Origin: Mesobaculum littorinae
GTDB lineage: Bacteria > Pseudomonadota > Alphaproteobacteria > Rhodobacterales > Rhodobacteraceae
Direction: 5' to 3'
Length of the DNA: 64,000 nucleotides
Assembly: GCF_004011175.1 (NCBI RefSeq)
Contig: NZ_RQXX01000002.1
Span: 620,001 to 684,000 of the forward strand
Both the position numbers and the translations under genes were made by a program. The notes under the pieces are model-generated. The model searched no databases. It was not told where the DNA came from and worked only from the letters and a program-made list of their open reading frames with translations. How positions within the stretch are numbered: the first letter of the stretch is position 1; every line of letters starts with the position of its first letter. Of this stretch, positions 1 through 64,000 are shown one piece after another.

Positions 1-548
1 AGGCGCCGGTGGCCGAGGCCGCGCTTGCCGCGGGCGCGACGGCGGTCAACGACGTGTCGGCCATGCACTACGACCCGGCGATGGCCGAGGTCGTCGCGGC
101 CCGCGCCGCCCCGGTCGTGCTGATGCACACGCAGGGCGGGCCCGAGACGATGCAGGACGATCCGCGCTACGACGACGTGCTGCTGGACGTACACGACCAC
201 CTGGCCGCGCAGGTCGCCGCGGCCGAGGTGGCGGGCATACCGCGCGACCGCATCATGGTCGATCCGGGGGTCGGCTTCGGCAAGACGGTGGCGCACAACC
301 TCGCGCTGCTGGCACGGCTCAGCCTGTTCCACAACCTGGGCTGCGCGGTTTTGCTGGGCGCCTCGCGCAAGGGGTTCGTCGGGCGGATCGGCGGGGCGGC
401 GGAGCCCCGCGCACGAATGCCCGGTTCGGTCGCGGTCGCGCTTGCCGGCGCGGCGCAGGGCGTGCATATGCTGCGCGTTCATGATGTGGCAGAGACGGTC
501 CAGGCGCTCGCGCTCTGGCAGGCGGTAACGACAGGAGAAGCCCCATGA
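1..548 (+). CDS. folP: dihydropteroate synthase, C-terminal part (5' end outside window)
   Basis: The reading frame is open from the window edge (codons in phase with base 3) to the TGA at 546-548, so the N-terminus is missing. About 180 residues of a DHPS TIM barrel are seen, including the DPGVGFGKT segment and the late [11 protein letters not shown] segment, which in this family contribute to pterin and p-aminobenzoate binding. The enzyme condenses hydroxymethyl-dihydropterin diphosphate with p-aminobenzoate in cytosolic folate synthesis and is the sulfonamide target. The stop overlaps the glmM start in an ATGA, so the two are probably translationally coupled; folP-glmM adjacency is common in proteobacteria. 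Confidence 0.95.
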
Positions 549-1900
549 CCCGCAAGTTTTTCGGAACCGACGGCGTCCGCGGACGCGCCAACACGTCGCC
601 GATGACGGCCGAGATGGCGCTGCGGCTCGGGGCCGCGGCCGGACGGTACTTCCGCAAGGAGGGCGGCACCTCGCACCGCGTGGTGATCGGCAAGGACACC
701 CGACGGTCGGGCTACATGTTCGAAACCGCGATGACCGCGGGCTTTACCAGCGTCGGCATGAACGTTTTCCTGCTGGGCCCGGTGCCGACGCCCGCGGTGG
801 GTCTTCTGACCACCAGCCTGCGCGCCGACGTGGGCGTGATGATCTCGGCCAGCCACAATCCGCATTACGACAACGGGATCAAGTTCTTCGGGCCCGAGGG
901 CTTCAAGCTGTCGGACGAGGCCGAGGCCGAGATCGAGGCGCTGCTCGAGGCCGGGACCGTGCCCGCGCAGCCCGAGAATATCGGCCGCGCCAAGCGAATC
1001 GACGACGGTCGTTTCCGCTATGGCGAGCGGGTCAAGGCCACCCTGCCGCCGGGCACCCGGCTGGATGGCATGCGGGTGGTGATCGACTGCGCCAACGGCG
1101 CCGCCCACCGCGTCGCGCCCGAGGTCCTGTGGGAGCTTGGCGCCGAGGTCATTCCGCTGGGGACCGAACCCGATGGCTTTAACATCAACGCCGGCTGCGG
1201 CTCGACCGATGTCGAGCGTGCGGCGACGCTGGTGCGCGAACGGCGGGCCGACGTCGGCATTTGCCTCGATGGCGATGCCGACCGGGTGATGATCCTCGAC
1301 GAGAACGGCGAGGTTGCCGACGGCGACCAGATCATGGCGCTCTTCGCGCTGCGGCTGGCCGAAGAGGGGCGCCTGGCGGGCAACACGCTGGTCGCGACGG
1401 TGATGTCGAACCTCGGGCTCGAACGGCACCTGTCGGCGCGCGGCATCGGCCTGCACCGTACCGCCGTGGGCGACCGCTACGTGGTCGAGGCGATGCGCGC
1501 GGGCGGCTACAACCTGGGTGGCGAGCAGTCCGGCCACATCGTGATGACCGACCATGCCACCACCGGCGACGGCCTGATCGCCGGGTTGCGCTTTCTCAGC
1601 GAGATGGTGCGCACCGGCCGCCCCGCCAGCATGCTGCGCCAGCAGTTCCAGACGGTGCCGCAAAAGCTGCGTAACGTGCGGTTCATGGCGGGCTCGACCC
1701 CGCTTGAGGCGAAACCGGTGAAAGAGGCGATCCGCGCGGCCGAAGAGCGTCTGGGAAATGGCGGGCGGATCCTGATCCGCAAGTCCGGGACCGAACCGCT
1801 GATCCGCGTGATGGCCGAATGCGGCGACACGGCGATCCTGTCCGAGGTCGTCGACAGCATCGTCGACGAAATCGCCGCCGCCGCGGGCGCCGAGGCCTGA
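545..1900 (+). CDS. glmM: phosphoglucosamine mutase
   Basis: Full-length 451-residue alpha-D-phosphohexomutase that converts glucosamine-6-phosphate to glucosamine-1-phosphate for UDP-GlcNAc, peptidoglycan and LPS synthesis. The N-terminus [13 protein letters not shown] is typical. The phosphoserine loop ISASHNP places the catalytic serine at about residue 103. The magnesium loop DGDADR (Asp242, Asp244, Asp246) and the C-terminal phosphate-binding segment [12 protein letters not shown] are intact. The ATG overlaps the folP stop by four bases. Nothing unusual is seen. Confidence 0.97.
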
Positions 1901-2382
1901 CTCCTTCCCCGCGACGCCGGGTCACACCCGCGTCGCAACCTCGCGCAGGCAAGGGCGCCGCGCCGGACGGATGGTCCGACAGGGCAGGCGAGACGGGTCT
2001 GCCCCGAGGTGCCCCGGGTCGTTTGCCGGTGCGGTGACGCGTGGTGACGGCCATCGACGCCGCGGTGTCTTGCCAATCTTCCCGATCATCCCGTGCGCCC
2101 GGGCCGTCGGATGTGCGCGGGCGGGCGATGGTGTCGGCGTCCCGACACTGCCGCGGAGGACGGCCAGCCCCCGATCCGGACCTCGACGTCCCGGGGGCGC
2201 CATCGGCTGCGTCTTCGATCGCAAGGCGGCCGGAAGGCGGCTTATCACCTTCCTCGTGATTATGCCGAAGATGGGACCTTATGCGCCGCCTGGGCGCCGC
2301 CACGCGCGGTCATGCCCAAAGACGGGGCGGCAGGCTTGTCCGCAGAGGCCTGCGACCTGCCGCAACAATACCGGGCCGGACG
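1901..2382. other. intergenic stretch between convergent glmM and DUF1289 genes
   Basis: About 480 bases between two convergent genes. Several open frames of 60-110 codons cross it on both strands, but they are Arg/Pro/Ala-rich, lack ribosome binding sites and resemble no family I know. I see no convincing gene or U-tailed terminator. Confidence 0.6.
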
Positions 2383-2733
2383 TCAATCACCGTTGCGCGA
2401 CAGGCGTCCGGCGCGGCCGCCGCGGCGGCGTTTCAGCAGCGCGCCTCGGTCGGGCAGGGCGGCCAGGACCGCGCGCCGTTCGTCGTTGCTCATCCCGGGC
2501 CAGGCGGCGATTTCTTCGAGGCTTCGCAGGCAACCGGTGCAGATCCGCGCCTCGGAATGCACCACGCAGATCTTGATGCAGGGCGAGGGGACGGGCTCTT
2601 CGGGCACGAACTCGGCCGGTGCGCCGGTGTCCGGCTGCGCCTCAAGGCTCGGGCCGTCGTCTTCGCCGGACTGCCAGCTCCAGGTGTCCGGCATGTCGGG
2701 AGGGCTCCATGGGGGCGAGCCCGCGGGTGTCAT
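2383..2733 (-). CDS. DUF1289 domain protein
   Basis: 116 residues. The C-terminal half carries the DUF1289 pattern: PSPCIKICVVH, then ICTGCLRSLEEIAAW, with four conserved cysteines suggesting a small metal-binding module, followed by an Arg-rich tail. The N-terminal 45 residues are acidic and probably disordered. The start at 2733 is chosen because its ATG overlaps the ruvX TGA (ATGA), the same arrangement as at the ruvX/ccmI junction upstream. It is the last gene of the ccmI-ruvX operon. The function of DUF1289 proteins is not established. Confidence 0.85.
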   Translation of the reverse strand: MTPAGSPPWSPPDMPDTWSWQSGEDDGPSLEAQPDTGAPAEFVPEEPVPSPCIKICVVHSEARICTGCLRSLEEIAAWPGMSNDERRAVLAALPDRGALLKRRRGGRAGRLSRNGD

Positions 2734-3206
2734 GACGCCCGCCGCAGATGGCCCAGCCGATCCAGAACGCCCTGCAGGATATAGCCTGCTGCGACATGGT
2801 CGATCACCTCGCCACGCCGGGCGCGCGAGGTGTCGGCCTCGAGCAGGGCGCGTTCTGCGGCGACGGTCGACAGGCGTTCGTCCCAGAACCCGATCGGCAT
2901 CTCGATCAGCCGCGACAGGTTGCGGGCAAAGGCGCGGGTGGACTGGCAGCGCGCGCCTTCGCTGCCATCCATGTTGCGCGGCAGGCCGAGGATCAGACCG
3001 GCGATGTCGCGGGCCGCGATCATCGCCAACAGCTTTTCGGCATCGGCGGTGAACTTGGTGCGGCGAATCGTTTCCAGCGGGGTGGCGATGGACAAGACGC
3101 CGTCGGACACCGCGACGCCGATGGTCTTTGTCCCGAGGTCGAGCCCCATGATTGCCCGGCGCGGCAACAGCGCGGCGGCGAAATCCGTGATGTCTTCGTG
3201 GATCAT
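2730..3206 (-). CDS. ruvX: Holliday junction resolvase-like RuvX / YqgF
   Basis: 158 residues with an RNase H fold. The conserved start of the domain is MGLDLGTKTIGVAVSD with its acidic residue near position 23; ILGLPRNMDGSEG and FWDERLSTVAAERAL follow as in the YqgF/RuvX family. Family members act in 16S pre-rRNA 5' processing and have been proposed as alternative Holliday junction nucleases. The ATG at 3206 overlaps the ccmI stop as ATGA, so translation is likely coupled. A longer frame upstream overlaps ccmI and was not used. Confidence 0.93.
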   Translation of the reverse strand: MIHEDITDFAAALLPRRAIMGLDLGTKTIGVAVSDGVLSIATPLETIRRTKFTADAEKLLAMIAARDIAGLILGLPRNMDGSEGARCQSTRAFARNLSRLIEMPIGFWDERLSTVAAERALLEADTSRARRGEVIDHVAAGYILQGVLDRLGHLRRAS

Positions 3207-4705
3207 TCCGGCTCTCCTGCGTCGGCGGCGGCGTTTGCGTCGGGCGCGGCGTCCTGTACACGCGCCCCGAAGAGGGCCGGCGCCTTCTGGGTGCCCGGAT
3301 CGGCGCGGGCCGGCCTGTCCGAATCCGACGCCCGGTCGCTCGTTTCTGCCGCCTCGCCGGCGGTCGCGCTCCCGCCCGAGGGCGCCGGGGCCCCGGCGAC
3401 ACCCGCGCGTTCGGCGGCAGACCGCAGCGCGGCCAGTGCGGCGGGGTCGGCGGCAAAGACGCCCTGCGCCTCGTCCCACACCGCGCGGGCCGAGACGGTT
3501 TCGCCCAGGACGCCGTAGGCCGCGATCAGGCGCGCCCAGTCCGTGGCCGGGCCGCCGTCTTCGGCCAGCCGCGCGGCGAGGCCCGAGACCATGCCGCGGA
3601 TCATCTCGTCCCGCTCTTCGCCCGTCAGGTCCTGTGCGGCGTTGATATCGGCCATCGAGGGGCCCCCGGCGGCCGGGTCCGGCGCGATGTAGTCGACCCC
3701 GGCAAGTCGCGCCAGCGGGCCGATGCGTGCACGGATCGGCGCGATCCATGGCGCATCTTCGGGTCCCGCCTCCAGAAGCCCGCGCCAGAGGCGGAAGGCC
3801 AGGTCGGGGCGCCCGGTCTGCGCGTGCATCAGTCCGAGGTAATAGAGTGCGCGCGCCTCGCCCGGGTCCAGCCGCAGGGCTTGCGTGACGGCGGCCTCGG
3901 CCTCGGGTGTGACGACGCCGCCCGCGGCATAGACAAGGTAGTCGGCCAGCGCGGCGTAGTCCCCCGCGGTCACATCCTCGGCCCGCAGGTCGATCACGTG
4001 GCGCTGGGCCTCGATGGCAGCGGTCATGTTGCCCAGGGCCGCTTCGTTCCGGGCCAGCAGCATGGTGCCCTGCAGGTCGTCGGGGCGGTCCTTCAGGGTG
4101 GCGCGCAGCTTGGTCATGAGGTCGAGGAACGCCGGATCGGGCGCGGGCGCTTCCGGGCTGGGCAGGGCGGAGGCCTGCGCCTCGGCCTCGGCCTGGGTCG
4201 GACGCGCCTCGCGGGCCGCGGCGGCGCGGTCGTAGCGCAGGGCGAGCGGCTGGTCGCCGTAGCCCGGCCGCCCCAGAACCCCGTAAAGCGCCAGCGTGCC
4301 GCCCAGGACGACACAGACCACCGCCGCTGCGGCGACACGGGTCAACCAGCGCGGGGCGCGGGCGTCGGGCGTCCGCGTCGCGGCGGCGCGGTCGGCGTCC
4401 AGCAGGCGGCGCGACACCTCGATCCGCGTGCGCTCGGCCTCGGCCTCGGTCAGAACGCCGCGGGCGCGGTCACGGTCGATTTCGGCCAGCTGGTCGCGGT
4501 AGATGCGCAGGTCCGACGCGGCGGATCCCTGTTCCGGTGCGGGCGGAGGGGCGGCCCCCGGCGTCGGCGCGCCCTCGTCGCGCCCGCGGCTGCCGGGGTC
4601 GCCGCCGCCGGGGTCGCCGTCGCCGTCGGCCCCACGCAGCAACGCCGCCAGAAGCAGCGCCGCCGCAACCGCCGCAAGTCCTGCCGCCGTGATCCAGAAC
4701 ACCAT
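3203..4705 (-). CDS. ccmI: cytochrome c biogenesis protein CcmI
   Basis: 500 residues. It begins with a membrane span (residues 4-23), followed by the CcmI signature YRDQLAEIDRDRARGVLTEAEAE in the cytoplasmic loop, a second span (about 122-144), then a periplasmic TPR-like region up to about residue 400 and a disordered Ala/Glu/Ser tail. CcmI holds apocytochrome c and passes it to the CcmFH haem ligation complex. The ATG at 4705 is preferred over an upstream extension that lacks family similarity. First gene of a minus-strand operon with ruvX and DUF1289. Confidence 0.92.
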   Translation of the reverse strand: MVFWITAAGLAAVAAALLLAALLRGADGDGDPGGGDPGSRGRDEGAPTPGAAPPPAPEQGSAASDLRIYRDQLAEIDRDRARGVLTEAEAERTRIEVSRRLLDADRAAATRTPDARAPRWLTRVAAAAVVCVVLGGTLALYGVLGRPGYGDQPLALRYDRAAAAREARPTQAEAEAQASALPSPEAPAPDPAFLDLMTKLRATLKDRPDDLQGTMLLARNEAALGNMTAAIEAQRHVIDLRAEDVTAGDYAALADYLVYAAGGVVTPEAEAAVTQALRLDPGEARALYYLGLMHAQTGRPDLAFRLWRGLLEAGPEDAPWIAPIRARIGPLARLAGVDYIAPDPAAGGPSMADINAAQDLTGEERDEMIRGMVSGLAARLAEDGGPATDWARLIAAYGVLGETVSARAVWDEAQGVFAADPAALAALRSAAERAGVAGAPAPSGGSATAGEAAETSDRASDSDRPARADPGTQKAPALFGARVQDAAPDANAAADAGEPE

Positions 4706-4913
4706 GCGCGCCTCTTCCTGCGGCCCCCGGGGCCGCGCCAAAACCTGCCCGTTACCTAACCCCTGCGCCGCGTGGGCAAAAGCCCGGGAGGCGGGGCGGG
4801 GCAAGCTGTCGCAAGGCGATGTCGCATTCACCCCGCGGGATGACGCAGAAGGGCCACCCCCCGGGCCCCCTCTTTCGTCAAAAGGAAGGAACGTCCAGCC
4901 ACGGGATTCGCCG

Positions 4914-6158
4914 ATGCAACGCTATTCAGTCTTCGCCCTCGCGCGGCGGGCTTTCGACGACCACACCTCATGGGGCCGCGCCTGGCGCGATGCCACGCCC
5001 AAGCGCAGCTACGACACCGTCATCATCGGCGCGGGGGGGCATGGCCTGGCCACCGCCTACTGGCTGGGCAAGCGGTTCGGCATCACCAACGTCGCGGTGA
5101 TCGAAAAGGGCTGGCTGGGCGGCGGCAACACCGGCCGCAACACCACGATCATCCGCTCGAACTACCTGCAGGATCCCTCGGCCGCGATGTACGAGAAATC
5201 CCGCGCGCTCTACGAAACGATGAGCCAGGACCTGAACTTCAACGTGATGTTCAGCCCCCGCGGCGTGATGATGCTGGCCCAGACCGAACACGAGGTCCGA
5301 GGCTACCAGCGTACCGCCGAGGCCAACGCGCTGCAGGGCGTGTCGACCGAGTTCATCGGGCCCAACCGGGTCAAGGAGTTGTGCCCGATCATCGAGACGA
5401 AGGGCCCGCGCTATCCGGTCCTGGGCGCGCTCTGGCAACCCCGGGGCGGCACCGCGCGCCACGATGCGGTGGCCTGGGGCTACGCGCGGGCGTGCTCGGA
5501 CATGGGGATGGACATCATCCAGCGGTGCGAGGTCACGGGCGTGCGCAGCGAAGGCGGCCGCGTCACCGGCATCGACACCACGCGCGGGCAGATCGACTGC
5601 AAGCAGCTGGCGATGGTGGTCGCGGGGTCGTCGAGCGTTCTGGCCGACATGGCCGGCTTCCGCCTGCCGATCGAATCCGTGCCGTTGCAGGCGCTGGTCA
5701 GCGAACCGATCAAGCCCTGCATGGACGTCGTGGTGATGGCCAACACCGTGCACGGCTACATGAGCCAGTCCGACAAGGGCGAGATGGTGATCGGCGGCGG
5801 TACCGACGGCTATAACGGCTACACCCAGCGCGGGTCCTTCCACCACATCGAAGAGACGGTGCGCGCGCTGGTCGAAACCTTCCCGATGATCTCGCGGCTC
5901 AAGATGCTGCGGCAGTGGGGCGGGATCGTCGACATGACCGGCGACCGCTCGCCCATCATCTCGAAGGCCCCGATCGAGGGCATCTTCCTCAACTGCGGCT
6001 GGGGCACCGGCGGGTTCAAGGCGATCCCCGGCTCGGGCTGGGCGATGGCCGAGCTGATGGCCAAGGGCACCTCGCCGCTCGCCGAGCCCTTCTCGCTCTC
6101 GCGTTTCCAGGAAGGCCGGTTCATCGACGAAAGCGTCGCCGCCGGGGTGGCGCATTGA
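4914..6158 (+). CDS. soxB: sarcosine oxidase beta subunit
   Basis: 414 residues, the usual length for SoxB of heterotetrameric sarcosine oxidase, which oxidises N-methylglycine to glycine with H2O2 and transfers the methyl unit to tetrahydrofolate. The Rossmann FAD motif IIGAGGHGLATAYWLG lies at residues 37-52. GGTARHDAVAWGY contains His183, the expected site of covalent FMN attachment. MQRYSVFALAR matches the normal N-terminus; the closest purine-rich stretch (4881-4890) lies some 23 bases upstream, so the ribosome binding site is weak. Instead of soxD directly following, two tiny membrane protein genes intervene. Confidence 0.96.
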   Translation: MQRYSVFALARRAFDDHTSWGRAWRDATPKRSYDTVIIGAGGHGLATAYWLGKRFGITNVAVIEKGWLGGGNTGRNTTIIRSNYLQDPSAAMYEKSRALYETMSQDLNFNVMFSPRGVMMLAQTEHEVRGYQRTAEANALQGVSTEFIGPNRVKELCPIIETKGPRYPVLGALWQPRGGTARHDAVAWGYARACSDMGMDIIQRCEVTGVRSEGGRVTGIDTTRGQIDCKQLAMVVAGSSSVLADMAGFRLPIESVPLQALVSEPIKPCMDVVVMANTVHGYMSQSDKGEMVIGGGTDGYNGYTQRGSFHHIEETVRALVETFPMISRLKMLRQWGGIVDMTGDRSPIISKAPIEGIFLNCGWGTGGFKAIPGSGWAMAELMAKGTSPLAEPFSLSRFQEGRFIDESVAAGVAH

Positions 6159-6288
6159 TCCGGGGCGTCATGGCGTGGGGTTCCGGCCACAGGGCGGCGC
6201 CGTCCCGCCTGCCGGGTGCGGCGGGATGGAACGCCCGCGCGCCGGGCAGTGTTGCCCCCGTGCCTGATAAAACGAGGGGAGTGGGCTT

Positions 6289-6465
6289 ATGCTGCGTAAC
6301 ATCATCATCGCGATCATCGCGATCATCGTCATTCTGGTTGTCTTGGTCTTCTGGGGCGTCATCGAACTGGGCGGAGAAGTCGCCGAGAGCGTCGCGGACG
6401 AACCGGCGGTCACCGCCGATGACGGCGTTGCCGTCGACGACGACGCCGTCGAAGTGGACGACTGA
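6289..6465 (+). CDS. 58-residue single-span membrane microprotein with acidic tail
   Basis: A short frame starts at ATG 6289, eight bases after a good ribosome binding site (GAGGGG at 6275-6280). The product begins with MLRN, then a continuous Ile/Val/Leu span (about residues 5-24) ending FWGV, then a tail of about 30 residues that is almost all Glu, Asp, Ala and Val and ends in VDD. N-in orientation with an extracytoplasmic acidic tail is inferred from the single Arg before the span. I recognise no family. It lies between soxB and soxD on the same strand and may be co-transcribed. Confidence 0.72.
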   Translation: MLRNIIIAIIAIIVILVVLVFWGVIELGGEVAESVADEPAVTADDGVAVDDDAVEVDD

Positions 6466-6633
6466 CACGACAGGGGCGCGGTCCGTCCGCGCCCCGTTTC
6501 CCCCGGCCGCCGCGGTGCGCGGGGACGGGTCCCGCAAGGCTCAGGCGGAATTCCGCCATGATGCCGAGGGGCGGGAACACGACGATCTCCGGACGGTTGA
6601 GCGGTCAAACCTGACCCTATCGGAGAGACTGAC

Positions 6634-7005
6634 ATGGCGACACCGCCGGATCCGCACCGCAACACCCACACCGAAATCCGCGAAACCCGTACCGAGCGCG
6701 GGTCGTCATCGACCATGGCGTTCATCATCGGCGGCCTCGTGGTCGCCGTCGCCATCATCGCATGGCTCTTCTTCGCCGGCGGTGACGTGGATACCGCCGG
6801 TGGCACCGCGAGCGATGCCGGTGGAGACGTCAGCGTCACCGTCGACGGCGCCGAAAGCAGCGCCGAGGGCGCGGCCGAAGCTGTGGACGACACTGCGGGC
6901 AACGACACTGCGGGCGACGACACGGCGGGCGACGCCGCCGGGACCACCGGCGATGCTGCTGGTGGCGCCTCGGCCGATGCCGAAGCGGACGCCGTGGTCG
7001 ACTGA
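6634..7005 (+). CDS. 123-residue single-span membrane protein with repetitive acidic tail
   Basis: The N-terminal 27 residues are polar, Arg/Thr-rich (NTHTEIRETRTERGSSS). One membrane span follows (about 28-48), then about 75 residues of Asp, Ala, Gly, Thr and Ser. Within this tail, three in-frame 15-base repeats (6889-6933) encode DTAGN/DTAGD units. Purines at 6620-6626 (CGGAGAG) may serve as ribosome binding site. No known family is recognised. Architecture matches the 58-residue gene just upstream and the 77-residue gene near 43.6 kb: short basic or polar head, one helix, long anionic tail. It sits inside the sox operon, before soxD. Confidence 0.7.
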   Translation: MATPPDPHRNTHTEIRETRTERGSSSTMAFIIGGLVVAVAIIAWLFFAGGDVDTAGGTASDAGGDVSVTVDGAESSAEGAAEAVDDTAGNDTAGDDTAGDAAGTTGDAAGGASADAEADAVVD

Positions 7006-7052
7006 TCCGCGTCCCACCGCGCGGCTCTGCGCGGCCGCGACGATTCTTTGCC

Positions 7053-7088
7053 CTGCGGGGCCGGCGCCGATGGCGTCCGGCCCCGCAG
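7053..7088 (+). repeat. large GC hairpin between the microprotein gene and soxD
   Basis: A 12-base arm (7053-7064, CTGCGGGGCCGG) pairs perfectly with 7077-7088, and the loop contains a further CGCC/GGCG pairing (7065-7068 with 7072-7075), giving an almost continuous 16 bp stem. No U-run follows, so it is not a classical intrinsic terminator. It could attenuate, stabilise an upstream 3' end, or act with the adjoining repeats. Confidence 0.7.
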
Positions 7089-7128
7089 TCACGTCCGGCC
7101 CCGCAGTCACGTCTGGCCCCGCCGTGCC
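7075..7128 (+). repeat. 18-bp tandem repeat, two perfect copies and one diverged
   Basis: GTCCGGCCCCGCAGTCAC occurs at 7075-7092 and again at 7093-7110; a third diverged copy fills 7111-7128. Each perfect copy contains the right arm (CCGGCCCCGCAG) of the preceding hairpin, so the single left arm at 7053 could pair with either copy. Located in the 312-base gap upstream of soxD. Confidence 0.8.
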
Positions 7129-7317
7129 CGCCGCCGCCGCCCCACGCTCGAGGCATGCGGCTGCCCGGATCGCAGGTGGCCGGGCGCCGCACCGGCAGGC
7201 CCCCCGCCTTTTCGGGGCACGTAGGGCCGATGTTACCGGCCGCGGCCCCGGACTGCGCGGCGCGGTCGGCGTTCCGGCTTTCTCTTCTCCCTTCACCGTT
7301 TCGCCCGGAGGTTGCCC

Positions 7318-7635
7318 ATGCTGCTGCTGAGATGTCCGTATTGCGGCGTTGACGCCGACGAAACCGAGCTGGCCCCCGGCGGCGAGGCGCACCTGACGCG
7401 CGAGGGGCCCAACAGCTCGGACGCGGCGTTCGAGGCCTATGTCTTCCTGCGCCGCAATCCGCGCGGCGTGCATTTCGAACGCTGGCGACATGCCTATGGC
7501 TGCGGCAAGTGGTTCCATGCCGCGCGCGATACGGCCACCAACCAGGTCTTCGGGACCTACACGGCACAATGCTCCGCCCCGCCGCAGGACCTGCTGGACC
7601 GGATCGCGGACGCGACCGGAGGAGAGCGCGCATGA
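7318..7635 (+). CDS. soxD: sarcosine oxidase delta subunit
   Basis: 105-residue zinc-binding subunit of heterotetrameric sarcosine oxidase. With the start at ATG 7318 the protein begins MLLLRCPYCG; Cys6 and Cys9 together with His58 and Cys62 (in RHAYGCGKW) occupy the positions known to bind zinc in SoxD. A strong ribosome binding site (CGGAGG, 7306-7311) stands six bases before this ATG; a TTG two codons earlier is less likely. The TGA overlaps the soxA ATG as ATGA. The delta subunit is structural. Confidence 0.95.
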   Translation: MLLLRCPYCGVDADETELAPGGEAHLTREGPNSSDAAFEAYVFLRRNPRGVHFERWRHAYGCGKWFHAARDTATNQVFGTYTAQCSAPPQDLLDRIADATGGERA

Positions 7636-10600
7636 GCTACCGTCTGGAGCAGGGCGGCCTGCGGATCGACCGCAGCCGCCGGATCGGGTTTTCCTTCGAC
7701 GGCCGCGGCACCGAGGGCTTTGCCGGTGACACCCTTGCCTCGGCGCTTCTGGGCACGGGGCGGCGGGTCATGGGGCGGTCGTTCAAGTACCACCGCCCCC
7801 GCGGCCCGGTCACCTGCGGCGCGGATGAGCCCAACGCGCTGGTCAACCTCGGGCAGGGCGGCCGGGCCGAGCCGAACCAGCGCGCCACCGTCACCGAGCT
7901 GTTCGAGGGGCTGACCGCCACCTCGCAGAACCGCTGGCCCAGCCTTGCCTTCGACGTGGGCGCGATCAACGCGCGGCTGTCGCGGTTCCTGCCCGCGGGC
8001 TTTTATTACAAGACGTTCCTCTGGCCGCGGTCCTTCTGGAAGCACGTCTATGAGCCGGTAATCCGCGCTTCGGCCGGCCTGGGGCGTCCGCCCGAGGGCC
8101 CGGATGCCGACCGCTACGAACACCTGAACGTCCACGCCGACCTTCTGGTCGCGGGCGGCGGCGTCGCCGGGTTGCAGGCGGCACTGATGGCGGGCCGGGC
8201 GGGCGTTTCGGTCCTGCTGGTCGAAGAGACGGCCCATTGGGGCGGCCGCGCGGTGATCGATGCCGCGACCGACGGCGCCCGGATCGACGGCCAGCCTGTT
8301 GCCGACTGGGTCGCCGCCGCCGTGGCCGAGCTTGGGTCCATGGCGAATGTCACCATGCGCCTGCGCACCGTGGCCGCGGGGCTTTACGATCACGGCTTTG
8401 CCCTGGCGTGGGAGAGGGTCACCGACCACCGCCCGTGGGACGACGCCCCGCGTCACCGCCTGTGGCGGATCCGCGCGCGCCACGTCGTCACCGCCACCGG
8501 CGCGTTGGAGCGGCCCATCGCCTTCCCGGGCAACGACCTGCCCGGCGTCATGCTGGCGGGGGCGGTACGGGAATACCTGACGGGCTACGGCGTGGCCGTC
8601 GGGCGCGAGGTCGTGGTCGTCACCAACAACGATGACGCCTATCGCACCGCCCATGCGCTGAAGGCCGCGGGCGTGCGGGTGCCGGCCATCCTCGACGTCC
8701 GCTCGGGCGTGGCTTCGGGTGCGCCCGCCGCGGCGCGCGAGGCCGGGTTCCGGGTGCTCGAACGCTCGGCCATCGCCAAGGTCACGGGCGGCAGCAGCGT
8801 CGAGGCGGTCACCCTGACCAGCGGCGAGACGATCATCTGCGACGCGGTGGCGATGTCGGGTGGCTATTCCCCCGTCGTTCACCTGTGGTCGCACACCGGC
8901 GGCAAGCTTCTGTGGGACGAAACGCAGGCGCATTTCCGGCCCGACCCGGACCGCGCCCCGCTGGCCGCCGACGGCGGTGCCGCGGCGACCGCGGCAGGCG
9001 CCGCGACCGGCGGCCTGACCCTGGCCGAGACGCTGGCATCGGGCGGGCAGGCAGCGCAGGCGGCCCTGACGCGGCTGGGGCACGCCGAGGCCGACGCGGC
9101 GACCATCGCCACGGCCGAGCCCGAGGATGTGCTGCCGATGAAACCCGTCTGGATGATGCCGGCCGAGGCGACGGCGGCGCAGCGGCAGAAGATGTGGCTG
9201 GACTACCAGAACGACGTCAAGGTCTCGGACGTCCAGCTGGCGCAGCGCGAAGGCTACGAAAGCGTCGAGCATGCCAAGCGCTACACCACGCTGGGCATGG
9301 CGACAGATCAAGGGAAGCTTAGCAACATCAACGGCTTGGCGATCCTGGCTCAGGCAAAGGGTGAGGCGATCCCGCAGGTCGGCACCACGACCTTCCGCCC
9401 GCCTTACGTGCCGATCTCGATGGGGTCGATCGCGGGCGAGGCGCGGGGCGGGCTGTTCCAGCCGATCCGCCGCACGCCGATGCATGCGCTGCACGACGAG
9501 GCCGGCGCGGTGTGGGAGCCGGTGGGTCACTGGCGCCGCCCCTTCGCCTATCCGCAGAAGGGCGAGACGCGGGACGAGGCGGTGCAGCGCGAAATCGCGC
9601 AGGTGCGTGGCCGGGTGGCGATGCTCGACGCCTCGACCCTGGGCAAGATCGTGGTCAAGGGGCCGGACGCGGGCCGGTTCCTCGACATGATCTACACCAA
9701 CATGATGTCGACACTGAAGGTGGGGCGCTGCCGCTACGGGCTGATCTGTTCTGAGAACGGGTTCCTGATCGATGACGGCGTGGTGGCGCGGCTGGGCGAG
9801 GACGAGTTCCTGTGCCACACCACCACCGGCGGGGCCGATCGCATCCATGGCCACATGGAGGAATGGCTGCAGACCGAATGGTGGGACTGGCAGGTCTACA
9901 CCGCCAATGTCACCGAGCAATGGGCCCAGGTCGCCGTCGCCGGGCCGAAGGCGCGCGAGGTTCTGGAAAGCCTCGGCGGGCTCGACCTGGCGCGCGACAC
10001 GCTGCCCTTCATGTCGTGGACCGAGGGCCGGCTGGGCGACATCCCCGCCCGCGTCTTCCGCATCTCCTTCTCGGGCGAGCTGTCCTACGAGATCGCGGTG
10101 CCGGCGTCGCGGGGGCCCGAGCTGTGGCGCGCGCTGCGCCGGGCCGGCAAGCCGCACGGAATCGTTCCCTACGGGACCGAGGCGATGCACATCCTGCGCG
10201 CCGAGAAGGGCTTTGTCATGATCGGCGACGAAACCGACGGCACCGTCATCCCGCAGGACCTGGGGCTGGACTGGGCGATTTCGAAGAAGAAGGACGACTA
10301 TATCGGCAAGCGCGCGCAGATGCGCCCGCACATGGCCGATCCCGAAAGGTGGAAGCTCGTCGGCCTGGAAACGCTCGACGGGTCGGTCCTGTCGCACGCC
10401 GCGCTGGCGCTGGAGGACGGGCAGAACGCCCTGGGCCAGCGGCGCACGCAGGGGCGCGTGACCTCGACCTACCGCTCGCCGACTTTGAACCGCGGCATCG
10501 CCATGGGGTTGGTGCGGCACGGGCCCGACCGGATGGGCGAGGTGCTTGAGTTTTCGCGCGTGACCGGCGGCACGGTGCAGGTGCGCATCGTCGACCCGGT

Positions 10601-10637
10601 GCTCTACGACAAGGAGGGGAAGCGGCAAGATGTCTGA
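7632..10637 (+). CDS. soxA: sarcosine oxidase alpha subunit
   Basis: 1001 residues. Order of domains: N-terminal ferredoxin-like segment (RSFKYHRPRGPVTCGADEPN, about residues 48-68), a pyridine nucleotide-disulphide type domain with dinucleotide motif VAGGGVAGLQAALMAG near residue 175, and a C-terminal half related to the glycine-cleavage T protein, which binds tetrahydrofolate and collects the methyl-derived one-carbon unit. It binds NAD+ and, with SoxB, the FMN site. The start overlaps soxD (ATGA) and the end overlaps soxG by eight bases. A stretch near 9300-9370 uses rarer codons than the rest of the gene. Confidence 0.96.
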   Translation: MSYRLEQGGLRIDRSRRIGFSFDGRGTEGFAGDTLASALLGTGRRVMGRSFKYHRPRGPVTCGADEPNALVNLGQGGRAEPNQRATVTELFEGLTATSQNRWPSLAFDVGAINARLSRFLPAGFYYKTFLWPRSFWKHVYEPVIRASAGLGRPPEGPDADRYEHLNVHADLLVAGGGVAGLQAALMAGRAGVSVLLVEETAHWGGRAVIDAATDGARIDGQPVADWVAAAVAELGSMANVTMRLRTVAAGLYDHGFALAWERVTDHRPWDDAPRHRLWRIRARHVVTATGALERPIAFPGNDLPGVMLAGAVREYLTGYGVAVGREVVVVTNNDDAYRTAHALKAAGVRVPAILDVRSGVASGAPAAAREAGFRVLERSAIAKVTGGSSVEAVTLTSGETIICDAVAMSGGYSPVVHLWSHTGGKLLWDETQAHFRPDPDRAPLAADGGAAATAAGAATGGLTLAETLASGGQAAQAALTRLGHAEADAATIATAEPEDVLPMKPVWMMPAEATAAQRQKMWLDYQNDVKVSDVQLAQREGYESVEHAKRYTTLGMATDQGKLSNINGLAILAQAKGEAIPQVGTTTFRPPYVPISMGSIAGEARGGLFQPIRRTPMHALHDEAGAVWEPVGHWRRPFAYPQKGETRDEAVQREIAQVRGRVAMLDASTLGKIVVKGPDAGRFLDMIYTNMMSTLKVGRCRYGLICSENGFLIDDGVVARLGEDEFLCHTTTGGADRIHGHMEEWLQTEWWDWQVYTANVTEQWAQVAVAGPKAREVLESLGGLDLARDTLPFMSWTEGRLGDIPARVFRISFSGELSYEIAVPASRGPELWRALRRAGKPHGIVPYGTEAMHILRAEKGFVMIGDETDGTVIPQDLGLDWAISKKKDDYIGKRAQMRPHMADPERWKLVGLETLDGSVLSHAALALEDGQNALGQRRTQGRVTSTYRSPTLNRGIAMGLVRHGPDRMGEVLEFSRVTGGTVQVRIVDPVLYDKEGKRQDV

Positions 10638-11259
10638 GTTTCTAAGCCGGCCCTACGAGGGCTTTGCCCGGGTGGAGCAATCCGCCCCCCGCGCGATGGT
10701 GTCGCTGCGCGGCGACCTGGGATCGCAGGCGATGGCCGCCGCGGTGTCCGAGGTCTCGGGCTGCGCGATCCCCGAGCCGCTGCGGCTGACGCAGGCGGCG
10801 CAGGATGACGATCGGGGCGGGGGCCAGACCTCAGGCCAGTCCGGGGCGCAACACGGGGGGCAGTACGGCGCCGCATGCCTGTGGATGTCGCCTGACGAGC
10901 TGTTGCTGCTGGGGCCGGCCGGGACCGGTCCGGAGCTGGCTGCACGTCTGACCGAGGCTCTGGCGGGCCAGCATCACCTGGCGGTCGACGTCTCGGAGGC
11001 GCGCGCGCTTTTCCGCGTATCGGGACCCGCCGCGCGCGAGGTGATGATGAAGATCACCCCGGCCGACGTGGCGCGGATGGGCCCGGGCGACGCCCGGCGC
11101 ACCCGCCTGGCCCAGATCGCCGGCGCGCTCTGGATGGAGCGTGAGGCTGCGATCGAGGTCGCCTGCTTCCGGTCGGTCGGGGCCTACGTGGCCGAGCTTC
11201 TGACCACCGCCGCCCGCAGCGGCGGAGAGGTGGGCCTTTTGCACCCCGCCGCAACCTGA
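10630..11259 (+). CDS. soxG: sarcosine oxidase gamma subunit
   Basis: 209 residues, overlapping the end of soxA by eight bases. The segments CLWMSPDELLLLGP, VSEARALFRVSGPAAREV and EVACFRSVGAYVAELL are typical of SoxG, the smaller folate-domain-like subunit that packs on SoxA. Residues about 58-80 form a Gly/Gln/Asp-rich loop (DDDRGGGQTSGQSG onward) that reads as a low-complexity insertion and is probably a surface loop. Last gene of the operon. Confidence 0.93.
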   Translation: MSEFLSRPYEGFARVEQSAPRAMVSLRGDLGSQAMAAAVSEVSGCAIPEPLRLTQAAQDDDRGGGQTSGQSGAQHGGQYGAACLWMSPDELLLLGPAGTGPELAARLTEALAGQHHLAVDVSEARALFRVSGPAAREVMMKITPADVARMGPGDARRTRLAQIAGALWMEREAAIEVACFRSVGAYVAELLTTAARSGGEVGLLHPAAT

Positions 11260-11674
11260 CCCGGCGCCGGGGGGGCGGGCAACGCCCGCATCCGCCCCCC
11301 GGGCCGTGCCGTCCGCCCCGGACGTGCATTGCGAACCGTCCAACGCGACACCCGCGCTTCGGTCGACGGCCGATGCGGGGCCTGCGCGCGGGATGCCCCT
11401 GCGGACCGTCGCCACCGGCCCTTCGCCCCGGCGTTCGTGCCAAGGCCGTTCGCCGGGCGGCGGGCCCGCTCGACCCACGGGCGGCGGCCCTTGCCCACCC
11501 TGGCGCAGCGATCGGCAACGGCCCGCCGGTCGGCCGCTTCGGTGCCAAGCGGCAATCCGGCCGGGGAACAGCCGGCGGCCCGCCCTCGTTTCCCGCTCAG
11601 TCAATACCTTGACGCCGCCGCGAGGCGGGCACAGGTATCGTCCCGAATTGAAGCAAAATTGAAAGGACTGCGAA
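11260..11674. other. intergenic stretch upstream of sodB
   Basis: About 415 bases. Open frames on both strands here are Arg/Pro/Gly-rich composition artefacts without ribosome binding sites. The only signal is close to sodB: a TTGACG hexamer (11609-11614) with a possible AGGTAT (11633-11638) 18 bases later, and the sodB ribosome binding site AAAGGA just before the ATG. The rest appears empty. Confidence 0.55.
11609..11638 (+). promoter_or_regulatory. possible sodB promoter
   Basis: TTGACG (11609-11614) and AGGTAT (11633-11638) are separated by 18 bases and lie 37-66 bases upstream of the sodB ATG. The -35 element is close to consensus and is preceded by CC, giving a CTTGA core that would also suit a heat-shock-type sigma factor. 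Inferred from sequence only. Confidence 0.35.
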
Positions 11675-12274
11675 ATGGCTTTCGAACTTCCCGATCTTCC
11701 CTATGCCCACGACGCTCTGGCCGACCTCGGCATGTCGAAAGAGACGCTCGAATATCACCACGACATCCACCACAAGGCCTATGTCGACAACGGCAACAAG
11801 GCGATCGCCGGGACCGAGTGGGAAAACAAGCCGGTCGAAGAGATCATCAAGGGCACCTACCAGTCCGGCGCCGTGGCCCAGAACGGCATCTTCAACAACG
11901 CCTCGCAGTACTGGAACCACAACCAGTTCTGGGAAATGATGGGCCCGGGCGAAAAGAAGATGCCCGGCGAGCTTGAAAAGGCGCTGACCGAGGCGTTCGG
12001 GTCGGTCGACAAGTTCAAGGAAGACTTCGCCGCGGCCGGCGGCGGCCAGTTCGGTTCGGGCTGGGCGTGGCTGGTGAAGGACACCGACGGCAGCCTGAAG
12101 ATCACCAAGACCGAGAACGGCGTGAACCCGCTGTGCTTTGGCCAGACCGCTCTTCTGGGTTGCGACGTGTGGGAGCACTCCTACTACATCGATTTCCGCA
12201 ACAAGCGCCCGGCCTACCTGCAGAACTTCCTCGACAAGCTGGTGAACTGGGAAAACGTCGCCAGCCGCATGTAA
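11675..12274 (+). CDS. sodB: superoxide dismutase, iron type
   Basis: 199 residues, a full-length Fe/Mn superoxide dismutase that converts superoxide to H2O2 and O2. The metal ligands are His28 (LEYHHD), His82 (WNHNQFW), Asp164 and His168 (DVWEHSYY). Gln78 in FNNASQYW and the GGGQFGSGW segment are the iron-enzyme pattern. No signal peptide, so cytosolic. Ribosome binding site AAAGGA lies nine bases before the ATG. It follows the H2O2-producing sarcosine oxidase operon, but a 415-base gap implies its own promoter, and a strong terminator follows. Confidence 0.96.
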   Translation: MAFELPDLPYAHDALADLGMSKETLEYHHDIHHKAYVDNGNKAIAGTEWENKPVEEIIKGTYQSGAVAQNGIFNNASQYWNHNQFWEMMGPGEKKMPGELEKALTEAFGSVDKFKEDFAAAGGGQFGSGWAWLVKDTDGSLKITKTENGVNPLCFGQTALLGCDVWEHSYYIDFRNKRPAYLQNFLDKLVNWENVASRM

Positions 12275-12351
12275 TCGGCGCGGGTATAGGCGCTGGCGCG
12301 GGCTGCTCCCGCGCCGCGTCTGCCCGGATCGGGTTCCGTGCCCGGTATCAT

Positions 12352-12385
12352 GGCCCGCCCCCGACGTCAGGGGGCGGGCCTTTTT
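12352..12385 (+). terminator. intrinsic terminator of sodB
   Basis: A perfect 11 bp stem (GGCCCGCCCCC, 12352-12362, with 12370-12380) closes a 7-base loop and is followed directly by TTTTT (12381-12385), 78 bases after the sodB stop. Confidence 0.92.
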
Positions 12386-12456
12386 GCGCGGTCATGTGCC
12401 GCGTCGGACAGGGGCAGCGGCCCCCGGGGCTGCGGGACGGCGCGGGGCGCCGGCGG

Positions 12457-12708
12457 TCAGCACGGTGGGCCGTGCCAGCGCCGCGGGGGCGGCTCGGTCG
12501 GCGGCAGGCCGATGTCGCGTCGCAGGTGATCGCTCAGCTCGTCGCGCAGCCGGGGCGTGGGCGCCTCGGCAGGCCGCGGGCGGCGATGCGGTTGCAGCAG
12601 GCTGGCGGCAAGGGCGCGCAGCACGCGCCATGTGCCGTGGGTGGTCAGCAAATGATCGATAACGGTCCGCGGCGGCGCGGCCGGCGGCAAAGGTCCTATG
12701 GGAATCAT
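12457..12708 (-). CDS. small basic protein ending in a DUF1127-like segment
   Basis: 83 residues. After MIPIGPLPPAAPP the middle reads DHLLTTHGTWRVLRALAASLL, and the C-terminal half contains LSDHLRRDIGLPP, which resembles the short conserved end of DUF1127/YjiS-like proteins of alphaproteobacteria. Such proteins are small, Arg-rich and of largely unknown role, with some links to RNA-associated regulation. No clear ribosome binding site precedes the ATG, so the exact start is uncertain. Downstream of dedA on the same strand. Confidence 0.6.
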   Translation of the reverse strand: MIPIGPLPPAAPPRTVIDHLLTTHGTWRVLRALAASLLQPHRRPRPAEAPTPRLRDELSDHLRRDIGLPPTEPPPRRWHGPPC

Positions 12709-13054
12709 GTAAAATCGCCGGAAGGGATCCGGCCCTCGTCGTCGGAAAACAGGGGGCCACGCATTCCCATGGGGATCACGCCTGTCAGGGCGTGGCTCTG
12801 CGGATCATGCGTGGGTGGCTCGCATCAGCACCGGGCGGGGGCAGGTGTCGGCCCCGGCGGGTGCGGAAAGGATCAGTGGCGTCGGAGGCCGAACATGGCG
12901 TGCGACGGACCATAACCCGTGAGGGTGCGAATGATGACCATAAGGCGCCCTCCTGTGTTGCGAGCGGGGTTGGTGCCAGATCCGTAGCCGGGCGCGCGCC
13001 GCTGCGGCAAGCCCTTTCGGGGCCTGCCCTGTTTCGGCGCCCCCCTGTGGCGGA
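12709..13054. other. gap between dedA and the DUF1127-like gene
   Basis: About 345 bases. The only coding signal is a 22-codon frame with a strong ribosome binding site on the minus strand (listed separately). A short inverted repeat CACGCC...GGCGTG lies near 12779-12796. Nothing else stands out. Confidence 0.5.
12873..12941 (-). CDS. possible 22-residue peptide
   Basis: On the minus strand an AGGAGG lies seven bases before an ATG at 12941. The frame runs MVIIRTLTGYGPSHAMFGLRRH and stops at 12873. The ribosome binding site is as strong as that of dedA upstream, which is the main reason to list it. No family is known to me. It could be a genuine small protein, a leader peptide for the downstream DUF1127-like gene, or chance. 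Confidence 0.4.
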   Translation of the reverse strand: MVIIRTLTGYGPSHAMFGLRRH

Positions 13055-13675
13055 TTAGTCGCGGTTGGTTTCCGCGGGAACGCGGCGGCGGTAGGTCGCG
13101 ACGCGGTAGAGGTAAATGCCGACGAGAATCACCACAACGCCGGTCGACACCGGGTTCAGCCACGACGACACCCGGTCGTACTGGCTTTCCAGCAGGTAGC
13201 CCGCGATGGTCAGGAAGCTGGTCCAGACCACGGTGCCTACGGAGGTGTAGGCGAGGAACTTCCAGAACGGCATGTCGGCCACGCCCGCGGGCACCGAGAT
13301 GAAGGTACGCACCGTGGGGATCAGGCGGCCGACCAGCACCGCCAGCCCGCCATGATTGCGGAACCACGCGTTCGACTGCTCGATCTCGTCCGGCGTGATG
13401 GTCAGCCAGCGGCCATGCCTGCGGGCCAGCCGCTTCAGCCGGTCGGTGCCCAGCTTCATGCCGATCCAGTACCACAGCACGGCGCCGGCCAGCGACCCCA
13501 CCGTGCCCGCCACGATGGCCACGATCAGCGAACTATCCCCCGTGGCGGCGTTGAAGCCCGCAAGCGGCATGATCAGCTCCGACGGGATCGGCGGAAAGAC
13601 GTTCTCGATGAACATCAGAAAGGCGATGCCGACCGCTCCGACGCTGTCGATAATCGAGGTGATCCAGTCGAACAC
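13055..13675 (-). CDS. DedA family membrane protein
   Basis: 206 residues of the DedA / SNARE-associated (VTT) family of inner-membrane proteins, linked to undecaprenyl-phosphate or phospholipid recycling and membrane homeostasis. The N-terminus has FIENVFPPIPSELIMPLAG, the re-entrant motif with the conserved Glu, and the middle has VGRLIPTVRTFISVPAG with the conserved arginines. Several hydrophobic helices follow. The start is a GTG at 13675 preceded by an excellent AGGAGG six bases upstream. Transcribed divergently from the gene at 13976. Confidence 0.92.
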   Translation of the reverse strand: MFDWITSIIDSVGAVGIAFLMFIENVFPPIPSELIMPLAGFNAATGDSSLIVAIVAGTVGSLAGAVLWYWIGMKLGTDRLKRLARRHGRWLTITPDEIEQSNAWFRNHGGLAVLVGRLIPTVRTFISVPAGVADMPFWKFLAYTSVGTVVWTSFLTIAGYLLESQYDRVSSWLNPVSTGVVVILVGIYLYRVATYRRRVPAETNRD

Positions 13676-13975
13676 GGCAAACCTCCTGCCTGATGCGGGT
13701 CACAAGTTCCGGCGCTTCTGCACGGTCGCGGGGGGGTGTGACAAGCCCAACCTTGTGGGACCCAAGCTTGTGGAGCCCGGCGTGCAAGCGCGGGTGTCCG
13801 GGGGCGGGCCCGTGGCGCCGGTCCTTGGGGCCACCCCGCCGGGCCTGTGCCGGGGCGGCGCCGGATCCAGCGCAGAAGGCTTCCGTGGCGAGAGGGCCGG
13901 GACCGGCGCCGTGGCAGGAACCGGCGCCCGGACGCGGGTGTTTCACAGGTGAAGCAGATGGATAGGAGAGATGAG
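13676..13975. other. divergent promoter region
   Basis: 300 bases between dedA (minus) and the stress-like pair (plus). The dedA ribosome binding site lies at the left edge. A GGAAC-N18-GTTT arrangement is present at 13917-13943. The near-repeated CTTGTGGGACCC / CTTGTGGAGCCC around 13751-13780 has no evident function. Confidence 0.5.
13917..13943 (+). promoter_or_regulatory. possible EcfG-type (general stress) promoter
   Basis: GGAAC at 13917-13921 and GTTT at 13940-13943 have the spacing of the alphaproteobacterial general stress sigma factor consensus (GGAAC about 16-18 bases before CGTT). The site lies 33 bases upstream of the 13976 start. Many Rhodobacterales lack the PhyR-EcfG system, so this is only a candidate. 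Confidence 0.3.
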
Positions 13976-14221
13976 ATGGCAGATCGCATCCGATCTCAGG
14001 ACCACAGCCGCGATACGGACAAGCTTCTTTCCGACGCCGATGCCCCCGAACAGGGCGGCCGGTCGGGCGGCGAGCTGGAGCGGCAGGTCGGCACCCGCGA
14101 CGAGGCGAAGCGCGCAGAAAAGGGCGAACAGGCCGGGGCCACGCGTGTCACCAAGTCCGATGAAAAGGGGCAGGGCAACCTCGGCGGGCTGCACGGCACC
14201 GGAGACGAGGAGGGCTCCTGA
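13976..14221 (+). CDS. small hydrophilic protein of unknown function
   Basis: 81 residues, highly charged, with no membrane span: MADRIRSQDHSRDTDKLL, then acidic and Lys/Arg-rich stretches and a Gly-rich end (LGGLHGTGDEEGS). The composition is that of an intrinsically disordered, stress-type hydrophilic protein; no family is recognised. The ATG at 13976 is chosen because AGGAG (13964-13968) lies seven bases upstream; an ATG at 13958 would overlap that site. One base separates its stop from the next gene, so the two form an operon. Confidence 0.72.
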   Translation: MADRIRSQDHSRDTDKLLSDADAPEQGGRSGGELERQVGTRDEAKRAEKGEQAGATRVTKSDEKGQGNLGGLHGTGDEEGS

Positions 14222-14222
14222 C

Positions 14223-14666
14223 ATGAGCAAGATCACGACGGGCACCTATGTTCTGGTTGCCGACGGAGAAAAGGCGCTGTTCCTGCGCAATGACGGAGAT
14301 GCCGAGGATCTGCATCTCGTCGTCGCCAGCAAGAAAGAGCAGGAGAACCCCGCGACCCATGATCAGGGCACGCACAAGCCCGGCCGGATGGGCGACACCG
14401 GCGTGGGCCAGCGTTCCGCGCTTGCAGATACCGACTGGCACCAGCTGGCCAAGGATCGGTTTGCCGATGACCTGGCCGACCTGCTCTACACCCGCGTCCA
14501 TAAGGGCGAGATCGAGCGTCTGGTGATCGTCGCGGCCCCCGGCGTGCTGGGCGAGTTGCGCGACAAGCTGCACAAGGAGGTCGAGGCCTGCGTCGTCTCC
14601 GAGGTGCCAAAGACGCTGACCAACCATCCCGTGGACGAGATCGAGAAATCGGTCGCCGCAGCCTAG
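14223..14666 (+). CDS. host attachment family protein
   Basis: 147 residues similar to the family annotated as required for attachment to host cells (baeRF-like fold, related to the eRF1 middle domain). Features: TGTYVLVADGEKALFLRND at the start, a polar middle (HKPGRMGDTGVGQRS), RFADDLADLLY, and the end LVIVAAPGVLGELRDKLH...VPKTLTNHPVDEIE. The name comes from one Agrobacterium study; in other bacteria it often sits with stress genes and its role is unclear. Cytosolic. Starts one base after the previous stop. Confidence 0.85.
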   Translation: MSKITTGTYVLVADGEKALFLRNDGDAEDLHLVVASKKEQENPATHDQGTHKPGRMGDTGVGQRSALADTDWHQLAKDRFADDLADLLYTRVHKGEIERLVIVAAPGVLGELRDKLHKEVEACVVSEVPKTLTNHPVDEIEKSVAAA

Positions 14667-14975
14667 GGAACCGTAGTCGTCGAACGGACCAGTCGCGCCG
14701 CCCGAAGCCATTCGGGCGGCGCGCTGTGTTTCGGGTCCCTTGCCAGCGGTCGAGGTGAACCTCGGTGCAGACTGCCCGGGCTTGTCGCCGGTCTCGACCC
14801 TCTGCACACCCTCTCGGGGCCGAAGTCTTTGCCGTTGTTTTGCGGGCACCCCTTTGCGGGAAAACCGCCGAGAGGTGCCCATCGGCCCGATGAGGCAAGT
14901 ATGGCCGTCAGGGCGGATACGGTGCCGCCCGACCCAAGGGGGGTCGCGGCGGCCGGATCCGCCTTGTGTCGGGCG
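14667..14975. other. intergenic stretch between convergent genes
   Basis: 309 bases between the host-attachment family gene and the LOG gene, containing a terminator hairpin near its left end. The remainder shows no gene on either strand. Confidence 0.55.
14694..14723 (+). terminator. probable terminator hairpin
   Basis: A 13 bp perfect stem (14694-14706, CGCGCCGCCCGAA, with 14711-14723) closes a GCCA loop 28 bases after the stop of the preceding gene. Only a weak T stretch (TGTGTTT) follows. Confidence 0.65.
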
Positions 14976-15536
14976 TCAGGCGGCAAGCCGCTCTTTCAAT
15001 CGGGCCATCAGGGTCTCGACATCCGGCGCGCTGTCGACGAACCCGGCGAGGGTGTCGTCGGCAAAGCCTTCGGAGATGGTGTGGTCCACCAGCGCGGTCA
15101 GCGGCGCCCAGTACCCTTCGGTATCCAGCAGGAAGATCGGCTTGGCATGCAGGCCCAGCTGCCGCCATGTCAGGACCTCGAAGAACTCGTCCAGCGTGCC
15201 CGCGCCGCCCGGCAGCACCACGATGGCGTCGGCGTTCATGAACATCACCTTCTTGCGCTCGTGCATCGTCTCGGTGACGACAAAGCGGGCGAGATCGCGC
15301 TTGCCGACCTCGCGGTCGACGAGGTGGCGCGGGATCACCCCGAAGGTGTCGGCGCCACCGGCCTGCGCGGCGCGTGCCACGCGGCCCATCAGCCCCACGT
15401 CCCCCGCGCCGTAGACCAGGCCCCAGCCCGCCTGCGCAAGCGCCGTGCCCAGCGTGTCGGCCGCGGTGGCATAGGCCGGGCGGGCGCCATCGCGCGAGCC
15501 GCAGTAGACGCAGATTCGGGGGGATGTCTCGGACAT
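14976..15536 (-). CDS. LOG-family protein (TIGR00730), putative nucleotide phosphoribohydrolase
   Basis: 186 residues. The Rossmann-like core has ICVYCGSRDG at the start, GLVYGAGDVGLMG, and the catalytic signature PGGAGTLDEFFEVLTW. LOG-family enzymes release bases from nucleoside 5'-monophosphates (cytokinin riboside monophosphates in plants and plant associates, AMP and pyrimidine nucleotides in bacteria). Start ATG at 15536. Divergent from the LysM protein gene, 150 bases away. Confidence 0.9.
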   Translation of the reverse strand: MSETSPRICVYCGSRDGARPAYATAADTLGTALAQAGWGLVYGAGDVGLMGRVARAAQAGGADTFGVIPRHLVDREVGKRDLARFVVTETMHERKKVMFMNADAIVVLPGGAGTLDEFFEVLTWRQLGLHAKPIFLLDTEGYWAPLTALVDHTISEGFADDTLAGFVDSAPDVETLMARLKERLAA

Positions 15537-15686
15537 GGGAAGGGACCTTCTTTCCTGTTTTGACCCTGCCTAGCCCCATTGGTAAGGTCGCTCAAGCATC
15601 CGTGATGGGGCGGCGCGGGCCTGCGGTCCGCGAGACGCCGCGGCGCGGCGACGGGGCCCGCGGGCCCGTGACTGGGGAGAGGGTCG

Positions 15687-18266
15687 ATGGCAGGCGCGTC
15701 TGATACGCGACGCGGCGGCGGGCCGGGTCTGGCCTTGGCCGCGGCGATCCTTGTCGCCGCGGGCATCGGTGGCGTCTGGTACGCGGGGCGGGAGGACGAC
15801 ACCGTGCCGCAGGCCACGGGGCCCACCGAAGAAACCGCGACCGCACCCAGGGGCGGTGACGCCGACGGACAGGCCGCGTTGACCGCGCCCGCCGATGCGA
15901 CGGGTGGCACGGCGGGCGGCCCGGCGGACAACACGGCGGACGGCGCCCCGGATGGGCAGGCCGCGACCGACGCCACCGCTCTGGAACGCCAGGCATCCTC
16001 CGGCGACAGCGCGGTCGGAGGGTCCCCGGACATGGAGACCGGCCCGGCGAACGCCGACGGCGGATCCGCCGCGTCCTCTGGCGCGCAGGAGGAGCAGGAG
16101 GAGACGGTGCAGGACGCGGCAGGGCCGGGCGTTACGCCCAGCTTCGACCTTGTCCGCGCCGATCCGGGCGGCACGACGGTCGTGGCCGGACGCGCGGCAC
16201 CGGCCTCGGACGTGGCGGTCCTGCTGGACGGCGAAGAGATCGCGCGTGCCGAGACGGGGCCGGATGGCAGCTTCTACGTGATCCTCGACATCCCCCCCGC
16301 CGAAGCCCCCCGGGTGGTATCGCTGCGCGCCGAGTTGGGCGATGGCGAAACGGCGATCTCCGGGCAATCCGTCATCCTTGCCTCCCCCCGGTTGGCCCCG
16401 GACGGGGGCAAAACCGCGGCAGGCGATCCCGTGGGCGCCGAACCTCTGACCGCGGCCGACGGGAACGCGGGCACCGGCCCGGAAGGCGACGGCGCAATCC
16501 CGGAGGGGGAGACCTCGGACAACGAGGACGCCGGCGCGGCGCGGGGCGAGGATTTGGTCGCCGACGCCGAAGGGGCCGGGACGTCTGCCCGGGCGGGCGG
16601 TGACCCATCTACCGACGCGGGGACGCGTCTGGCCGACCTCGCCCCGGATCGGGCGCCCGACCGTCCGGTGCCGGATCGCGAGGCCGAGGGGGAGGCAGGT
16701 CGGCCCATGGGGCAGTCCGCCTTGGATGATCAGGCGACGAGTCGGGATGCCGAGACGTCCGATGCGGCTGATGACGCTGCCGGGCCGGGGGCGGCTGACC
16801 TGGGCCGGGCAGGCGGGACGCTTGCCGAAAAAAGGCCCGCCGATGGACCCGTAACCGGCGCCGCGACGCGGGCCCGCACCGACGGCGGCGAAGCCGTCGA
16901 CGCGCCCGAAGGGGAAGAGTCGGACAGCGAAGCCGTCGCCGGGCGAGGTGACGCCGGGTCGGACGATGCGGGGAGCGCGTCGTCCCCCGGCAGCGTCACG
17001 ATCGCGCAGGGAGACGCCATGGCATCGTCGGAGGCGGCGACCGACCCGACCTTGGTTCCGCGCGGTCCATCGGTTGGCGCCGCGACGTCCGATGGGGCCT
17101 CCGACGAGGATGCGACCGACACCGAGGGTGCGGCGCCCGATGGCCCCTCGGGGCCGACCCCGCCGGGCGGCGCGGGCGACGACGGGCTCGTCCCACCGCG
17201 CGAAGCCGTGACGCCAGGTCAGATGCGTCCGCCCCTGCCGGACACGGGGACCTCCCCGGGCGTGACGACGGGCCAGGCCACGGCGGACCCGCAGCCCGGC
17301 AGCGAATCGCAAGGCACCCTCTCCGGGGTTGCCGATGCGCCGGACACCCCGGCAGCCGACACGCCGGAACTGACGGCGCGCGGCGCCCCGGACGAGACGG
17401 CCCCGGGTGGAGAGCCCTCGGCCCCGCCCGAGGGCGTCACGGCGGTGGGCACCGCGGCCGAACCGGCGCCGGGGGCAGACCCCGGGGTGTCCGCGACAGC
17501 GCCGCAGATCGCCACGCCAGGGACCGGAGCGGAGGGTGACCCGCTTGACCGGTCCGCCCGCCCCGATGGGCCCGGACCACGGGTTCTGATGGCCGATTCC
17601 GGGGGGATCCGCGTGGTGCAGGACCCCGGCACCCCGCCCGAGGTGCAGCAAAGCGTGTCGATCGACACGATCAGCTACGACGATGCTGGCGAGGTCACGC
17701 TGGGCGGCCGCGGGCGGGGCGCGCGCTTCGTCCGGGTCTACCTCGACAACGCGCCGGTGCGCACGGCGCAGATCGCGCCGGATGGCCAGTGGCGCGCCGA
17801 GCTGCCGCAGGTCGGGCAGGGCACCTATACCCTGCGCGTGGACGAGGTGGACGACGCGGGACAGGTCTTTTCCCGCGCGGAAACGCCGTTTAGGCCCGAG
17901 GACCCCGAGACGCTGGAAAACCTCGCCAAGGCCCGCAAGAGCGGCGATGTGCAGGTGGTGACGGTGCAGCCGGGCTTTACCCTCTGGCGCATCGCGCGCG
18001 AAAACTACGGCGAGGGGATCCTCTATGTCCGGGTGTTCGAGGCCAATGCCGACAAGATCCGCGACCCCGACCTGATCTATCCCGGCCAGATCTTCACCGT
18101 GCCCGAGGGGGAAGAGGCCGCCTCCGCCAACGCCCCCGCAACCTCGTCACCTGCCGCAGCCTCCCGGGCAGCCTCCGCGCCCGCGCCCGCGACCTCGGAT
18201 CCGGCCTCCGATCCAGCGTCCGATCTGGGCGCCGCCGCCACCACCACCGATACCGCCACCGATTGA
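15687..18266 (+). CDS. LysM domain membrane protein with a very long disordered acidic region
   Basis: 859 residues. One membrane anchor near the N-terminus (about 13-34). A beta-rich Ig/Big-like domain follows (about 150-235, with VVAGRAAPASDVAVLLDGEE). Then comes some 390 residues of Asp, Gly, Ala, Pro, Thr and Glu without hydrophobic core. A second beta domain (about 640-740, FVRVYLDNAPVRTAQIAPDG) and a LysM (about 758-805, TLWRIARENYGEG, IYPGQIFTVP) precede an Ala/Ser/Pro tail. Rhodobacteraceae commonly have this LysM protein in shorter form. Likely periplasmic and peptidoglycan-binding. The ATG follows GGGGAGAGG. A 693-codon antisense frame is a composition shadow. Confidence 0.88.
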   Translation: MAGASDTRRGGGPGLALAAAILVAAGIGGVWYAGREDDTVPQATGPTEETATAPRGGDADGQAALTAPADATGGTAGGPADNTADGAPDGQAATDATALERQASSGDSAVGGSPDMETGPANADGGSAASSGAQEEQEETVQDAAGPGVTPSFDLVRADPGGTTVVAGRAAPASDVAVLLDGEEIARAETGPDGSFYVILDIPPAEAPRVVSLRAELGDGETAISGQSVILASPRLAPDGGKTAAGDPVGAEPLTAADGNAGTGPEGDGAIPEGETSDNEDAGAARGEDLVADAEGAGTSARAGGDPSTDAGTRLADLAPDRAPDRPVPDREAEGEAGRPMGQSALDDQATSRDAETSDAADDAAGPGAADLGRAGGTLAEKRPADGPVTGAATRARTDGGEAVDAPEGEESDSEAVAGRGDAGSDDAGSASSPGSVTIAQGDAMASSEAATDPTLVPRGPSVGAATSDGASDEDATDTEGAAPDGPSGPTPPGGAGDDGLVPPREAVTPGQMRPPLPDTGTSPGVTTGQATADPQPGSESQGTLSGVADAPDTPAADTPELTARGAPDETAPGGEPSAPPEGVTAVGTAAEPAPGADPGVSATAPQIATPGTGAEGDPLDRSARPDGPGPRVLMADSGGIRVVQDPGTPPEVQQSVSIDTISYDDAGEVTLGGRGRGARFVRVYLDNAPVRTAQIAPDGQWRAELPQVGQGTYTLRVDEVDDAGQVFSRAETPFRPEDPETLENLAKARKSGDVQVVTVQPGFTLWRIARENYGEGILYVRVFEANADKIRDPDLIYPGQIFTVPEGEEAASANAPATSSPAAASRAASAPAPATSDPASDPASDLGAAATTTDTATD

Positions 18267-18344
18267 CGCGCAGGCGGGGCCGGGCGCGCCTACGGCGCCG
18301 TTCTTCTAGCCCGCGCGCCGTCCAGGCCGCATGAAAGACCATTG

Positions 18345-20201
18345 ATGGCAAAGCCCCGCCCCGCGGCCGACACCGCGCCCGACGCCCCCCGTGATCCCGC
18401 GGATCAGCCCGCGCGGGAGGCCAGCGCGCGGCAGGTGATCGCCCGCGTCGCGCCCTATCTCTGGCCCAAGGGGCAGGGATGGGTGAAGCGGCGGGTGGTG
18501 GGTGCGCTGGCGGCCCTGGTGCTGGCCAAGCTCGTCGCCGTGTTCACCCCGTTCCTCTACAAGGCCGCGGTCGATGCGCTGTCGGGCGAGGCCGCGCAGA
18601 ACGCGGGCTGGACGCTGGGACTGGGCGCCGTGGGCCTGACCGTCGCCTACGGGGGCGCGCGCCTGATGGGCACCGTGTTCCAGCAGCTGCGCAACGTGGT
18701 CTTCGCCGCCGTGGGGCAGCGCGCGCTGCAACGCATCGCGCTTGAGACCTTTTCGCACATCCACGCGATGTCGATGCGCTATCACATCACCCGCCGCACC
18801 GGCGGGCTGTCGCGGGTGATCGAGCGGGGGGTGAAGGGGGTCGACTACCTCCTGCGTTTCCTGCTATTCTCGATCGGACCGCTGGTGCTGGAGCTGGGGA
18901 TGATCGCGGTGATCCTCGCGATGACCTTCGATCTGGCCTACCTGGGCATCGTCGCGGTGACGATGGCGGTCTACATCCTCTTCACCTTCCGCGTGACCGA
19001 GTGGCGGGTGAAGATCCGCCGCGAGATGAACGCGCAGGACACCGACGCCAACCAGAAATCCATCGACAGCCTGCTGAACTTCGAGACCGTGAAGTACTTC
19101 GGCGCCGAGCGGCGCGAGGCCGCGCGCTACGACGCCGCGATGGAGGGCTATGTCGCGGCGTCGCTGCGCACCGCCTACACCTTGGCGATGCTGAACGCAG
19201 GGCAGGCGCTGATCCTGGGCGTGGGACTGGTCACCGTAATGGTGATGGCCGCGCAGGGCGTGGCCCGGGGTGACCTGTCGACCGGCGATTTCGTCCTGGT
19301 GAACTCCTACATGATCCAGATCACCATGCCGCTGAACTTTCTGGGCTCGGTCTACCGGGACATGCGTCAGGCCCTGATCGACATGGCCGAGATGTTCGGC
19401 CTGCTCGATCGCGCGCCCGAGGTCCGCGACCGGCCCGGTGCCCGGGAGCTGCGCGTCGCGGGCGGCGAGATCCGGTTCGACGGCGTGGCCTTCGGCTACG
19501 AGCCCGGGCGCGAAATCCTGCGCGATCTGTCGCTGACGGTGCCGCCGGGCGGCAGCGTCGCCATCGTCGGCCCGTCGGGCGCGGGCAAGTCGACCATCGG
19601 GCGGCTTCTGTTCCGGTTCTACGACGTCACCGGCGGGCAGCTGCTGATCGACGGGCAGGACGTGCGGGACGTGACGCAGAAGAGCCTGCACGCGGCCATC
19701 GGCGTGGTTCCGCAGGATACCGTGCTCTTCAACGACACGCTCTATTACAACATCGCCTACGGCCGCCCCGAGGCGACGCGGGCCGAGGTCGAGGCCGCCG
19801 CCCGCGCCGCCCGCCTGCATGGTTTCGTGGCGTCCCTGCCGCAGGGCTACGACACGGTCGTGGGCGAGCGGGGGCTGAAGCTGTCGGGCGGCGAGAAACA
19901 GCGCGTGGGCATTGCGCGCACGCTGCTGAAGGACCCGCCGATCCTGCTGCTGGACGAAGCGACCAGCGCGCTCGACACCGAGACCGAGCGCGAGATCCAG
20001 GGCGCGCTGCGCGCGATGAGCGCGGGGCGCACGGTGCTGACCATCGCGCATCGGCTGTCGACCGTCGCCGAGGCCGACCGCATCGTGGTGCTGGAGGACG
20101 GGCGCGTCGCGGAAAGCGGCACGCATGCCGAGCTTCTGGCGCTGGGCGGGCGATATGCCAGCCTCTGGGCCAACCAGGAGGGCGGGGAGGACGCCGCCTG
20201 A
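18345..20201 (+). CDS. Atm1-type ABC exporter (permease and ATPase fused)
   Basis: 618 residues. Six membrane helices (about 55-330) precede a nucleotide-binding domain with Walker A GPSGAGKST, the Q-loop VVPQDTVLFNDTLYYNIAYG, signature LSGGEKQRVGIARTLL and Walker B ILLLDEATSAL. The segment SIDSLLNFETVKYFGAERREAARYD is characteristic of the ABCB7/Atm1/HMT1 group, which export glutathione-linked sulphur, metal or related compounds. ATG at 18345 is preferred over the TTG just before it. It works as a homodimer in the inner membrane. Confidence 0.93.
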   Translation: MAKPRPAADTAPDAPRDPADQPAREASARQVIARVAPYLWPKGQGWVKRRVVGALAALVLAKLVAVFTPFLYKAAVDALSGEAAQNAGWTLGLGAVGLTVAYGGARLMGTVFQQLRNVVFAAVGQRALQRIALETFSHIHAMSMRYHITRRTGGLSRVIERGVKGVDYLLRFLLFSIGPLVLELGMIAVILAMTFDLAYLGIVAVTMAVYILFTFRVTEWRVKIRREMNAQDTDANQKSIDSLLNFETVKYFGAERREAARYDAAMEGYVAASLRTAYTLAMLNAGQALILGVGLVTVMVMAAQGVARGDLSTGDFVLVNSYMIQITMPLNFLGSVYRDMRQALIDMAEMFGLLDRAPEVRDRPGARELRVAGGEIRFDGVAFGYEPGREILRDLSLTVPPGGSVAIVGPSGAGKSTIGRLLFRFYDVTGGQLLIDGQDVRDVTQKSLHAAIGVVPQDTVLFNDTLYYNIAYGRPEATRAEVEAAARAARLHGFVASLPQGYDTVVGERGLKLSGGEKQRVGIARTLLKDPPILLLDEATSALDTETEREIQGALRAMSAGRTVLTIAHRLSTVAEADRIVVLEDGRVAESGTHAELLALGGRYASLWANQEGGEDAA

Positions 20202-20547
20202 CACCGCGCGCGTCCATGGGGGCGGAACGCTCCGGCGGCGGGCCTTGCCGCCACGGCAGGCGGCTTCAGCCCCGCACTGCCCTTCGGGAGGGGGCAGTTT
20301 CCCGGGAAGGTCGGCGATCCGCCCCGCGCCGGGCGGACCTGCCGATGCGCCGGGCCTAGCCGAGGGGGGCGGGCGGCGTCGCTCCAAGGTGGCGCGCATC
20401 CCCCCTGGATCTGGCGCAGAAGCCGCCTTTGCACCATGTCGCCGGCGGCGGTGGGATGCCGGGGGCGGGGGCTCTCTGCGCGATCCCTTGGCAATCGAGG
20501 AAATTCCGGGTTAAGACGACCCCTGAATGAGGGCGCGGGAGCCGGGG
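20202..20547. other. intergenic stretch with hairpins
   Basis: 346 bases. A possible terminator for the ABC gene is at 20276-20300 (stem ACTGCCC/GGGCAGT followed by TT), preceded by a second GC hairpin around 20243-20262. No gene is seen; the AT-richer bases at 20495-20520 may contain the promoter of the next operon. Confidence 0.5.
20276..20300 (+). terminator. possible terminator of the ABC exporter gene
   Basis: ACTGCCC (20276-20282) pairs with GGGCAGT (20292-20298) around a 9-base loop, then TT and CCC. Stem of 7 bp and a short T stretch, so moderate support only. Confidence 0.5.
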
Positions 20548-21198
20548 ATGAGCAACAGCGACAGCTTTTTCGAAGAAGTCTCCGACGAGGTGCGGCGCGA
20601 CCGGCTGTTCGGCCTGATCCGCCGCTACGGCTGGATCGCCATCGCGCTGGTCATCGTGCTGGTGGTCGCCGCGGCGATCTACGAATGGCGCGAGGCGCAG
20701 CGGCAGGCAGCGGCGCAGGATCTGGGCGATGCCATCCTTGCCGCGAACGAGGCCGGCACCCCCGAGGCGCGGCGCGAGGCCTTGGCGGACCTTCAGACCG
20801 AGGGCACGCCCGCCGCGGTCGTGGCGCTGCTGCGCGCCGACGATGCCGCCGACGCCGACACCCGTGCGGCCGCGCAACAGGCGCTGGACGACGTGGCCGC
20901 CAACGGCGCGATCCCGGCGGTCTATCGCCAGCTCGCGACGCTCAAGCGGGTGATGATCTCGCCCGACATGGCCCCGGATGAGCGGATCCGTATGCTCGAC
21001 CCGCTGGCCGAGGCGGGGGCGCCGTTCCGCCTGCTCGCAGGCGAACAGATCGCGCTGGCCGAGATCGAGGCGGGCGACCGCGACGCCGCGCTTGACCGTG
21101 CGCAGGATCTGCTGCGGCAGGACGGCATGACCAGCGCGCTGCAACAGCGCCTGCAACAGCTGATCGTCGCTCTGGGCGGCACGCTGGACGCGGCCTGA
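20548..21198 (+). CDS. YfgM-like tetratricopeptide membrane protein
   Basis: 216 residues. A cytosolic head (SFFEEVSDEVRRDRLFGLIRRYG), one membrane span (about 28-46), then a periplasmic helical TPR-like domain (TPR_21 family). YfgM associates with the SecYEG translocon and periplasmic chaperones in E. coli and, as here, stands directly before bamB and der. The start at 20548 (MSNSDSFF) follows GGGG and matches the family N-terminus; a GTG/ATG earlier in frame adds seven residues and is less likely. Confidence 0.88.
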   Translation: MSNSDSFFEEVSDEVRRDRLFGLIRRYGWIAIALVIVLVVAAAIYEWREAQRQAAAQDLGDAILAANEAGTPEARREALADLQTEGTPAAVVALLRADDAADADTRAAAQQALDDVAANGAIPAVYRQLATLKRVMISPDMAPDERIRMLDPLAEAGAPFRLLAGEQIALAEIEAGDRDAALDRAQDLLRQDGMTSALQQRLQQLIVALGGTLDAA

Positions 21199-21514
21199 CG
21201 TGGGCGAGCGCGAGGTGGGCAGGCGCGTGCGCAGGCAGGGAACCGCTGGCATGGCGACAGGATGCGACGCGACGCCCGGCCGCGGCGCCTTCGGGGCGCC
21301 CCCCGCGCGCGGCAACAGCTGGTCCCGCGGCAGGACGGGACGCGATGGGGTGGATCAGCGGACCATGGGCTGCCCCGACAATGACGGACAGGCAGGAGAG
21401 CGCAGGGTGACGGCTGGCATGACGGGATGCGCGACGCGGGGCGGAACTGCGGGCGAAACGGCGGGCGCAGCAACGGGCGGAACGGCGCGACCGTCGGCGG
21501 GCGCAACGCGCGGG
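21199..21514. other. low-complexity leader before bamB
   Basis: 316 bases between the YfgM-like gene and the chosen bamB start. The bamB frame stays open throughout, but the encoded sequence is Gly/Thr/Ala/Arg-rich and repetitive (GCGGAAC and GCGGGC units around 21435-21510). An AGGAG at 21394-21398 stands eight bases before an in-frame GTG at 21407, so a longer BamB precursor cannot be excluded. Confidence 0.5.
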
Positions 21515-22855
21515 ATGACCGCGATGCGCGGGAAGACGGCGTCTCGCGGGTTGGCCGCGCTTTGCGGCGTCCTTGCGCTGGCGGGCTGCGAGCAGGAATT
21601 CATGCTTCCCGGCGAACGTCAGGACCTGCGCGACATGCCCTCGCAGTCAGCCGTGGTCGACACCACCCCCGACGCCGCGCAGCCGATTTCGCTGCCGCCC
21701 GCGACGCGCAACGCGACCTGGACGCAGAAGGCGGGTGGACCCACCCATGACATGGGTCACCCGGCGCTTTCGTCCGCGCCGCAGTTGATCTGGTCGGCCC
21801 GGATCGGCGAAGGCGATGGCCGCCGCCACCGCATCACCGCCGATCCCGTGACCGACGGCGCGCGCATCTACACCGTGGACAGCCGCGCCCGCGTCATGGC
21901 GCACGACACCTCGGGACGCGCCGTCTGGTCGGCCGACCTGACGCGCCCGGGCGACAATTCGGGCGATGCCTCGGGCGCGGGGCTGGCGGTGGCCGATGGC
22001 ACGCTCTATGCCGCCACCGCCTTCGGACAGGTCGTGGCGCTCGTGGCCGCGACCGGCCGGCGCCTGTGGGTGCAGGAGATCGAGGCCGCCGCCGCGGGCA
22101 GCCCCACGGTCGCGGGCGGCAAGGTCTACGTCGTTGCGCGCGATGCGCGGGTCTGGGCGCTCGACCCGGCCGACGGGCGGGTCGACTGGACCCTTGCCGG
22201 CACCCCCAGCCAGGCCGGCGTCGTCGGCGGCGCGGGGCCGGCGGTCGCGCCCGGCATGGCTGTGGTGCCGTTCTCCTCGGCCGAAATGGTGGGCGTGCTG
22301 CCCGAAAGCGGGCTGGAACGCTGGACCGGCAACGTCGCCGGCCGCCGCCTGGGCGAGGTCTATGCCCGCATCAGCGACATCAGCGGCGATCCCGTGATCT
22401 CGGGCACGACCGTCTACGCGGGCAGCCCCTCGGGCCGGACCGCCGCCTTCGACCTCGACAGCGGCGACATGCTGTGGTCGGCCCGCGAAGGCGCGATGAG
22501 CCCGGTCGCCGTCGCAGGAGGCTCGGTCTTTGCCGTCACCGACAAGGCGCAGCTGGTGCGGCTGGACGCCGCCACCGGCCAGCGGATCTGGGGCGCCGAC
22601 TTGCCCATCGAACCGCCCGAGCGGCGGTTCCTGCCGCGGCGCCGCGACGCGGTCTACGCCCATTACGGCCCGATCCTGGCTGGCGGTCGCCTGTGGGTCG
22701 CGTCCTCGGACGGGGCGCTGCGCGGCTTCGATCCGGCCTCGGGCGCGCTGGTCGCGCAGGCCGATCTGCCGGGCGGGGCAACCACCAACGCCGCGGTCGC
22801 CAATGGCACGCTCTACGTCGTGTCCGCCGACGGCACGCTTCTCGCTTTCCGTTAG
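21515..22855 (+). CDS. bamB: outer membrane assembly lipoprotein BamB
   Basis: 446 residues from ATG 21515. The signal peptide ends in a lipobox LALAGC with the lipidated Cys25. The rest is an eight-bladed PQQ-like beta-propeller with repeated blades such as GTLYAATAFGQVVALVAATGRRLW and GKVYVVARDARVWALDPADG. BamB is the scaffold lipoprotein of the BAM complex that inserts beta-barrel proteins in the outer membrane. Order YfgM-like, bamB, der is conserved. Alternative starts: ATG 21524, or GTG 21407 with a better ribosome binding site but an atypically long n-region. Confidence 0.92.
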   Translation: MTAMRGKTASRGLAALCGVLALAGCEQEFMLPGERQDLRDMPSQSAVVDTTPDAAQPISLPPATRNATWTQKAGGPTHDMGHPALSSAPQLIWSARIGEGDGRRHRITADPVTDGARIYTVDSRARVMAHDTSGRAVWSADLTRPGDNSGDASGAGLAVADGTLYAATAFGQVVALVAATGRRLWVQEIEAAAAGSPTVAGGKVYVVARDARVWALDPADGRVDWTLAGTPSQAGVVGGAGPAVAPGMAVVPFSSAEMVGVLPESGLERWTGNVAGRRLGEVYARISDISGDPVISGTTVYAGSPSGRTAAFDLDSGDMLWSAREGAMSPVAVAGGSVFAVTDKAQLVRLDAATGQRIWGADLPIEPPERRFLPRRRDAVYAHYGPILAGGRLWVASSDGALRGFDPASGALVAQADLPGGATTNAAVANGTLYVVSADGTLLAFR

Positions 22856-22946
22856 GCGCGACGGCGTGTAAGGAGCGGAGCTTCACCCCCGGGGCGGGCC
22901 GTCTGGCCAGCCTGCGGGGCCTTCGGAGATTCGGGAGCCCTGCGCC

Positions 22947-24410
22947 ATGAGCCTCACCCTCGCCATCGTCGGCCGCCCCAATGTCGGCAAGTCGACCCTG
23001 TTCAACCGCCTGGTGGGCAAGCGCCTGGCGCTGGTCGACGACCAGCCCGGCGTCACCCGCGACCTGCGCGAGGGCGACGCGCGCCTTGGCGACCTGCGCT
23101 TCACGGTCATCGACACCGCGGGCCTGGAAGAGGCGACCGACGAGTCGCTGCAGGGCCGCATGCGCAAGCTGACCGAGCGCGCGGTCGAGATGGCGGATGT
23201 CTGCCTTTTCGTCGTGGATGCCCGCACCGGCATCACGCCCACGGATGAGGTCTTTGCCGAGATCCTGCGCCGCAAGTCCGCGCGCGTGATCCTTGCCGCC
23301 AACAAGGCCGAGGGCCGCGCCGCCGATGCCGGCGTGATCGAGGCCTACGGGCTGGGTCTGGGCGAGCCCATCCGCATGTCGGCCGAGCATGGCGAGGGGC
23401 TGAGCGAGCTTCTGGCCGAGCTGCAGCCGCTGGCCGATGCCGCCGATGCGCGCGCAGCCGAGACCGCGCCCGAGACCGACGTCTCGGTCCCCGAAGAGCC
23501 CGAGAACGAGGCCCCCGACTGGCATCCCACGCCCGAGCGTCCCCTGCAGGTCGCCGTGGTGGGACGGCCCAACGCCGGCAAGTCCACGCTGATCAACCGC
23601 CTTCTGGGCGAAGAGCGTCTGTTGACGGGCCCCGAGGCCGGGATCACCCGCGATGCGATCTCGCTCCCGCTAGACTGGGACGGGCTGCCGGTGCGGATCT
23701 TCGACACGGCCGGAATGCGCAAGCGGGCCAAGGTGCAGGAAAAGCTGGAAAAGCTGTCTGTGTCGGACGGTCTGCGCGCGGTCAAGTTCGCCGAGGTCGT
23801 GGTGGTTCTTCTCGATGCCGAGATTCCCTTCGAGACGCAGGATCTGCGCATCGCCGATCTGGCCGAGCGCGAAGGCCGCGCCGTGGTGGTCGCCGTCAAC
23901 AAGTGGGATCTCGAGGCCGACAAGAACGGCCGTATCCGCGAGCTGCGCGAAAGCTTCGAACGCCTCCTGCCGCAGCTGCGCGGCGCGCCGCTGGTCACCG
24001 TGTCGGCGCGCACGGGCCGAGGGCTCGACCGTCTGCGAAAGGCGGTCGAGGATGCGCATGCCGTCTGGAACCGCCGGATTTCGACGGCGAAGCTGAACCA
24101 GTGGCTGAGCGCGATGATCGAGGCGCATCCGCCCCCGGCGCCGGGCGGCCGCCGGATCCGTCTGCGCTATATCACCCAGGCCAAGACGCGGCCGCCGGGG
24201 TTTGTCGTGATGTGCTCGCATCCCGACAAGCTGCCCGAGAGCTATTCGCGCTACTTGGTCAACGGCTTGCGTGAGGATTTCGCGATGCCGGGTACGCCGA
24301 TCCGCCTGTGGTTCCGGTCGCAATCGGACCAGAACCCCTACAAGAACCGCAAGAAATCGACCCCCTCGCGGCTGCGCAAGCACCTGGGCAAGGGGCCGGC
24401 GGACAGCTGA
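22947..24410 (+). CDS. der: ribosome biogenesis GTPase Der (EngA)
   Basis: 487 residues with two tandem GTPase domains. P-loops are GRPNVGKST (near residue 9) and GRPNAGKST (near residue 207), with the switch motifs DTAGLEE and DTAGMRKR and the specificity motifs NKAE and NKWD. A C-terminal KH-like domain follows ([25 protein letters not shown]). Der assists 50S ribosome assembly. An acidic linker of about 30 residues joins the GTPase domains. Essential housekeeping gene, third of the operon. Confidence 0.97.
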
Positions 24411-24682
24411 CAGCTCTGCGCGGCGGCCCGGTCTCGCCGGGCTGCCTGACTCACGCCGCCGCGCGCGGCGGAATAGCAGGCAGGGCGGTCGGTTCCGCCC
24501 TTACCCCGCCAACAGAAGTCCGATGGCAGCACGGCCCGCGCCGGGAAGGCTGGCAGGACGCCGTCGGGCATCACCACCGCGGTGCAGGGACCGGGTGCGG
24601 AAGACACAGCGACGCGTTGTAACCACGCCGCGCCTTGTGCGCCTTTCCCCTGTTTTCGTAGGTTGCGCGGCGATCCACAGAT

Positions 24683-25438
24683 ATGGCGACCGTCCTGCAC
24701 GCCGCTGTCGGCGCCGACATGCCCTTGCCCGTGCTGGATGCGCTTCGCCGGCAGACGGGGGAGGACTGGCCCAGCATGCTCTCCCGCATCGACCTCGAGG
24801 GCAGGACAGCCCTGCACGTGGCTGCGGAGCACTCCAGCGACCCCAATGTCCTGTGATGGCTGTTGCACTGGGGCGCCGAGGTCGACGCCGTTTACTCACC
24901 GGTCGAATATTGGAATCCGATGAGGTCCAATCGCGGGATCACGCCCCTTCATCTGGCCGTGCAACGGCCTGATGCGATCCGGCTTGTCGATGTGCTGCTG
25001 ACCGCCGGCGCATCGGTTCAGGCGCGCCATTCTCATGCCGGGTGGACGCCGGTGATGTACGCTGCGAGGACGGCAGAGGATCCTTGGGTCCTCATGGCCC
25101 TCGCCAATGGCGGCGCGGACGTCTCGGACAGGGATGAGGACGGCAATACCGTGCTTCATATCGCGGCAGCCTATGACCGGTCGCCGAATATACTGTCTTT
25201 CCTGATCGAAACGGGCGCCGATCCCGATGCCACGAACGACTCCGGCGAAACACCGCTTCATCAAGCGGCGTGGCGGGCCACGGATGCCGACGCAATCCGG
25301 GGTCTCGTCGCCGCGGCCGAGGCACCCTGTCAAGCGCACGAGGGCGACGCTCCGGTATCCATGCTAGGCGAAAATGCTGCCCTGAGGGAGGATGATCGCC
25401 TTGTCCGGCTGTTCCACGAAACCTGTGCGGAGGAATGA
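24683..25438 (+). pseudogene. ankyrin-repeat protein gene interrupted by an in-frame TGA
   Basis: From ATG 24683 the frame encodes ankyrin-repeat sequence (IDLEGRTALHVAAEHSSDPNVL), meets TGA at 24854-24856 (codon 58) and continues without frameshift as WLLHWGAEVDAVYSP, then GITPLHLAVQ, GWTPVMYAARTA, GNTVLHIAAAY and GETPLHQAAW repeats to the stop at 25438. The TGA falls inside the helix pair of a repeat, so an intact ancestor of 251 residues with about five ankyrin repeats is likely. An internal TTG at 24863 could restart a 191-residue product. No clear ribosome binding site. Less GC-rich than der. Four bases upstream of a membrane coiled-coil gene. Confidence 0.75.
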
Positions 25439-25441
25439 CCT

Positions 25442-26257
25442 GTGCGTTTCCTGGGGCGGCTGTTTGCGCGGACGACGATCCTCGTCACCTTCGTCGTGGT
25501 CTTGATCGCCAGCAATATCGCGGTTCTGACGGTGGATGCCGTCTATGATCTGGGGCGGCGTAGGCTTTGGGCTGCCACGCGAAGCATCAGCGATGCCCCC
25601 GCGCCCCCGAAACTGACGGAGATGCGCACGCAGGCTGCCCGTTCCAAGGAGCGCGCCGTGCAACTCGAAGCCGCCAACGGCAAGCTCGAAGCACGTGTCG
25701 GTCGGCTTGAAGGAGAGGCCCGCGATCTCGACCGTCAGCGGCGCCAGCTTATCGCCCGGGTCGACAACCTGGAGGGCGATATAGGCCGGGCGAACGCGCG
25801 GGCCGCGCGGCTGACGGAGGAGAGCGCCGCGGGCAGTGCAAAGTTTCGGTGCCGGGCACGGGACCTCAACGCGCGGATTGCAGGACGCACCTCTCGATCG
25901 ATCACGGCCAACGTATCATCAATGTCGGTCGAGGCCTTGCCCTGGGTCGGCGGTGCGGCCGTGTTGGGCGTGACCTTCCTCGAGGTGCGCGATGCCTGCG
26001 CCACGTTGTCGGAAACCCGGCAGTTGGCGGCTTTGCTGGACGGAACGCCGGTCGAAGATGTTCCGGCCTGCGGATATTCCGCGAGCGAGTTCAAGGATCT
26101 GCTTCTGGGAACACCGGACAGGCAGAGGTGCGAAGACCTGAACCGGGACATCCCCGAGGACCTTCGCCTTCCCTGTACGCAGATCAGTCTTCCGGGCGAA
26201 ACCGCCGCGCCCGCGGAAGAGGCCGGGCGCATCGACCTGTCGCTTCCCGGAGAATAG
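25442..26257 (+). CDS. membrane-anchored coiled-coil protein of unknown function
   Basis: 271 residues from a GTG start with GGAGGAA just upstream. One membrane span (about 11-32), a coiled coil rich in Glu, Arg, Leu and Ala (about 62-130, QLEAANGKLEARVGRLEGE), a short basic stretch, then a hydrophobic segment (VEALPWVGGAAVLGVTFLEV, about 161-180) followed by DACATLSETRQLAALL and a cysteine-containing C-terminal part. I have no function for it. It starts four bases after the ankyrin frame ends, so the two likely belong to one transcript. The lower GC and lack of a housekeeping role suggest accessory DNA. Confidence 0.8.
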   Translation: MRFLGRLFARTTILVTFVVVLIASNIAVLTVDAVYDLGRRRLWAATRSISDAPAPPKLTEMRTQAARSKERAVQLEAANGKLEARVGRLEGEARDLDRQRRQLIARVDNLEGDIGRANARAARLTEESAAGSAKFRCRARDLNARIAGRTSRSITANVSSMSVEALPWVGGAAVLGVTFLEVRDACATLSETRQLAALLDGTPVEDVPACGYSASEFKDLLLGTPDRQRCEDLNRDIPEDLRLPCTQISLPGETAAPAEEAGRIDLSLPGE

Positions 26258-26337
26258 GGCAGCCGCGGGAACGGTCGCGCTCCTCCGCTGGGGGGAAGGC
26301 GACCGGCAAAGCGTCGTCCCGGTCTGCCGGGGCGCGA

Positions 26338-27627
26338 TCAGGCCAGCACGCCCTCGGCCGTCACGGTCAGCTTGCCGCCGAGGTAGGGGGCCAGCACCTC
26401 GGGCAGGGCGATCGAGCCGTCCTCCTGCTGGCCGTTTTCCAGCACCGCGATCAGGCAGCGTCCGACGGCGAGCCCCGAACCGTTCAGGCTGTGCACGAAT
26501 GTGGGTTTGCCATCGGCGTCCCGCGTCCGCGCATTCATCCGCCGCGCCTGGAAATCGCCGCAGGTCGAGACCGAGGAGATCTCGCGATACGTGTTCTGCC
26601 CGGGCAGCCAGACCTCGATGTCATGCGTGCGCCGCGCGCCAAAGCCCATGTCGCCGGTGCACAGGATCACCGTGCGGTAGGGCAGGCCCAGCCGTTCGAG
26701 GATATCCTCGGCACAGCGCGTCATCCGCGCGTGTTCGTCGTCCGAGGCATCGGCGGCGGTGATCGACACCATCTCGACCTTCTCGAACTGGTGCTGGCGC
26801 AGCATGCCCGCGGTGTCCTTGCCGGCCGACCCGGCCTCGGACCGGAAACACTGGGTATGCGCCACGTTGCGGCGGGGCAGGGTGGCGGGGTCGAGGATCT
26901 CGCCCGCGACGAGGTTGGTCAGCGTCACCTCGGCGGTCGGGATCAGCCACCAGCCGTTGGTCGTGCGATAGCTGTCCTCGGCGAACTTCGGCAGCTGGCC
27001 GGTGCCGGTCATCGCCTCGTCGCGCACCAGCACGGGCGTGATGGTTTCGGACAGGCCATTCTGGTCGACATGGGTGTCGAGCATGAACTGTGCCAGCGCC
27101 CGGTGCAGCCGCGCCATGGCGCCCGTCAGAACGGCAAAGCGGCTGCCCGACAGCTTGGCCGCCGTCTCGAAGTCGAGGCCTGCGCGGGCGCCGGGGATCT
27201 CGTAGTGTTCCTTCGGGGCGAAGCCCAGGTCGGGCGGGGTGCCCCAGCGGCGCAGCTCGACATTGTCGTCTTCGTCCGCGCCCTCGGGCACATCATCGGC
27301 GGGCAGGTTGGGCAGGCCCATCAGCAGCTCGGTCAGCTTGGCGTCTGCCGTGCGCGCGGTGTCTTCCAGCCCGGCCATCTCGGCCTTCTTCTCGGCCACC
27401 AGCGCGCGCAGGCGCTCGAACTCGGCCTCGTCGCCGCGGGCCTTGGCGGCGCCGATCTCCTTCGAGGCGGCGTTCTGCTCGGCCTTCGCGGTCTCGGCGG
27501 CATGGATCGCGCTGCGGCGCTCCTCGTCCAGCGCCAGAGCCTGCGACGACACGCCCGACAGCCCGCGCTTGGCCATGGCGGCGTCGAAGGCATCGGGATT
27601 GTCGCGGATCGCGCGGATGTCGTGCAT
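26338..27627 (-). CDS. serS: seryl-tRNA synthetase
   Basis: 429 residues, class II synthetase. The N-terminal helical arm (residues about 25-110) is Ala/Glu-rich and binds tRNA-Ser. Motif 2 is [26 protein letters not shown] and motif 3 is [31 protein letters not shown] is also typical. Charges tRNA-Ser (and tRNA-Sec where present) with serine. In relatives serS lies close to yajC-secDF; here accessory genes stand on both sides. Confidence 0.97.
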
Positions 27628-27715
27628 GGGGTCTCTCCCGCAGGGCTGTGGCTACGTGAGCGGTTCATGCCGCAAAAGGGGCCCGGGGTGAACCGGAAAA
27701 GGGTTACCGCGGGGG

Positions 27716-29275
27716 TCAGTACTCGATGGAGCGCTGGAAGGCGCGCCAGCGAGTGCGGAATTCCCCTTCGTTCAACTCGGCATCGTTCTCCCAGTGATCT
27801 GGACGCACGTCGTCAGGATGTAGGGTCACGGATCGGTCGCCGAATGTACTCCCCAGGATATTGCTTCCCAAGAGATAGGCGCTCAAGTCGATTTCCCTCA
27901 AGCCGGCGCCGCGTAACGTCGCAGGTGAAAACTCGCCAACCTTCGGAAGTGTCCGCGCGATCGTTGAAGGGCTGAATTCTATCCCTTCCATGTGAACATC
28001 GTGGGCATAGGCGTCTTTCCAAGTTGACCCGGTAAGATCAGCCTCGTTGAGAACCGCCGATGTGAGGACCGCGCCTCTCAGGCTGGCCTGCTCGAGGTTC
28101 GATAGCGTGAAATGAGCTTTGGGGAGCATCGAGACATCTAATCGGACACGCTCTAGATCCGCCCCGTCAAGACGAGCCTCCAATAGGTTTGTCCCTTCCA
28201 GTCTGCTACCCTGCATCCTGGCGTCCTTCAGATTGGCCTGCTGCATATCAGCGCCTTGAAGGTTGGTCCCTTGCAGGTCGATCCTGTACCCATTCCGCGC
28301 TTCGAACTTGAGCCGATCTGGTGCGCGCCTACCGATCACGCTGATCGCGGTTTGGATATCGATTGGCGCCGGAGAAAGTGAATCGGCCCAAATATGGAGG
28401 TTGGCGGTGTCGAGTTCAGTGGGGTTCCAACCGAAACCACGGTTCGCGCCCCGATAGGTCTGATGCCGGAATGCATCTTCGGGATGCAGGCCCTCGCCGT
28501 ATTCAGTGTTTTTTGTGAGGCGCTTGAACACCGCATGCGGGCTATCTTGTGCCTTCGATGCGGGAGCGTTCTGGCGGATGTACGCGCAAAGGATCTCCAT
28601 GACCTGTATGTGATCGCGTTCGCTGTCCTGCGAGATGCGCTCCAGCGCATAGATCGCACCGACGCGGACCACGAGGTTGGGGACCGTCTGCGCAATCTGC
28701 GTCCAAGATTCCTCTTCCAACGTGCCGGGGTCGATTGTCGGGAGGTCAACCGGAGTATCCATCCATTCGAATTCGGTCGCGCTGTCGCCCTGCAACTTGA
28801 AGCGCACGGTTCTGCCCAGCCGGTTGACCTCTTTGTTCGCACCTAAGTTCGCGACCGCCTTGTTGATGCGGTCGGTGATCAGGCCTTCCTCGGTGGCCTT
28901 GGTCTGCCGCTCTGTCGTCACCACCCGGATCAGGGCGAGCGGCGCGCTGACGAGGCCCACCAGCATCGTCGTGCTGCCGACGATGGCCAGGACGTGCCAG
29001 CGCAGCGCCTCGCCCTGATCGAGTTGGGGAGGATGCTCAGCCAGGAGGATCAGCTGCCAGATCGCCAGCACCAGAAGGCTTACCCACACCGGGGACAGCA
29101 AAGCCGCGAACCATCCGAGTGCCGCGAGATAGCGTTCCTCAAGCCGTCGCGGCGAAGCGCCGACACCTTTTGTGGCCAAATAGATCATGACAAAAAGAAC
29201 GTTGATCAGAAACAGGGTTGCAAGGATACCCGGTGCGTCCGGCACTTCCGGCCAAGAAATCCTCATGTAACCCAA
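27716..29275 (-). CDS. pentapeptide-repeat membrane protein, probably acquired
   Basis: 519 residues from a TTG start with AGAGGA six bases upstream; an ATG three codons later lacks such a site. Several hydrophobic helices fill residues 15-115. A conserved middle (TEEGLITDRINKAVANLG, VVRVGAIYALERISQDSERDH) is shared with a widespread family of pentapeptide-repeat membrane proteins. Repeats A(D/N)LXX run from about 335 to 440 (LQGTNLQGADMQQANLKDAR) and should form a right-handed beta helix. The molecular role of this family is unknown. Base composition is visibly AT-richer than serS and yajC, and codon use differs, which points to transfer. Confidence 0.88.
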   Translation of the reverse strand: MGYMRISWPEVPDAPGILATLFLINVLFVMIYLATKGVGASPRRLEERYLAALGWFAALLSPVWVSLLVLAIWQLILLAEHPPQLDQGEALRWHVLAIVGSTTMLVGLVSAPLALIRVVTTERQTKATEEGLITDRINKAVANLGANKEVNRLGRTVRFKLQGDSATEFEWMDTPVDLPTIDPGTLEEESWTQIAQTVPNLVVRVGAIYALERISQDSERDHIQVMEILCAYIRQNAPASKAQDSPHAVFKRLTKNTEYGEGLHPEDAFRHQTYRGANRGFGWNPTELDTANLHIWADSLSPAPIDIQTAISVIGRRAPDRLKFEARNGYRIDLQGTNLQGADMQQANLKDARMQGSRLEGTNLLEARLDGADLERVRLDVSMLPKAHFTLSNLEQASLRGAVLTSAVLNEADLTGSTWKDAYAHDVHMEGIEFSPSTIARTLPKVGEFSPATLRGAGLREIDLSAYLLGSNILGSTFGDRSVTLHPDDVRPDHWENDAELNEGEFRTRWRAFQRSIEY

Positions 29276-29522
29276 TCCCGTTCCTCTCTGCAGGGTGCGC
29301 GCTTGCCCACACTCCCCGCACTCTGTTCCGCCCGCCGCCAGTTACCGCCGCTATACCGTCGCGCAACCAATGCGGGAACCCCCGGCGCCCAGGCCCCTCA
29401 CCGAACCGTCAATCCGCCGCAGCGGGGCTCGCTTGCCAAGGTTCCGGGCCACGGATAGGGTGCGCGCCAATTGCCGAGGGGGGCCATGCGCCGCCCCGAA
29501 CCCCTATTCAGAAGGACCAGAC

Positions 29523-29846
29523 ATGTTCGTCACACCTGCCTACGCACAAGCGGCCGGAGGGGCCGGCGGCGCACTCGCAAGCTTCGTGCCGCTGATCCTG
29601 ATCTTCGCGATCATGTATTTCCTCTTGATCCGCCCGCAGCAGCGCAAGGTGAAGGAGCACGCCAAGATGGTCGAGGCCCTGCGCCGCGGCGATCAGGTCG
29701 TGACCGCCGGCGGCCTGATCGGCAAGGTCTCGAAGGTCAAGGAAGACGGCGAGGTCGAGCTGGAGCTTTCGGAGAACGTCCGCGTCCGCGTCGTCCGCTC
29801 GACCATCGCGCAGGTTCTCAACAAGACCGAACCGGCCAAGGGCTAA
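29523..29846 (+). CDS. yajC: preprotein translocase subunit YajC
   Basis: 107 residues: one membrane helix (about 20-36, SFVPLILIFAIMYFLLIRPQQ) and a soluble domain with LRRGDQVVTAGGLIGKV, typical of YajC. It forms the accessory SecDF-YajC complex, which pulls exported proteins through SecYEG using the proton gradient. The ATG at 29523 follows AGAAGGA. Nine bases separate it from secD. Confidence 0.96.
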   Translation: MFVTPAYAQAAGGAGGALASFVPLILIFAIMYFLLIRPQQRKVKEHAKMVEALRRGDQVVTAGGLIGKVSKVKEDGEVELELSENVRVRVVRSTIAQVLNKTEPAKG

Positions 29847-29855
29847 GGCCAGACG

Positions 29856-31517
29856 ATGCTGCACATCCCCCTCTGGAAGCGCGTGGTGATCTGGGGCCTC
29901 GTGCTCTTCGGGCTCGCCTATGCGCTGCCCAATGCCTTTTACGGCCGCGTCGAAAGCCATAACGACGCGGTCGCCGCGATCGAAACGCAGGGCGAAACGC
30001 CCGAGCGCGCCGCGGCTGCCTCGGGCTGGCCCGACTGGATGCCCTCGAGTCTCGTCAACCTCGGGCTCGACCTGCGGGGCGGTGCGCATCTGCTGGCCGA
30101 GGTGCAGGTCGCCGACGTCTACGAGGACCGGATGGACGGCTACTGGCCCGAGATCCGAGACGCGCTGCGCGACGCCCGCGACGAGGTCGGCACCATCCGC
30201 CGGCAGGACGCGGCGCCCGGCACGCTGTCCATCCAGATCTCGCGCCCCGAAGCGATGGGCCGCGCGCTGGAGATCGTGCGCGGACTGGCAAGCCCGGTCG
30301 CGTCGCTGTCGAACGCCGGCGCGCGCGACATCGAGGTCGCGGGGCAGGGGGACACGCTGACCGTTCAGCTGTCGGAGGCCGAGAAACAGGCCACCGACGA
30401 CCGCACCATCCGCCAGAGCCTCGAGATCATCCGCCGTCGGGTCGACGAGGTCGGCACCCGCGAGCCGACGATCCAGAGGCAGGGCGCCGACCGGATCCTG
30501 ATCCAGGTCCCCGGCATCGGCTCGGCCGCCGAGTTGAAGGACCTGATCGGCACCACCGCCCAGCTGACCTTCAACCCCGTCGTCAGCCGCACCACCAATC
30601 CCGACGCCGCGCCGGGACCGCGCAACTCCCTGCTGTCGTCGATGGACGAAGAGGGCGTCTACTACGTCATCGAGGATACGCCCGTCGTCACCGGCGAGCA
30701 GCTGACCGACAGCCAGCCCAGCTTCGACCAGAACGGTCGCCCGGCCGTGACCTTCCGGTTCAACCCGCAGGGCGCGCGCGCCTTCGGCGACTACACCGCG
30801 CAGAACATCGGCTCGCCCTTCGCGATCGTGCTGGACGACGAGGTAATCTCGGCCCCGCGGATCAACGACCATATCCCCGGCGGCTCGGGCATCATCACCG
30901 GCGACTTCTCGATCGACGAATCGACCGAGCTGGCGATCCTGCTGCGCGCCGGCGCCCTTCCGGCCGAGCTGAGCTTTCTCGAAGAACGCACCATCGGTCC
31001 CGAACTGGGGCAGGACAGCATCGAGGCCGGGCGCATCGCCTGCATCGTGGCCTTCGTCGCGGTTCTCGCCCTGATGTGGGCGTCCTACGGGCTGTTCGGC
31101 TTCTTCGCCAACGTGGCGCTGATCCTGAATGTCGGGCTGCTCTTCGGCCTGCTGTCGATGATCGGGGCGACGCTGACGCTGCCCGGCATCGCGGGCATCG
31201 TGCTGACCATCGGCATGGCAGTCGACGCCAACGTGCTGATCTTCGAGCGCATCCGCGAAGAGCTCAAGACCGCCCGCGGCCCGGCCCGCGCGATCGAGCT
31301 GGGCTATGACCGGGCGCTGAGCGCGATCATCGACGCCAACATCACCACCTTCATCATCGCGGTGATCCTGTTCCTTCTGGGCTCGGGTCCCGTGCGTGGC
31401 TTCGCGGTGACGCTGGGGCTGGGGATCGTGACGTCGGTCTTCACGGCGATCTACGTCACCCGCCTGATCGTGGTGACGTGGTTTGAACGCCGCCGCCCCA
31501 AGACGATAGAGGTCTGA
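29856..31517 (+). CDS. secD: protein translocase subunit SecD
   Basis: 553 residues. TM1 near the N-terminus, then SLVNLGLDLRGGAHLLAEV (the DLRGG motif), a large periplasmic P1 domain with FDQNGRPAVTFRFNPQGARAF, and five C-terminal helices with GMAVDANVLIFERIREEL. An RND-related motor that works with SecF and YajC. One base separates the stop from the secF start. Confidence 0.97.
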   Translation: MLHIPLWKRVVIWGLVLFGLAYALPNAFYGRVESHNDAVAAIETQGETPERAAAASGWPDWMPSSLVNLGLDLRGGAHLLAEVQVADVYEDRMDGYWPEIRDALRDARDEVGTIRRQDAAPGTLSIQISRPEAMGRALEIVRGLASPVASLSNAGARDIEVAGQGDTLTVQLSEAEKQATDDRTIRQSLEIIRRRVDEVGTREPTIQRQGADRILIQVPGIGSAAELKDLIGTTAQLTFNPVVSRTTNPDAAPGPRNSLLSSMDEEGVYYVIEDTPVVTGEQLTDSQPSFDQNGRPAVTFRFNPQGARAFGDYTAQNIGSPFAIVLDDEVISAPRINDHIPGGSGIITGDFSIDESTELAILLRAGALPAELSFLEERTIGPELGQDSIEAGRIACIVAFVAVLALMWASYGLFGFFANVALILNVGLLFGLLSMIGATLTLPGIAGIVLTIGMAVDANVLIFERIREELKTARGPARAIELGYDRALSAIIDANITTFIIAVILFLLGSGPVRGFAVTLGLGIVTSVFTAIYVTRLIVVTWFERRRPKTIEV

Positions 31518-31518
31518 G

Positions 31519-32496
31519 ATGCGTCTGAAATTCGTCCCCGACGAGACCAACTACGACTTCTTCAAGTACCGCTACGCCACCTTCGGCGTGTCGGTCGTGG
31601 CGATGGTGCTGTCGCTGATCATCTGGCTGACGGTCGGGTTGAACTTCGGCATCGACTTCCGTGGCGGCACGACGATCCGCACCCAGTCGACCGAGGCGGT
31701 GGACGTCGGCGCCTATCGCGATGCCATAGCCCCGCTCGAGCTGGGGGACGTCGCGATCTCGGAGGTGTTCGACCCCTCCTTCGGAGAGGACCGGAACGTG
31801 GCGATGCTGCGGATCCAGGCCCAGGGCGAGGAAGAGAGCATCACCGCCGAGACCATCGCCGAGGTCGAGGCCGCGCTGCAGGAGGTCGACCCTTCGATCA
31901 CGTTCCCCTCGGTCGAATCCGTGGGGCCCAAGGTGTCGGGAGAGCTGATCCAGACCGCGTTCCTGGCGGTCGGCGCCTCGCTCGCGGCGATCCTGATCTA
32001 CATCTGGCTGCGGTTCGAATGGCAGTTCTCGGTCGGGGCGGTGGCGGCGCTATTCCATGACGTCGTGCTGACGATCGGGATATTCTCGCTGCTTCAGATC
32101 CGCTTCGACCTGGCGACCATCGCCGCGCTGCTGACGATCATCGGCTACTCGATCAACGACACGGTGGTGATCTTCGACCGACTGCGCGAGAACCTGATCA
32201 AGTACAAGCAGCGCGCGTTGCAGGACGTGATGAACCTCAGCGTGAACGAAACGCTCAGCCGGACGATCATGACCTCGGGCACCACGCTGATCGCGCTGAT
32301 CGCGCTTCTGGTGCTTGGCGGCGACGTCATTCGCGGCTTCGTCTTCGCGATCACCTGGGGCGTGGTCGTGGGGACCTATTCGTCGGTCTACGTCGCCAAG
32401 AACATCGTCCTGTGGCTGGGGGTCAAGCGCGACTGGTCCAAGGACAGCAGCGGCCCCGGCGACAAGGGCAACCAGTTCGCCAACATCGACGCCTGA
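31519..32496 (+). CDS. secF: protein translocase subunit SecF
   Basis: 325 residues. TM1, then GLNFGIDFRGGTTIRT, a periplasmic P4 domain, and five helices including IIGYSINDTVVIFDRLREN and the LSRTIMTSGTTLIAL segment that are diagnostic of SecF. C-terminal tail is polar (DWSKDSSGPGDKGNQ). Partner of SecD in proton-driven late export. Confidence 0.97.
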   Translation: MRLKFVPDETNYDFFKYRYATFGVSVVAMVLSLIIWLTVGLNFGIDFRGGTTIRTQSTEAVDVGAYRDAIAPLELGDVAISEVFDPSFGEDRNVAMLRIQAQGEEESITAETIAEVEAALQEVDPSITFPSVESVGPKVSGELIQTAFLAVGASLAAILIYIWLRFEWQFSVGAVAALFHDVVLTIGIFSLLQIRFDLATIAALLTIIGYSINDTVVIFDRLRENLIKYKQRALQDVMNLSVNETLSRTIMTSGTTLIALIALLVLGGDVIRGFVFAITWGVVVGTYSSVYVAKNIVLWLGVKRDWSKDSSGPGDKGNQFANIDA

Positions 32497-32503
32497 CCCG
32501 GGC

Positions 32504-33271
32504 ATGAGCCCCGGCGCGCTGGTCGAGGCCCTTTCGGGGGCCGCACAGGCGCCGGGGCTGGGTTGGCTGATCCTCGCCGCGGTGCTGGGCGGGATCGTGC
32601 GCGGATTTGCCGGTTTCGGCACCGCGCTGGTCTACCTGCCCATCGCGGGCCAGCACCTGCCCCCTTTCGCCGCGATCTCTACCATGCTGGTGATGGACCT
32701 CGTCGGGCCGATGCCCAACGTCGTTGCCGCGCTGCGACAGGCCCGCTGGCCCGATGTCGGGCGGCTGGCCGCGGGCTTCGTTCTGGCGCTTCCCCTCGGC
32801 GTCTGGCTGCTGGGCGCGGTGGCGGACGAGACGTTCCGGCTGGGTGTCTCGCTTCTGTCGATCCTGCTGCTCGTCTGTCTCGCCTCGGGCGCCGTCTATC
32901 GTGGTCCGATGCCGGGCCCCGCGGTGATGGGGGTGGGCGCCGCGGGCGGTTTCCTGGGCGGTGCCGCCGGGCTGGCCGGCCCGCCGGTGATCCTGTTCTA
33001 CGTGGCCCGCGCGCTGCCGGTTTCGGTGACCCGGGCGAACCTGCTGATCTACCTCGCGCTCAGCGACATCGCCATGGTGGCGCTGTTCTGGGGTGGGGGG
33101 CTGATCGCGGCGCAGGCGCTCTGGATCGGGGTCCTGCTGATCCTGCCCTACATGCTGGCCAATCTGGCAGGGGCGGCTATGTTCCGGCCCGAGCGCGAGC
33201 GCCTCTACCGCGGGGTGGCCTACGCTATCGTGGCGGGATCGGCCGTGTCCGGCCTGCCGTTTCTCGACTGA
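32504..33271 (+). CDS. TSUP (TauE/SafE) family sulfite/sulfonate exporter-like protein
   Basis: 255 residues with about seven hydrophobic helices. The repeat signatures GGIVRGFAGFGTALVYLP near the start and GGFLGGAAGLAGPPVILFYVA in the middle are those of the TSUP family, which export sulfite, sulfoacetate or other organosulphur anions. It starts seven bases after secF without a clear ribosome binding site, so it is probably co-translated with the secDF operon. The substrate cannot be told from sequence. Confidence 0.88.
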   Translation: MSPGALVEALSGAAQAPGLGWLILAAVLGGIVRGFAGFGTALVYLPIAGQHLPPFAAISTMLVMDLVGPMPNVVAALRQARWPDVGRLAAGFVLALPLGVWLLGAVADETFRLGVSLLSILLLVCLASGAVYRGPMPGPAVMGVGAAGGFLGGAAGLAGPPVILFYVARALPVSVTRANLLIYLALSDIAMVALFWGGGLIAAQALWIGVLLILPYMLANLAGAAMFRPERERLYRGVAYAIVAGSAVSGLPFLD

Positions 33272-33285
33272 AAGGAGGCAGGCTG

Positions 33286-33639
33286 ATGCGCCTCAACGAA
33301 ATCACCTACACCGATGCACGTCCGGTCGACGGCTACGGCCCCGGGTTCTTCCGCGTGGGCGGCGAGGTCATGCAGGGCGGCGTCCTGCTTCTGCCCGACG
33401 GCCTGCGCCCCTGGGCGGGCTACGCGGCGCTGGACCCGGTGCTGGGCGCGGCGGGCAAGGTCGACTTTCTCTTCATCGGCACAGGGGCCGAGCCTGCCTA
33501 TCTGCCGCGTGACTTCCGCGAGGCGCTGGAGGCGGCCGAGATCGGGGTCGAGAGTATGGCCACCCCGGCGGCCTGTCGCACGTACAATGTCCTGTTGTCC
33601 GAAGGCCGCCGCGTCGGCGCCGCGCTGCTGGCGGTCTGA
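33286..33639 (+). CDS. Mth938-like (AAMDC) domain protein
   Basis: 117 residues of the Mth938/DUF498 fold: DGYGPGFFRVGGEVMQGGVLLLPDG, FLFIGTGAEPAYLP, IGVESMATPAACRTYNVLLSEGRRVGAALL. The ATG has an excellent AGGAGG seven bases upstream. Conserved next to secDF in alphaproteobacteria; homologues in mitochondria relate to complex I assembly (NDUFAF3), but the bacterial role is not settled. Last gene of the operon, followed by a bidirectional terminator. Confidence 0.9.
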   Translation: MRLNEITYTDARPVDGYGPGFFRVGGEVMQGGVLLLPDGLRPWAGYAALDPVLGAAGKVDFLFIGTGAEPAYLPRDFREALEAAEIGVESMATPAACRTYNVLLSEGRRVGAALLAV

Positions 33640-33786
33640 GACGCGGCGGGGCCGCACCCCCTGTCATGAATCGAGGGATGCTGTGCCTTGCGCTCCGCTG
33701 CCTGCGCCCGTGATCCTGCTGGGCGCTGCCCAGTGTGCTTGGGGCGCGGATGCCTGACGGCCCGGGGTTGGCGCCCGTAATCCGCT

Positions 33787-33811
33787 GAAAACCGTCCCCT
33801 GGACGGTTTTC
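33787..33811. terminator. bidirectional terminator
   Basis: GAAAACCGTCC (33787-33797) pairs perfectly with 33801-33811 around a CCT loop. The A-rich left arm and T-rich right arm let it end transcription from both directions, between the Mth938 gene (plus) and the J-domain gene (minus). Confidence 0.85.
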
Positions 33812-33821
33812 CGGGCGCGGA

Positions 33822-34454
33822 TCACCCCGTGAAGTTGCGGCTGTCCTTGATCTGGTCCCAGGCCCAGACGACCTCTTGCAGCTGCTCCTCGTGACCGCGG
33901 TCGCCGCCGTTCATGTCGGGGTGCAGCACCTTGATCAGCGACTTGTAGGCGCGGCGGATCTCAGACTTCGTCCAGCTGTCCTTGGCGTCGAGGATGTCCA
34001 GCGCGCGCCGTTCGGTCGGCGGCAGCTTGCGCCCCGCACCGCCCTTGCGGCCGGGGTTGCGGGTCGCGTTCTCGCCCAGAACCTCGTGCGGGTCGTCGAC
34101 GCCCAGACGCGCCCAGGCGCGCTGCTCTTCGGCCTTGCGCCCGAAGGGCTTGGTCTCGCGGCCCCAGACCCGGTCCTTGTCGATCTGGTCGGCGAACTCG
34201 TCCTCGGTCTGGCCGTTGAAAAAGTTCCACTTGAGGTTGTATTCCCGGACGTGGTCCTTGCAGAACCAGTAGAACTCGTCGAGGTGATCGGGCGATTTGG
34301 GCGCGCGGTACTGCCCCGCCTCCTGGCAGCCGGGGTGTTCGCAAACCCGGCGCGAGGTCTCGAACGCACCCGACATGCCGCGTTTGCCGCGCGGGTTCTT
34401 CTTCTTCGATGCCTTGACCCGGAGGTCGAATCCGAAGGGATCGTTCTTGTCCAT
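33822..34454 (-). CDS. J-domain protein
   Basis: 210 residues. The N-terminal half has CEHPGCQEAGQYRAP and FYWFCKDHVREYNLKWNFF, a conserved cysteine/aromatic module. The C-terminal 60 residues form a J domain with the HPD motif (KSLIKVLHPDMNGGDRG). J domains stimulate DnaK ATPase; this short type, frequent in alphaproteobacteria, is not classical DnaJ (no Gly/Phe or zinc-finger region). The ATG at 34454 follows AAAGGTGGG; a GTG three codons upstream is less likely. Divergent from bolA. Confidence 0.9.
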   Translation of the reverse strand: MDKNDPFGFDLRVKASKKKNPRGKRGMSGAFETSRRVCEHPGCQEAGQYRAPKSPDHLDEFYWFCKDHVREYNLKWNFFNGQTEDEFADQIDKDRVWGRETKPFGRKAEEQRAWARLGVDDPHEVLGENATRNPGRKGGAGRKLPPTERRALDILDAKDSWTKSEIRRAYKSLIKVLHPDMNGGDRGHEEQLQEVVWAWDQIKDSRNFTG

Positions 34455-34528
34455 CCTACCCACCTTTCCGACTCGGACCCGCGAGTTTAGACCTCTGATC
34501 TCACAAGGGAAGAGGAGAGCCCGTAAAA

Positions 34529-34786
34529 ATGCCCCTGACCGACACCATCCATGAGCGCCTGACCGAGGCCTTCGACCCGCGAGAGCTGGACGTCGTCGAC
34601 GACAGCGAAAGCCACCGCGGGCATGCCGGATACCGCGAGGGTGGCGAAAGCCACTTCAACATCCGTATCCGGTCCGAGGTGTTCGACCCGATGAGCCGGA
34701 TCGAACGTCATCGCGCCATTCACCGCGCGCTGGGGGCCGATGTCGTCGGCCGCATCCACGCGCTGGCGCTGGACGTGGCGGGATAG
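34529..34786 (+). CDS. BolA family protein
   Basis: 85 residues with the BolA/KH-like fold: DSESHRGHAGYREGGESHFNIRI with the invariant region before the recognition helix, and SRIERHRAIHRAL with the conserved histidine. BolA proteins pair with monothiol glutaredoxins in [2Fe-2S] handling and in bacteria also affect morphology and stress. Shares a 74-base promoter region with the divergent J-domain gene. Confidence 0.93.
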   Translation: MPLTDTIHERLTEAFDPRELDVVDDSESHRGHAGYREGGESHFNIRIRSEVFDPMSRIERHRAIHRALGADVVGRIHALALDVAG

Positions 34787-34801
34787 GCCCGCCCGCCGTC
34801 C

Positions 34802-35302
34802 CTAGCGGTTGCGGATGCCGGGGCCGGGCAGGGGGTGCACGGTCGACCCCGGCGCGCCCTTGGACGCGCCGCCCAGGCCCGGTGTCGCGCCGCCGTCCCG
34901 CGCGGGCTCCGGGGCGCGCAGCGGCGCGCCCGAGACCGCCCGGGGGTCCGGCGCGGACCCGGAGGCGCCCGCCGCGTCATGCGGGGCGGGATCTTCGGCG
35001 AAATGCCGGTCGGGGTCGTGCGCGAAGGCCATGTCTTGCGCGGAGGCGGCGGGCCACGCGCCTTCGCCCGGCCGCGGACGGCGGAAGACCAGCAGGTTCT
35101 GCACCACCCGCGTCTTGCCGATCATGCCCGAGCGTTCCTCGGACGGCAAAGCCTCGGCGCGCAGGTATTCCCAGCCCTCGACCGCCTTTTCGTTGATAAG
35201 TTCGGTCAGGGCATGGGCAAAGCGCGCCTCGGTACCCCGGACGCCGCGGGCCTTTGCGCCCTTCTTGGGGGCGGGCACGACTGTGTATTCGTAAAGCGGC
35301 AT
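34802..35302 (-). CDS. DUF4177 domain protein
   Basis: 166 residues. The first 75 form the DUF4177 domain (MPLYEYTVVPAPKKGAKARG, INEKAVEGWEYLRAEALPSEE, VVQNLLVFRRP). The remaining 90 are a disordered Pro/Ala/Gly tail. The ATG at 35302 has GGGAGG six bases upstream, which decides it over longer frames. The function of DUF4177 is unknown. Ends 16 bases from the bolA stop (convergent). Confidence 0.82.
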   Translation of the reverse strand: MPLYEYTVVPAPKKGAKARGVRGTEARFAHALTELINEKAVEGWEYLRAEALPSEERSGMIGKTRVVQNLLVFRRPRPGEGAWPAASAQDMAFAHDPDRHFAEDPAPHDAAGASGSAPDPRAVSGAPLRAPEPARDGGATPGLGGASKGAPGSTVHPLPGPGIRNR

Positions 35303-35450
35303 GCCGCCTCCCGTATCGGATTGCGATGACAGACGGGACCCTATCAGCCCCGCCCTGCGAGTTCCAGATGAAGCCGGGGTGCCACGCGAAGCTCCGCCAC
35401 CCACGTGACACCCCCTGGGGGACCGCGCCCGGCGGGCGCGGCGGGTGCGG

Positions 35451-36962
35451 TCAGAGCCCGAGCTTGGCGTTGACCAGATCGTTGACGGCCTTGGGGTTCG
35501 CCTTGCCGCCCGTGGCCTTCATCACCTGGCCCACGAACCAACCGGCCAGCTTGGGATTCTGCTGGGCCTTTTCGACCTGCGAGGGGTTGGCGGCGATGAT
35601 CTCGTCGACCGCGGCCTCGATCGCGCCGGTGTCGGTCACCTGCTTCATGCCGCGCGCTTCGACGATCTGCGCCGGATCGCCGCCCTCGGTCCACAGGATC
35701 TCGAACAGGTCCTTGGCGATCTTGCCGGAAATCTCGTCCCGTCCCAGAAGGTCGAGCATGCCGCCCAGCTGCGCGGCCGAGACGGGGCTTTCCGAAACCT
35801 TGAGATCGTCCTTCTTCAGCCGGCCGAAGAGTTCGTTGATGACCCAGTTCGCCGCGACCTTGCCGTCGCGTCCGGCGGCGACCTCTTCGAAGAACACCGC
35901 GTTCTCGACCTCGGCCGTCAGGACGCTGGCGTCGTATTCGGTCATCCCGTAGTCCAGCACGAAGCGCGCGCGCTTTTCGTCGGGAAGCTCGGGCAGGGTG
36001 GCGGCGATGTCGTCGACCCAGGCCTGCTCGATCTCAAGAGGCAGCAGGTCGGGGTCGGGGAAGTAGCGGTAATCCTGCGCCTCTTCCTTCGACCGCATCG
36101 AGCGCGTCTCGCCCTTGTCGGGGTCGTAAAGCCGGGTCTCCTGTTCGACCTTGCCGCCGTCCTCGAGGATGGCGATCTGGCGCCGTGCCTCGTAGTCGAT
36201 CGCCGCCTGGATGAAGCGCATCGAGTTCATGTTCTTGATCTCGCACCGCGTGCCCAGGTGCGAGAAGTCGCCGGTTTCGACGAAGCGCTCGTAATCCCCC
36301 GGTCGGCAGACGCTGACATTGACGTCGGCGCGCAGGTTGCCGTTCTGCATGTTGCCATCGCAGGTGCCGAGATAGCGCAGGATCTGGCGCAGCTTGCCCA
36401 CGTAGGCCGCCGCCTCTTCGGGGCCGCGGATGTCGGGGCGGCTGACGATCTCCATCAACGCGACGCCCGCGCGGTTGAGATCGACGAAGGACGCCGCCGG
36501 ATCCATGTCGTGGATCGACTTGCCCGCGTCCTGTTCAAGGTGGATGCGTTCGATCCGCACCCGCCGCGCGATGCCGGGCGCCATGTCGACCAGCACCTCG
36601 CCCTCGCCCACGATGGGGTGGTAGAGCTGGCTGATCTGGTAGCCCGCGGGCTGGTCGGGATAGAAATAGTTCTTCCGGTCGAAGGCCGAGTAGAGGTTGA
36701 TCGCCGCCTTCAGCCCCAGCCCGGTCTTCACCGCCAGCGCGACGCAGCCCTCGTTGATCACGGGCAGCATCCCCGGCATGCCCGCGTCCACGAACGCGAC
36801 GTTCGAGTTCGGTTCGGCCCCGAATTCGGTCGAGGCGCCCGAAAACAGCTTGGCCTTGCTGGAGACCTGGGCGTGGACTTCCAGCCCGATGACCAGTTCC
36901 CAGTCCTCTTTCGCGCCCTGAATGACCTTCGGTTTCGGGGCCTCGTAGGTAAGATCGAGCAT
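35451..36962 (-). CDS. gatB: Asp/Glu-tRNA(Asn/Gln) amidotransferase subunit B
   Basis: 503 residues, full length. [36 protein letters not shown] and [19 protein letters not shown] (the cradle domain motifs) are intact, and a C-terminal tail domain ([17 protein letters not shown]) is present. With GatA and GatC it amidates Glu-tRNA(Gln) and Asp-tRNA(Asn). gatA and gatC are not in this window. Divergent from the lysozyme-like lipoprotein gene. Confidence 0.97.
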
Positions 36963-37131
36963 GGCTGCGCCTTCCGTTGCGGATCGGCCTCATCCTCTAG
37001 GCAATCGGCGGAAAAGGGGCAAGGGGCGCGAGTTTTCGCTCATCTCCCGGGCGGGTGATTGCCCATTAACCCGAATCCGGCAATTTTCCGGCCGCCGCGC
37101 CTTGGGGAGCGTGGCGTTAAGGGGACCAAAC

Positions 37132-37719
37132 ATGACACGGATTTTCCTTGTGCTCGCACTGGGCGCAATGCTGGCCGGTTGTGCCACGAAACCGGAACCG
37201 ACCGAACCTTCCGCGACGCGGCCCGTGATGCGCTGGGACCACCGGCCCGAAGCGCCGCTGTGGACCGATGCCGCGCTCAACGCGCTGCAAAGCAACGGCG
37301 CGGCGCTGCCGAACTTCACGCCCGCCGACATCGAAACCTACTGCCCGGGATATGCCACCGCCTCGACCGAGGATCGCGCGGCGTTCTGGGCAGGGCTGTT
37401 TTCCGCGCTGGCCGAGCACGAAAGCACTTGGAACCCCGGCGCCGTGGGCGGTGGCGGTCAGTGGTACGGATTGCTGCAGATCCTGCCCTCGACCGCGCGC
37501 AGCTATGGCTGCCGCGCGACCAGCGGCGCCGCGCTCAAGGACGGGGCGGCGAACCTTTCCTGCGCGGTGCGCATCGCCAGCCGCCAGGTGCTGAGCCGCG
37601 GCAACGTCAGCCGGGGCATGCGCGACTGGGGCCCGTTCCACTCGGCCTCGAAGCGATCCGAGATGCAGGCCTGGACCCGCGCGCAGCCCTATTGCGCCGT
37701 CAAGGTCAAAGCCAAGTGA
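37132..37719 (+). CDS. lysozyme-like (SLT-fold) lipoprotein
   Basis: 195 residues. A lipoprotein signal ends in LAGC (Cys17). The mature part has WAGLFSALAEHESTWNPGAVGGGGQWYGLLQILPSTARSYGC, a lysozyme/soluble lytic transglycosylase-like core in which the Glu in EHESTW is the likely catalytic acid, then GAANLSCAVRIASRQ and a final YCAV. Probably a periplasmic or outer-membrane-bound peptidoglycan lyase. The next gene is a clear paralogue in tandem. Ribosome binding site AGGGG is a little far from the ATG. Confidence 0.85.
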   Translation: MTRIFLVLALGAMLAGCATKPEPTEPSATRPVMRWDHRPEAPLWTDAALNALQSNGAALPNFTPADIETYCPGYATASTEDRAAFWAGLFSALAEHESTWNPGAVGGGGQWYGLLQILPSTARSYGCRATSGAALKDGAANLSCAVRIASRQVLSRGNVSRGMRDWGPFHSASKRSEMQAWTRAQPYCAVKVKAK

Positions 37720-37808
37720 CGACGCGGGTCGGCGCCCGGGCGCCGATCCCTGCCGCCGGACCGGTCCCGGGGCTTGTCAACCCGCGACGCGGCTGGGTAG
37801 GAGGGGCC

Positions 37809-38618
37809 ATGCGTTTGTTGTTACCCAACCGCCTCGCCTCGGCCGTCTCGGTCGCCGCGCTGTGCCTCTCTGCCCTTTCCGGCGGTGCGATGGCCGCGGA
37901 CGTGCCCTCGATCCGGCCGAAGCCGCGCCCGACGGTCGTCCATGTCGACCCGGTCGCGCGGTGGGATTTCCGCAATGACGGCGCCGCCTGGAGCGCCGAG
38001 GTGCTGAGCGCGCTGCGCCGCCACGGTGCCCCTTTGGTCAAGACCGTGCCACGCGACATCGCGACATGGTGCCCGGGCTACGCGAGCGCCCCGCCCGAGG
38101 CGCGGCGCGCCTTCTGGAACGGGTTCCTGTCCGCTCTGGCCAAGTATGAAAGCACCTATCGTCCCACCGCCGTCGGCGGCGGCGGACGCTGGTACGGCCT
38201 CCTGCAGATCCTGCCTGCCACGGCGCGTCATCACGGCTGCAAGGCGGGAACGGGCGGGGCGCTGAAGGACGGCGGGGCGAACCTTTCCTGCGCGATCCGC
38301 ATCATGTCCCGAACAGTCACCCGCGACGGCGTCATCCATGCGAAATCGCCGCGGTGGAGCGGGGTTTCCGCCGACTGGGGCCCGATGCGATCGGACGAGA
38401 AGCGGGCCGAGATGGCCAGGTGGTTGCGGGGTCAGCCCTATTGCGCGCTCTTCGCCTCGCCGCGGCCGAAGTGGAAGGAGCGGCCCGAGGGCCTTGTCGC
38501 CGGGCCGATCCTGCCTGAGCTGCGGCCCGAACCGCGCCCCGAATCGCGTCCCGCGCTGCGGCTGGCGATGCTCGACCCGGCGGACCTGCTGCCTCCAAGA
38601 CGGCCCGGCGCGCGCTGA
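37809..38618 (+). CDS. lysozyme-like (SLT-fold) exported protein, paralogue of the upstream gene
   Basis: 269 residues from an ATG preceded by AGGAGGGG. A cleavable signal peptide (to about residue 30, GGAMA/ADV) replaces the lipobox of its neighbour. The core matches the previous protein almost motif for motif: FLSALAKYESTYRPTAVGGGGRWYGLLQILPATARHHGC, GGANLSCAIRIMSR, GQPYCALF. A Pro/Arg-rich tail (LRPEPRPESRP) ends the protein. So one copy is a lipoprotein and one is soluble periplasmic. Peptidoglycan cleavage is inferred from the fold. Confidence 0.85.
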   Translation: MRLLLPNRLASAVSVAALCLSALSGGAMAADVPSIRPKPRPTVVHVDPVARWDFRNDGAAWSAEVLSALRRHGAPLVKTVPRDIATWCPGYASAPPEARRAFWNGFLSALAKYESTYRPTAVGGGGRWYGLLQILPATARHHGCKAGTGGALKDGGANLSCAIRIMSRTVTRDGVIHAKSPRWSGVSADWGPMRSDEKRAEMARWLRGQPYCALFASPRPKWKERPEGLVAGPILPELRPEPRPESRPALRLAMLDPADLLPPRRPGAR

Positions 38619-38916
38619 GCCTTCGCGGGCGGCGCAGCGGGCGATCGCCATCCCGCGCCAGCCGGCATGGGCATCGGAAGGCGCCCTGAGGTTCCCGGTC
38701 ACACCCCTCTGACTGCCGCGCAAGGGTACAGGCTATCGCGCAACGCAGGTTCGGCGCGTCTGCGTGGTTTCCAGACATGTCGATATCGCCGCCGGGGGCC
38801 GCTTCCCATCTTTGTCCAGCAAGTCTGCACCGAAATTGGCGTCAGCACGGCCATGGGCCCGCTTCGCCTGATCGCAGAGTACCCGGACGGCCCGCGCGGC
38901 GGCGCCGTCCGCAGGA
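38619..38916. other. intergenic stretch between convergent genes
   Basis: 298 bases. A GC hairpin (GGACGGC, 38885-38891, with GCCGTCC, 38904-38910) lies just beyond the end of the acyltransferase gene and could end transcription. No gene is apparent on either strand. Confidence 0.5.
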
Positions 38917-39810
38917 TTACATCCTGATCTGTACCCGACGTTTCGACAGGCTGGGCAAGCCGGTGCTGTCGACGAGGCTGACGGTCGGCGCATAGCGACC
39001 GCCGAGGGCCAGGGTCTGCTGTCGCAGCACTTCGATCCCGCCTTCCGAGGTGCCGACCAGCGAGCGGGGCGAGATCGGCTCGCCCACAGTCACGCGATAG
39101 GGCTGGCGGTACTTGTTCAGCGTCTCGTGAAACAGGGTGATGTCGCGCAGGGTGGGGTGGATCAGGTCGAAGAGGTAGAAGATGGCAGAGTTCCGGGCCC
39201 GGATGTTCAGCGGAATGACGGGCAGGTCGAACTTGCGGGCGATCATCGCGGCCGAGGCCATCCACGGCCGTTCGTATAGCCGCAGGCCACGCCGTTTCGC
39301 CAGCCGGCCCGAGGGGAAGATCACGCCCAGCCGCCCGGCGTCGATCGCCTTGCGCGTATAGGCCATCGTTTCGCGCGTCTTGCCATGGCTGCGCTTGTCG
39401 GGGCGCCACTCGACCGGCGCGATCAGCGATTCGAACTGCGGCAGGATCCGCAGGATGTCGGCATTCGCGTAGATGAAGAGGTCGGGCCGCAGCGGTGCGA
39501 TCAGGTGATGCAGGATGATTCCGTCGGCGATCCCCGTGGGGTGGTTCGCGACGATCAGGGCCGGTCCCTGGCGGGGGATGTTCTCAAGCCCCGTAACCTC
39601 GAGGTCCTGGGCGAGGTAGTTGCCCAGCGTGCCCATGATCTCGGGCGTGGGCTTGTCCTTGAAATATTCGGCCAGCCTGAGCGTTTTTTCATAGCTCAAC
39701 ATCCGGTCGAGGATCTTGTGCGCGATGGCGGTTCCGGGTCGTCCCGACTGTAGCCAGGGAGCCCGTTCAGCGATCAGCGGGTCGAATCTCTCGCGCATAT
39801 GTTCAGTCAC
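38917..39810 (-). CDS. lysophospholipid acyltransferase family protein (PlsC domain)
   Basis: 297 residues. The acyltransferase motif is ALIVANHPTGIADGIILHHL (His-Asp pair), followed by APVEWRPDKRSHGKTRETM, GVIFPSGRLAKRRGLRL (the EGTR-like second motif, here PSGR) and LPVIPLNIRARNS. This group acylates lysophospholipids or lyso-ornithine lipids. The GTG at 39810 has AAGG seven bases upstream; an ATG at 39798 would shorten it by four residues. Likely cytosolic face of the inner membrane. Confidence 0.88.
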   Translation of the reverse strand: MTEHMRERFDPLIAERAPWLQSGRPGTAIAHKILDRMLSYEKTLRLAEYFKDKPTPEIMGTLGNYLAQDLEVTGLENIPRQGPALIVANHPTGIADGIILHHLIAPLRPDLFIYANADILRILPQFESLIAPVEWRPDKRSHGKTRETMAYTRKAIDAGRLGVIFPSGRLAKRRGLRLYERPWMASAAMIARKFDLPVIPLNIRARNSAIFYLFDLIHPTLRDITLFHETLNKYRQPYRVTVGEPISPRSLVGTSEGGIEVLRQQTLALGGRYAPTVSLVDSTGLPSLSKRRVQIRM

Positions 39811-39946
39811 CAGAACGCCTTATCAATATCGTGACATTCTGCCCAATACGGGCTCCGAAGGGAATGCGCGAGTTCGAAATAACCCTCGGGCGCTCGATTC
39901 GGGACTGGTCCCGGGGCGCAAAGGCCCCGGAAACAGGGATCTCGGG

Positions 39947-40507
39947 TTAGGCGGCCGTCCGCTCGTGGCGGCCTTCCTCGACCTCTTCGATGATCTTAGC
40001 CACGAAAGCATCCAGATCGTCGGGATTGCGGCTGGTGACGATGCCGTTGTCGCAGACGACTTCCTTGTCGACCACATTCGCACCCGCATTGCGCAAGTCC
40101 GTGCGGATCGAGGGGAAGGATGTCATCTCGCGTCCCTTGGCAACGCCCGCCTCGACCAGAAGCCACGGGCCGTGGCAGATCGCGGCGACGATCTTGCCCG
40201 CGTCGGCAAAGGCCTTGATGTGCGCTACCGCGTCGGTATCGGTGCGCAACTGGTCGGGGTTGATCTGCCCGCCGGGCAGGACGACCGCGTCGTAATCGGC
40301 GACGGACACGTTCGAGATCTTGAGGTCGACATCGGCCTTCTGTCCCCAGTCGGTCTTGTCCCATCCCTTGATGGCGTCGCCCGAGGGGCTGGCCACGTGG
40401 ACGGTCGCGCCAGCGGCGCGCAGCTTGTCACGGGGGACCTCAAGCTCGGATTGTTCGAAACCGTTGGTTGCCATGATGAGGATCTTCGCAGCGTTAATGC
40501 TGGGCAT
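39947..40507 (-). CDS. DJ-1/PfpI family protein
   Basis: 186 residues. The nucleophile elbow AAICHGPWLL gives Cys111 and His112, and ILIMATNGFEQSELEVPRDKL, VVLPGGQINPDQLR and VTSRNPDDLDAF are typical of the PfpI/YhbO/YajL group. Members are reported as deglycases or stress chaperone-like hydrolases; the exact activity is debated. The ATG at 40507 is preceded by AAAGGAG. Monocistronic as far as can be seen. Confidence 0.9.
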   Translation of the reverse strand: MPSINAAKILIMATNGFEQSELEVPRDKLRAAGATVHVASPSGDAIKGWDKTDWGQKADVDLKISNVSVADYDAVVLPGGQINPDQLRTDTDAVAHIKAFADAGKIVAAICHGPWLLVEAGVAKGREMTSFPSIRTDLRNAGANVVDKEVVCDNGIVTSRNPDDLDAFVAKIIEEVEEGRHERTAA

Positions 40508-40772
40508 TGTCTGCTCCTTTCCTTTGCAGGGTTCGGGCAGAGAACGATCCACCGGGCCGCCGGGTTCCTGCCGCCCCGACTGCCGCACCGCACCCGCGCG
40601 GTCAGGCAGGCCGGGTGAGGCGCGCAGGGACAGTCATGGACGAGGCTAGGTATGGGCAACGGTGCATCGCGAAAGGCGTGCCCCCGCCGGGCTGTCGCGG
40701 ACCGGCCCATGGGCGCGGCGCCCGCCGCCCCCAGGGCTCGCGACCCGGGGGGGCCGGGCCGCGATGACGATA

Positions 40773-43340
40773 TCAGGCGTCTCCCAGGATCCGGCCCACC
40801 ATCTCGGCGCTGTCGCGGCTCAGCCCCCGGGTCGCGCGGATGCGTTCCAGCGCGGCGCGCATCATGTCGCGGCGGTCTGCATCGTAGCGGTGCCACGTCT
40901 CGAACAGCGTCGTCATCCGCGCGGCCGTCTGCGGGTTCACCGGGTCCAGCCGGATCAGCCAGTCCGCGACCAGCTCGTAGCCCGCCCCGCCTGCCGCGTG
41001 AAAGCCTGCGTGGTTGCCGCCCAGCCCACCGATGACCGAGCGGAACCGGTTGGGGTTCTTCCAGTCGAAGGCGGGATGCTGGGTCAGCCGGGCCGCGACG
41101 TCCGCGGCATCGGCGGGCGCGGCATAGCCCACCTGCAGCGCGAACCACTTGTCCAGCACCAGCCGGTCATCGGCCCAGCGACGGTAGAACGTCGCCGTGG
41201 CCTCGTCCCCGCCATCCGCGCGGATCAGGCAGGCCAGCGCGCCCAGCTCGTCGGTCATGTTGTCGGCGGCGGCGAACTGCTTCTGCGCCCGCGTGCCGCC
41301 GTCGATCCGGCTGAGAAGGCCAAGCGCCGTCTGCCGCAGCGCGCGGGCGTTGGCGGCCTTGGGATCGGGGCTGTAGGGGCCGGGGCGTTCGAGCGCGTCG
41401 TAAAGGTCGCCCAGGACCGCAGAAAGCTCCTCGGCGATCCGCAGGCTCAGCTTTTCGCGCGCGGTCCAGATCGCCAGCGGATCCGGCGTCACGCCGGAAT
41501 CGGTCAGCGTCTGCGCCATGTCGTCGTCGGACGGCAGCGCCAGAGCCAGCGCGCGGAACGCGGGGTCGAGCGTGTCGTCCTGCGTTACCCGCCGCAGCGC
41601 CGACAGGTAGTCGGGGCCGGGGGCCGCGTCGTCGGTCACCATGCGTGACAGCACGTCCTTGGCCAGGGTACGCCCCGCCTCCCACTTGTTGAAGGGGTCG
41701 GTGTCATGCGCCAGCAGGAAGGCGCGTTCCTCGGCCGTGCTCTGCCGCGTCAGGATCACCGGCGCCGAGAAGCCGCGCAAAAGCGACGGGATCGGCCGTG
41801 TCTCTTGGCCGGGGAAGGTAAAGCTCTGCTCGGTCTCGGTGATCTCCAGCACGCGGGTCGGCATCGTCTCGGACCCGTCCGGCGCCAGCAGGCCGAGCGC
41901 CACGGGGATCACCTGCGGGCCCTTCTCGGGCTGGCCGGGGGTGGGCGGCGTCTCTTGCCGGAAATGCAGCCGATAGACGTTGTCGGTGTAGTCTTCGCGC
42001 ACCGACAGCCGGGGCGTGCCCGACTGGGTGTACCACCGCTTGAATTGGGTCAGGTCGCGGCCCGTGGCATCCTCGAACACACGCAGCCAGTCCTCGATGG
42101 TGCAGGCCTGCCCGTCGTGCCGGTCGAAATAGAGGTCGAGCGCGGCGCGATAGCCCTCCTCGCCCACGAGGCGGCGCAGCATGCCGATGACCTCGGCCCC
42201 CTTTTCGTAGACGGTGGCGGTGTAGAAGTTGTTGATCTCGATATAGCTCTCCGGTCGGACCGGGTGGCTGAGCGGGCCGTTATCCTCGCGGAACTGGCGG
42301 GCGCGGAGGGTCAGCACGTCGTCGATCCGCTTGACCGCGTGGCTGCGCTGATCGCCCGAGAACTGCTGATCGCGGAACACGGTCAGCCCCTCTTTCAGGC
42401 ACAGCTGGAACCAGTCGCGGCAGGTGATGCGGTTGCCGGTCCAGTTGTGGAAATACTCGTGGGCGATGATCCCCTCGATCATCTCGTAATCGCGGTCGGT
42501 CGCGGTTTCGGGGCTGGCCAGCACATACTTCGAATTGAAGATGTTGAGCCCCTTGTTCTCCATCGCCCCCATGTTGAAATCGTCCACCGCGACGATGTTG
42601 AAGGTGTTGAGGTCGTATTCCCGTCCGTACTCGGCCTCGTCCCACGCCATCGAGCGTTTGAGCGCATCCATCGCGTAGGCGCATTTGCCCTCGTCGCCGG
42701 GACGCACCCAGATGCCCAGGTCGACCTCGCGTCCGGACAGGGTGCGGAAACTGTCGGCGTGGCGCACCAGGTCGCCCGCGACCAGCGCGAAGAGGTAGGC
42801 GGGCTTGGGCCAGGGGTCCTGCCACTCGGCCCAGCCGTCGCCCGCGACGGTCGGGTTGCCGTTCGACAGAAGCACGGGGCAGGTGGCGGGGTCGGCCTCG
42901 ATCCGGACCGAGAAGGGCGCCATCACGTCGGGCCGGTCCGGATAATAGGTGATCTTGCGAAAGCCCTCGGCCTCGCACTGGGTGCAGTACATGCCGTTCG
43001 ACATGTAAAGCCCTTCCAGCGCGGTGTTGTCGGCGGGCGCGATCTCGACCTCGCATTCCCAGTCGAAGGCGGTGGCGGGCGCGGGGCAGGTCAGCCCGTG
43101 ATCATCCACCGTCACGTCGGCGGGGGCGCCGTCGATGGTGGCGCGGATCAGGCGCAGGCCTTCGCCGTCCAGCCGCAGGGTGCCGGCGGCGGGGCCGTCG
43201 GGATTGGGGCTGAACCGGATCTGGCTGACGACCCGGGTGGCCTTGGGGTCCAGTCGGACCTGCAGCGACACATCGTCCAGCAGATAGGGATAGGGGGCGT
43301 AGTCCTTCAGGTGGACGGCGCGGGCGGCAGCCTCTTTCAT
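40773..43340 (-). CDS. pepN: aminopeptidase N
   Basis: 855 residues, M1 family metallopeptidase of the E. coli PepN type. The exopeptidase motif is NMGAMENKGLNIFN; the zinc site is HEYFHNW (His294, Glu295, His298) with Glu317 in LKEGLTVF. C-terminal domains (DUF3458 and ARM-like) are present in full. Broad-specificity cytosolic aminopeptidase for peptide recycling. Normal length; nothing unusual. Transcribed divergently from the microprotein at 43477. Confidence 0.96.
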   Translation of the reverse strand: MKEAAARAVHLKDYAPYPYLLDDVSLQVRLDPKATRVVSQIRFSPNPDGPAAGTLRLDGEGLRLIRATIDGAPADVTVDDHGLTCPAPATAFDWECEVEIAPADNTALEGLYMSNGMYCTQCEAEGFRKITYYPDRPDVMAPFSVRIEADPATCPVLLSNGNPTVAGDGWAEWQDPWPKPAYLFALVAGDLVRHADSFRTLSGREVDLGIWVRPGDEGKCAYAMDALKRSMAWDEAEYGREYDLNTFNIVAVDDFNMGAMENKGLNIFNSKYVLASPETATDRDYEMIEGIIAHEYFHNWTGNRITCRDWFQLCLKEGLTVFRDQQFSGDQRSHAVKRIDDVLTLRARQFREDNGPLSHPVRPESYIEINNFYTATVYEKGAEVIGMLRRLVGEEGYRAALDLYFDRHDGQACTIEDWLRVFEDATGRDLTQFKRWYTQSGTPRLSVREDYTDNVYRLHFRQETPPTPGQPEKGPQVIPVALGLLAPDGSETMPTRVLEITETEQSFTFPGQETRPIPSLLRGFSAPVILTRQSTAEERAFLLAHDTDPFNKWEAGRTLAKDVLSRMVTDDAAPGPDYLSALRRVTQDDTLDPAFRALALALPSDDDMAQTLTDSGVTPDPLAIWTAREKLSLRIAEELSAVLGDLYDALERPGPYSPDPKAANARALRQTALGLLSRIDGGTRAQKQFAAADNMTDELGALACLIRADGGDEATATFYRRWADDRLVLDKWFALQVGYAAPADAADVAARLTQHPAFDWKNPNRFRSVIGGLGGNHAGFHAAGGAGYELVADWLIRLDPVNPQTAARMTTLFETWHRYDADRRDMMRAALERIRATRGLSRDSAEMVGRILGDA

Positions 43341-43476
43341 TACGTAAAACCTCGGCGCGGTGTGCGAACTTTTCCAGACCTTCGGACGTTATGCCCGCAA
43401 TTGGGGCGCTACAACCCGCGCCCCGCCGGAACCTTTCCGAGGCTATGCCTTCGGAGCCGATGACGAGGTAACTATC

Positions 43477-43710
43477 ATGTCCGCACCCCATACAGACGTC
43501 GAGCGCCAGGAAAAGCGCCATCGCTTCCCTCTCATGGGCATGGGGGGTGTCGTGCTCTTCGCGATCCTGCTTCTGGTGCTGTGGATCGCGTGGCTGGCCT
43601 TAGCCGGAAACGACCCCGATACGGCCGAGCAGCAGATCGACGGGCGCACCGGCGCGGTCGAGATGCAGGAGGACGGCGCCGCGGCGGCTGTCGATACCGA
43701 CGGCGAGTGA
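43477..43710 (+). CDS. 77-residue single-span membrane microprotein with acidic tail
   Basis: From ATG 43477 the protein has a basic head (TDVERQEKRHRFPLMG), one membrane span (about 22-42, VVLFAILLLVLWIAWLALAG) and an acidic tail ending in DTDGE. The positive head predicts N-in topology with the tail in the periplasm. No family known to me. The design is the same as that of the two small proteins inside the sox operon. GAGG lies nine bases upstream of the ATG, and a terminator hairpin follows the gene, supporting an independent transcript. Confidence 0.72.
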   Translation: MSAPHTDVERQEKRHRFPLMGMGGVVLFAILLLVLWIAWLALAGNDPDTAEQQIDGRTGAVEMQEDGAAAAVDTDGE

Positions 43711-43763
43711 CGCCGACGCCTGCTGCTTCTGCATGACGGGGGCAGCCTACGGCAATAGTCGCT

Positions 43764-43791
43764 GAAAGGCGGGGCGGCGGTCCCGCCTTTC
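43764..43791 (+). terminator. terminator of the 77-residue microprotein gene
   Basis: GAAAGGCGGG (43764-43773) pairs with CCCGCCTTTC (43782-43791) around an 8-base loop, 53 bases after the stop. The right arm ends in TTTC. Confidence 0.7.
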
Positions 43792-43921
43792 GCACGTTTG
43801 GCGGGCGGTTCACGACTCCTTGCGTCCTGCGCCGATCCTTGCCGGGATCCTGAGCCTTGTGAGACGCGGCACAGGCCCGATATGCTGACCTGCAGGCACA
43901 GCAGGCAAGGCAGGGTCGCGC

Positions 43922-44701
43922 ATGGCACGTCCGGTCGTCGGGATCATCGGCAACCCCCATACCATCAACGGTGAATACGAACTTCACGGTGCGGGGGTGA
44001 TGAACACCGAAGCCGTGGCCGAGGCGTCGGGCGCGATCCCGGTCATCATCGCCGCCGACCCGCGGTTCGTCGGCGTCGACGAGCTGATCGAGGTCTGCGA
44101 CGGGTTCGTCTTCACCGGAGGACGTCCGAACGTTCATCCCGAAGCTTATGGCGAGGTCGAAACGCCCGCCCACGGCGCCTTTGACCGGGCCCGCGACGCG
44201 GTGACGCTGCCGCTGATCCGCAAGCTTGTCGCGCGGGGGCAGCCCTTTCTGGGCATCTGCCGCGGGTTTCAGGAGGTCAACGTCGCCATGGGCGGCACGC
44301 TCGACCCCGAGATCCGGGATCTGCCGGGACGGATGAACCACCGGATGCCGCCCGATGGCACGCTGGAAGAGAAGTTCGCGCTGCGCCACAAGGTCAGCTT
44401 TACCCCCGGCGGGGTCTTCGCGCGGCTGATGGGGGCAGACGCGGTGATGACCAACACCCTGCACGGTCAGGGCATCCGCCGGGCAGGGGCGCGCATCGTC
44501 GTCGATGGCCACGCCCCCGACGGCACGGCCGAGGCGATCTATGTCGACGGCGCGCCGGGCTTCACCCTGGCTGTTCAGTGGCATCCTGAGTATCGCGCGG
44601 CGACGGATCCTGTGTCCCGTCCCCTGTTTGCGGCGTTTGGGCGCGCGGCCGCGGTCTGGGCCGCGGAACGCTCTCCGGTGCCTGTGCGAAGGATTGCGTG
44701 A
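43922..44701 (+). CDS. gamma-glutamyl-gamma-aminobutyrate hydrolase family protein (peptidase C26)
   Basis: 259 residues, class I glutamine amidotransferase fold. The nucleophile is Cys113 in FLGICRGFQEVNVAMGG, and QWHPEY supplies His221 and Glu223. The FTGGRPNVHPEAYGE segment matches PuuD-like enzymes, which hydrolyse gamma-glutamyl-GABA in putrescine breakdown. No other puu genes are nearby, so the substrate is uncertain. The last 140 bases, including the codons of His221 and Glu223, overlap the 3' end of the minus-strand Rap1a-like gene. Confidence 0.9.
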   Translation: MARPVVGIIGNPHTINGEYELHGAGVMNTEAVAEASGAIPVIIAADPRFVGVDELIEVCDGFVFTGGRPNVHPEAYGEVETPAHGAFDRARDAVTLPLIRKLVARGQPFLGICRGFQEVNVAMGGTLDPEIRDLPGRMNHRMPPDGTLEEKFALRHKVSFTPGGVFARLMGADAVMTNTLHGQGIRRAGARIVVDGHAPDGTAEAIYVDGAPGFTLAVQWHPEYRAATDPVSRPLFAAFGRAAAVWAAERSPVPVRRIA

Positions 44702-45527
44702 CGGGCTCGGTCCCGAAGACCCGCCCGCCGAAGCTGCGCGCCGCCTCGATCACCGGCAGGCCGGGATTGGCGCGGCAGAAGATCAGCATCGAGGTCGCGA
44801 CATCCGTGCTGTCGAGTGCGACCAGTGGCTCGCCCTCGGTCAGCGTGTCGCCCCCGTCGATCCGTCCCGCCATGTAGCCAAGCGCCCAGTCGGCGGCCTG
44901 CGCCAGGACGTTCACATTCTCGACCCCCGTGATCTGCCCGCAGGGCTGCAAACCAATGCCGCCGATCCCGGCAGCCTCGGCCGCGGCGATGATGTCGGGG
45001 GCGTCGGCGGCTGCGTCTGCGGGGGCCTCGCCGCCCGCGCTGGGGGCGGCCTTTCCGTCTGTGCCTTCCGCCTCGCCCTCGGGCAGAAGCTCTTCGTCGA
45101 GGATATCGCCCGCCGCGGGATCTGCCGAAGCGGTGGCCGCGTCCGGGCCGGGATCGGAAGCATCCGCATCCGCGGGCGGTGCCGTGGGGGCGGCAGAGAC
45201 GGGATCGGCCGCCGGCGCGTCCCCTGCATCGGCGTCTGTCCCTGCGGTGCCCGCCTGCGCGGCGCCGTCATCCGGGGCGGACGGCGCATCGGTGGAGGGC
45301 GCATCGGTTGCGGGCGCATCTGCGGGGGCGTCTGCATCCTCCGTATCCTCGCCGATCTCGTCGGGGGCGGCAGGCGGCGGCGCTGTCGCTGCGGGCGGGG
45401 TGCTGCCGTCCTCCGACGCCGCGTCGCCCGGGGCGGGGGCGTCCTGCGCCAGGGCGGCAGGGCCCAGCGCAATCCCCGGTGTCACGGTCAGCCACAACGC
45501 GGCTAGGCAGGAAAAATTCGGCCTCAT
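44562..45527 (-). CDS. exported protein with low-complexity region and Rap1a/Tai-like domain
   Basis: 321 residues from ATG 45527. A signal peptide (to about residue 27, AALA/QD), then about 150 residues of Ala, Asp, Pro and Thr, then a compact domain (about 190-270): LQPCGQITGVENVNVLAQ, WALGYMAGRIDGG, MLIFCRANPGLPVIEAA. The W-GY-GR and FC-NP pattern is that of the Rap1a/Tai immunity-like fold, widespread as a periplasmic domain outside type VI systems. A Pro/Arg-rich tail overlaps the C26 amidotransferase gene by 140 bases on the opposite strand. The much longer frame upstream of this ATG is antisense to the lyxose isomerase and pntA genes and was rejected. Confidence 0.72.
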   Translation of the reverse strand: MRPNFSCLAALWLTVTPGIALGPAALAQDAPAPGDAASEDGSTPPAATAPPPAAPDEIGEDTEDADAPADAPATDAPSTDAPSAPDDGAAQAGTAGTDADAGDAPAADPVSAAPTAPPADADASDPGPDAATASADPAAGDILDEELLPEGEAEGTDGKAAPSAGGEAPADAAADAPDIIAAAEAAGIGGIGLQPCGQITGVENVNVLAQAADWALGYMAGRIDGGDTLTEGEPLVALDSTDVATSMLIFCRANPGLPVIEAARSFGGRVFGTEPVTQSFAQAPESVPRPRPRPRAQTPQTGDGTQDPSPRDTQDATEQPG

Positions 45528-45620
45528 GGGGCAGACCCCTCTATACAATCCGTCCCCGGCGCTAGACATCTGCGCAAGGGGCGGCCCGGTCGTGGCCGCG
45601 GTAGGACAATGAGGCATTCC

Positions 45621-46313
45621 ATGAAACGTTCCCGCATCAACGCCATCCTGCGCGAAGCGCAAGAGATGATCCGGTCCTACGGCTTTACCCTGCCGCCCTT
45701 CGCGAACTGGACCCCGGATGAGTTCCGCGCACGTGCGCCCGAGGCTGCGCGGATCATCGATGCGCGGCTGGGCTGGGACGTGACGGATTACGGCGGCGGC
45801 GACTTCGACCGCATGGGCCTGTTCCTCTTCACCCTTCGCAACGGGCTTCTGTCCGACCTGCAGAAGGGGCAGGGCATGTGCTATGCCGAAAAGCTGCTGA
45901 TCTCCAAGCAGGACCAGCTGTCGCCGATGCACCGCCACACGGTGAAGGCCGAGGACATCATCAACCGCGGCGGCGCTACCCTGATCGTCGAACTCTACGG
46001 CTCGGACGACGCGGGCGCCTTTGCCGAGGATCGCGGCGGCACCGTCTGGTGCGACGGCATCCGCCGCGATTTCGCCCCCGGCGACAAGCTGCGCTTTGCC
46101 CCCGGCGAAAGCGTGACGCTGATGCCGGGCGACTGGCACGCCTTCTGGGGTGAAGGCGGCGACGTGCTGGTGGGTGAGGTGTCGACCGTCAACGACGACG
46201 AGACCGACAACACCTTCCGCGACGATATCGGCCGTTTCAGCCAGATCGAAGAGGACGAGGACCCGCTGCACCTGCTGGTCAGCGACTACGACGCCCGGCT
46301 GGGCCGGAGCTGA
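45621..46313 (+). CDS. D-lyxose isomerase family protein
   Basis: 230 residues of the D-lyxose ketol-isomerase cupin family. The metal site lies in QDQLSPMHRHTVKAEDIINRGG (His, His, Glu) with GDWHAFWGEGG supplying another histidine. The N-terminus MKRSRINAILREAQEMI is standard, which favours ATG 45621 (with GAGG six bases upstream) over the ATG four codons earlier. It would interconvert D-lyxose and D-xylulose, or D-mannose and D-fructose. No sugar operon adjoins it. Confidence 0.9.
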   Translation: MKRSRINAILREAQEMIRSYGFTLPPFANWTPDEFRARAPEAARIIDARLGWDVTDYGGGDFDRMGLFLFTLRNGLLSDLQKGQGMCYAEKLLISKQDQLSPMHRHTVKAEDIINRGGATLIVELYGSDDAGAFAEDRGGTVWCDGIRRDFAPGDKLRFAPGESVTLMPGDWHAFWGEGGDVLVGEVSTVNDDETDNTFRDDIGRFSQIEEDEDPLHLLVSDYDARLGRS

Positions 46314-46319
46314 CGCGCC

Positions 46320-46341
46320 GTTGATCCGTCGTTGATCCGTC
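46320..46341 (+). repeat. two-copy 11-bp tandem repeat
   Basis: GTTGATCCGTC occurs twice in direct succession (46320-46330 and 46331-46341) just after the isomerase stop; a degenerate third start (GCTGAG) follows. No function is evident. Confidence 0.6.
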
Positions 46342-46550
46342 GCTGAGACCACCGGCGGATCGCAAGGCGCACGGCGGGGCGCACGGCCTGCCGGACGGCA
46401 GGGCGCGAACCGGGAACCGCCATGCCATATCGCGGCCGCCGACCTTCGGGCGCGGCGGCCTTTGCTTGAGCGTCCCGGCGCCGTGACGTAGCGTCGGTGA
46501 CACCCGCCCCCGAAACCGGACCAGGCGGGACCGAACAGAGGGGGACAGGT

Positions 46551-48125
46551 GTGAAGATCGGAACGCCGAAAGAGATCATGGATGGCGAGGCGCGCGTCGC
46601 GATGACGCCCGACAGCGCAAAGGCCCTCCAGAAGCTGGGCCATGACTGCGTGATCGAGGCGGGCGCGGGGATGCGCGCGGGCTTTACCGACGCCGCCTAT
46701 GCCGAGGCCGGGGTCGAGGTGGTCGAGGGGCCGGATGCGCTGTGGTCCGCGTCCGAGATCGTGGCGAAGGTCCGCCCGCCGACCGAGGACGAGACGCGCC
46801 GTCTGTACGCCGGACAGACGCTGATCTCGTTCTTCTACCCGGCGTCGAACGCGGCGCTGCTGGAGCTTGCCAAGGATCAGGGCGCGAGCGTCATCGCCAT
46901 GGACATGGTGCCGCGGATCTCCCGCGCGCAGAAGATGGACGCGCTGTCTTCGATGGCCAACATCGCCGGCTACCGCGCGGTGATCGAGGCGGGCAACAAC
47001 TTCGGCCGCTTCTTCACCGGCCAGGTGACGGCGGCGGGCAAGGTGCCGCCCGCGAAGGTTCTGATCGTCGGCGCCGGCGTCGCGGGGCTTGCCGCCATCG
47101 GCACGGCCACGTCGCTGGGCGCGATCACCTACGCCTTCGACGTGCGCCCCGAGGTGTCGGAGCAGATCGAGAGCATGGGCGCCGAGTTCGTGTTCCTCGA
47201 TTTCGAGGACACCGCGACCGACGGGGCCGAGACGGGGGGCTATGCCGCGCCGTCCAGCCCTGAGTTCCAAGAGAAGCAGCTTGAGAAGTTCCGCGAGCTT
47301 GCGCCAGACGTCGACATCGTCATCACCACCGCGCTGATCCCGAACCGCGATGCGCCCGTCCTTTGGACCCGAGACATGGTCGAGGCGATGAAGCCCGGCA
47401 GCGTCATCGTCGACCTCGCCGCCGAGCGGGGCGGCAACTGCGAGCTGTCGCGGAAGGACGAGAAGATCGTCACCGACAACGGCGTGACGATCGTGGGCTA
47501 CACCGACTTTCCCAGCCGGATGGCCACGCAAAGCTCGACGCTTTACGCCACCAACATCCGCCACATGATGACCGACCTGACGCCCGACAAGGACGGGGTC
47601 GTGAGCCATGACATGGAAGACGACGTGATCCGCGGCGCCACCGTGACCCATGGCGGCGAGATCACCTATCCCCCGCCGCCGCCAAAGGTGCGCGCCATCG
47701 CCGCCCAGCCCAAGCGCGACAAGCCCAAGGAGCTGACGCCCGAGGAGCGCCGCGCGCAGGAAACCGCGGCCTTCAAGGCGCAGACCCGGCAGCAGGTGAC
47801 CCTGCTGGCGGTGGGGGCTGCGCTGCTTCTGGCCGTGGGCCTCGTGGCGCCGGCCAGCTTCATGCAGCACTTCATCGTCTTCGTGCTGTCGGTGTTCGTG
47901 GGCTTCCAGGTGATCTGGGGCGTCGCGCATTCGCTGCACACGCCGTTGATGGCCGTGACCAACGCAATTTCGTCGATCATCATCCTTGGCGCGCTGATGC
48001 AGATCGGGTCGGGGTCGTTCCTGGTGATCCTGCTGGGGGGCCTGTCGGTCCTGATGGCCGGGATCAACATCTTCGGCGGCTTCCTCGTCACCCGGCGCAT
48101 GCTCGCCATGTTCCAGAAATCCTGA
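46551..48125 (+). CDS. pntA: NAD(P) transhydrogenase alpha subunit
   Basis: 524 residues from GTG 46551 with a purine-rich AGAGGGGGACAGG upstream. The NAD(H)-binding domain I ([42 protein letters not shown]) is followed by a Lys/Pro-rich linker and four membrane helices at the C-terminus, so the alpha subunit is the fused E. coli-like type rather than split into PntAA/PntAB. With PntB it uses the proton gradient to reduce NADP+ with NADH. pntB begins 13 bases later. Confidence 0.95.
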
Positions 48126-48138
48126 GGGGGGCCTTTTG

Positions 48139-49629
48139 ATGGACTTCGGATTCACCACGGCGGCCTACGTGGTCGCGGCCGTCCTCTTCATCCTCAGCCT
48201 CGGCGGGCTGTCGGGGCAGGAAAGCGCCAAGCGCGCGATCTGGTACGGCATTGTCGGCATGGCGCTGGCGGTCTTCGCCACGCTGATCGGTCCCGGATCG
48301 GGGCTGTGGCTACTGTCGCTTCTTCTGATCGCGGCGGGGGGCGCCATCGGCGTCGTCGTCGCCAAGCGGGTGCAAATGACCGAGATGCCGCAGCTTGTCG
48401 CGGCGATGCACTCGCTCGTCGGCCTTGCGGCGGTCTTCGTGGGTTACAACGCGCATATCGAGCTGGGTCGCGTCATGGCGGCCTTTGCCGCGGCGGGCGT
48501 GCCCTATCCCGTCGATGCCTCGGTGCTGCTGCCCGCCGATACCGGAATGGCGCTGCCCGACTTCCGTGGCTTCGCGGAAATCCTCGCCCACAAGACGGCG
48601 GTCGAGGTCAATATCCTGCGGGTCGAGCTTTTCCTCGGCGTCTTCATCGGCGCGGTGACCTTCACCGGGTCGGTCATCGCCTACGGCAAGCTCGCGGGCA
48701 AGGTCACCTCGACCGCGACCAAGCTGCCGGGGGGGCACCTGCTGAACGCGGGCGCGGCGGCGATCGCTCTGCTTTGCCTCTTCTGGTACCTCGGCTCGGG
48801 CAGCTTCTTCCCGCTGTTCCTGATGACGCTGGCGGCGCTCTTCATCGGCTATCACCTGATCATGGGGATCGGCGGCGCGGACATGCCCGTCGTCGTGTCG
48901 ATGCTGAACAGCTATTCCGGCTGGGCCGCGGCGGCGATCGGCTTTTCGCTGTCGAATGACCTGCTGATCGTGGTGGGCGCGCTGGTGGGCTCGTCCGGCG
49001 CGATCCTCAGCTACATCATGTGCAAGGCGATGAACCGCAACTTCGTCTCGGTCATCCTCGGCGGGTTCGGCGGCAGTGCCGGCCCGGCGATGGAGGTCGA
49101 GGGCGAGATGGTCGCAACCGATGCCGACGGCGTGGCCGCGGCGCTGGAGGAGGCCGACAGCGTGGTCATCGTGCCGGGCTACGGCATGGCGGTGGCGCAG
49201 GCGCAAAGCAACGTGGCCGAACTGACCCGCCGCCTGCGCGCGCAGGGCAAGGAGGTGCGCTTTGCCATCCACCCCGTCGCCGGGCGCCTGCCGGGGCACA
49301 TGAACGTGCTGCTGGCCGAGGCCCGCGTGCCCTACGACATCGTGCTGGAGATGGAGGAGATCAACGATGATTTCCCCGAAACCGACGTGGTGATCGTGAT
49401 CGGCTCGAACGACATCGTTAACCCGGCGGCGCAGGACGACCCCAATTCGCCCATCGCCGGGATGCCGGTGCTCGAGGTGTGGAAAGCCAAGCAGGTCTTC
49501 GTGTCGAAGCGCGGGCAGGGCACCGGGTATTCCGGGATCGAGAACCCGCTCTTCTTCAAGGACAACACGCGGATGTTCTACGGCGACGCGAAAAAGTCGC
49601 TGGACGATCTGCTGACCCGGATCTCCTGA
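48139..49629 (+). CDS. pntB: NAD(P) transhydrogenase beta subunit
   Basis: 496 residues. About nine membrane helices form the proton channel (residues 1-290), then the NADP(H)-binding domain III with [37 protein letters not shown] and [18 protein letters not shown]. An N-terminal TTG one codon upstream is possible, but ATG 48139 is preferred. Longer than the usual 460-480 residues, the extra length being within loops of the membrane part (for example [20 protein letters not shown]). A strong bidirectional terminator follows. Confidence 0.95.
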
Positions 49630-49680
49630 TCACTGTCCGGCCCGGGGCGGCCAGACCCCGCCCGGGATGCCTCCTGCGAA

Positions 49681-49711
49681 AAAGCCCCCGAAGCATGGCT
49701 TCGGGGGCTTT
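49681..49711. terminator. bidirectional terminator between pntB and the corrinoid gene
   Basis: AAAGCCCCCGAAGC (49681-49694) pairs perfectly with 49698-49711 around ATG. The T-rich right flank serves the plus strand and the A-rich left flank (GAAAAA) gives a U-run on the minus strand, so it can end both pntAB and the convergent corrinoid gene. Confidence 0.9.
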
Positions 49712-49766
49712 CGTTTGACGTTCTCCGCCCCCGACCCACAAGGGCGAGCGTCTATACCTGGGTCGC

Positions 49767-50465
49767 CTAGTGCGCGGCCGTCTGATTGTGGCGGCGGGCG
49801 ATGAAGGTCTTCGCCGTTTCGACCGCCACGGCGGCGTCGCGGCAATAGGCATCGGCACCGATGGCGCGGCCGAATTCCTCGTTCAGGGGCGCGCCGCCCA
49901 CCAGCACGATATAATCGTCGCGGATCCCCTGCTCCTTCATCGCGTCGATCACGACCTTCATGTAGGGCATCGTCGTCGTCAGCAGCGCCGACATGCCGAG
50001 GATATCGGCCTCCTCGGCCTTGATCGCCTCGAGGTACTTTTCGACCGCGTTGTTGATGCCCAGATCGACCACCTCGAACCCGGCGCCCTCCATCATCATG
50101 CCGACGAGGTTCTTGCCGATGTCATGAATGTCGCCCTTGACCGTGCCGATCACCATCTTGCCCATCTTCGGCGCGCCGGTTTCGGCCAGCAGGGGTTTGA
50201 GGATCGCCATCCCGCCCTTCATCGCGTTGGCGGCCAGCAGGACCTCGGGCACGAACAGGATGCCGTCGCGAAAATCGGCGCCGACGATCGTCATCCCCGC
50301 GACCAGCGCCCGGGTCAGCACATCGTAAGGCGCCCAGCCGCGGTCCAGAAGGATCTGCACGGCCTCCTCGATCTCGTCCTTGAGACCGTCGTAGAGGTCG
50401 TCGTGCATCTGTTGGACAAGCTCGTCGTCGTCCAGTTCGCTCAGGATGATGTCGTCGTCGGCCAT
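49767..50465 (-). CDS. corrinoid (B12-binding) protein, probable methionine synthase or methyltransferase subunit
   Basis: 232 residues. The N-terminal helical cap domain (about 20-105) is followed by a cobalamin Rossmann domain with the DxHxxG signature in KGDIHDIGKNLVGMMM and a later VGGAPLNEEF. Such stand-alone proteins carry methyl-cobalamin between methyltransferases. In several Rhodobacteraceae methionine synthase is split into separate polypeptides and a protein of this type supplies the B12 part, which is the most likely role here. The alternative is methylamine-type methyl transfer. ATG 50465 has GGAGG upstream. No methyltransferase partner adjoins it. Confidence 0.88.
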   Translation of the reverse strand: MADDDIILSELDDDELVQQMHDDLYDGLKDEIEEAVQILLDRGWAPYDVLTRALVAGMTIVGADFRDGILFVPEVLLAANAMKGGMAILKPLLAETGAPKMGKMVIGTVKGDIHDIGKNLVGMMMEGAGFEVVDLGINNAVEKYLEAIKAEEADILGMSALLTTTMPYMKVVIDAMKEQGIRDDYIVLVGGAPLNEEFGRAIGADAYCRDAAVAVETAKTFIARRHNQTAAH

Positions 50466-50673
50466 GGCGGGCCTCCACGGAGGATTGGGTTTCCAGCGAC
50501 GCTTATTCGAATCACGCCTTTTGACGCACCGGTTTGCGACACCCGGAGGATATGAGGCGACATATAGCCGCGCATCGCGCATGCAGACAGGCGCAGAGCG
50601 CGAAATCGCGCTGAAATCTCTTCAAGACTTTAATCGAAATTTCGGTAGGAGCGCGCGCCTCTCGCTTGCGCAT

Positions 50674-50688
50674 GTTCTATATACGTTC
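50674..50688 (+). promoter_or_regulatory. LexA-type SOS box (GTTC-N7-GTTC)
   Basis: GTTCTATATACGTTC at 50674-50688 fits exactly the direct-repeat operator GTTC-N7-GTTC bound by LexA in Rhodobacter and other alphaproteobacteria. The TATATAC spacer could double as a -10 region. It ends 12 bases before the start of the radical SAM gene, so bound LexA would block its promoter. Confidence 0.7.
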
Positions 50689-50700
50689 TAGCGTCGCAAC

Positions 50701-51783
50701 ATGGAAACGGGTGACAGAATCGATGCCGGACGGCGGCCCGGGCGCGGCGCGGGGGCAAACCCGGCGGGTCGGTTCGAACCCTATGCCCGGCTCCGCGAAC
50801 CCGACGGCTGGGAGATCGAGGAAGAGCTGCCGCCGTTGCGGACCGAGGTGCGCGTCGAACGCCCCCGCCGGGTGGTGACCCGAAACGACAGTCCCGACCT
50901 GGGCTTCGACCGGTCGATCAATCCCTATCGCGGCTGCGAACACGGGTGCATCTACTGTTTTGCGCGGCCCGGTCACGGCTATCTGGGCATGTCGTCGGGC
51001 CTCGACTTCGAAACCCGGCTCATTGCCCGCCCGACCGCGCCCGCACGCCTCGCGGAAGAGCTGGCGCAGCCGCGCTACCGCGTCGCGCCGATCGCGATCG
51101 GCACCAACACCGATCCCTACCAGCCGATCGAGCGTGACAACCGGATCATGCGCGGCCTGCTCGAGGTCTTGCGCGATTTCCGGCATCCCGTGACCGTGGT
51201 GACCAAGGGAACGCTGATCGAACGCGATATCGACCTGCTGGCCGAGATGGCCGCCGACGGACTGGCGAGCGTCGGCGTGTCGATCACCACGCTCGACCCC
51301 GATCTGGGCCGCAGGATGGAGCCCCGGGTTCCCGCACCACACCGCCGCCTCAAGACGGTCGCCCGACTGACCGAGGCGGGGATCCCCGTGCGTGTCATGG
51401 TTTCGCCCGTCGTGCCCGGTCTGACCGATCAAGAGATCGAGGCGATACTTGCCGCGGCCCGCGATGCCGGCGCCCGTGCGGCCAGCTGGATCATGCTGCG
51501 CCTGCCGCATGAGGTCGCGCCCTTGTTCGAGGACTGGCTTGCCGAGCATTATCCCGACCGTCGCGACAAGGTACTGCGGCGCCTGCGCGAGATGCATGGC
51601 GGCAAGCTCTACGAGGCGCGGTTCGGCCATCGCATGCGGGGCGAGGGGATCCACGCCCGGATGATTGCCGAGCGTTTCGACCTGGCCGCCCGGCGGCTGG
51701 GGCTCGACGGTCCGATGCCGGGGTTGCGCACCAATCTCTTTCGTGTGCCGCCGCGGGTGGGCGATCAGCTGACGCTGTTCTGA
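50701..51783 (+). CDS. PA0069-type radical SAM protein (SplB-like)
   Basis: 360 residues. The radical SAM cluster motif is CEHGCIYC (Cys79, Cys83, Cys86), preceded by INPYRG and followed by FARPGHGYLGMSSGLDFE, diagnostic for the PA0069/Rv2578c subfamily, a relative of spore photoproduct lyase. TNTDPYQPIER and VTKGTLIERDIDLL follow in the barrel. Reaction unknown. The start at 50701 is favoured by the SOS box immediately upstream; damage induction is inferred from it. No partner gene in tandem. Confidence 0.9.
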   Translation: METGDRIDAGRRPGRGAGANPAGRFEPYARLREPDGWEIEEELPPLRTEVRVERPRRVVTRNDSPDLGFDRSINPYRGCEHGCIYCFARPGHGYLGMSSGLDFETRLIARPTAPARLAEELAQPRYRVAPIAIGTNTDPYQPIERDNRIMRGLLEVLRDFRHPVTVVTKGTLIERDIDLLAEMAADGLASVGVSITTLDPDLGRRMEPRVPAPHRRLKTVARLTEAGIPVRVMVSPVVPGLTDQEIEAILAAARDAGARAASWIMLRLPHEVAPLFEDWLAEHYPDRRDKVLRRLREMHGGKLYEARFGHRMRGEGIHARMIAERFDLAARRLGLDGPMPGLRTNLFRVPPRVGDQLTLF

Positions 51784-51876
51784 TCGCCGGGATCGCCGTG
51801 CCGGGCAGCAGCCTCAGCGCGGGTCCGGGGTCGGGCGCCGCGCTCGCCTTCGGCGGAGAGGCGAAGCGCTGCGGCG

Positions 51877-52560
51877 TCAGAGGTCGCCCGCCAGGCGCAG
51901 AAATTCGCTTCCGGCCTCGTCGTTGCGAAAGAAGGGCACCGTCGCCGGGGCGGCGAGGTCGGGCAGCTGTGCCGCGACCTCGGCTAGGACGACCGAGGTG
52001 ATGAAGGGCAGATCGCGGTGGCGCGCCTCCTCGATCGGGACCCAGGCCAGATCGGACAATTCGTCGCCGGCGCGGGAGAAATCGTCGGGGTCGCCCGACA
52101 GGCCTGCCGCGTTGGCCACAAAGAAGCGCGCGTCGAACCGGCGCGGGCGGTCGGGCGGTGTCAGCGCGCGGAACACGAAGCGCAGGCCGCCCGGCGCGGG
52201 CAGATGCCCGGTCGCGGCAAAGCTGCGCCACGCCTCTGGCGGCGTCCCCAGCCACCGGTGCGGGCGCCCGAGGATCAGCCCGGTCTCTTCCCAGAGCTCG
52301 CGCACCGCGGCGGCGGCGAGCGTGGCGGGGGCGAGATGCCCGGCCTCTTCGGTCAGGCGTCGCGCGCAGATCCCGCTCATCGGGCGGGCCATCGGCACGC
52401 CCTTGTCCTCGGGCGACACGACGCCACCGGGAAAGACGTATTTTGCCGGCATGAAGGACGCCGCATCGGCCCGCCGTCCCATCAGCACGCGCGGCACCGG
52501 CCCCGCCGGATCGCGCAGGAGGATGATCGTTGCCGCGTCTTGCACCGCGTTTGCCGTCAT
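51877..52560 (-). CDS. NUDIX hydrolase
   Basis: 227 residues. ATIILLRDPAGPVPRVLMGRRA starts the fold. The Nudix box spans VFPGGVVSPEDKG to ALAAAAVRELWEETGL; the REL-EETG portion is canonical, with an insertion between the GG and the helix, as in the group related to NUDT8/NUDT19 CoA hydrolases. ATG 52560 is preferred because GGAG lies eight bases upstream; an in-frame ATG at 52629 overlaps the DUF983 gene by 11 bases and lacks a site. Probably co-transcribed with DUF983. Confidence 0.88.
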   Translation of the reverse strand: MTANAVQDAATIILLRDPAGPVPRVLMGRRADAASFMPAKYVFPGGVVSPEDKGVPMARPMSGICARRLTEEAGHLAPATLAAAAVRELWEETGLILGRPHRWLGTPPEAWRSFAATGHLPAPGGLRFVFRALTPPDRPRRFDARFFVANAAGLSGDPDDFSRAGDELSDLAWVPIEEARHRDLPFITSVVLAEVAAQLPDLAAPATVPFFRNDEAGSEFLRLAGDL

Positions 52561-52618
52561 TGCCTTTACTCCGGCCGCTGCGTCGGCTTCAGGCGACACC
52601 GCCGCGCGCCGCACGGGA

Positions 52619-53017
52619 TCAGAAACCATGCATCCGCCGCGCCCATTGGAAGCTCACCATCGACCCTTTTAGCCGTGGAAGCAGGTAGAGGGACAGCGCC
52701 ACCGAGCCCATCGCGAACAAGCTGAACAGCGTCGCGGGGGCAGGGCGGAAGGCGGTGAAATACCACAGCAACACCGGCGCCATGACGTGTCCGACGATCA
52801 GGATCGTCAGGTAGGCAGGCCCGTCGTCCGCACGTTGGCATGTGAAGTCCTGCCCGCAGACCGGGCAATGATCGCGCACCGTCAGGTATCCTTTCAGAAG
52901 CGGCCCGTGGCCGCAGGCCGGGCAGCACCGACGCCAACCGCGCCAAAGTGCCGTCGCAACCTCGCGGGGGGCGCGCGACGTGTCCGCGGCATCCGCTGCA
53001 AGGGGGTCGTCGTACAT
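52619..53017 (-). CDS. DUF983 membrane protein
   Basis: 132 residues. Two CxxC pairs (CCPACGHGPLL and HCPVCGQDFTC) form a probable zinc ribbon, followed by two membrane helices (about 68-110) and a short basic end. DUF983 proteins are common in alphaproteobacteria; function unknown, sometimes near cytochrome oxidase genes. ATG 53017 and GTG 53026 are both possible starts and neither has a strong ribosome binding site. Confidence 0.85.
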   Translation of the reverse strand: MYDDPLAADAADTSRAPREVATALWRGWRRCCPACGHGPLLKGYLTVRDHCPVCGQDFTCQRADDGPAYLTILIVGHVMAPVLLWYFTAFRPAPATLFSLFAMGSVALSLYLLPRLKGSMVSFQWARRMHGF

Positions 53018-53192
53018 GGGCGGCACCAGACTGCTTCGGGCTGCACAGGACTATGTATCGCGAACGGCCCGCAGCAAAAGACCGATCCGCAAGATTGCGG
53101 CGCGATGTCGCAAAAATTCGGCATGACTTCGACGGAGACGCCCAGCCGGTCCGTATCAGTCGGGTATCGCAAGGCAAGGAGGCCGCAAAGTC

Positions 53193-53816
53193 ATGTCACG
53201 CAAACTCATCCTCACGGCGGGGCTGTCTGCCGTTGCCCTGACCGCCATCGCCGGCCTCGGCGCCCGGGCCGAGATCGCCGCCGCGCCGCCCGCGGTGCAA
53301 AGCGTTTCGGACGGCGGTACCAGAGCCGATCAGGGGCGTGGGCGCCGCGGCCCCGACTTCGCCACTCTGGATACGGATGGTGATGGCCGCTTGACGGCCG
53401 AGGATGTGGCCGCCGCCCGCACCGGGCGGTTCGAGGCGGCGGATACCGACGGGAACGGAACCCTGGATGTCGAGGAGATCGCCGCCGCCGCGCAGCGCCG
53501 CATGGCGCGCCGGATGGTCGAGCGCTTCGACGGCAACGGGGACGGCGCCCTGTCGCCGGACGAGATGCCAGATCGCGGCGCGGGTCAGCTGGCGCATCTG
53601 CGCGCCATGGATGCGGATTGGGACGGCGCAGTGACCGAAGCCGAGTTCGCTGCCCGACCCGCACAGCGCCGGGGCCGTCCCCACGGGGCCGGGCAAGGCT
53701 GGCACCACCATGCGCCGCACGGTCCGGCGCGGGGCGGGGCAATGCCCGACGTCATGCCGGAGGTCCGCGCGCCCGAAGCGATGGGCGTGCCCGATGCGCC
53801 CGGCGCGGCCGACTAG
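53193..53816 (+). CDS. exported EF-hand protein
   Basis: 207 residues. A signal peptide (to about residue 26, GARA/EI), then four EF-hand loops at about 60-71 (DTDGDGRLTAED), 84-95, 113-124 and 140-151, each with the Asp-x-Asp-x-Asp-Gly pattern, and a His/Pro-rich tail. Likely a periplasmic calcium-binding protein. AAGGAGG stands about ten bases before the ATG. It precedes an ECF sigma factor, its putative anti-sigma factor and a periplasmic metal-sensor-like gene on the same strand, suggesting a common stress or metal-response unit. Confidence 0.88.
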   Translation: MSRKLILTAGLSAVALTAIAGLGARAEIAAAPPAVQSVSDGGTRADQGRGRRGPDFATLDTDGDGRLTAEDVAAARTGRFEAADTDGNGTLDVEEIAAAAQRRMARRMVERFDGNGDGALSPDEMPDRGAGQLAHLRAMDADWDGAVTEAEFAARPAQRRGRPHGAGQGWHHHAPHGPARGGAMPDVMPEVRAPEAMGVPDAPGAAD

Positions 53817-53914
53817 GACAGGCCGGTCGTCGCCCCCCGAACCGGCAGAGGCCCCGGCACGTGCCCGGGCGCCGATTGCCGGATCGCGGGGGATCGGCTA
53901 GGCCGCAGGGCAGG

Positions 53915-54505
53915 ATGTCCATGGCGCTCGACGATCATCATGACACGCCGGACGAGGCGTTGCTGATCGCCTTCGGCAACGGGGACGCCGGGGCGGCGCG
54001 GCTCTTGACCGCGCGGCTTCTGCCGCGCGTGCTGGCCATCGCGTCCCGGCTTCTTACCGGCGACCGGGCCGAGGCCGAGGACGTGGCGCAGGAGGCGATG
54101 CTGCGGCTGTGGCGGATCGCGCCCGACTGGCGCAGCGGCGAGGCGAAGGTGACGACGTGGCTCTACCGCGTGACCTCCAACCTGTGCATCGACCGGATCC
54201 GGCGGCGCGGCCGGTCCGTGGCGCTCGAGGCGGCGGGCGATCCGCCCGATCCGCACCCCGGGGCGGCCGCGGCGCTTCTCGCGGCCGACCGCAGCGCCGC
54301 GTTGGACGCCGCCCTGGCGCGGCTGCCGGACCGGCAGCGGCAGGCCGTCGTGCTGCGCCATCTGGAAGAGCTCGCCAATCCGCAGATTGCCGAGATCATG
54401 GAAATTTCGACGGAGGCGGTCGAAAGTCTGACCGCCAGGGGCCGACGCGCGCTGGCTGCCGCGCTGACCGCACGACGTGAGGAGCTGGGCTATGACGCAG
54501 AGTGA
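53915..54505 (+). CDS. ECF-family RNA polymerase sigma factor
   Basis: 196 residues. Region 2 includes ARLLPRVLAIASRLL, DRAEAEDVAQEAMLRLWRIAPDW and TWLYRVTSNLCIDRIRR; region 4 includes ALARLPDRQRQAVVLRHLEELANPQIAEIM and the helix STEAVESLTARGRRAL. ATG 53915 is chosen (AGG just upstream). It overlaps the next gene by 14 bases. It probably directs this cluster and other extracytoplasmic stress genes. Confidence 0.93.
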   Translation: MSMALDDHHDTPDEALLIAFGNGDAGAARLLTARLLPRVLAIASRLLTGDRAEAEDVAQEAMLRLWRIAPDWRSGEAKVTTWLYRVTSNLCIDRIRRRGRSVALEAAGDPPDPHPGAAAALLAADRSAALDAALARLPDRQRQAVVLRHLEELANPQIAEIMEISTEAVESLTARGRRALAAALTARREELGYDAE

Positions 54506-54968
54506 CGGGACGCCCCCGACGGACCCGGGCCGGGATGATCCGCTGGATGCGCTCTTTGCGCAGGCGCGCCGCACGTCGCCCGTGCCCTCGGCCCGGCTGA
54601 TAGACGCGGTGCTGCGCGATGCCGCGGCAGAGGCATCGGCGCAGGCGCCCGCTACGCAAAAGGCCGTGCGCCACGGGAACGACGCGCGCCACGGCAACGC
54701 CGCGCGCCGCGGCTGGCTTGCCCGGTTGGGCGGCGCTCTGGGCGGCTGGCCCGGTGTCGCGGGGCTGACCGCCGCCGCGGCTGCCGGTGTCTGGATTGGT
54801 GCCGCGGCCGGGCAGGGCACGGGCACGCTGTCCCGCATAGCCCAGCTGGCCGTCCCCGGCGCCGCGTCCGGGATCTACGCGAGCGCCCCGCAAAGTACGG
54901 AGGAGGAGGCGGCAAGCTACGTGCTGGCCGACCTGCTGCCCGCGATCCCCCTTGGCGAAGAGGAATGA
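54492..54968 (+). CDS. putative anti-sigma factor, one membrane span
   Basis: 158 residues. A cytosolic part of about 80 residues (DPLDALFAQARRTSPVPSARLIDAVLRDAA) precedes one membrane span (about 82-106, GGWPGVAGLTAAAAAGVWIG) and a periplasmic tail. No zinc-binding ZAS motif is present, so it is not the classical type. Anti-sigma role is inferred from position, overlap with the sigma gene and topology. Confidence 0.75.
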   Translation: MTQSDGTPPTDPGRDDPLDALFAQARRTSPVPSARLIDAVLRDAAAEASAQAPATQKAVRHGNDARHGNAARRGWLARLGGALGGWPGVAGLTAAAAAGVWIGAAAGQGTGTLSRIAQLAVPGAASGIYASAPQSTEEEAASYVLADLLPAIPLGEEE

Positions 54969-54971
54969 GCC

Positions 54972-55643
54972 ATGGCTGACCCCGCATCCCGCCGCGTGAA
55001 AATCGCCCTGATCCTGTCGCTTGCCCTGAACCTGCTGGTCCTGGGCGTCGTCCTGGGGGCCGTTCTGGGTGGCCCGCCGCATCATGGCCCGAGGGGGGCG
55101 CACGGCTCAGGCGCGCCCGGTGCCCACCTCTGGCCCATGCAGGAGCGGGGGCCGCACCACGGGCCCGGTGCCGGGCGGCGCGACCGCGACGGCGGGCCGC
55201 CGCCGCGCGGGCTGGCCCCGATGCCCTACCTCATGGCTCTGGAACCTGAGGATCGGCAGGCCCTGTTCGAGGCAATGCGCCGCAATCCAGACGGCTTTCG
55301 CAGCCGGTTTGCCGCGCTCAAGGAGGACTTCGACGCGTTCCTCGCTGTTCTGCGCGCGCCGGACTTCTCGCCCGATGCCGCGCGCGCGGTGCTTGACCGG
55401 CAAAGGGACGCGGCGACGGCTCAGCAGTCCGAGGGCGCGGAGCTGCTGATCGCTCGGCTGGCAGAGCTGCCCCCCGAAGCGCGGCTGGCCTATGCCGACC
55501 GGCTGGACCGGTCGCTGTCGCGCGGGCCGGGGCGGCGCGGGGATGACGGGGAAACGCATGTACCGGGTGTCGCGCGGGCCCCCGGTCGCGATACCCCGAC
55601 CGACGCGCCCGCCGACGCGCAACCCGGCACAGCGGCGGACTGA
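54972..55643 (+). CDS. periplasmic heavy-metal sensor-like protein
   Basis: 223 residues. N-terminal membrane anchor (about 9-33), then a His/Gly/Pro-rich stretch (HHGPRGAHGSG, HHGPGAGRRDRDGG), a helical domain of the CpxP/CnrX (Metal_resist) type with MALEPEDRQALFEAMRRNPDGFRSRF, and a polar tail. CnrX-like proteins hold an anti-sigma factor in check according to periplasmic metal. Three bases separate it from the anti-sigma gene. The metal, if any, is unknown. Confidence 0.82.
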   Translation: MADPASRRVKIALILSLALNLLVLGVVLGAVLGGPPHHGPRGAHGSGAPGAHLWPMQERGPHHGPGAGRRDRDGGPPPRGLAPMPYLMALEPEDRQALFEAMRRNPDGFRSRFAALKEDFDAFLAVLRAPDFSPDAARAVLDRQRDAATAQQSEGAELLIARLAELPPEARLAYADRLDRSLSRGPGRRGDDGETHVPGVARAPGRDTPTDAPADAQPGTAAD

Positions 55644-55755
55644 TCGGAGCCTTCGAGAGGGGGATACCCGTCGCGCCCGGGTGTGCCGCCGCGCGTCAGG
55701 GGGCGGCTCCCCGCGCCAATAGCCCCGGGGACGGGGTCGCGGATCCAGACGGGAA

Positions 55756-57180
55756 TCAGGCGCCGCCCGCGCCCCGCGTGGGGTAGATCGGGCCCGACGT
55801 CGGCGCACCGGGCACCTCGGGTCCCGCGACCTGGACGCGATTGCGGCCCCCGGACTTGGCCCGGTAAAGCGCCGCGTCGGCGCGGGCGATCACTGATGTG
55901 GAAGACTCCGTGCCGTCGCTTTCGGCCAGTCCGATGCTGGCGGTCACGGTGATCGCGCCGCCGTTCGGCAACGCCACCGGGCTTTGCGACAGGCGCGCAC
56001 GGATCCGGTCGGCGATGGGCTCGGCCTCGGCCCGGCCGCAATCGGGCAGCACGATCAGGAACTCCTCGCCCCCGATCCGCGCCAGCAGGTCCGGCCCGCG
56101 CAGGTCGTCGCGCAACCGCAGCGCGGTTTCGCACAGCACCGCGTCGCCACCGCCATGGCCATACCGGTCGTTGACCCGCTTGAAATTGTCGAGGTCCAGC
56201 ATCAGCACGGAAAAGCTTTGCTGCATCCGTCGCGCGCGGTCGACCACCCCGGCGAGGTGGTTCTCGGCATAGCGCCGGTTGTAGAGCCCGGTCAGCGGAT
56301 CCAGCGCCGCCAGCTTCAGCCCGGTGTCGAAGGCAAGCTGCAGGCGGTCGGCCTCGCGCTTGCGGGCGAGTTGGGCGGTGATCCTGAGGCCCAGCTCCAC
56401 CGGGTCGAAGCCGTCTTCGAGCAGGTCGTTCGCGCCGTAGTCCAGCGCGTGCTCGGCCTCGGCGCCGTCGTCGTCGGGATGCACGACGAGGATCGCGGCA
56501 TGCCGGGTCGCGGGGCGGCTGCGCAGTTCCGCCAGCAATGCCGTGCCCGCCGCCGGGGCGATCACCTCGGAGGCCAGGACGAACACGTCGGGGGCCCCCC
56601 GCGGCGCCACTTCGAGCGCCGAATCGGGGTCGAGCAGGACGATATCGTGGCGGAACCCGCCGCGCAGCAGGGCCTCTTTCCAGATGCGCCCGGCGGCCGG
56701 GGTAGCGCCGACCAGCGCCACGCGGCCGGGCCGTTCGAACCCGGCCGCGGGTTCGGCAAATCCCAGGTCGCGGGCGGTGCTTTCGCGCATCCGCAGCTCG
56801 GCCCGCGTTTCCGCGGCGCGCAGCAGCGACCGTACGCGGGCTTGCAGCGCGGCGGGGCGCACGGGCTTCGAGATCACGTCGTCGGCGCCCGCGGCCAGCA
56901 CGTCGAGCCGCAGCTGCCGTTCCTCCCGCCCCGCAAGCACGAGGATCGGTACCGTCGCGGTCTGGGGATCGGCGCGCAGCTTGCGGCAGAGCTCGGGCGC
57001 GGGCGTGCCCGGCAACCCGCCGTCGAGCAGCAGCAGCGCAGGGCTGCGATGGGCCACGGCGGCATAGACATCGTCGGCCGAACTTGCTTGGATCACATCA
57101 TGATGGGCCCGGACCAGGATCGCCTTGAGCGCGATCCGGCCGGTCGACATTGTCGCCGCGATCAGGATCCGGCCGGGCAT
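55756..57180 (-). CDS. PleD-like diguanylate cyclase with two degenerate receiver domains
   Basis: 474 residues: receiver 1 (1-120), receiver 2 (about 150-270), GGDEF (about 305-460). Receiver 1 has LLLLDGGLPG and SKPV but begins ILIAATM, so the acidic pair is missing; receiver 2 lacks the Asp and Lys sites. The cyclase domain is intact: DPLTGLYNRRY, LMLDLDNFKRVNDRYGHGGGD, and GGEEF with an I-site RGPD five residues before it. It should make c-di-GMP with product inhibition but may not respond to phosphorylation. Divergent from DUF3572. Confidence 0.9.
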   Translation of the reverse strand: MPGRILIAATMSTGRIALKAILVRAHHDVIQASSADDVYAAVAHRSPALLLLDGGLPGTPAPELCRKLRADPQTATVPILVLAGREERQLRLDVLAAGADDVISKPVRPAALQARVRSLLRAAETRAELRMRESTARDLGFAEPAAGFERPGRVALVGATPAAGRIWKEALLRGGFRHDIVLLDPDSALEVAPRGAPDVFVLASEVIAPAAGTALLAELRSRPATRHAAILVVHPDDDGAEAEHALDYGANDLLEDGFDPVELGLRITAQLARKREADRLQLAFDTGLKLAALDPLTGLYNRRYAENHLAGVVDRARRMQQSFSVLMLDLDNFKRVNDRYGHGGGDAVLCETALRLRDDLRGPDLLARIGGEEFLIVLPDCGRAEAEPIADRIRARLSQSPVALPNGGAITVTASIGLAESDGTESSTSVIARADAALYRAKSGGRNRVQVAGPEVPGAPTSGPIYPTRGAGGA

Positions 57181-57285
57181 CCGCAAGCCTCGCCATTTTG
57201 AGTCGATTTCGTATAGTATAGAGAAAGTGTGGGGAAAGGGGTTAACAAACCCTTTCCATCGGCAAGGATTCGCAGGAGGCGCCGT

Positions 57286-57564
57286 GTGACCGAAGATCAG
57301 GCCGAGACGATTGCCGCCCAGGCGCTGGGGTGGCTGGCCTCGGATCCGGACCTCATGGGCGTGTTCCTGGGGGCCAGCGGCATGTCGATCGACGATCTGC
57401 GCGGCGGCGCCGGATCGCCCGAGATCCTGGGCGCGGTGCTGGATTTCGTCTGCATGGACGACGATTGGGTCGTGCGGTTCTGCGACGACACCGGCCGCCG
57501 CTACGAGGATCCAGCCCGGGCCCGGGCCGTGCTGGCCGGTCCCGCGGGGATGCACTGGACGTGA
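57286..57564 (+). CDS. DUF3572 domain protein
   Basis: 92 residues from GTG 57286, with AGGAGG six bases upstream. The sequence TEDQAETIAAQALGWLASDPDLMGVFLGASG, then LGAVLDFVCMDDDWVVRFCDD, matches the alphaproteobacterial DUF3572 family, which often lies next to pleD-like genes and divJ/divK. Function unknown. About 105 bases of divergent promoter separate it from the PleD-like gene, containing TATAGTATAGA. Confidence 0.88.
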   Translation: MTEDQAETIAAQALGWLASDPDLMGVFLGASGMSIDDLRGGAGSPEILGAVLDFVCMDDDWVVRFCDDTGRRYEDPARARAVLAGPAGMHWT

Positions 57565-57574
57565 CCGGCCGCGC

Positions 57575-58021
57575 CTACAGCTGCGGCAGCGACACCGGCT
57601 CGCCCTCGGTGATGCGCGCCAGCAGGCGGCGCAGGTCCTGCCGCTCGGCGGGCGACAGCTTGGCATCCATCATCTCGTTGTTGGCCTGCGCCATCGGAAC
57701 GCCCGCGTCCAGCGCGTCGCGCCCCGCGGCGGTCAGGCCCACGCGCGTGGTGCGCCGGTCGGTCTTGCCGCTTTGACGTTCGACCAGTCCCATCGCCTCC
57801 ATCTGCTTCAGCGCGCGGGAGGTCGCGGTGCGGTCGATGCCGACGAACTGCGCCAGGTCCGAGGGCTGGGTCAGCCCCTCGTTGCCGACGCCGAGAAGGA
57901 CGCACCACATGATGCGGGTCAGGCCGAGGGTCTTCAACTGCTCGTCCAGCCGCCGCTCCTGAAGGCGGGAGGCGAGCGAGAGGCGATAGCCGAGAGAGTC
58001 GTGCAGGCTGTAGGCGGTCAT
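57575..58021 (-). CDS. MarR family transcriptional regulator
   Basis: 148 residues. A winged helix-turn-helix: QPSDLAQFVGIDRTATSRALKQMEAMGLVERQSGKTDRRTTRVGLTAAG, with dimerising helices at both ends. Ligand unknown. Its start lies 35 bases from that of the divergent HAD gene, which may be its target. Its end almost touches the DUF3572 stop (convergent). Confidence 0.9.
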   Translation of the reverse strand: MTAYSLHDSLGYRLSLASRLQERRLDEQLKTLGLTRIMWCVLLGVGNEGLTQPSDLAQFVGIDRTATSRALKQMEAMGLVERQSGKTDRRTTRVGLTAAGRDALDAGVPMAQANNEMMDAKLSPAERQDLRRLLARITEGEPVSLPQL

Positions 58022-58056
58022 GCGCGACAGGGTCGGCAGTTTGCCAGGGGGTGTCA

Positions 58057-58812
58057 ATGAAGCGTGACGGAACCGGCGGGCGCGGTGGCGGGATTCCGGC
58101 CCTGCGCTGCGTGGTCTTCGACAAGGACGGAACGTTGTTCGATTTCCACGCCACCTGGTCGGCCTGGGCCGCGGCGGTGATCGCGGACCTCTCACAGGGG
58201 GACGCGGCGCGGGCCATGCGGCTGGGCCATGCCATCGGGTTCGATACCGAGGCGGGGCGGTTCCTGCCGGGCTCGCCCGTGGTCGCGGGCACCCCGGACG
58301 AGATCGCGGCGCTGATGGCGCCGCATGTGACGCCCGCGCAGCGCGAGGGACTGACCGAGAGGCTGAACGCCGCCGCGACGCGGGCGCCGCAGGTCGAGGC
58401 GGTGCCGCTGGCGCAGCTTTTCGACCGGCTCGCGGCCTCGGGCGTCGCCGCGGCCGTCGTGACCAACGATGCCGAGGCCGCGGCGCTGGCGCACCTGAGG
58501 GCCGCCGGGGTGGCGGAGCGGTTCGTCACGGTGATCGGTTTCGACAGCGGGCACGGCGCCAAGCCCGGGGCCGGGCCACTGCTGGCCGCTGCCGCCGCGG
58601 CCGGTGTCCCGCCCGAGGACTGCGCGATGGTCGGCGACAGCCTGCATGACCTTGCCGCCGCCCGCGCCGCGGGGATGGCCGCGGTCGCCGTGCTGACCGG
58701 CCCCGCGGGCGCAGACGAGCTGGGCCCCGCCGCCGATGTCGTGCTGCCCGACATCTCGGCCCTGCCCGAATGGCTGGCAGCCCGGAACGGCGCCGCGGCC
58801 GAGGACGACTGA
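58057..58812 (+). CDS. HAD family hydrolase
   Basis: 251 residues. Motif I is VVFDKDGTLFDF, motif II VVTNDAEA, and the metal motif is CAMVGDSLHDLAAARAAGM. The cap is helical, as in phosphoglycolate phosphatase-like enzymes, so a small phosphate ester is the likely substrate. ATG 58057 follows AGGGGG; a GTG two codons earlier is possible. Probably controlled by the divergent MarR protein. Confidence 0.88.
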   Translation: MKRDGTGGRGGGIPALRCVVFDKDGTLFDFHATWSAWAAAVIADLSQGDAARAMRLGHAIGFDTEAGRFLPGSPVVAGTPDEIAALMAPHVTPAQREGLTERLNAAATRAPQVEAVPLAQLFDRLAASGVAAAVVTNDAEAAALAHLRAAGVAERFVTVIGFDSGHGAKPGAGPLLAAAAAAGVPPEDCAMVGDSLHDLAAARAAGMAAVAVLTGPAGADELGPAADVVLPDISALPEWLAARNGAAAEDD

Positions 58813-59232
58813 GGGCTGTCCGGCCGCCCGCCCAACCGCGGTCCCACCGCGATGACCGGCCAGAGTATGGGGCCAAAGTTGAGGGGCCTGATTGGTGGGC
58901 CAGAGTGGCGGGTTGACCTGGTGGGTCGGGGTCGCCTCTGGGTCGGGGCGGAAAGCGGGGTGGTGGCCGGGGCGGCGCAGGCGGTCCCCGGGGCTCTCTT
59001 CCCGGTGGTGGGGAGCTGCGACCCGCCCCCGGACGGCCGTGCATCCGGACGGGAATGCACACTGACGGAAATGCACACGGACGGGCTTGCATCCTGACGG
59101 GCGGATGGCCGGGTCCGTGACCCTTGCGACTGTGCCCCTGTGCCCCCCGCGCCCCCGTGCGACCGGGGTGGTGGGAGGCTTGTCCCGGGGGTAGACAGTG
59201 CGCGGTAAGGCAGGCGCGAGCGAGGTAACGAC
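58813..59232. other. intergenic stretch with repeat array
   Basis: 420 bases. The first half is G-rich low-complexity with recurring GGGCC at 13-17 base intervals (58869-58920). The second half holds the 16-bp tandem array. An 81-codon open frame (58852-59097) runs through the array; no ribosome binding site, so I do not call it a gene. The DUF4153 promoter must lie after about 59104. Confidence 0.55.
59040..59103 (+). repeat. four tandem 16-bp repeats
   Basis: Units start at 59040, 59056, 59072 and 59088, each exactly 16 bases, with pattern TGCA(C/T)(A/C)C(G/T)GACGG and three variable bases. A fifth, degenerate unit (10 of 16) precedes them at 59024. The array ends 129 bases before the DUF4153 gene. 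Exact 16-base spacing with internal variation looks like a set of protein-binding iterons rather than slippage. Confidence 0.8.
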
Positions 59233-61263
59233 ATGCAGCCACACGTCAGGCAGGCCGAGGCAGGACCGGAGCACACACTTCTGCTGGCCGCGATCGGCGC
59301 GCTGGGCGGTGCCTCGGCATGGTTCGTTCTGGAAGAGCTCGACACTCTTCTGACCAATCAGCGGCTCTTGCTCGCGGCGCCCGTTGCGGTGGGTGTCTTC
59401 TTCCTGTCCCTGCTGGCGATGGCGGGGCCGCTGCGACTGACCCGGGCCGCGCCGGTCGCGCTGCTTTGCGCGGCCGCCGCCACGCTGCTTGCCGTCTGGG
59501 CCAGTTTCCGCTTCGACGAGGTCGGGCCCTTTATCGAGACGGCCAAGCCCACGGCGGCGCTGATCATCCTTGTCGGCCTCGCGCAGCCCTTCCTGATCGC
59601 CGCGCAGCGCCACGATCAGGACTGGGCGAATTACGCGGCGCTTTTCGACAATGCATGGGGGATCGTGATCCGCGGCCTCTGGGCGCTGATCTTCGCGATA
59701 CTGGTCTGGGGCGTGCTGATGCTGTCCGACGGATTGCTGAAGCAGGTCGGAATAACGCTCATCTCGCGCCTGCTCGAGGAACCGGCCGCGGGCTTCGTCA
59801 TCACCGGGCTGTCGGTCGGGCTGGCCGTGGGCGCCGCGCTCGACCGGCGCATCTACGCCTCGCCGCACCTTGCGCTGGGGCTCCTGCGGCTGCTGCTGCC
59901 GCCCGTGCTTCTGGTCACGGTCGTCTTCCTTGCCGCGATGGTGCCTCAGGCGCTGGCGGCGGGCGGCGATCTGGGCGAGATCTTCGGAGAGTTCTCGGCC
60001 GCCTCGGTCCTGATGTCGATGACCTTCATGTCGATCCTGCTGGTCACCTCGGCACTGGACCGCGGGCCGGCCGAGGCGGTGCAGGCGCGCCCGATGCGGA
60101 TCATGGCCCGTCTGCTGGCGCTGACGGTGCCGGCGATGGCGGGGCTTGCGCTGTTTGCGGTGCTGCTGCGGGTCTCGGACCACGGCTGGACACCCGAGAG
60201 GCTGGCCGCCGTCTCGGCCGCGGGGATGCTCTGTGCCTATGGCGTGGTCTACGCGGTGACGGCGCTGGTGACGCGCGACTGGATGCGGCATCTGCGCCGC
60301 GGCAACACGGCGCTGGCGCTGCTGACCATCCTCCTTGCGGCGCTGTGGCTGACCCCGGTCCTGGACGCGCAGAGGATTTCGGCCCGCGACCAGCTGGCGC
60401 GTATCCTCGACGGTCGCGCCGCGCCCGAGCCCGATACGCTTTGGCTGCTGGGGCATGACCTGGGGCGGGCCGGTACCGTGGCGCTGGCCCGGCTGGAAGA
60501 GCGGAGCGAGGATGCCGAGCTGATCGCGCGGATCGAACGCCTGCGCGAAACGGAACTCCGCTACGAATTCCTGCAGGACGAGCAGGGCGAGACCGTTCGC
60601 GCGCGTCGGATCGAAGACGATCTGACGGTGGTCCCCGCGGGCGCGGTCCTGCCCGAGGGCACGATGGACGACGTGCCGGAGTATCAGCAGAGCATGATCG
60701 TCGATGGCTGCGAGACCCGGACGCCGGGCGGGCGGCCGGGGTGCCTGGCCGTCGTCGCTGATTTCCTGACCGACCGTCCGGGCAACGAGGTCCTGTTCGT
60801 GTTCCAGCTGCCAACGGGCGGCATGATGCTGACCGCGCCGCACGAGATGGAGCAAACCGACTGGGGGCTCTCCTACGACTATCAACGGGATGTGCTTGAG
60901 GCGGACCTGATCGACCGTCTTGTCGAGGAAGGCGTCACCCTGGTCCCTGCGCCGGTGCAGTTCCTGCGCCTCCCCGATGGTCCGGCGCCGGTCACCGAGA
61001 CCGCGCCGCAGGACGGCGGGGCGGGGGATGGCTCGCCGGGCGAACCGGACGCCGCCCCCGGCACCCCCGAAAGCCCGTCCGCGGAACGGCCGGGCTCTGC
61101 GCAGGACGGCCCCGAAGAGCCGGGGGGCCGAGAGCCCGGGGTCGACATGCCCGGGTCCGGCACCTCAGGCGCCGAGGCCACCGATTTCGGGCGGCAGAGG
61201 GCGGTGACGCCCGGGCCCGAAACGCCCGATGCAGAGGTCGAGGCAGAGCCCGACGACAGCTAG
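59233..61263 (+). CDS. DUF4153 multi-span membrane protein
   Basis: 676 residues. About ten membrane helices in the first 390 residues match DUF4153 (NYAALFDNAWGIVIRGLWALIFA, VYAVTALVTRDWMRHLRRGN). A soluble part follows (about 395-580), then an acidic Pro/Gly/Ser tail of about 100 residues (PGEPDAAPGTPESPS onward) that appears disordered. Function unknown in all members. GAGG stands six bases before the ATG. The tail composition is similar to that of the LysM and Rap1a-like proteins. Confidence 0.87.
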   Translation: MQPHVRQAEAGPEHTLLLAAIGALGGASAWFVLEELDTLLTNQRLLLAAPVAVGVFFLSLLAMAGPLRLTRAAPVALLCAAAATLLAVWASFRFDEVGPFIETAKPTAALIILVGLAQPFLIAAQRHDQDWANYAALFDNAWGIVIRGLWALIFAILVWGVLMLSDGLLKQVGITLISRLLEEPAAGFVITGLSVGLAVGAALDRRIYASPHLALGLLRLLLPPVLLVTVVFLAAMVPQALAAGGDLGEIFGEFSAASVLMSMTFMSILLVTSALDRGPAEAVQARPMRIMARLLALTVPAMAGLALFAVLLRVSDHGWTPERLAAVSAAGMLCAYGVVYAVTALVTRDWMRHLRRGNTALALLTILLAALWLTPVLDAQRISARDQLARILDGRAAPEPDTLWLLGHDLGRAGTVALARLEERSEDAELIARIERLRETELRYEFLQDEQGETVRARRIEDDLTVVPAGAVLPEGTMDDVPEYQQSMIVDGCETRTPGGRPGCLAVVADFLTDRPGNEVLFVFQLPTGGMMLTAPHEMEQTDWGLSYDYQRDVLEADLIDRLVEEGVTLVPAPVQFLRLPDGPAPVTETAPQDGGAGDGSPGEPDAAPGTPESPSAERPGSAQDGPEEPGGREPGVDMPGSGTSGAEATDFGRQRAVTPGPETPDAEVEAEPDDS

Positions 61264-61599
61264 GGCACCGCGCGCCAAGCGGGGCCCGGCGCTAGGCCAC
61301 CCGACGTTGAACTACCCCCGGGGCCACCCCGGGCCGACAGCGCATCGGAGGGACTCCGGTGGCAGGCGGACTGGGTCGCCTTTCGGTCACAGCCCGCCGC
61401 CGGCACCCCGCGCTACAGGGGCGGATGCCACGGCCGCGGTGAGTGCCGATACCGGGCCGACACCGGGGCCGACCCGGCGTCGCAAAGGCGACGTTTCGCG
61501 GGAAAAGCCTGTGTACCGCGCGCTTGTCGACCTGCCGTTGGCGGTTTTTTAAACGCTGCCGCCTATTGTCCCTGTCGGGGACACATGACGGGGTACGTT
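61264..61599. other. gap upstream of the H-NOX gene
   Basis: 336 bases. No gene is seen. A small hairpin GTCGC-AAAG-GCGAC followed by GTTT (61479-61496) may be a terminator remnant. An AT-rich patch GGTTTTTTAAACG (61543-61555) may be the promoter of the H-NOX operon. I see no FNR-type or NsrR-type palindrome. Confidence 0.45.
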
Positions 61600-62262
61600 A
61601 TGCACGGGCTATTCAATCGGGCCCTGCAGAGATTTGTGCAGGACACCTACGGGGCGGATGTCTGGGACGACATCGCCCGCTCGGCCGACCTGGGGCTGGT
61701 CTGTTTCGAAGCCTTGCTTGTCTACGACGACGACCTGACCGAGGCCGTTCTGCGCGCCGGGTCCAAGCGGCTGGACAAATCGCGCGAGGCGCTGCTTGAG
61801 GACATGGGCACCTACCTCGTGTCGCATCCCAAGGTGACGGCGCCGCGCCGCCTCCTGCGCTTCGGCGGCGAGGATTACGTGGCCTTCCTGCATTCGCTCG
61901 ACGACCTGCCCGACCGCGCGCGGCTGGCGGTGCCCGACCTCGACCTGCCGCAGATGCGGGTGCGCGAGGGGCGGGACGGCCGGTACCTGGTGCATTGCCG
62001 CTGCCGCTTTGCGGGCGAGGGGCTGGTGCTGCTGGGGATCCTGCGCGGGATGGCCGACGACTACGGCGCGCTGGCCTCGTTCGATGTCCAGCCCGCCGCC
62101 TGGGGCCTGGGCGGCTTTGCCGACCCCGACGCCGCTTTGGAGCGCGGCGATCTGGACGGCGCGGCGCCGGGGGCGCCCGGCGTGGGCCTTGTCATCGAAG
62201 TCGACATCCACCTGCTGGACTATGCCGCGGGCCGGACCTTCGCACTGGCGGAGCAGGCATGA
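61600..62262 (+). CDS. H-NOX (heme NO-binding) domain protein lacking the proximal histidine
   Basis: 220 residues from ATG 61600 (MHGLFNRALQRFV, the family N-terminus; an ATG five codons upstream is possible). The fold is recognised by DTYGADVWDDIARSADLG, LLEDMGTYLVSHPKV and LLRFGGEDYVAFLHSLDDL. In heme-binding H-NOX a histidine follows this DxL segment; here residue 104 is Pro (DDLPDRARL). The YxSxR propionate motif also seems replaced (HCRCR). Its stop overlaps the next gene as ATGA. It probably regulates the adjoining diguanylate cyclase. Confidence 0.82.
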   Translation: MHGLFNRALQRFVQDTYGADVWDDIARSADLGLVCFEALLVYDDDLTEAVLRAGSKRLDKSREALLEDMGTYLVSHPKVTAPRRLLRFGGEDYVAFLHSLDDLPDRARLAVPDLDLPQMRVREGRDGRYLVHCRCRFAGEGLVLLGILRGMADDYGALASFDVQPAAWGLGGFADPDAALERGDLDGAAPGAPGVGLVIEVDIHLLDYAAGRTFALAEQA

Positions 62263-63314
62263 CCGCACTGCGTCTCCAGTCCGCGGCGCTCGATCGCCTG
62301 ATGCCCATGCACCTGCAGCTGGATCGGACCGGGCGGCTGCTGCATGCGGGGCCCACGCTGCGCCGGCTGATGCATGACGTATGCTTCGACGGGGCGACCC
62401 TGCTGGATCTCTTCGACGTGCGCGGGCTGCAGCCCGTCACGTCGTTCGACACCCTGCGCGGCATGACGGGCAGCGCGCTGCACCTGCGCGGCCGCCACCC
62501 GGAGGGGATCAAGTTCCGCGGCCTGATCGTGGACATGGACGAAGCCGCGGAAGGGGACGAACCGTTGCGCGGCCCGGCCACGGCGGCCTATGTGCTGAAC
62601 CTGTCGCTGGGGCTGAACGAATTGTCGACGCTGTCCGACACCTCGCTGACCGCGGCGGATTTCCCGGCTACCGACATGGTGGCGGACATGCTGTACCTGA
62701 TCGAGGCCAACAGCGCCGCGATGGGCGAGGCACGGCGCCTGATCGGCCGCCTGCAGGAGGCGCAGACCGAGTCCGAGCGGCTGGCGTTGACCGACGACCT
62801 GACGGGGCTCGGCAACCGCCGGACACTCGACAGCGTGCTCAGGCGATACTCGGTCCGGGCGCGGCCCTTTGCGGTCACGCATATTGATCTGGACGACTTC
62901 AAGCTGATCAATGACACGCATGGCCATTCGGCCGGGGACCGCGTGCTGCGCGGCGTCGCCAAGGTCCTGTCCGAGGAAACGCGCGAGTCCGATACCGTGG
63001 TCCGGGCGGGCGGCGACGAGTTCGTGCTGATCCTTGACGACATAACCGATCCGGCGGTGGTCGAACGAGTGGCGGCGCGGATCATCGCGCGGCTGTCGGC
63101 GGCCGAGGTGTCGGGCGCGCCGGGCATCACCGTCTCGGGGAGCCTCGGCACGACGCTGTCATCCTTTTACACCCGGCCTGACGGGGCGCGGATGCTGCGC
63201 GACGCCGACGTTGCGCTCTATGCCTCGAAGGCGGCGGGCCGGGCGCGACATGTCCTGTGGTACGAGGGCCTGACCCACGGCCTTGGCGACACCTCGGAGG
63301 AAGCGGCTGGCTGA
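62259..63314 (+). CDS. H-NOX-associated diguanylate cyclase (HNOBA-GGDEF)
   Basis: 351 residues. The N-terminal HNOBA-like sensor (1-165: MHLQLDRTGRLLHAGPTL, LLDLFDVRGLQPV, LRGRHPEGIKFRGLIVDMD) is linked by a helix (about 150-185) to a GGDEF domain with DDLTGLGNRRT, THIDLDDFKLINDTHGHSAGD and GGDEF at 251-255. The I-site RESD (242-245) is intact. It should make c-di-GMP under control of the H-NOX-fold partner, with which it is translationally coupled. Confidence 0.9.
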   Translation: MTALRLQSAALDRLMPMHLQLDRTGRLLHAGPTLRRLMHDVCFDGATLLDLFDVRGLQPVTSFDTLRGMTGSALHLRGRHPEGIKFRGLIVDMDEAAEGDEPLRGPATAAYVLNLSLGLNELSTLSDTSLTAADFPATDMVADMLYLIEANSAAMGEARRLIGRLQEAQTESERLALTDDLTGLGNRRTLDSVLRRYSVRARPFAVTHIDLDDFKLINDTHGHSAGDRVLRGVAKVLSEETRESDTVVRAGGDEFVLILDDITDPAVVERVAARIIARLSAAEVSGAPGITVSGSLGTTLSSFYTRPDGARMLRDADVALYASKAAGRARHVLWYEGLTHGLGDTSEEAAG

Positions 63315-63652
63315 CCGCAGCCGCGCCGGGGAACGGCAGATCCCGTCAAGCGCCCCGGTGGGGCGCAGCTTCGTGCAAGGTCGGATCTGTTGACCGCCCC
63401 TGCGCCGGCAGCGGAAGAGCAGGAGTGCGGACAGGTGTGGAGGCTAGACGAGCACGAGGGCTGAACGGGCCTGCAGGCAGGGGCGGGTGCGAAGGAGGAG
63501 AGGCGAGAAGCCGGATCAGGCGCGGCTGCCGGGAAACCGGACACTCCGCGCTTTTATACCTCGGGCCCGGATTGGATCGAACCACCTGAGGGGGTCCGAT
63601 CCTGACCCGGGTGGGCGGTAAACCGGCCCGGCGAGTTTGGCCGCGAAGCCGG
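63315..63652. other. intergenic stretch between convergent genes
   Basis: 338 bases between the cyclase gene and the transglycosylase gene. A 10 bp hairpin with one mismatch (63574-63583 with 63593-63602) could be a terminator. TTTTATACC at 63553-63561 resembles a -10 element but has no gene behind it. No coding region is evident. Confidence 0.45.
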
Positions 63653-64000
63653 TCAGCCGTCGATGCGGGCGGCCATGATGGCGATGGCCTGCTGGTAGAC
63701 CGTCGCCGCGTTCCATTCCTGGATCACGCGATAGTTCGGCTGGCCCTGCTGGTAGCCGGCGCCGGGCTGCCAGCCCTTGGCGCGCAGGTAGTTCGCCGTC
63801 GATGCCAGAGCGTCGGTCTGGTTGGTCAGGTCGATGCGGCCGTCGCCATTGCCGTCGACCCCGTAGGCCAGCGCGTTGCCCGGCAGGAACTGGGTGTGCC
63901 CCAGCTCGCCATGCATCGCCCCGATCGAGGAGGGCGAGATCGTGCCGCGGTCCACCAGTTTCAGCGCGGCCAGCAGGTGCCCGGTGAAGAAGTCGGACCG
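63653..64000 (-). CDS. lytic murein transglycosylase, C-terminal part (5' end outside window)
   Basis: The frame is open from the stop at 63653 to the window edge, giving the last 115 residues: FFTGHLLAALKLVDRG, SSIGAMHGELGHTQFLP, VDGNGDGRIDLTNQTDALASTANYL, then QGQPNYRVIQEWNAATVYQQAIAIMA. This is the MltB/SltB1-type domain that cleaves peptidoglycan to 1,6-anhydro products. The catalytic glutamate lies upstream, outside the window. Confidence 0.92.
   Translation of the reverse strand, partial: RSDFFTGHLLAALKLVDRGTISPSSIGAMHGELGHTQFLPGNALAYGVDGNGDGRIDLTNQTDALASTANYLRAKGWQPGAGYQQGQPNYRVIQEWNAATVYQQAIAIMAARIDG

Follow-up and report, generated by a model that had tools for sequence, protein, structure and literature searches.

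A predicted LexA-controlled radical SAM gene of the PA0069 family ending in a clamp-type peptide in Mesobaculum littorinae

Spore photoproduct lyase (SPL, SplB) is the described enzyme closest in fold to the protein analysed here. It requires a fourth cysteine as hydrogen donor, C141 in B. subtilis and C140 in Gt (accessible text of PMC3742179). Genes called splB have been connected with the SOS response before. Sanchez-Alberola et al. (2012, PMC3323433), in the available portion of their paper, compared genomes that included the alphaproteobacteria P. denitrificans, R. sphaeroides and S. meliloti. They predicted a LexA site for 'splB' in both alpha- and betaproteobacteria and stated that none was observed in gammaproteobacteria. 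According to an excerpt of a paper on the LexA of Bacteroidetes (PMC8565304), SplB (COG1533) is under SOS regulation in several species. For vnz_31145, an SPL-like radical SAM gene of S. venezuelae, the accessible text of PMC9380542 gives a ChIP peak of LexA and an expression raised 19.97-fold by mitomycin C; this gene offers an experimental parallel, and a parallel only, to the LexA control predicted below.

The gene described here belongs to the PA0069 family. In the literature searched we found no paper linking PA0069 to LexA and no reaction for the PA0069 or Rv2578c families, nor, judging by titles, any paper on the function of either. Cirz in 2006 reportedly counted PA0069 among the members of the LexA regulon of P. 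aeruginosa. The available parts of a Caulobacter repair-gene paper (PMC1839093) and of a Brucella alkylation paper (PMC6813329) contain neither 'radical SAM' nor the photoproduct or photolyase term looked for in each.

The LexA-type operator and its conservation

The window is the whole 64-kb stretch of M. littorinae DNA that was analysed. As the original prediction had stated, it contains an exact LexA-type box of the form GTTC-N7-GTTC, GTTCTATATACGTTC, at 50674–50688 on the + strand and at promoter distance from a radical SAM gene. The gene encodes 360 amino acid residues and occupies 50701–51783 on the + strand, stop included; relative to its ATG at 50701 the box spans −27 to −13, ending 12 bases ahead of the start codon. 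The PA0069-type identity was confirmed with the NF033668 rSAM_PA0069 model, typed as a hypothetical equivalog, against which the protein scored 506.8 bits (cut-off 360) over the full model length (positions 2–348 of 348); Pfam Radical_SAM (PF04055) was matched as well. A divergent gene for a B12-binding corrinoid protein (49770–50465, − strand), which scored below the MtgC/MtbC model cut-offs, has the intergenic region in common with the radical SAM gene and is unrelated to it in function. The convergent neighbour on the other side encodes a NUDIX protein (51880–52629).

It had also been argued that a window of this size should hold few such matches by chance, and this argument proved weak. 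Exact GTTCN7GTTC occurred three times in the window against 1.21 expected, a number reached by 9 of 100 shuffles, and 93 times in the whole genome against 55 for a reversed control pattern. Such frequencies would allow the box to be a chance match with no function. What sets it beyond chance is its conservation together with the extended motif. We searched 149 genomes of the same family, of which 110 had a match, and examined 104 loci on the sense strand, from 250 bases before the beginning of the match to 60 bases past it. Six matched genomes were left out: the matches of G003 and G019 were weak, those of G022, G108 and G147 were fragments, and that of G054 lay close to the end of a contig. 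The exact box was found upstream in 97 of the 104 orthologues (dinucleotide shuffles, mean 0.8), while half-sites with spacers of 4, 5, 6, 8, 9 or 10 bases were found in 0–3 of them. Five of the seven loci lacking the exact form (L065, L083, L104, L113 and L134) have a box with one mismatch, one (L084) is truncated where its contig ends, and one (L086) has no near box upstream. The original prediction had made the presence of the box upstream of orthologues in other Rhodobacterales its test, and there the box is. A chance box without function was rejected on this conservation and on the spacing controls, and we regard it as having almost no likelihood. In 39 of the 149 family genomes there was no PA0069 match at all, so the enzyme is dispensable.

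Beyond the family, 108 of 192 genomes of the class set matched; 70 loci were examined and 69 counted, L245 being left out as a member of the own family. The exact box lay within a narrow search range in 53 of these 69 loci from other alphaproteobacterial families. Several of the remaining 16 have one further upstream, and the start codon at those loci may lie further upstream too. Another 27 of 29 alphaproteobacterial loci carried the exact box; these were the best-scoring ones of a phylum draw (150 of 299 genomes matched) and lean on two families. Among the named genomes GTTCN7GTTC stood upstream in 73 of 80. Because this alpha-form box precedes the PA0069 genes of Paracoccus denitrificans and Sinorhizobium meliloti, the 'splB' or COG1533 gene of the SOS papers is probably the PA0069 gene. 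The SOS link of the radical SAM gene is therefore not new, having been predicted in 2012 (PMC3323433).

Outside the Alphaproteobacteria the gene is preceded by boxes of other forms. Twenty loci of non-alpha Pseudomonadota were picked for spread over families before their promoters were viewed. The E. coli-type CTGTN8ACAG was found in 13 of the 20 (shuffles, 0.1) and was absent from seven, and GTTCN7GTTC was found in none. The Aeromonas caviae gene has the upstream box CTGTATATATAAACAG, a case not met in the literature searched; neither proteobacterial form was found at the gene of Methylomonas fluvii (L340), also a gammaproteobacterium. Upstream of the Streptomyces sp. BHT-5-2 gene lies GAACATGTGTTC, in the GAAC-N4-GTTC form that the available text of PMC3323433 gives for LexA of Gram-positive bacteria, and upstream of the Nonomuraea gene lies GAACTGCTGTTC. 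At the Tsukamurella and Arthrobacter genes, two of the four actinobacterial relatives, GAACN4GTTC was missing. On the whole, these promoters suggest that the gene retains a LexA-type site while the sequence of the site shifts with the LexA of the host.

A weight matrix was built from 96 orthologue boxes, with the window's own box excluded. It gave the window site a score of 25.2 and no other site in the window more than 9.4; the other two exact matches, at 36801 and 51209, scored below 8 each and were taken as chance. The score of the window site is not independent of its conservation, because the matrix was made from orthologues of the same gene; the scores of boxes at other genes are independent of that result. 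We scored 74 of the 93 genome boxes (71 taken with AT-rich spacers first, plus the three in the window) and left out 19. High scores were obtained for boxes at an imuA-like gene (21.3; gene 38.9 bits, below the model cut-off of 150), lexA (20.4; gene 186.7 bits, cut-off 110.95) and uvrA (18.9; gene incomplete, being truncated where the locus ends), and the recA box scored 13.5 (gene 575.5 bits, cut-off 325.3). The radical SAM gene thus has the GTTC-N7-GTTC operator in common with lexA and recA of its own genome. The placement in the SOS response was upheld by these boxes and by the 97 of 104 orthologues, and the predicted control of the radical SAM gene by LexA is strongly supported by sequence comparison.

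Other boxes of this genome were recorded alongside. An MmcB-like DNA repair gene (PF06319, L011:1501–1991) has a LexA-type box scoring 19.5, 11 bases ahead of its start codon. The box GTTCTATATATGTTC, scoring 21.1, stands ahead of a 138-aa frame (G000:C12, L141:1085–1515) whose match to the error-prone DNA polymerase DnaE2 is confined to roughly the final 100 residues of the polymerase; the frame may be what is left of a longer gene, or a domain standing alone behind an SOS box. The top box after the window's own, scoring 25.1 (G000:C1:510373, L012:1501–1515), closely follows a frame for a RecG-like helicase, and the frames scanned beyond it belong to no clear family, so that it possibly marks an SOS gene of new identity. 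Like it, the boxes L139 (17.9), L138 (13.3) and L018 (12.4) and a few more near a score of 11 are without a known SOS gene.

Fold, cysteines and C-terminal tail of the product

The predicted model of the window protein has a mean pLDDT of 91.7, falling to a mean of 67 for residues 351–360 and below 50 for residues 358–360. SPL was the best fold match by both programs (Foldseek E 6e-9). In the structural comparison 270 residues were aligned to 4fhf with a Z of 19.2 and an rmsd of 3.5, and the next kind of protein reached 15.2; SuiB, lipoyl synthase, NifB and SkfB followed with Z about 15. The window protein has the radical SAM core and fold in common with all SplB structures compared (PDB 4FHC, 4FHE, 4FHF, 4FHG, 4K9R and 4RH0; Z 18.6–19.2) at 12–13% identity. 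By sequence the kinship was not detected: no SPL model was among the NCBIfam matches of the protein at E≤0.001, and a PDB sequence search with the orthologue alignment gave no SPL in nine rows at E≤1. SkfB and NifB led that search, and its other rows look like chance.

The cluster motif CxxxCxxC is formed by C79, C83 and C86 (50935–50958, + strand) and is invariant in 49 of 49 aligned orthologues. These are the only three cysteines of the window protein, and the fourth, catalytic cysteine of SplB is lacking. Only three cysteines were also counted in 59 of 167 orthologues, from 80 residues ahead of the cluster onward. Since all its cysteines belong to the cluster, the window protein is SPL-like in fold and not an SPL by mechanism, and canonical SPL chemistry was rejected for want of the fourth cysteine. 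No description of this lack in the PA0069 family was met in the literature searched. The kinship to spore photoproduct lyase originally claimed therefore stood for the fold and fell for the chemistry.

The window protein differs from SplB further by an additional C-terminal tail, residues 340–360 (51718–51780, + strand), which lies beyond the SPL-aligned part (model residues 4–339 at most). Its last five residues, in the low-confidence end of the model, are QLTLF (51766–51780, + strand). This peptide, which the original prediction had overlooked, agrees with the consensus for binding of the DnaN β-sliding clamp, QL[S/D]LF or more generally QxxLF, which is expected in an accessible part of a protein and frequently at its C-terminus; QLSLPL is a tight-binding hexapeptide of the same kind (available text of PMC12309361 and PMC4549789). 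The alignment of 49 orthologues ends in QLxL[FL]. For a wider count we used 167 complete proteins (87 plus 80 from named genomes, overlapping species kept), and 126 loci with cut C-termini and ten passed over by the motif expression were left out. The strict form Q[LM]xL[FL] was present within the last 20 residues of 148 of the 167, as the last five in 137, and nowhere else in their 61,096 residues. The other tails comprised seven with a looser pentapeptide, seven of hexapeptide type, such as QLTLGL or QIALPF in place of the pentapeptide, and five near forms (QMSFL and QLSLI among them). The layout of the tail is nearly constant, with F at −14 in 134 of 137 orthologue tails.

The exact form QLxLF directly before a stop, searched on both strands of the 3.97-Mb genome and not counting internal or looser clamp motifs, was found at two sites only, the ends of the window gene and of a gene of the TIGR03916 family. 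A looser clamp form followed by a stop gave three extra genome sites, of which a 107-codon frame is the only long frame with a true stop; in the window, where 0.02 would be expected, this form occurs once, at the end of the window gene. We consider binding of the clamp by QLTLF a well-founded prediction. The peptide is new as far as the literature was searched, for in the open-access literature we found no radical SAM protein with a clamp-binding motif in print. It is also the best clue that the substrate would be DNA rather than RNA, two options that had been named side by side.

Explanations of the locus

We propose that the window gene is repressed by LexA and encodes a radical SAM enzyme that is tethered to the clamp and acts on a DNA lesion, and we think this account probably right. 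LexA bound to the box just ahead of the start codon would keep the gene off. Cleavage of LexA, triggered by RecA, would turn it on along with lexA, recA, uvrA and the imuA-like gene. The product would be a radical SAM enzyme with the SPL fold, whose C-terminal QLTLF may dock on the DnaN sliding clamp and so bring it to sites of replication or repair. There it could act on a base lesion with a 5′-deoxyadenosyl radical, reversing or editing it without the catalytic cysteine of SPL. The operator, its conservation, the boxes at SOS genes, the cluster motif and the clamp-type peptide on which the account is built were read from sequence, and the fold was predicted; LexA binding, induction, clamp binding and DNA as the substrate are the parts that we infer.

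The nearest alternative by fold is a true photoproduct lyase: induced by the SOS response, it would use the SPL mechanism to repair a thymine dimer, either spore photoproduct or a related one. The fold match, which takes in almost all of the core (Z 19.2, 270 residues aligned), and the conserved SOS box agree with this, and the idea was put forward under the name splB in the accessible part of PMC3323433. Such a lyase would nevertheless need the cysteine equivalent to C141 of B. subtilis (accessible text of PMC3742179), and the window protein has no cysteine beyond its three. The 59 orthologues in which the count over the stretch starting 80 residues ahead of the cluster also came to only three, and the lack of an NCBIfam SPL match at E≤0.001 argue against it too, and we hold it to be quite improbable. 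The folds ranked next, SuiB, lipoyl synthase, NifB and SkfB at Z about 15, and the stretches of SkfB and NifB that gave the best PDB sequence matches would instead fit an SOS-controlled modifier of protein or RNA (for instance of tRNA, of the clamp or of a polymerase bound to it), with a tail that only localises the enzyme. SPL, a DNA enzyme, is however clearly ahead of these in the fold comparison, and both the SOS box and the clamp-type peptide favour DNA; a modifier of this kind is unlikely.

It may also be asked whether QLxLF is a clamp tag at all, or a structural latch of the enzyme, in which case only the SOS control would be real. The nearly fixed spacing of the tail and the conserved F at −14 could reflect packing on the enzyme, and proteins of the TIGR03916 family end in a tail that resembles it, RFAPPPEQLALF in the genome of M. 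littorinae. Against a latch, residues 358–360 of the model have a pLDDT below 50, pentapeptide and hexapeptide forms swap for one another, and actinobacterial relatives retain QxxL[FL] after quite different linkers. We give the latch a small chance and prefer the clamp-tethered enzyme acting on DNA.

Related families and clamp-binding SOS proteins

The TIGR03916 family (rSAM_link_UDG), described as a putative DNA modification or repair radical SAM, is a different family from PA0069 and resembles the window protein in having both a LexA box and a clamp-type C-terminus. The gene of the own genome (G000:C19:121124–122341; L159, L375, L388) has a LexA box scoring 21.9, and its protein ends in QLALF. 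The family was present in 20 of 100 family genomes; 19 of these 20 have the box (18 antisense, 1 sense), and the 20 C-termini comprise 15 of the strict form Q[LM]xL[FL], four QLxLI and one QLSLAL.

The actinobacterial Rv2578c family (NF038135) is related in sequence, the window protein scoring 234 bits against its model, below the cut-off of 430; it is a distinct equivalog, and its C-terminal linker differs from that of the window protein. Four actinobacterial proteins, all above the Rv2578c cut-off, end in QLTLL, QESLF, QEPLF and QLRLL, that is, in QxxL[FL] in four of four, and two of the four genes have the GAACN4GTTC box. More distant relatives are less uniform. One from Gemmatimonadota, which reaches the cut-off of neither family, has QLSLGI as its end; of two from Clostridia, L409 has the tail EQLGF, which is no clamp form, and L408 reads only 81 aa before a stop. 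Phage-borne homologues were limited to three partial matches, all from faecal phage records that lack annotation and all with a coverage under 80%.

A LexA operator is combined with a terminal clamp-type peptide in at least two families, TIGR03916 and PA0069/Rv2578c, the latter being found in Proteobacteria and Actinobacteria. They could make up a class of radical SAM enzymes that are induced in the SOS response, travel with the replication clamp and reverse base lesions at the fork, a suggestion we make tentatively and hold to be nearly an even question. If it is true, the SOS response would have a direct-reversal arm that works by radical chemistry, is distinct from photolyase and SPL, and makes radical SAM direct reversal a replication-coupled part of the response. 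The SOS box would tell when the enzyme is needed and the clamp peptide suggests where it works, which together turn the question of its purpose into a directly testable one.

Pol IV, UmuC, DnaE2 and ImuB are clamp-binding proteins of the SOS response. They are damage-induced and carry a short DnaN motif of the QLxLF type, and in both respects the window protein, as predicted here, is like them. The difference lies in the activity, as these four are polymerases or their partners, whereas the window protein is a radical SAM enzyme.
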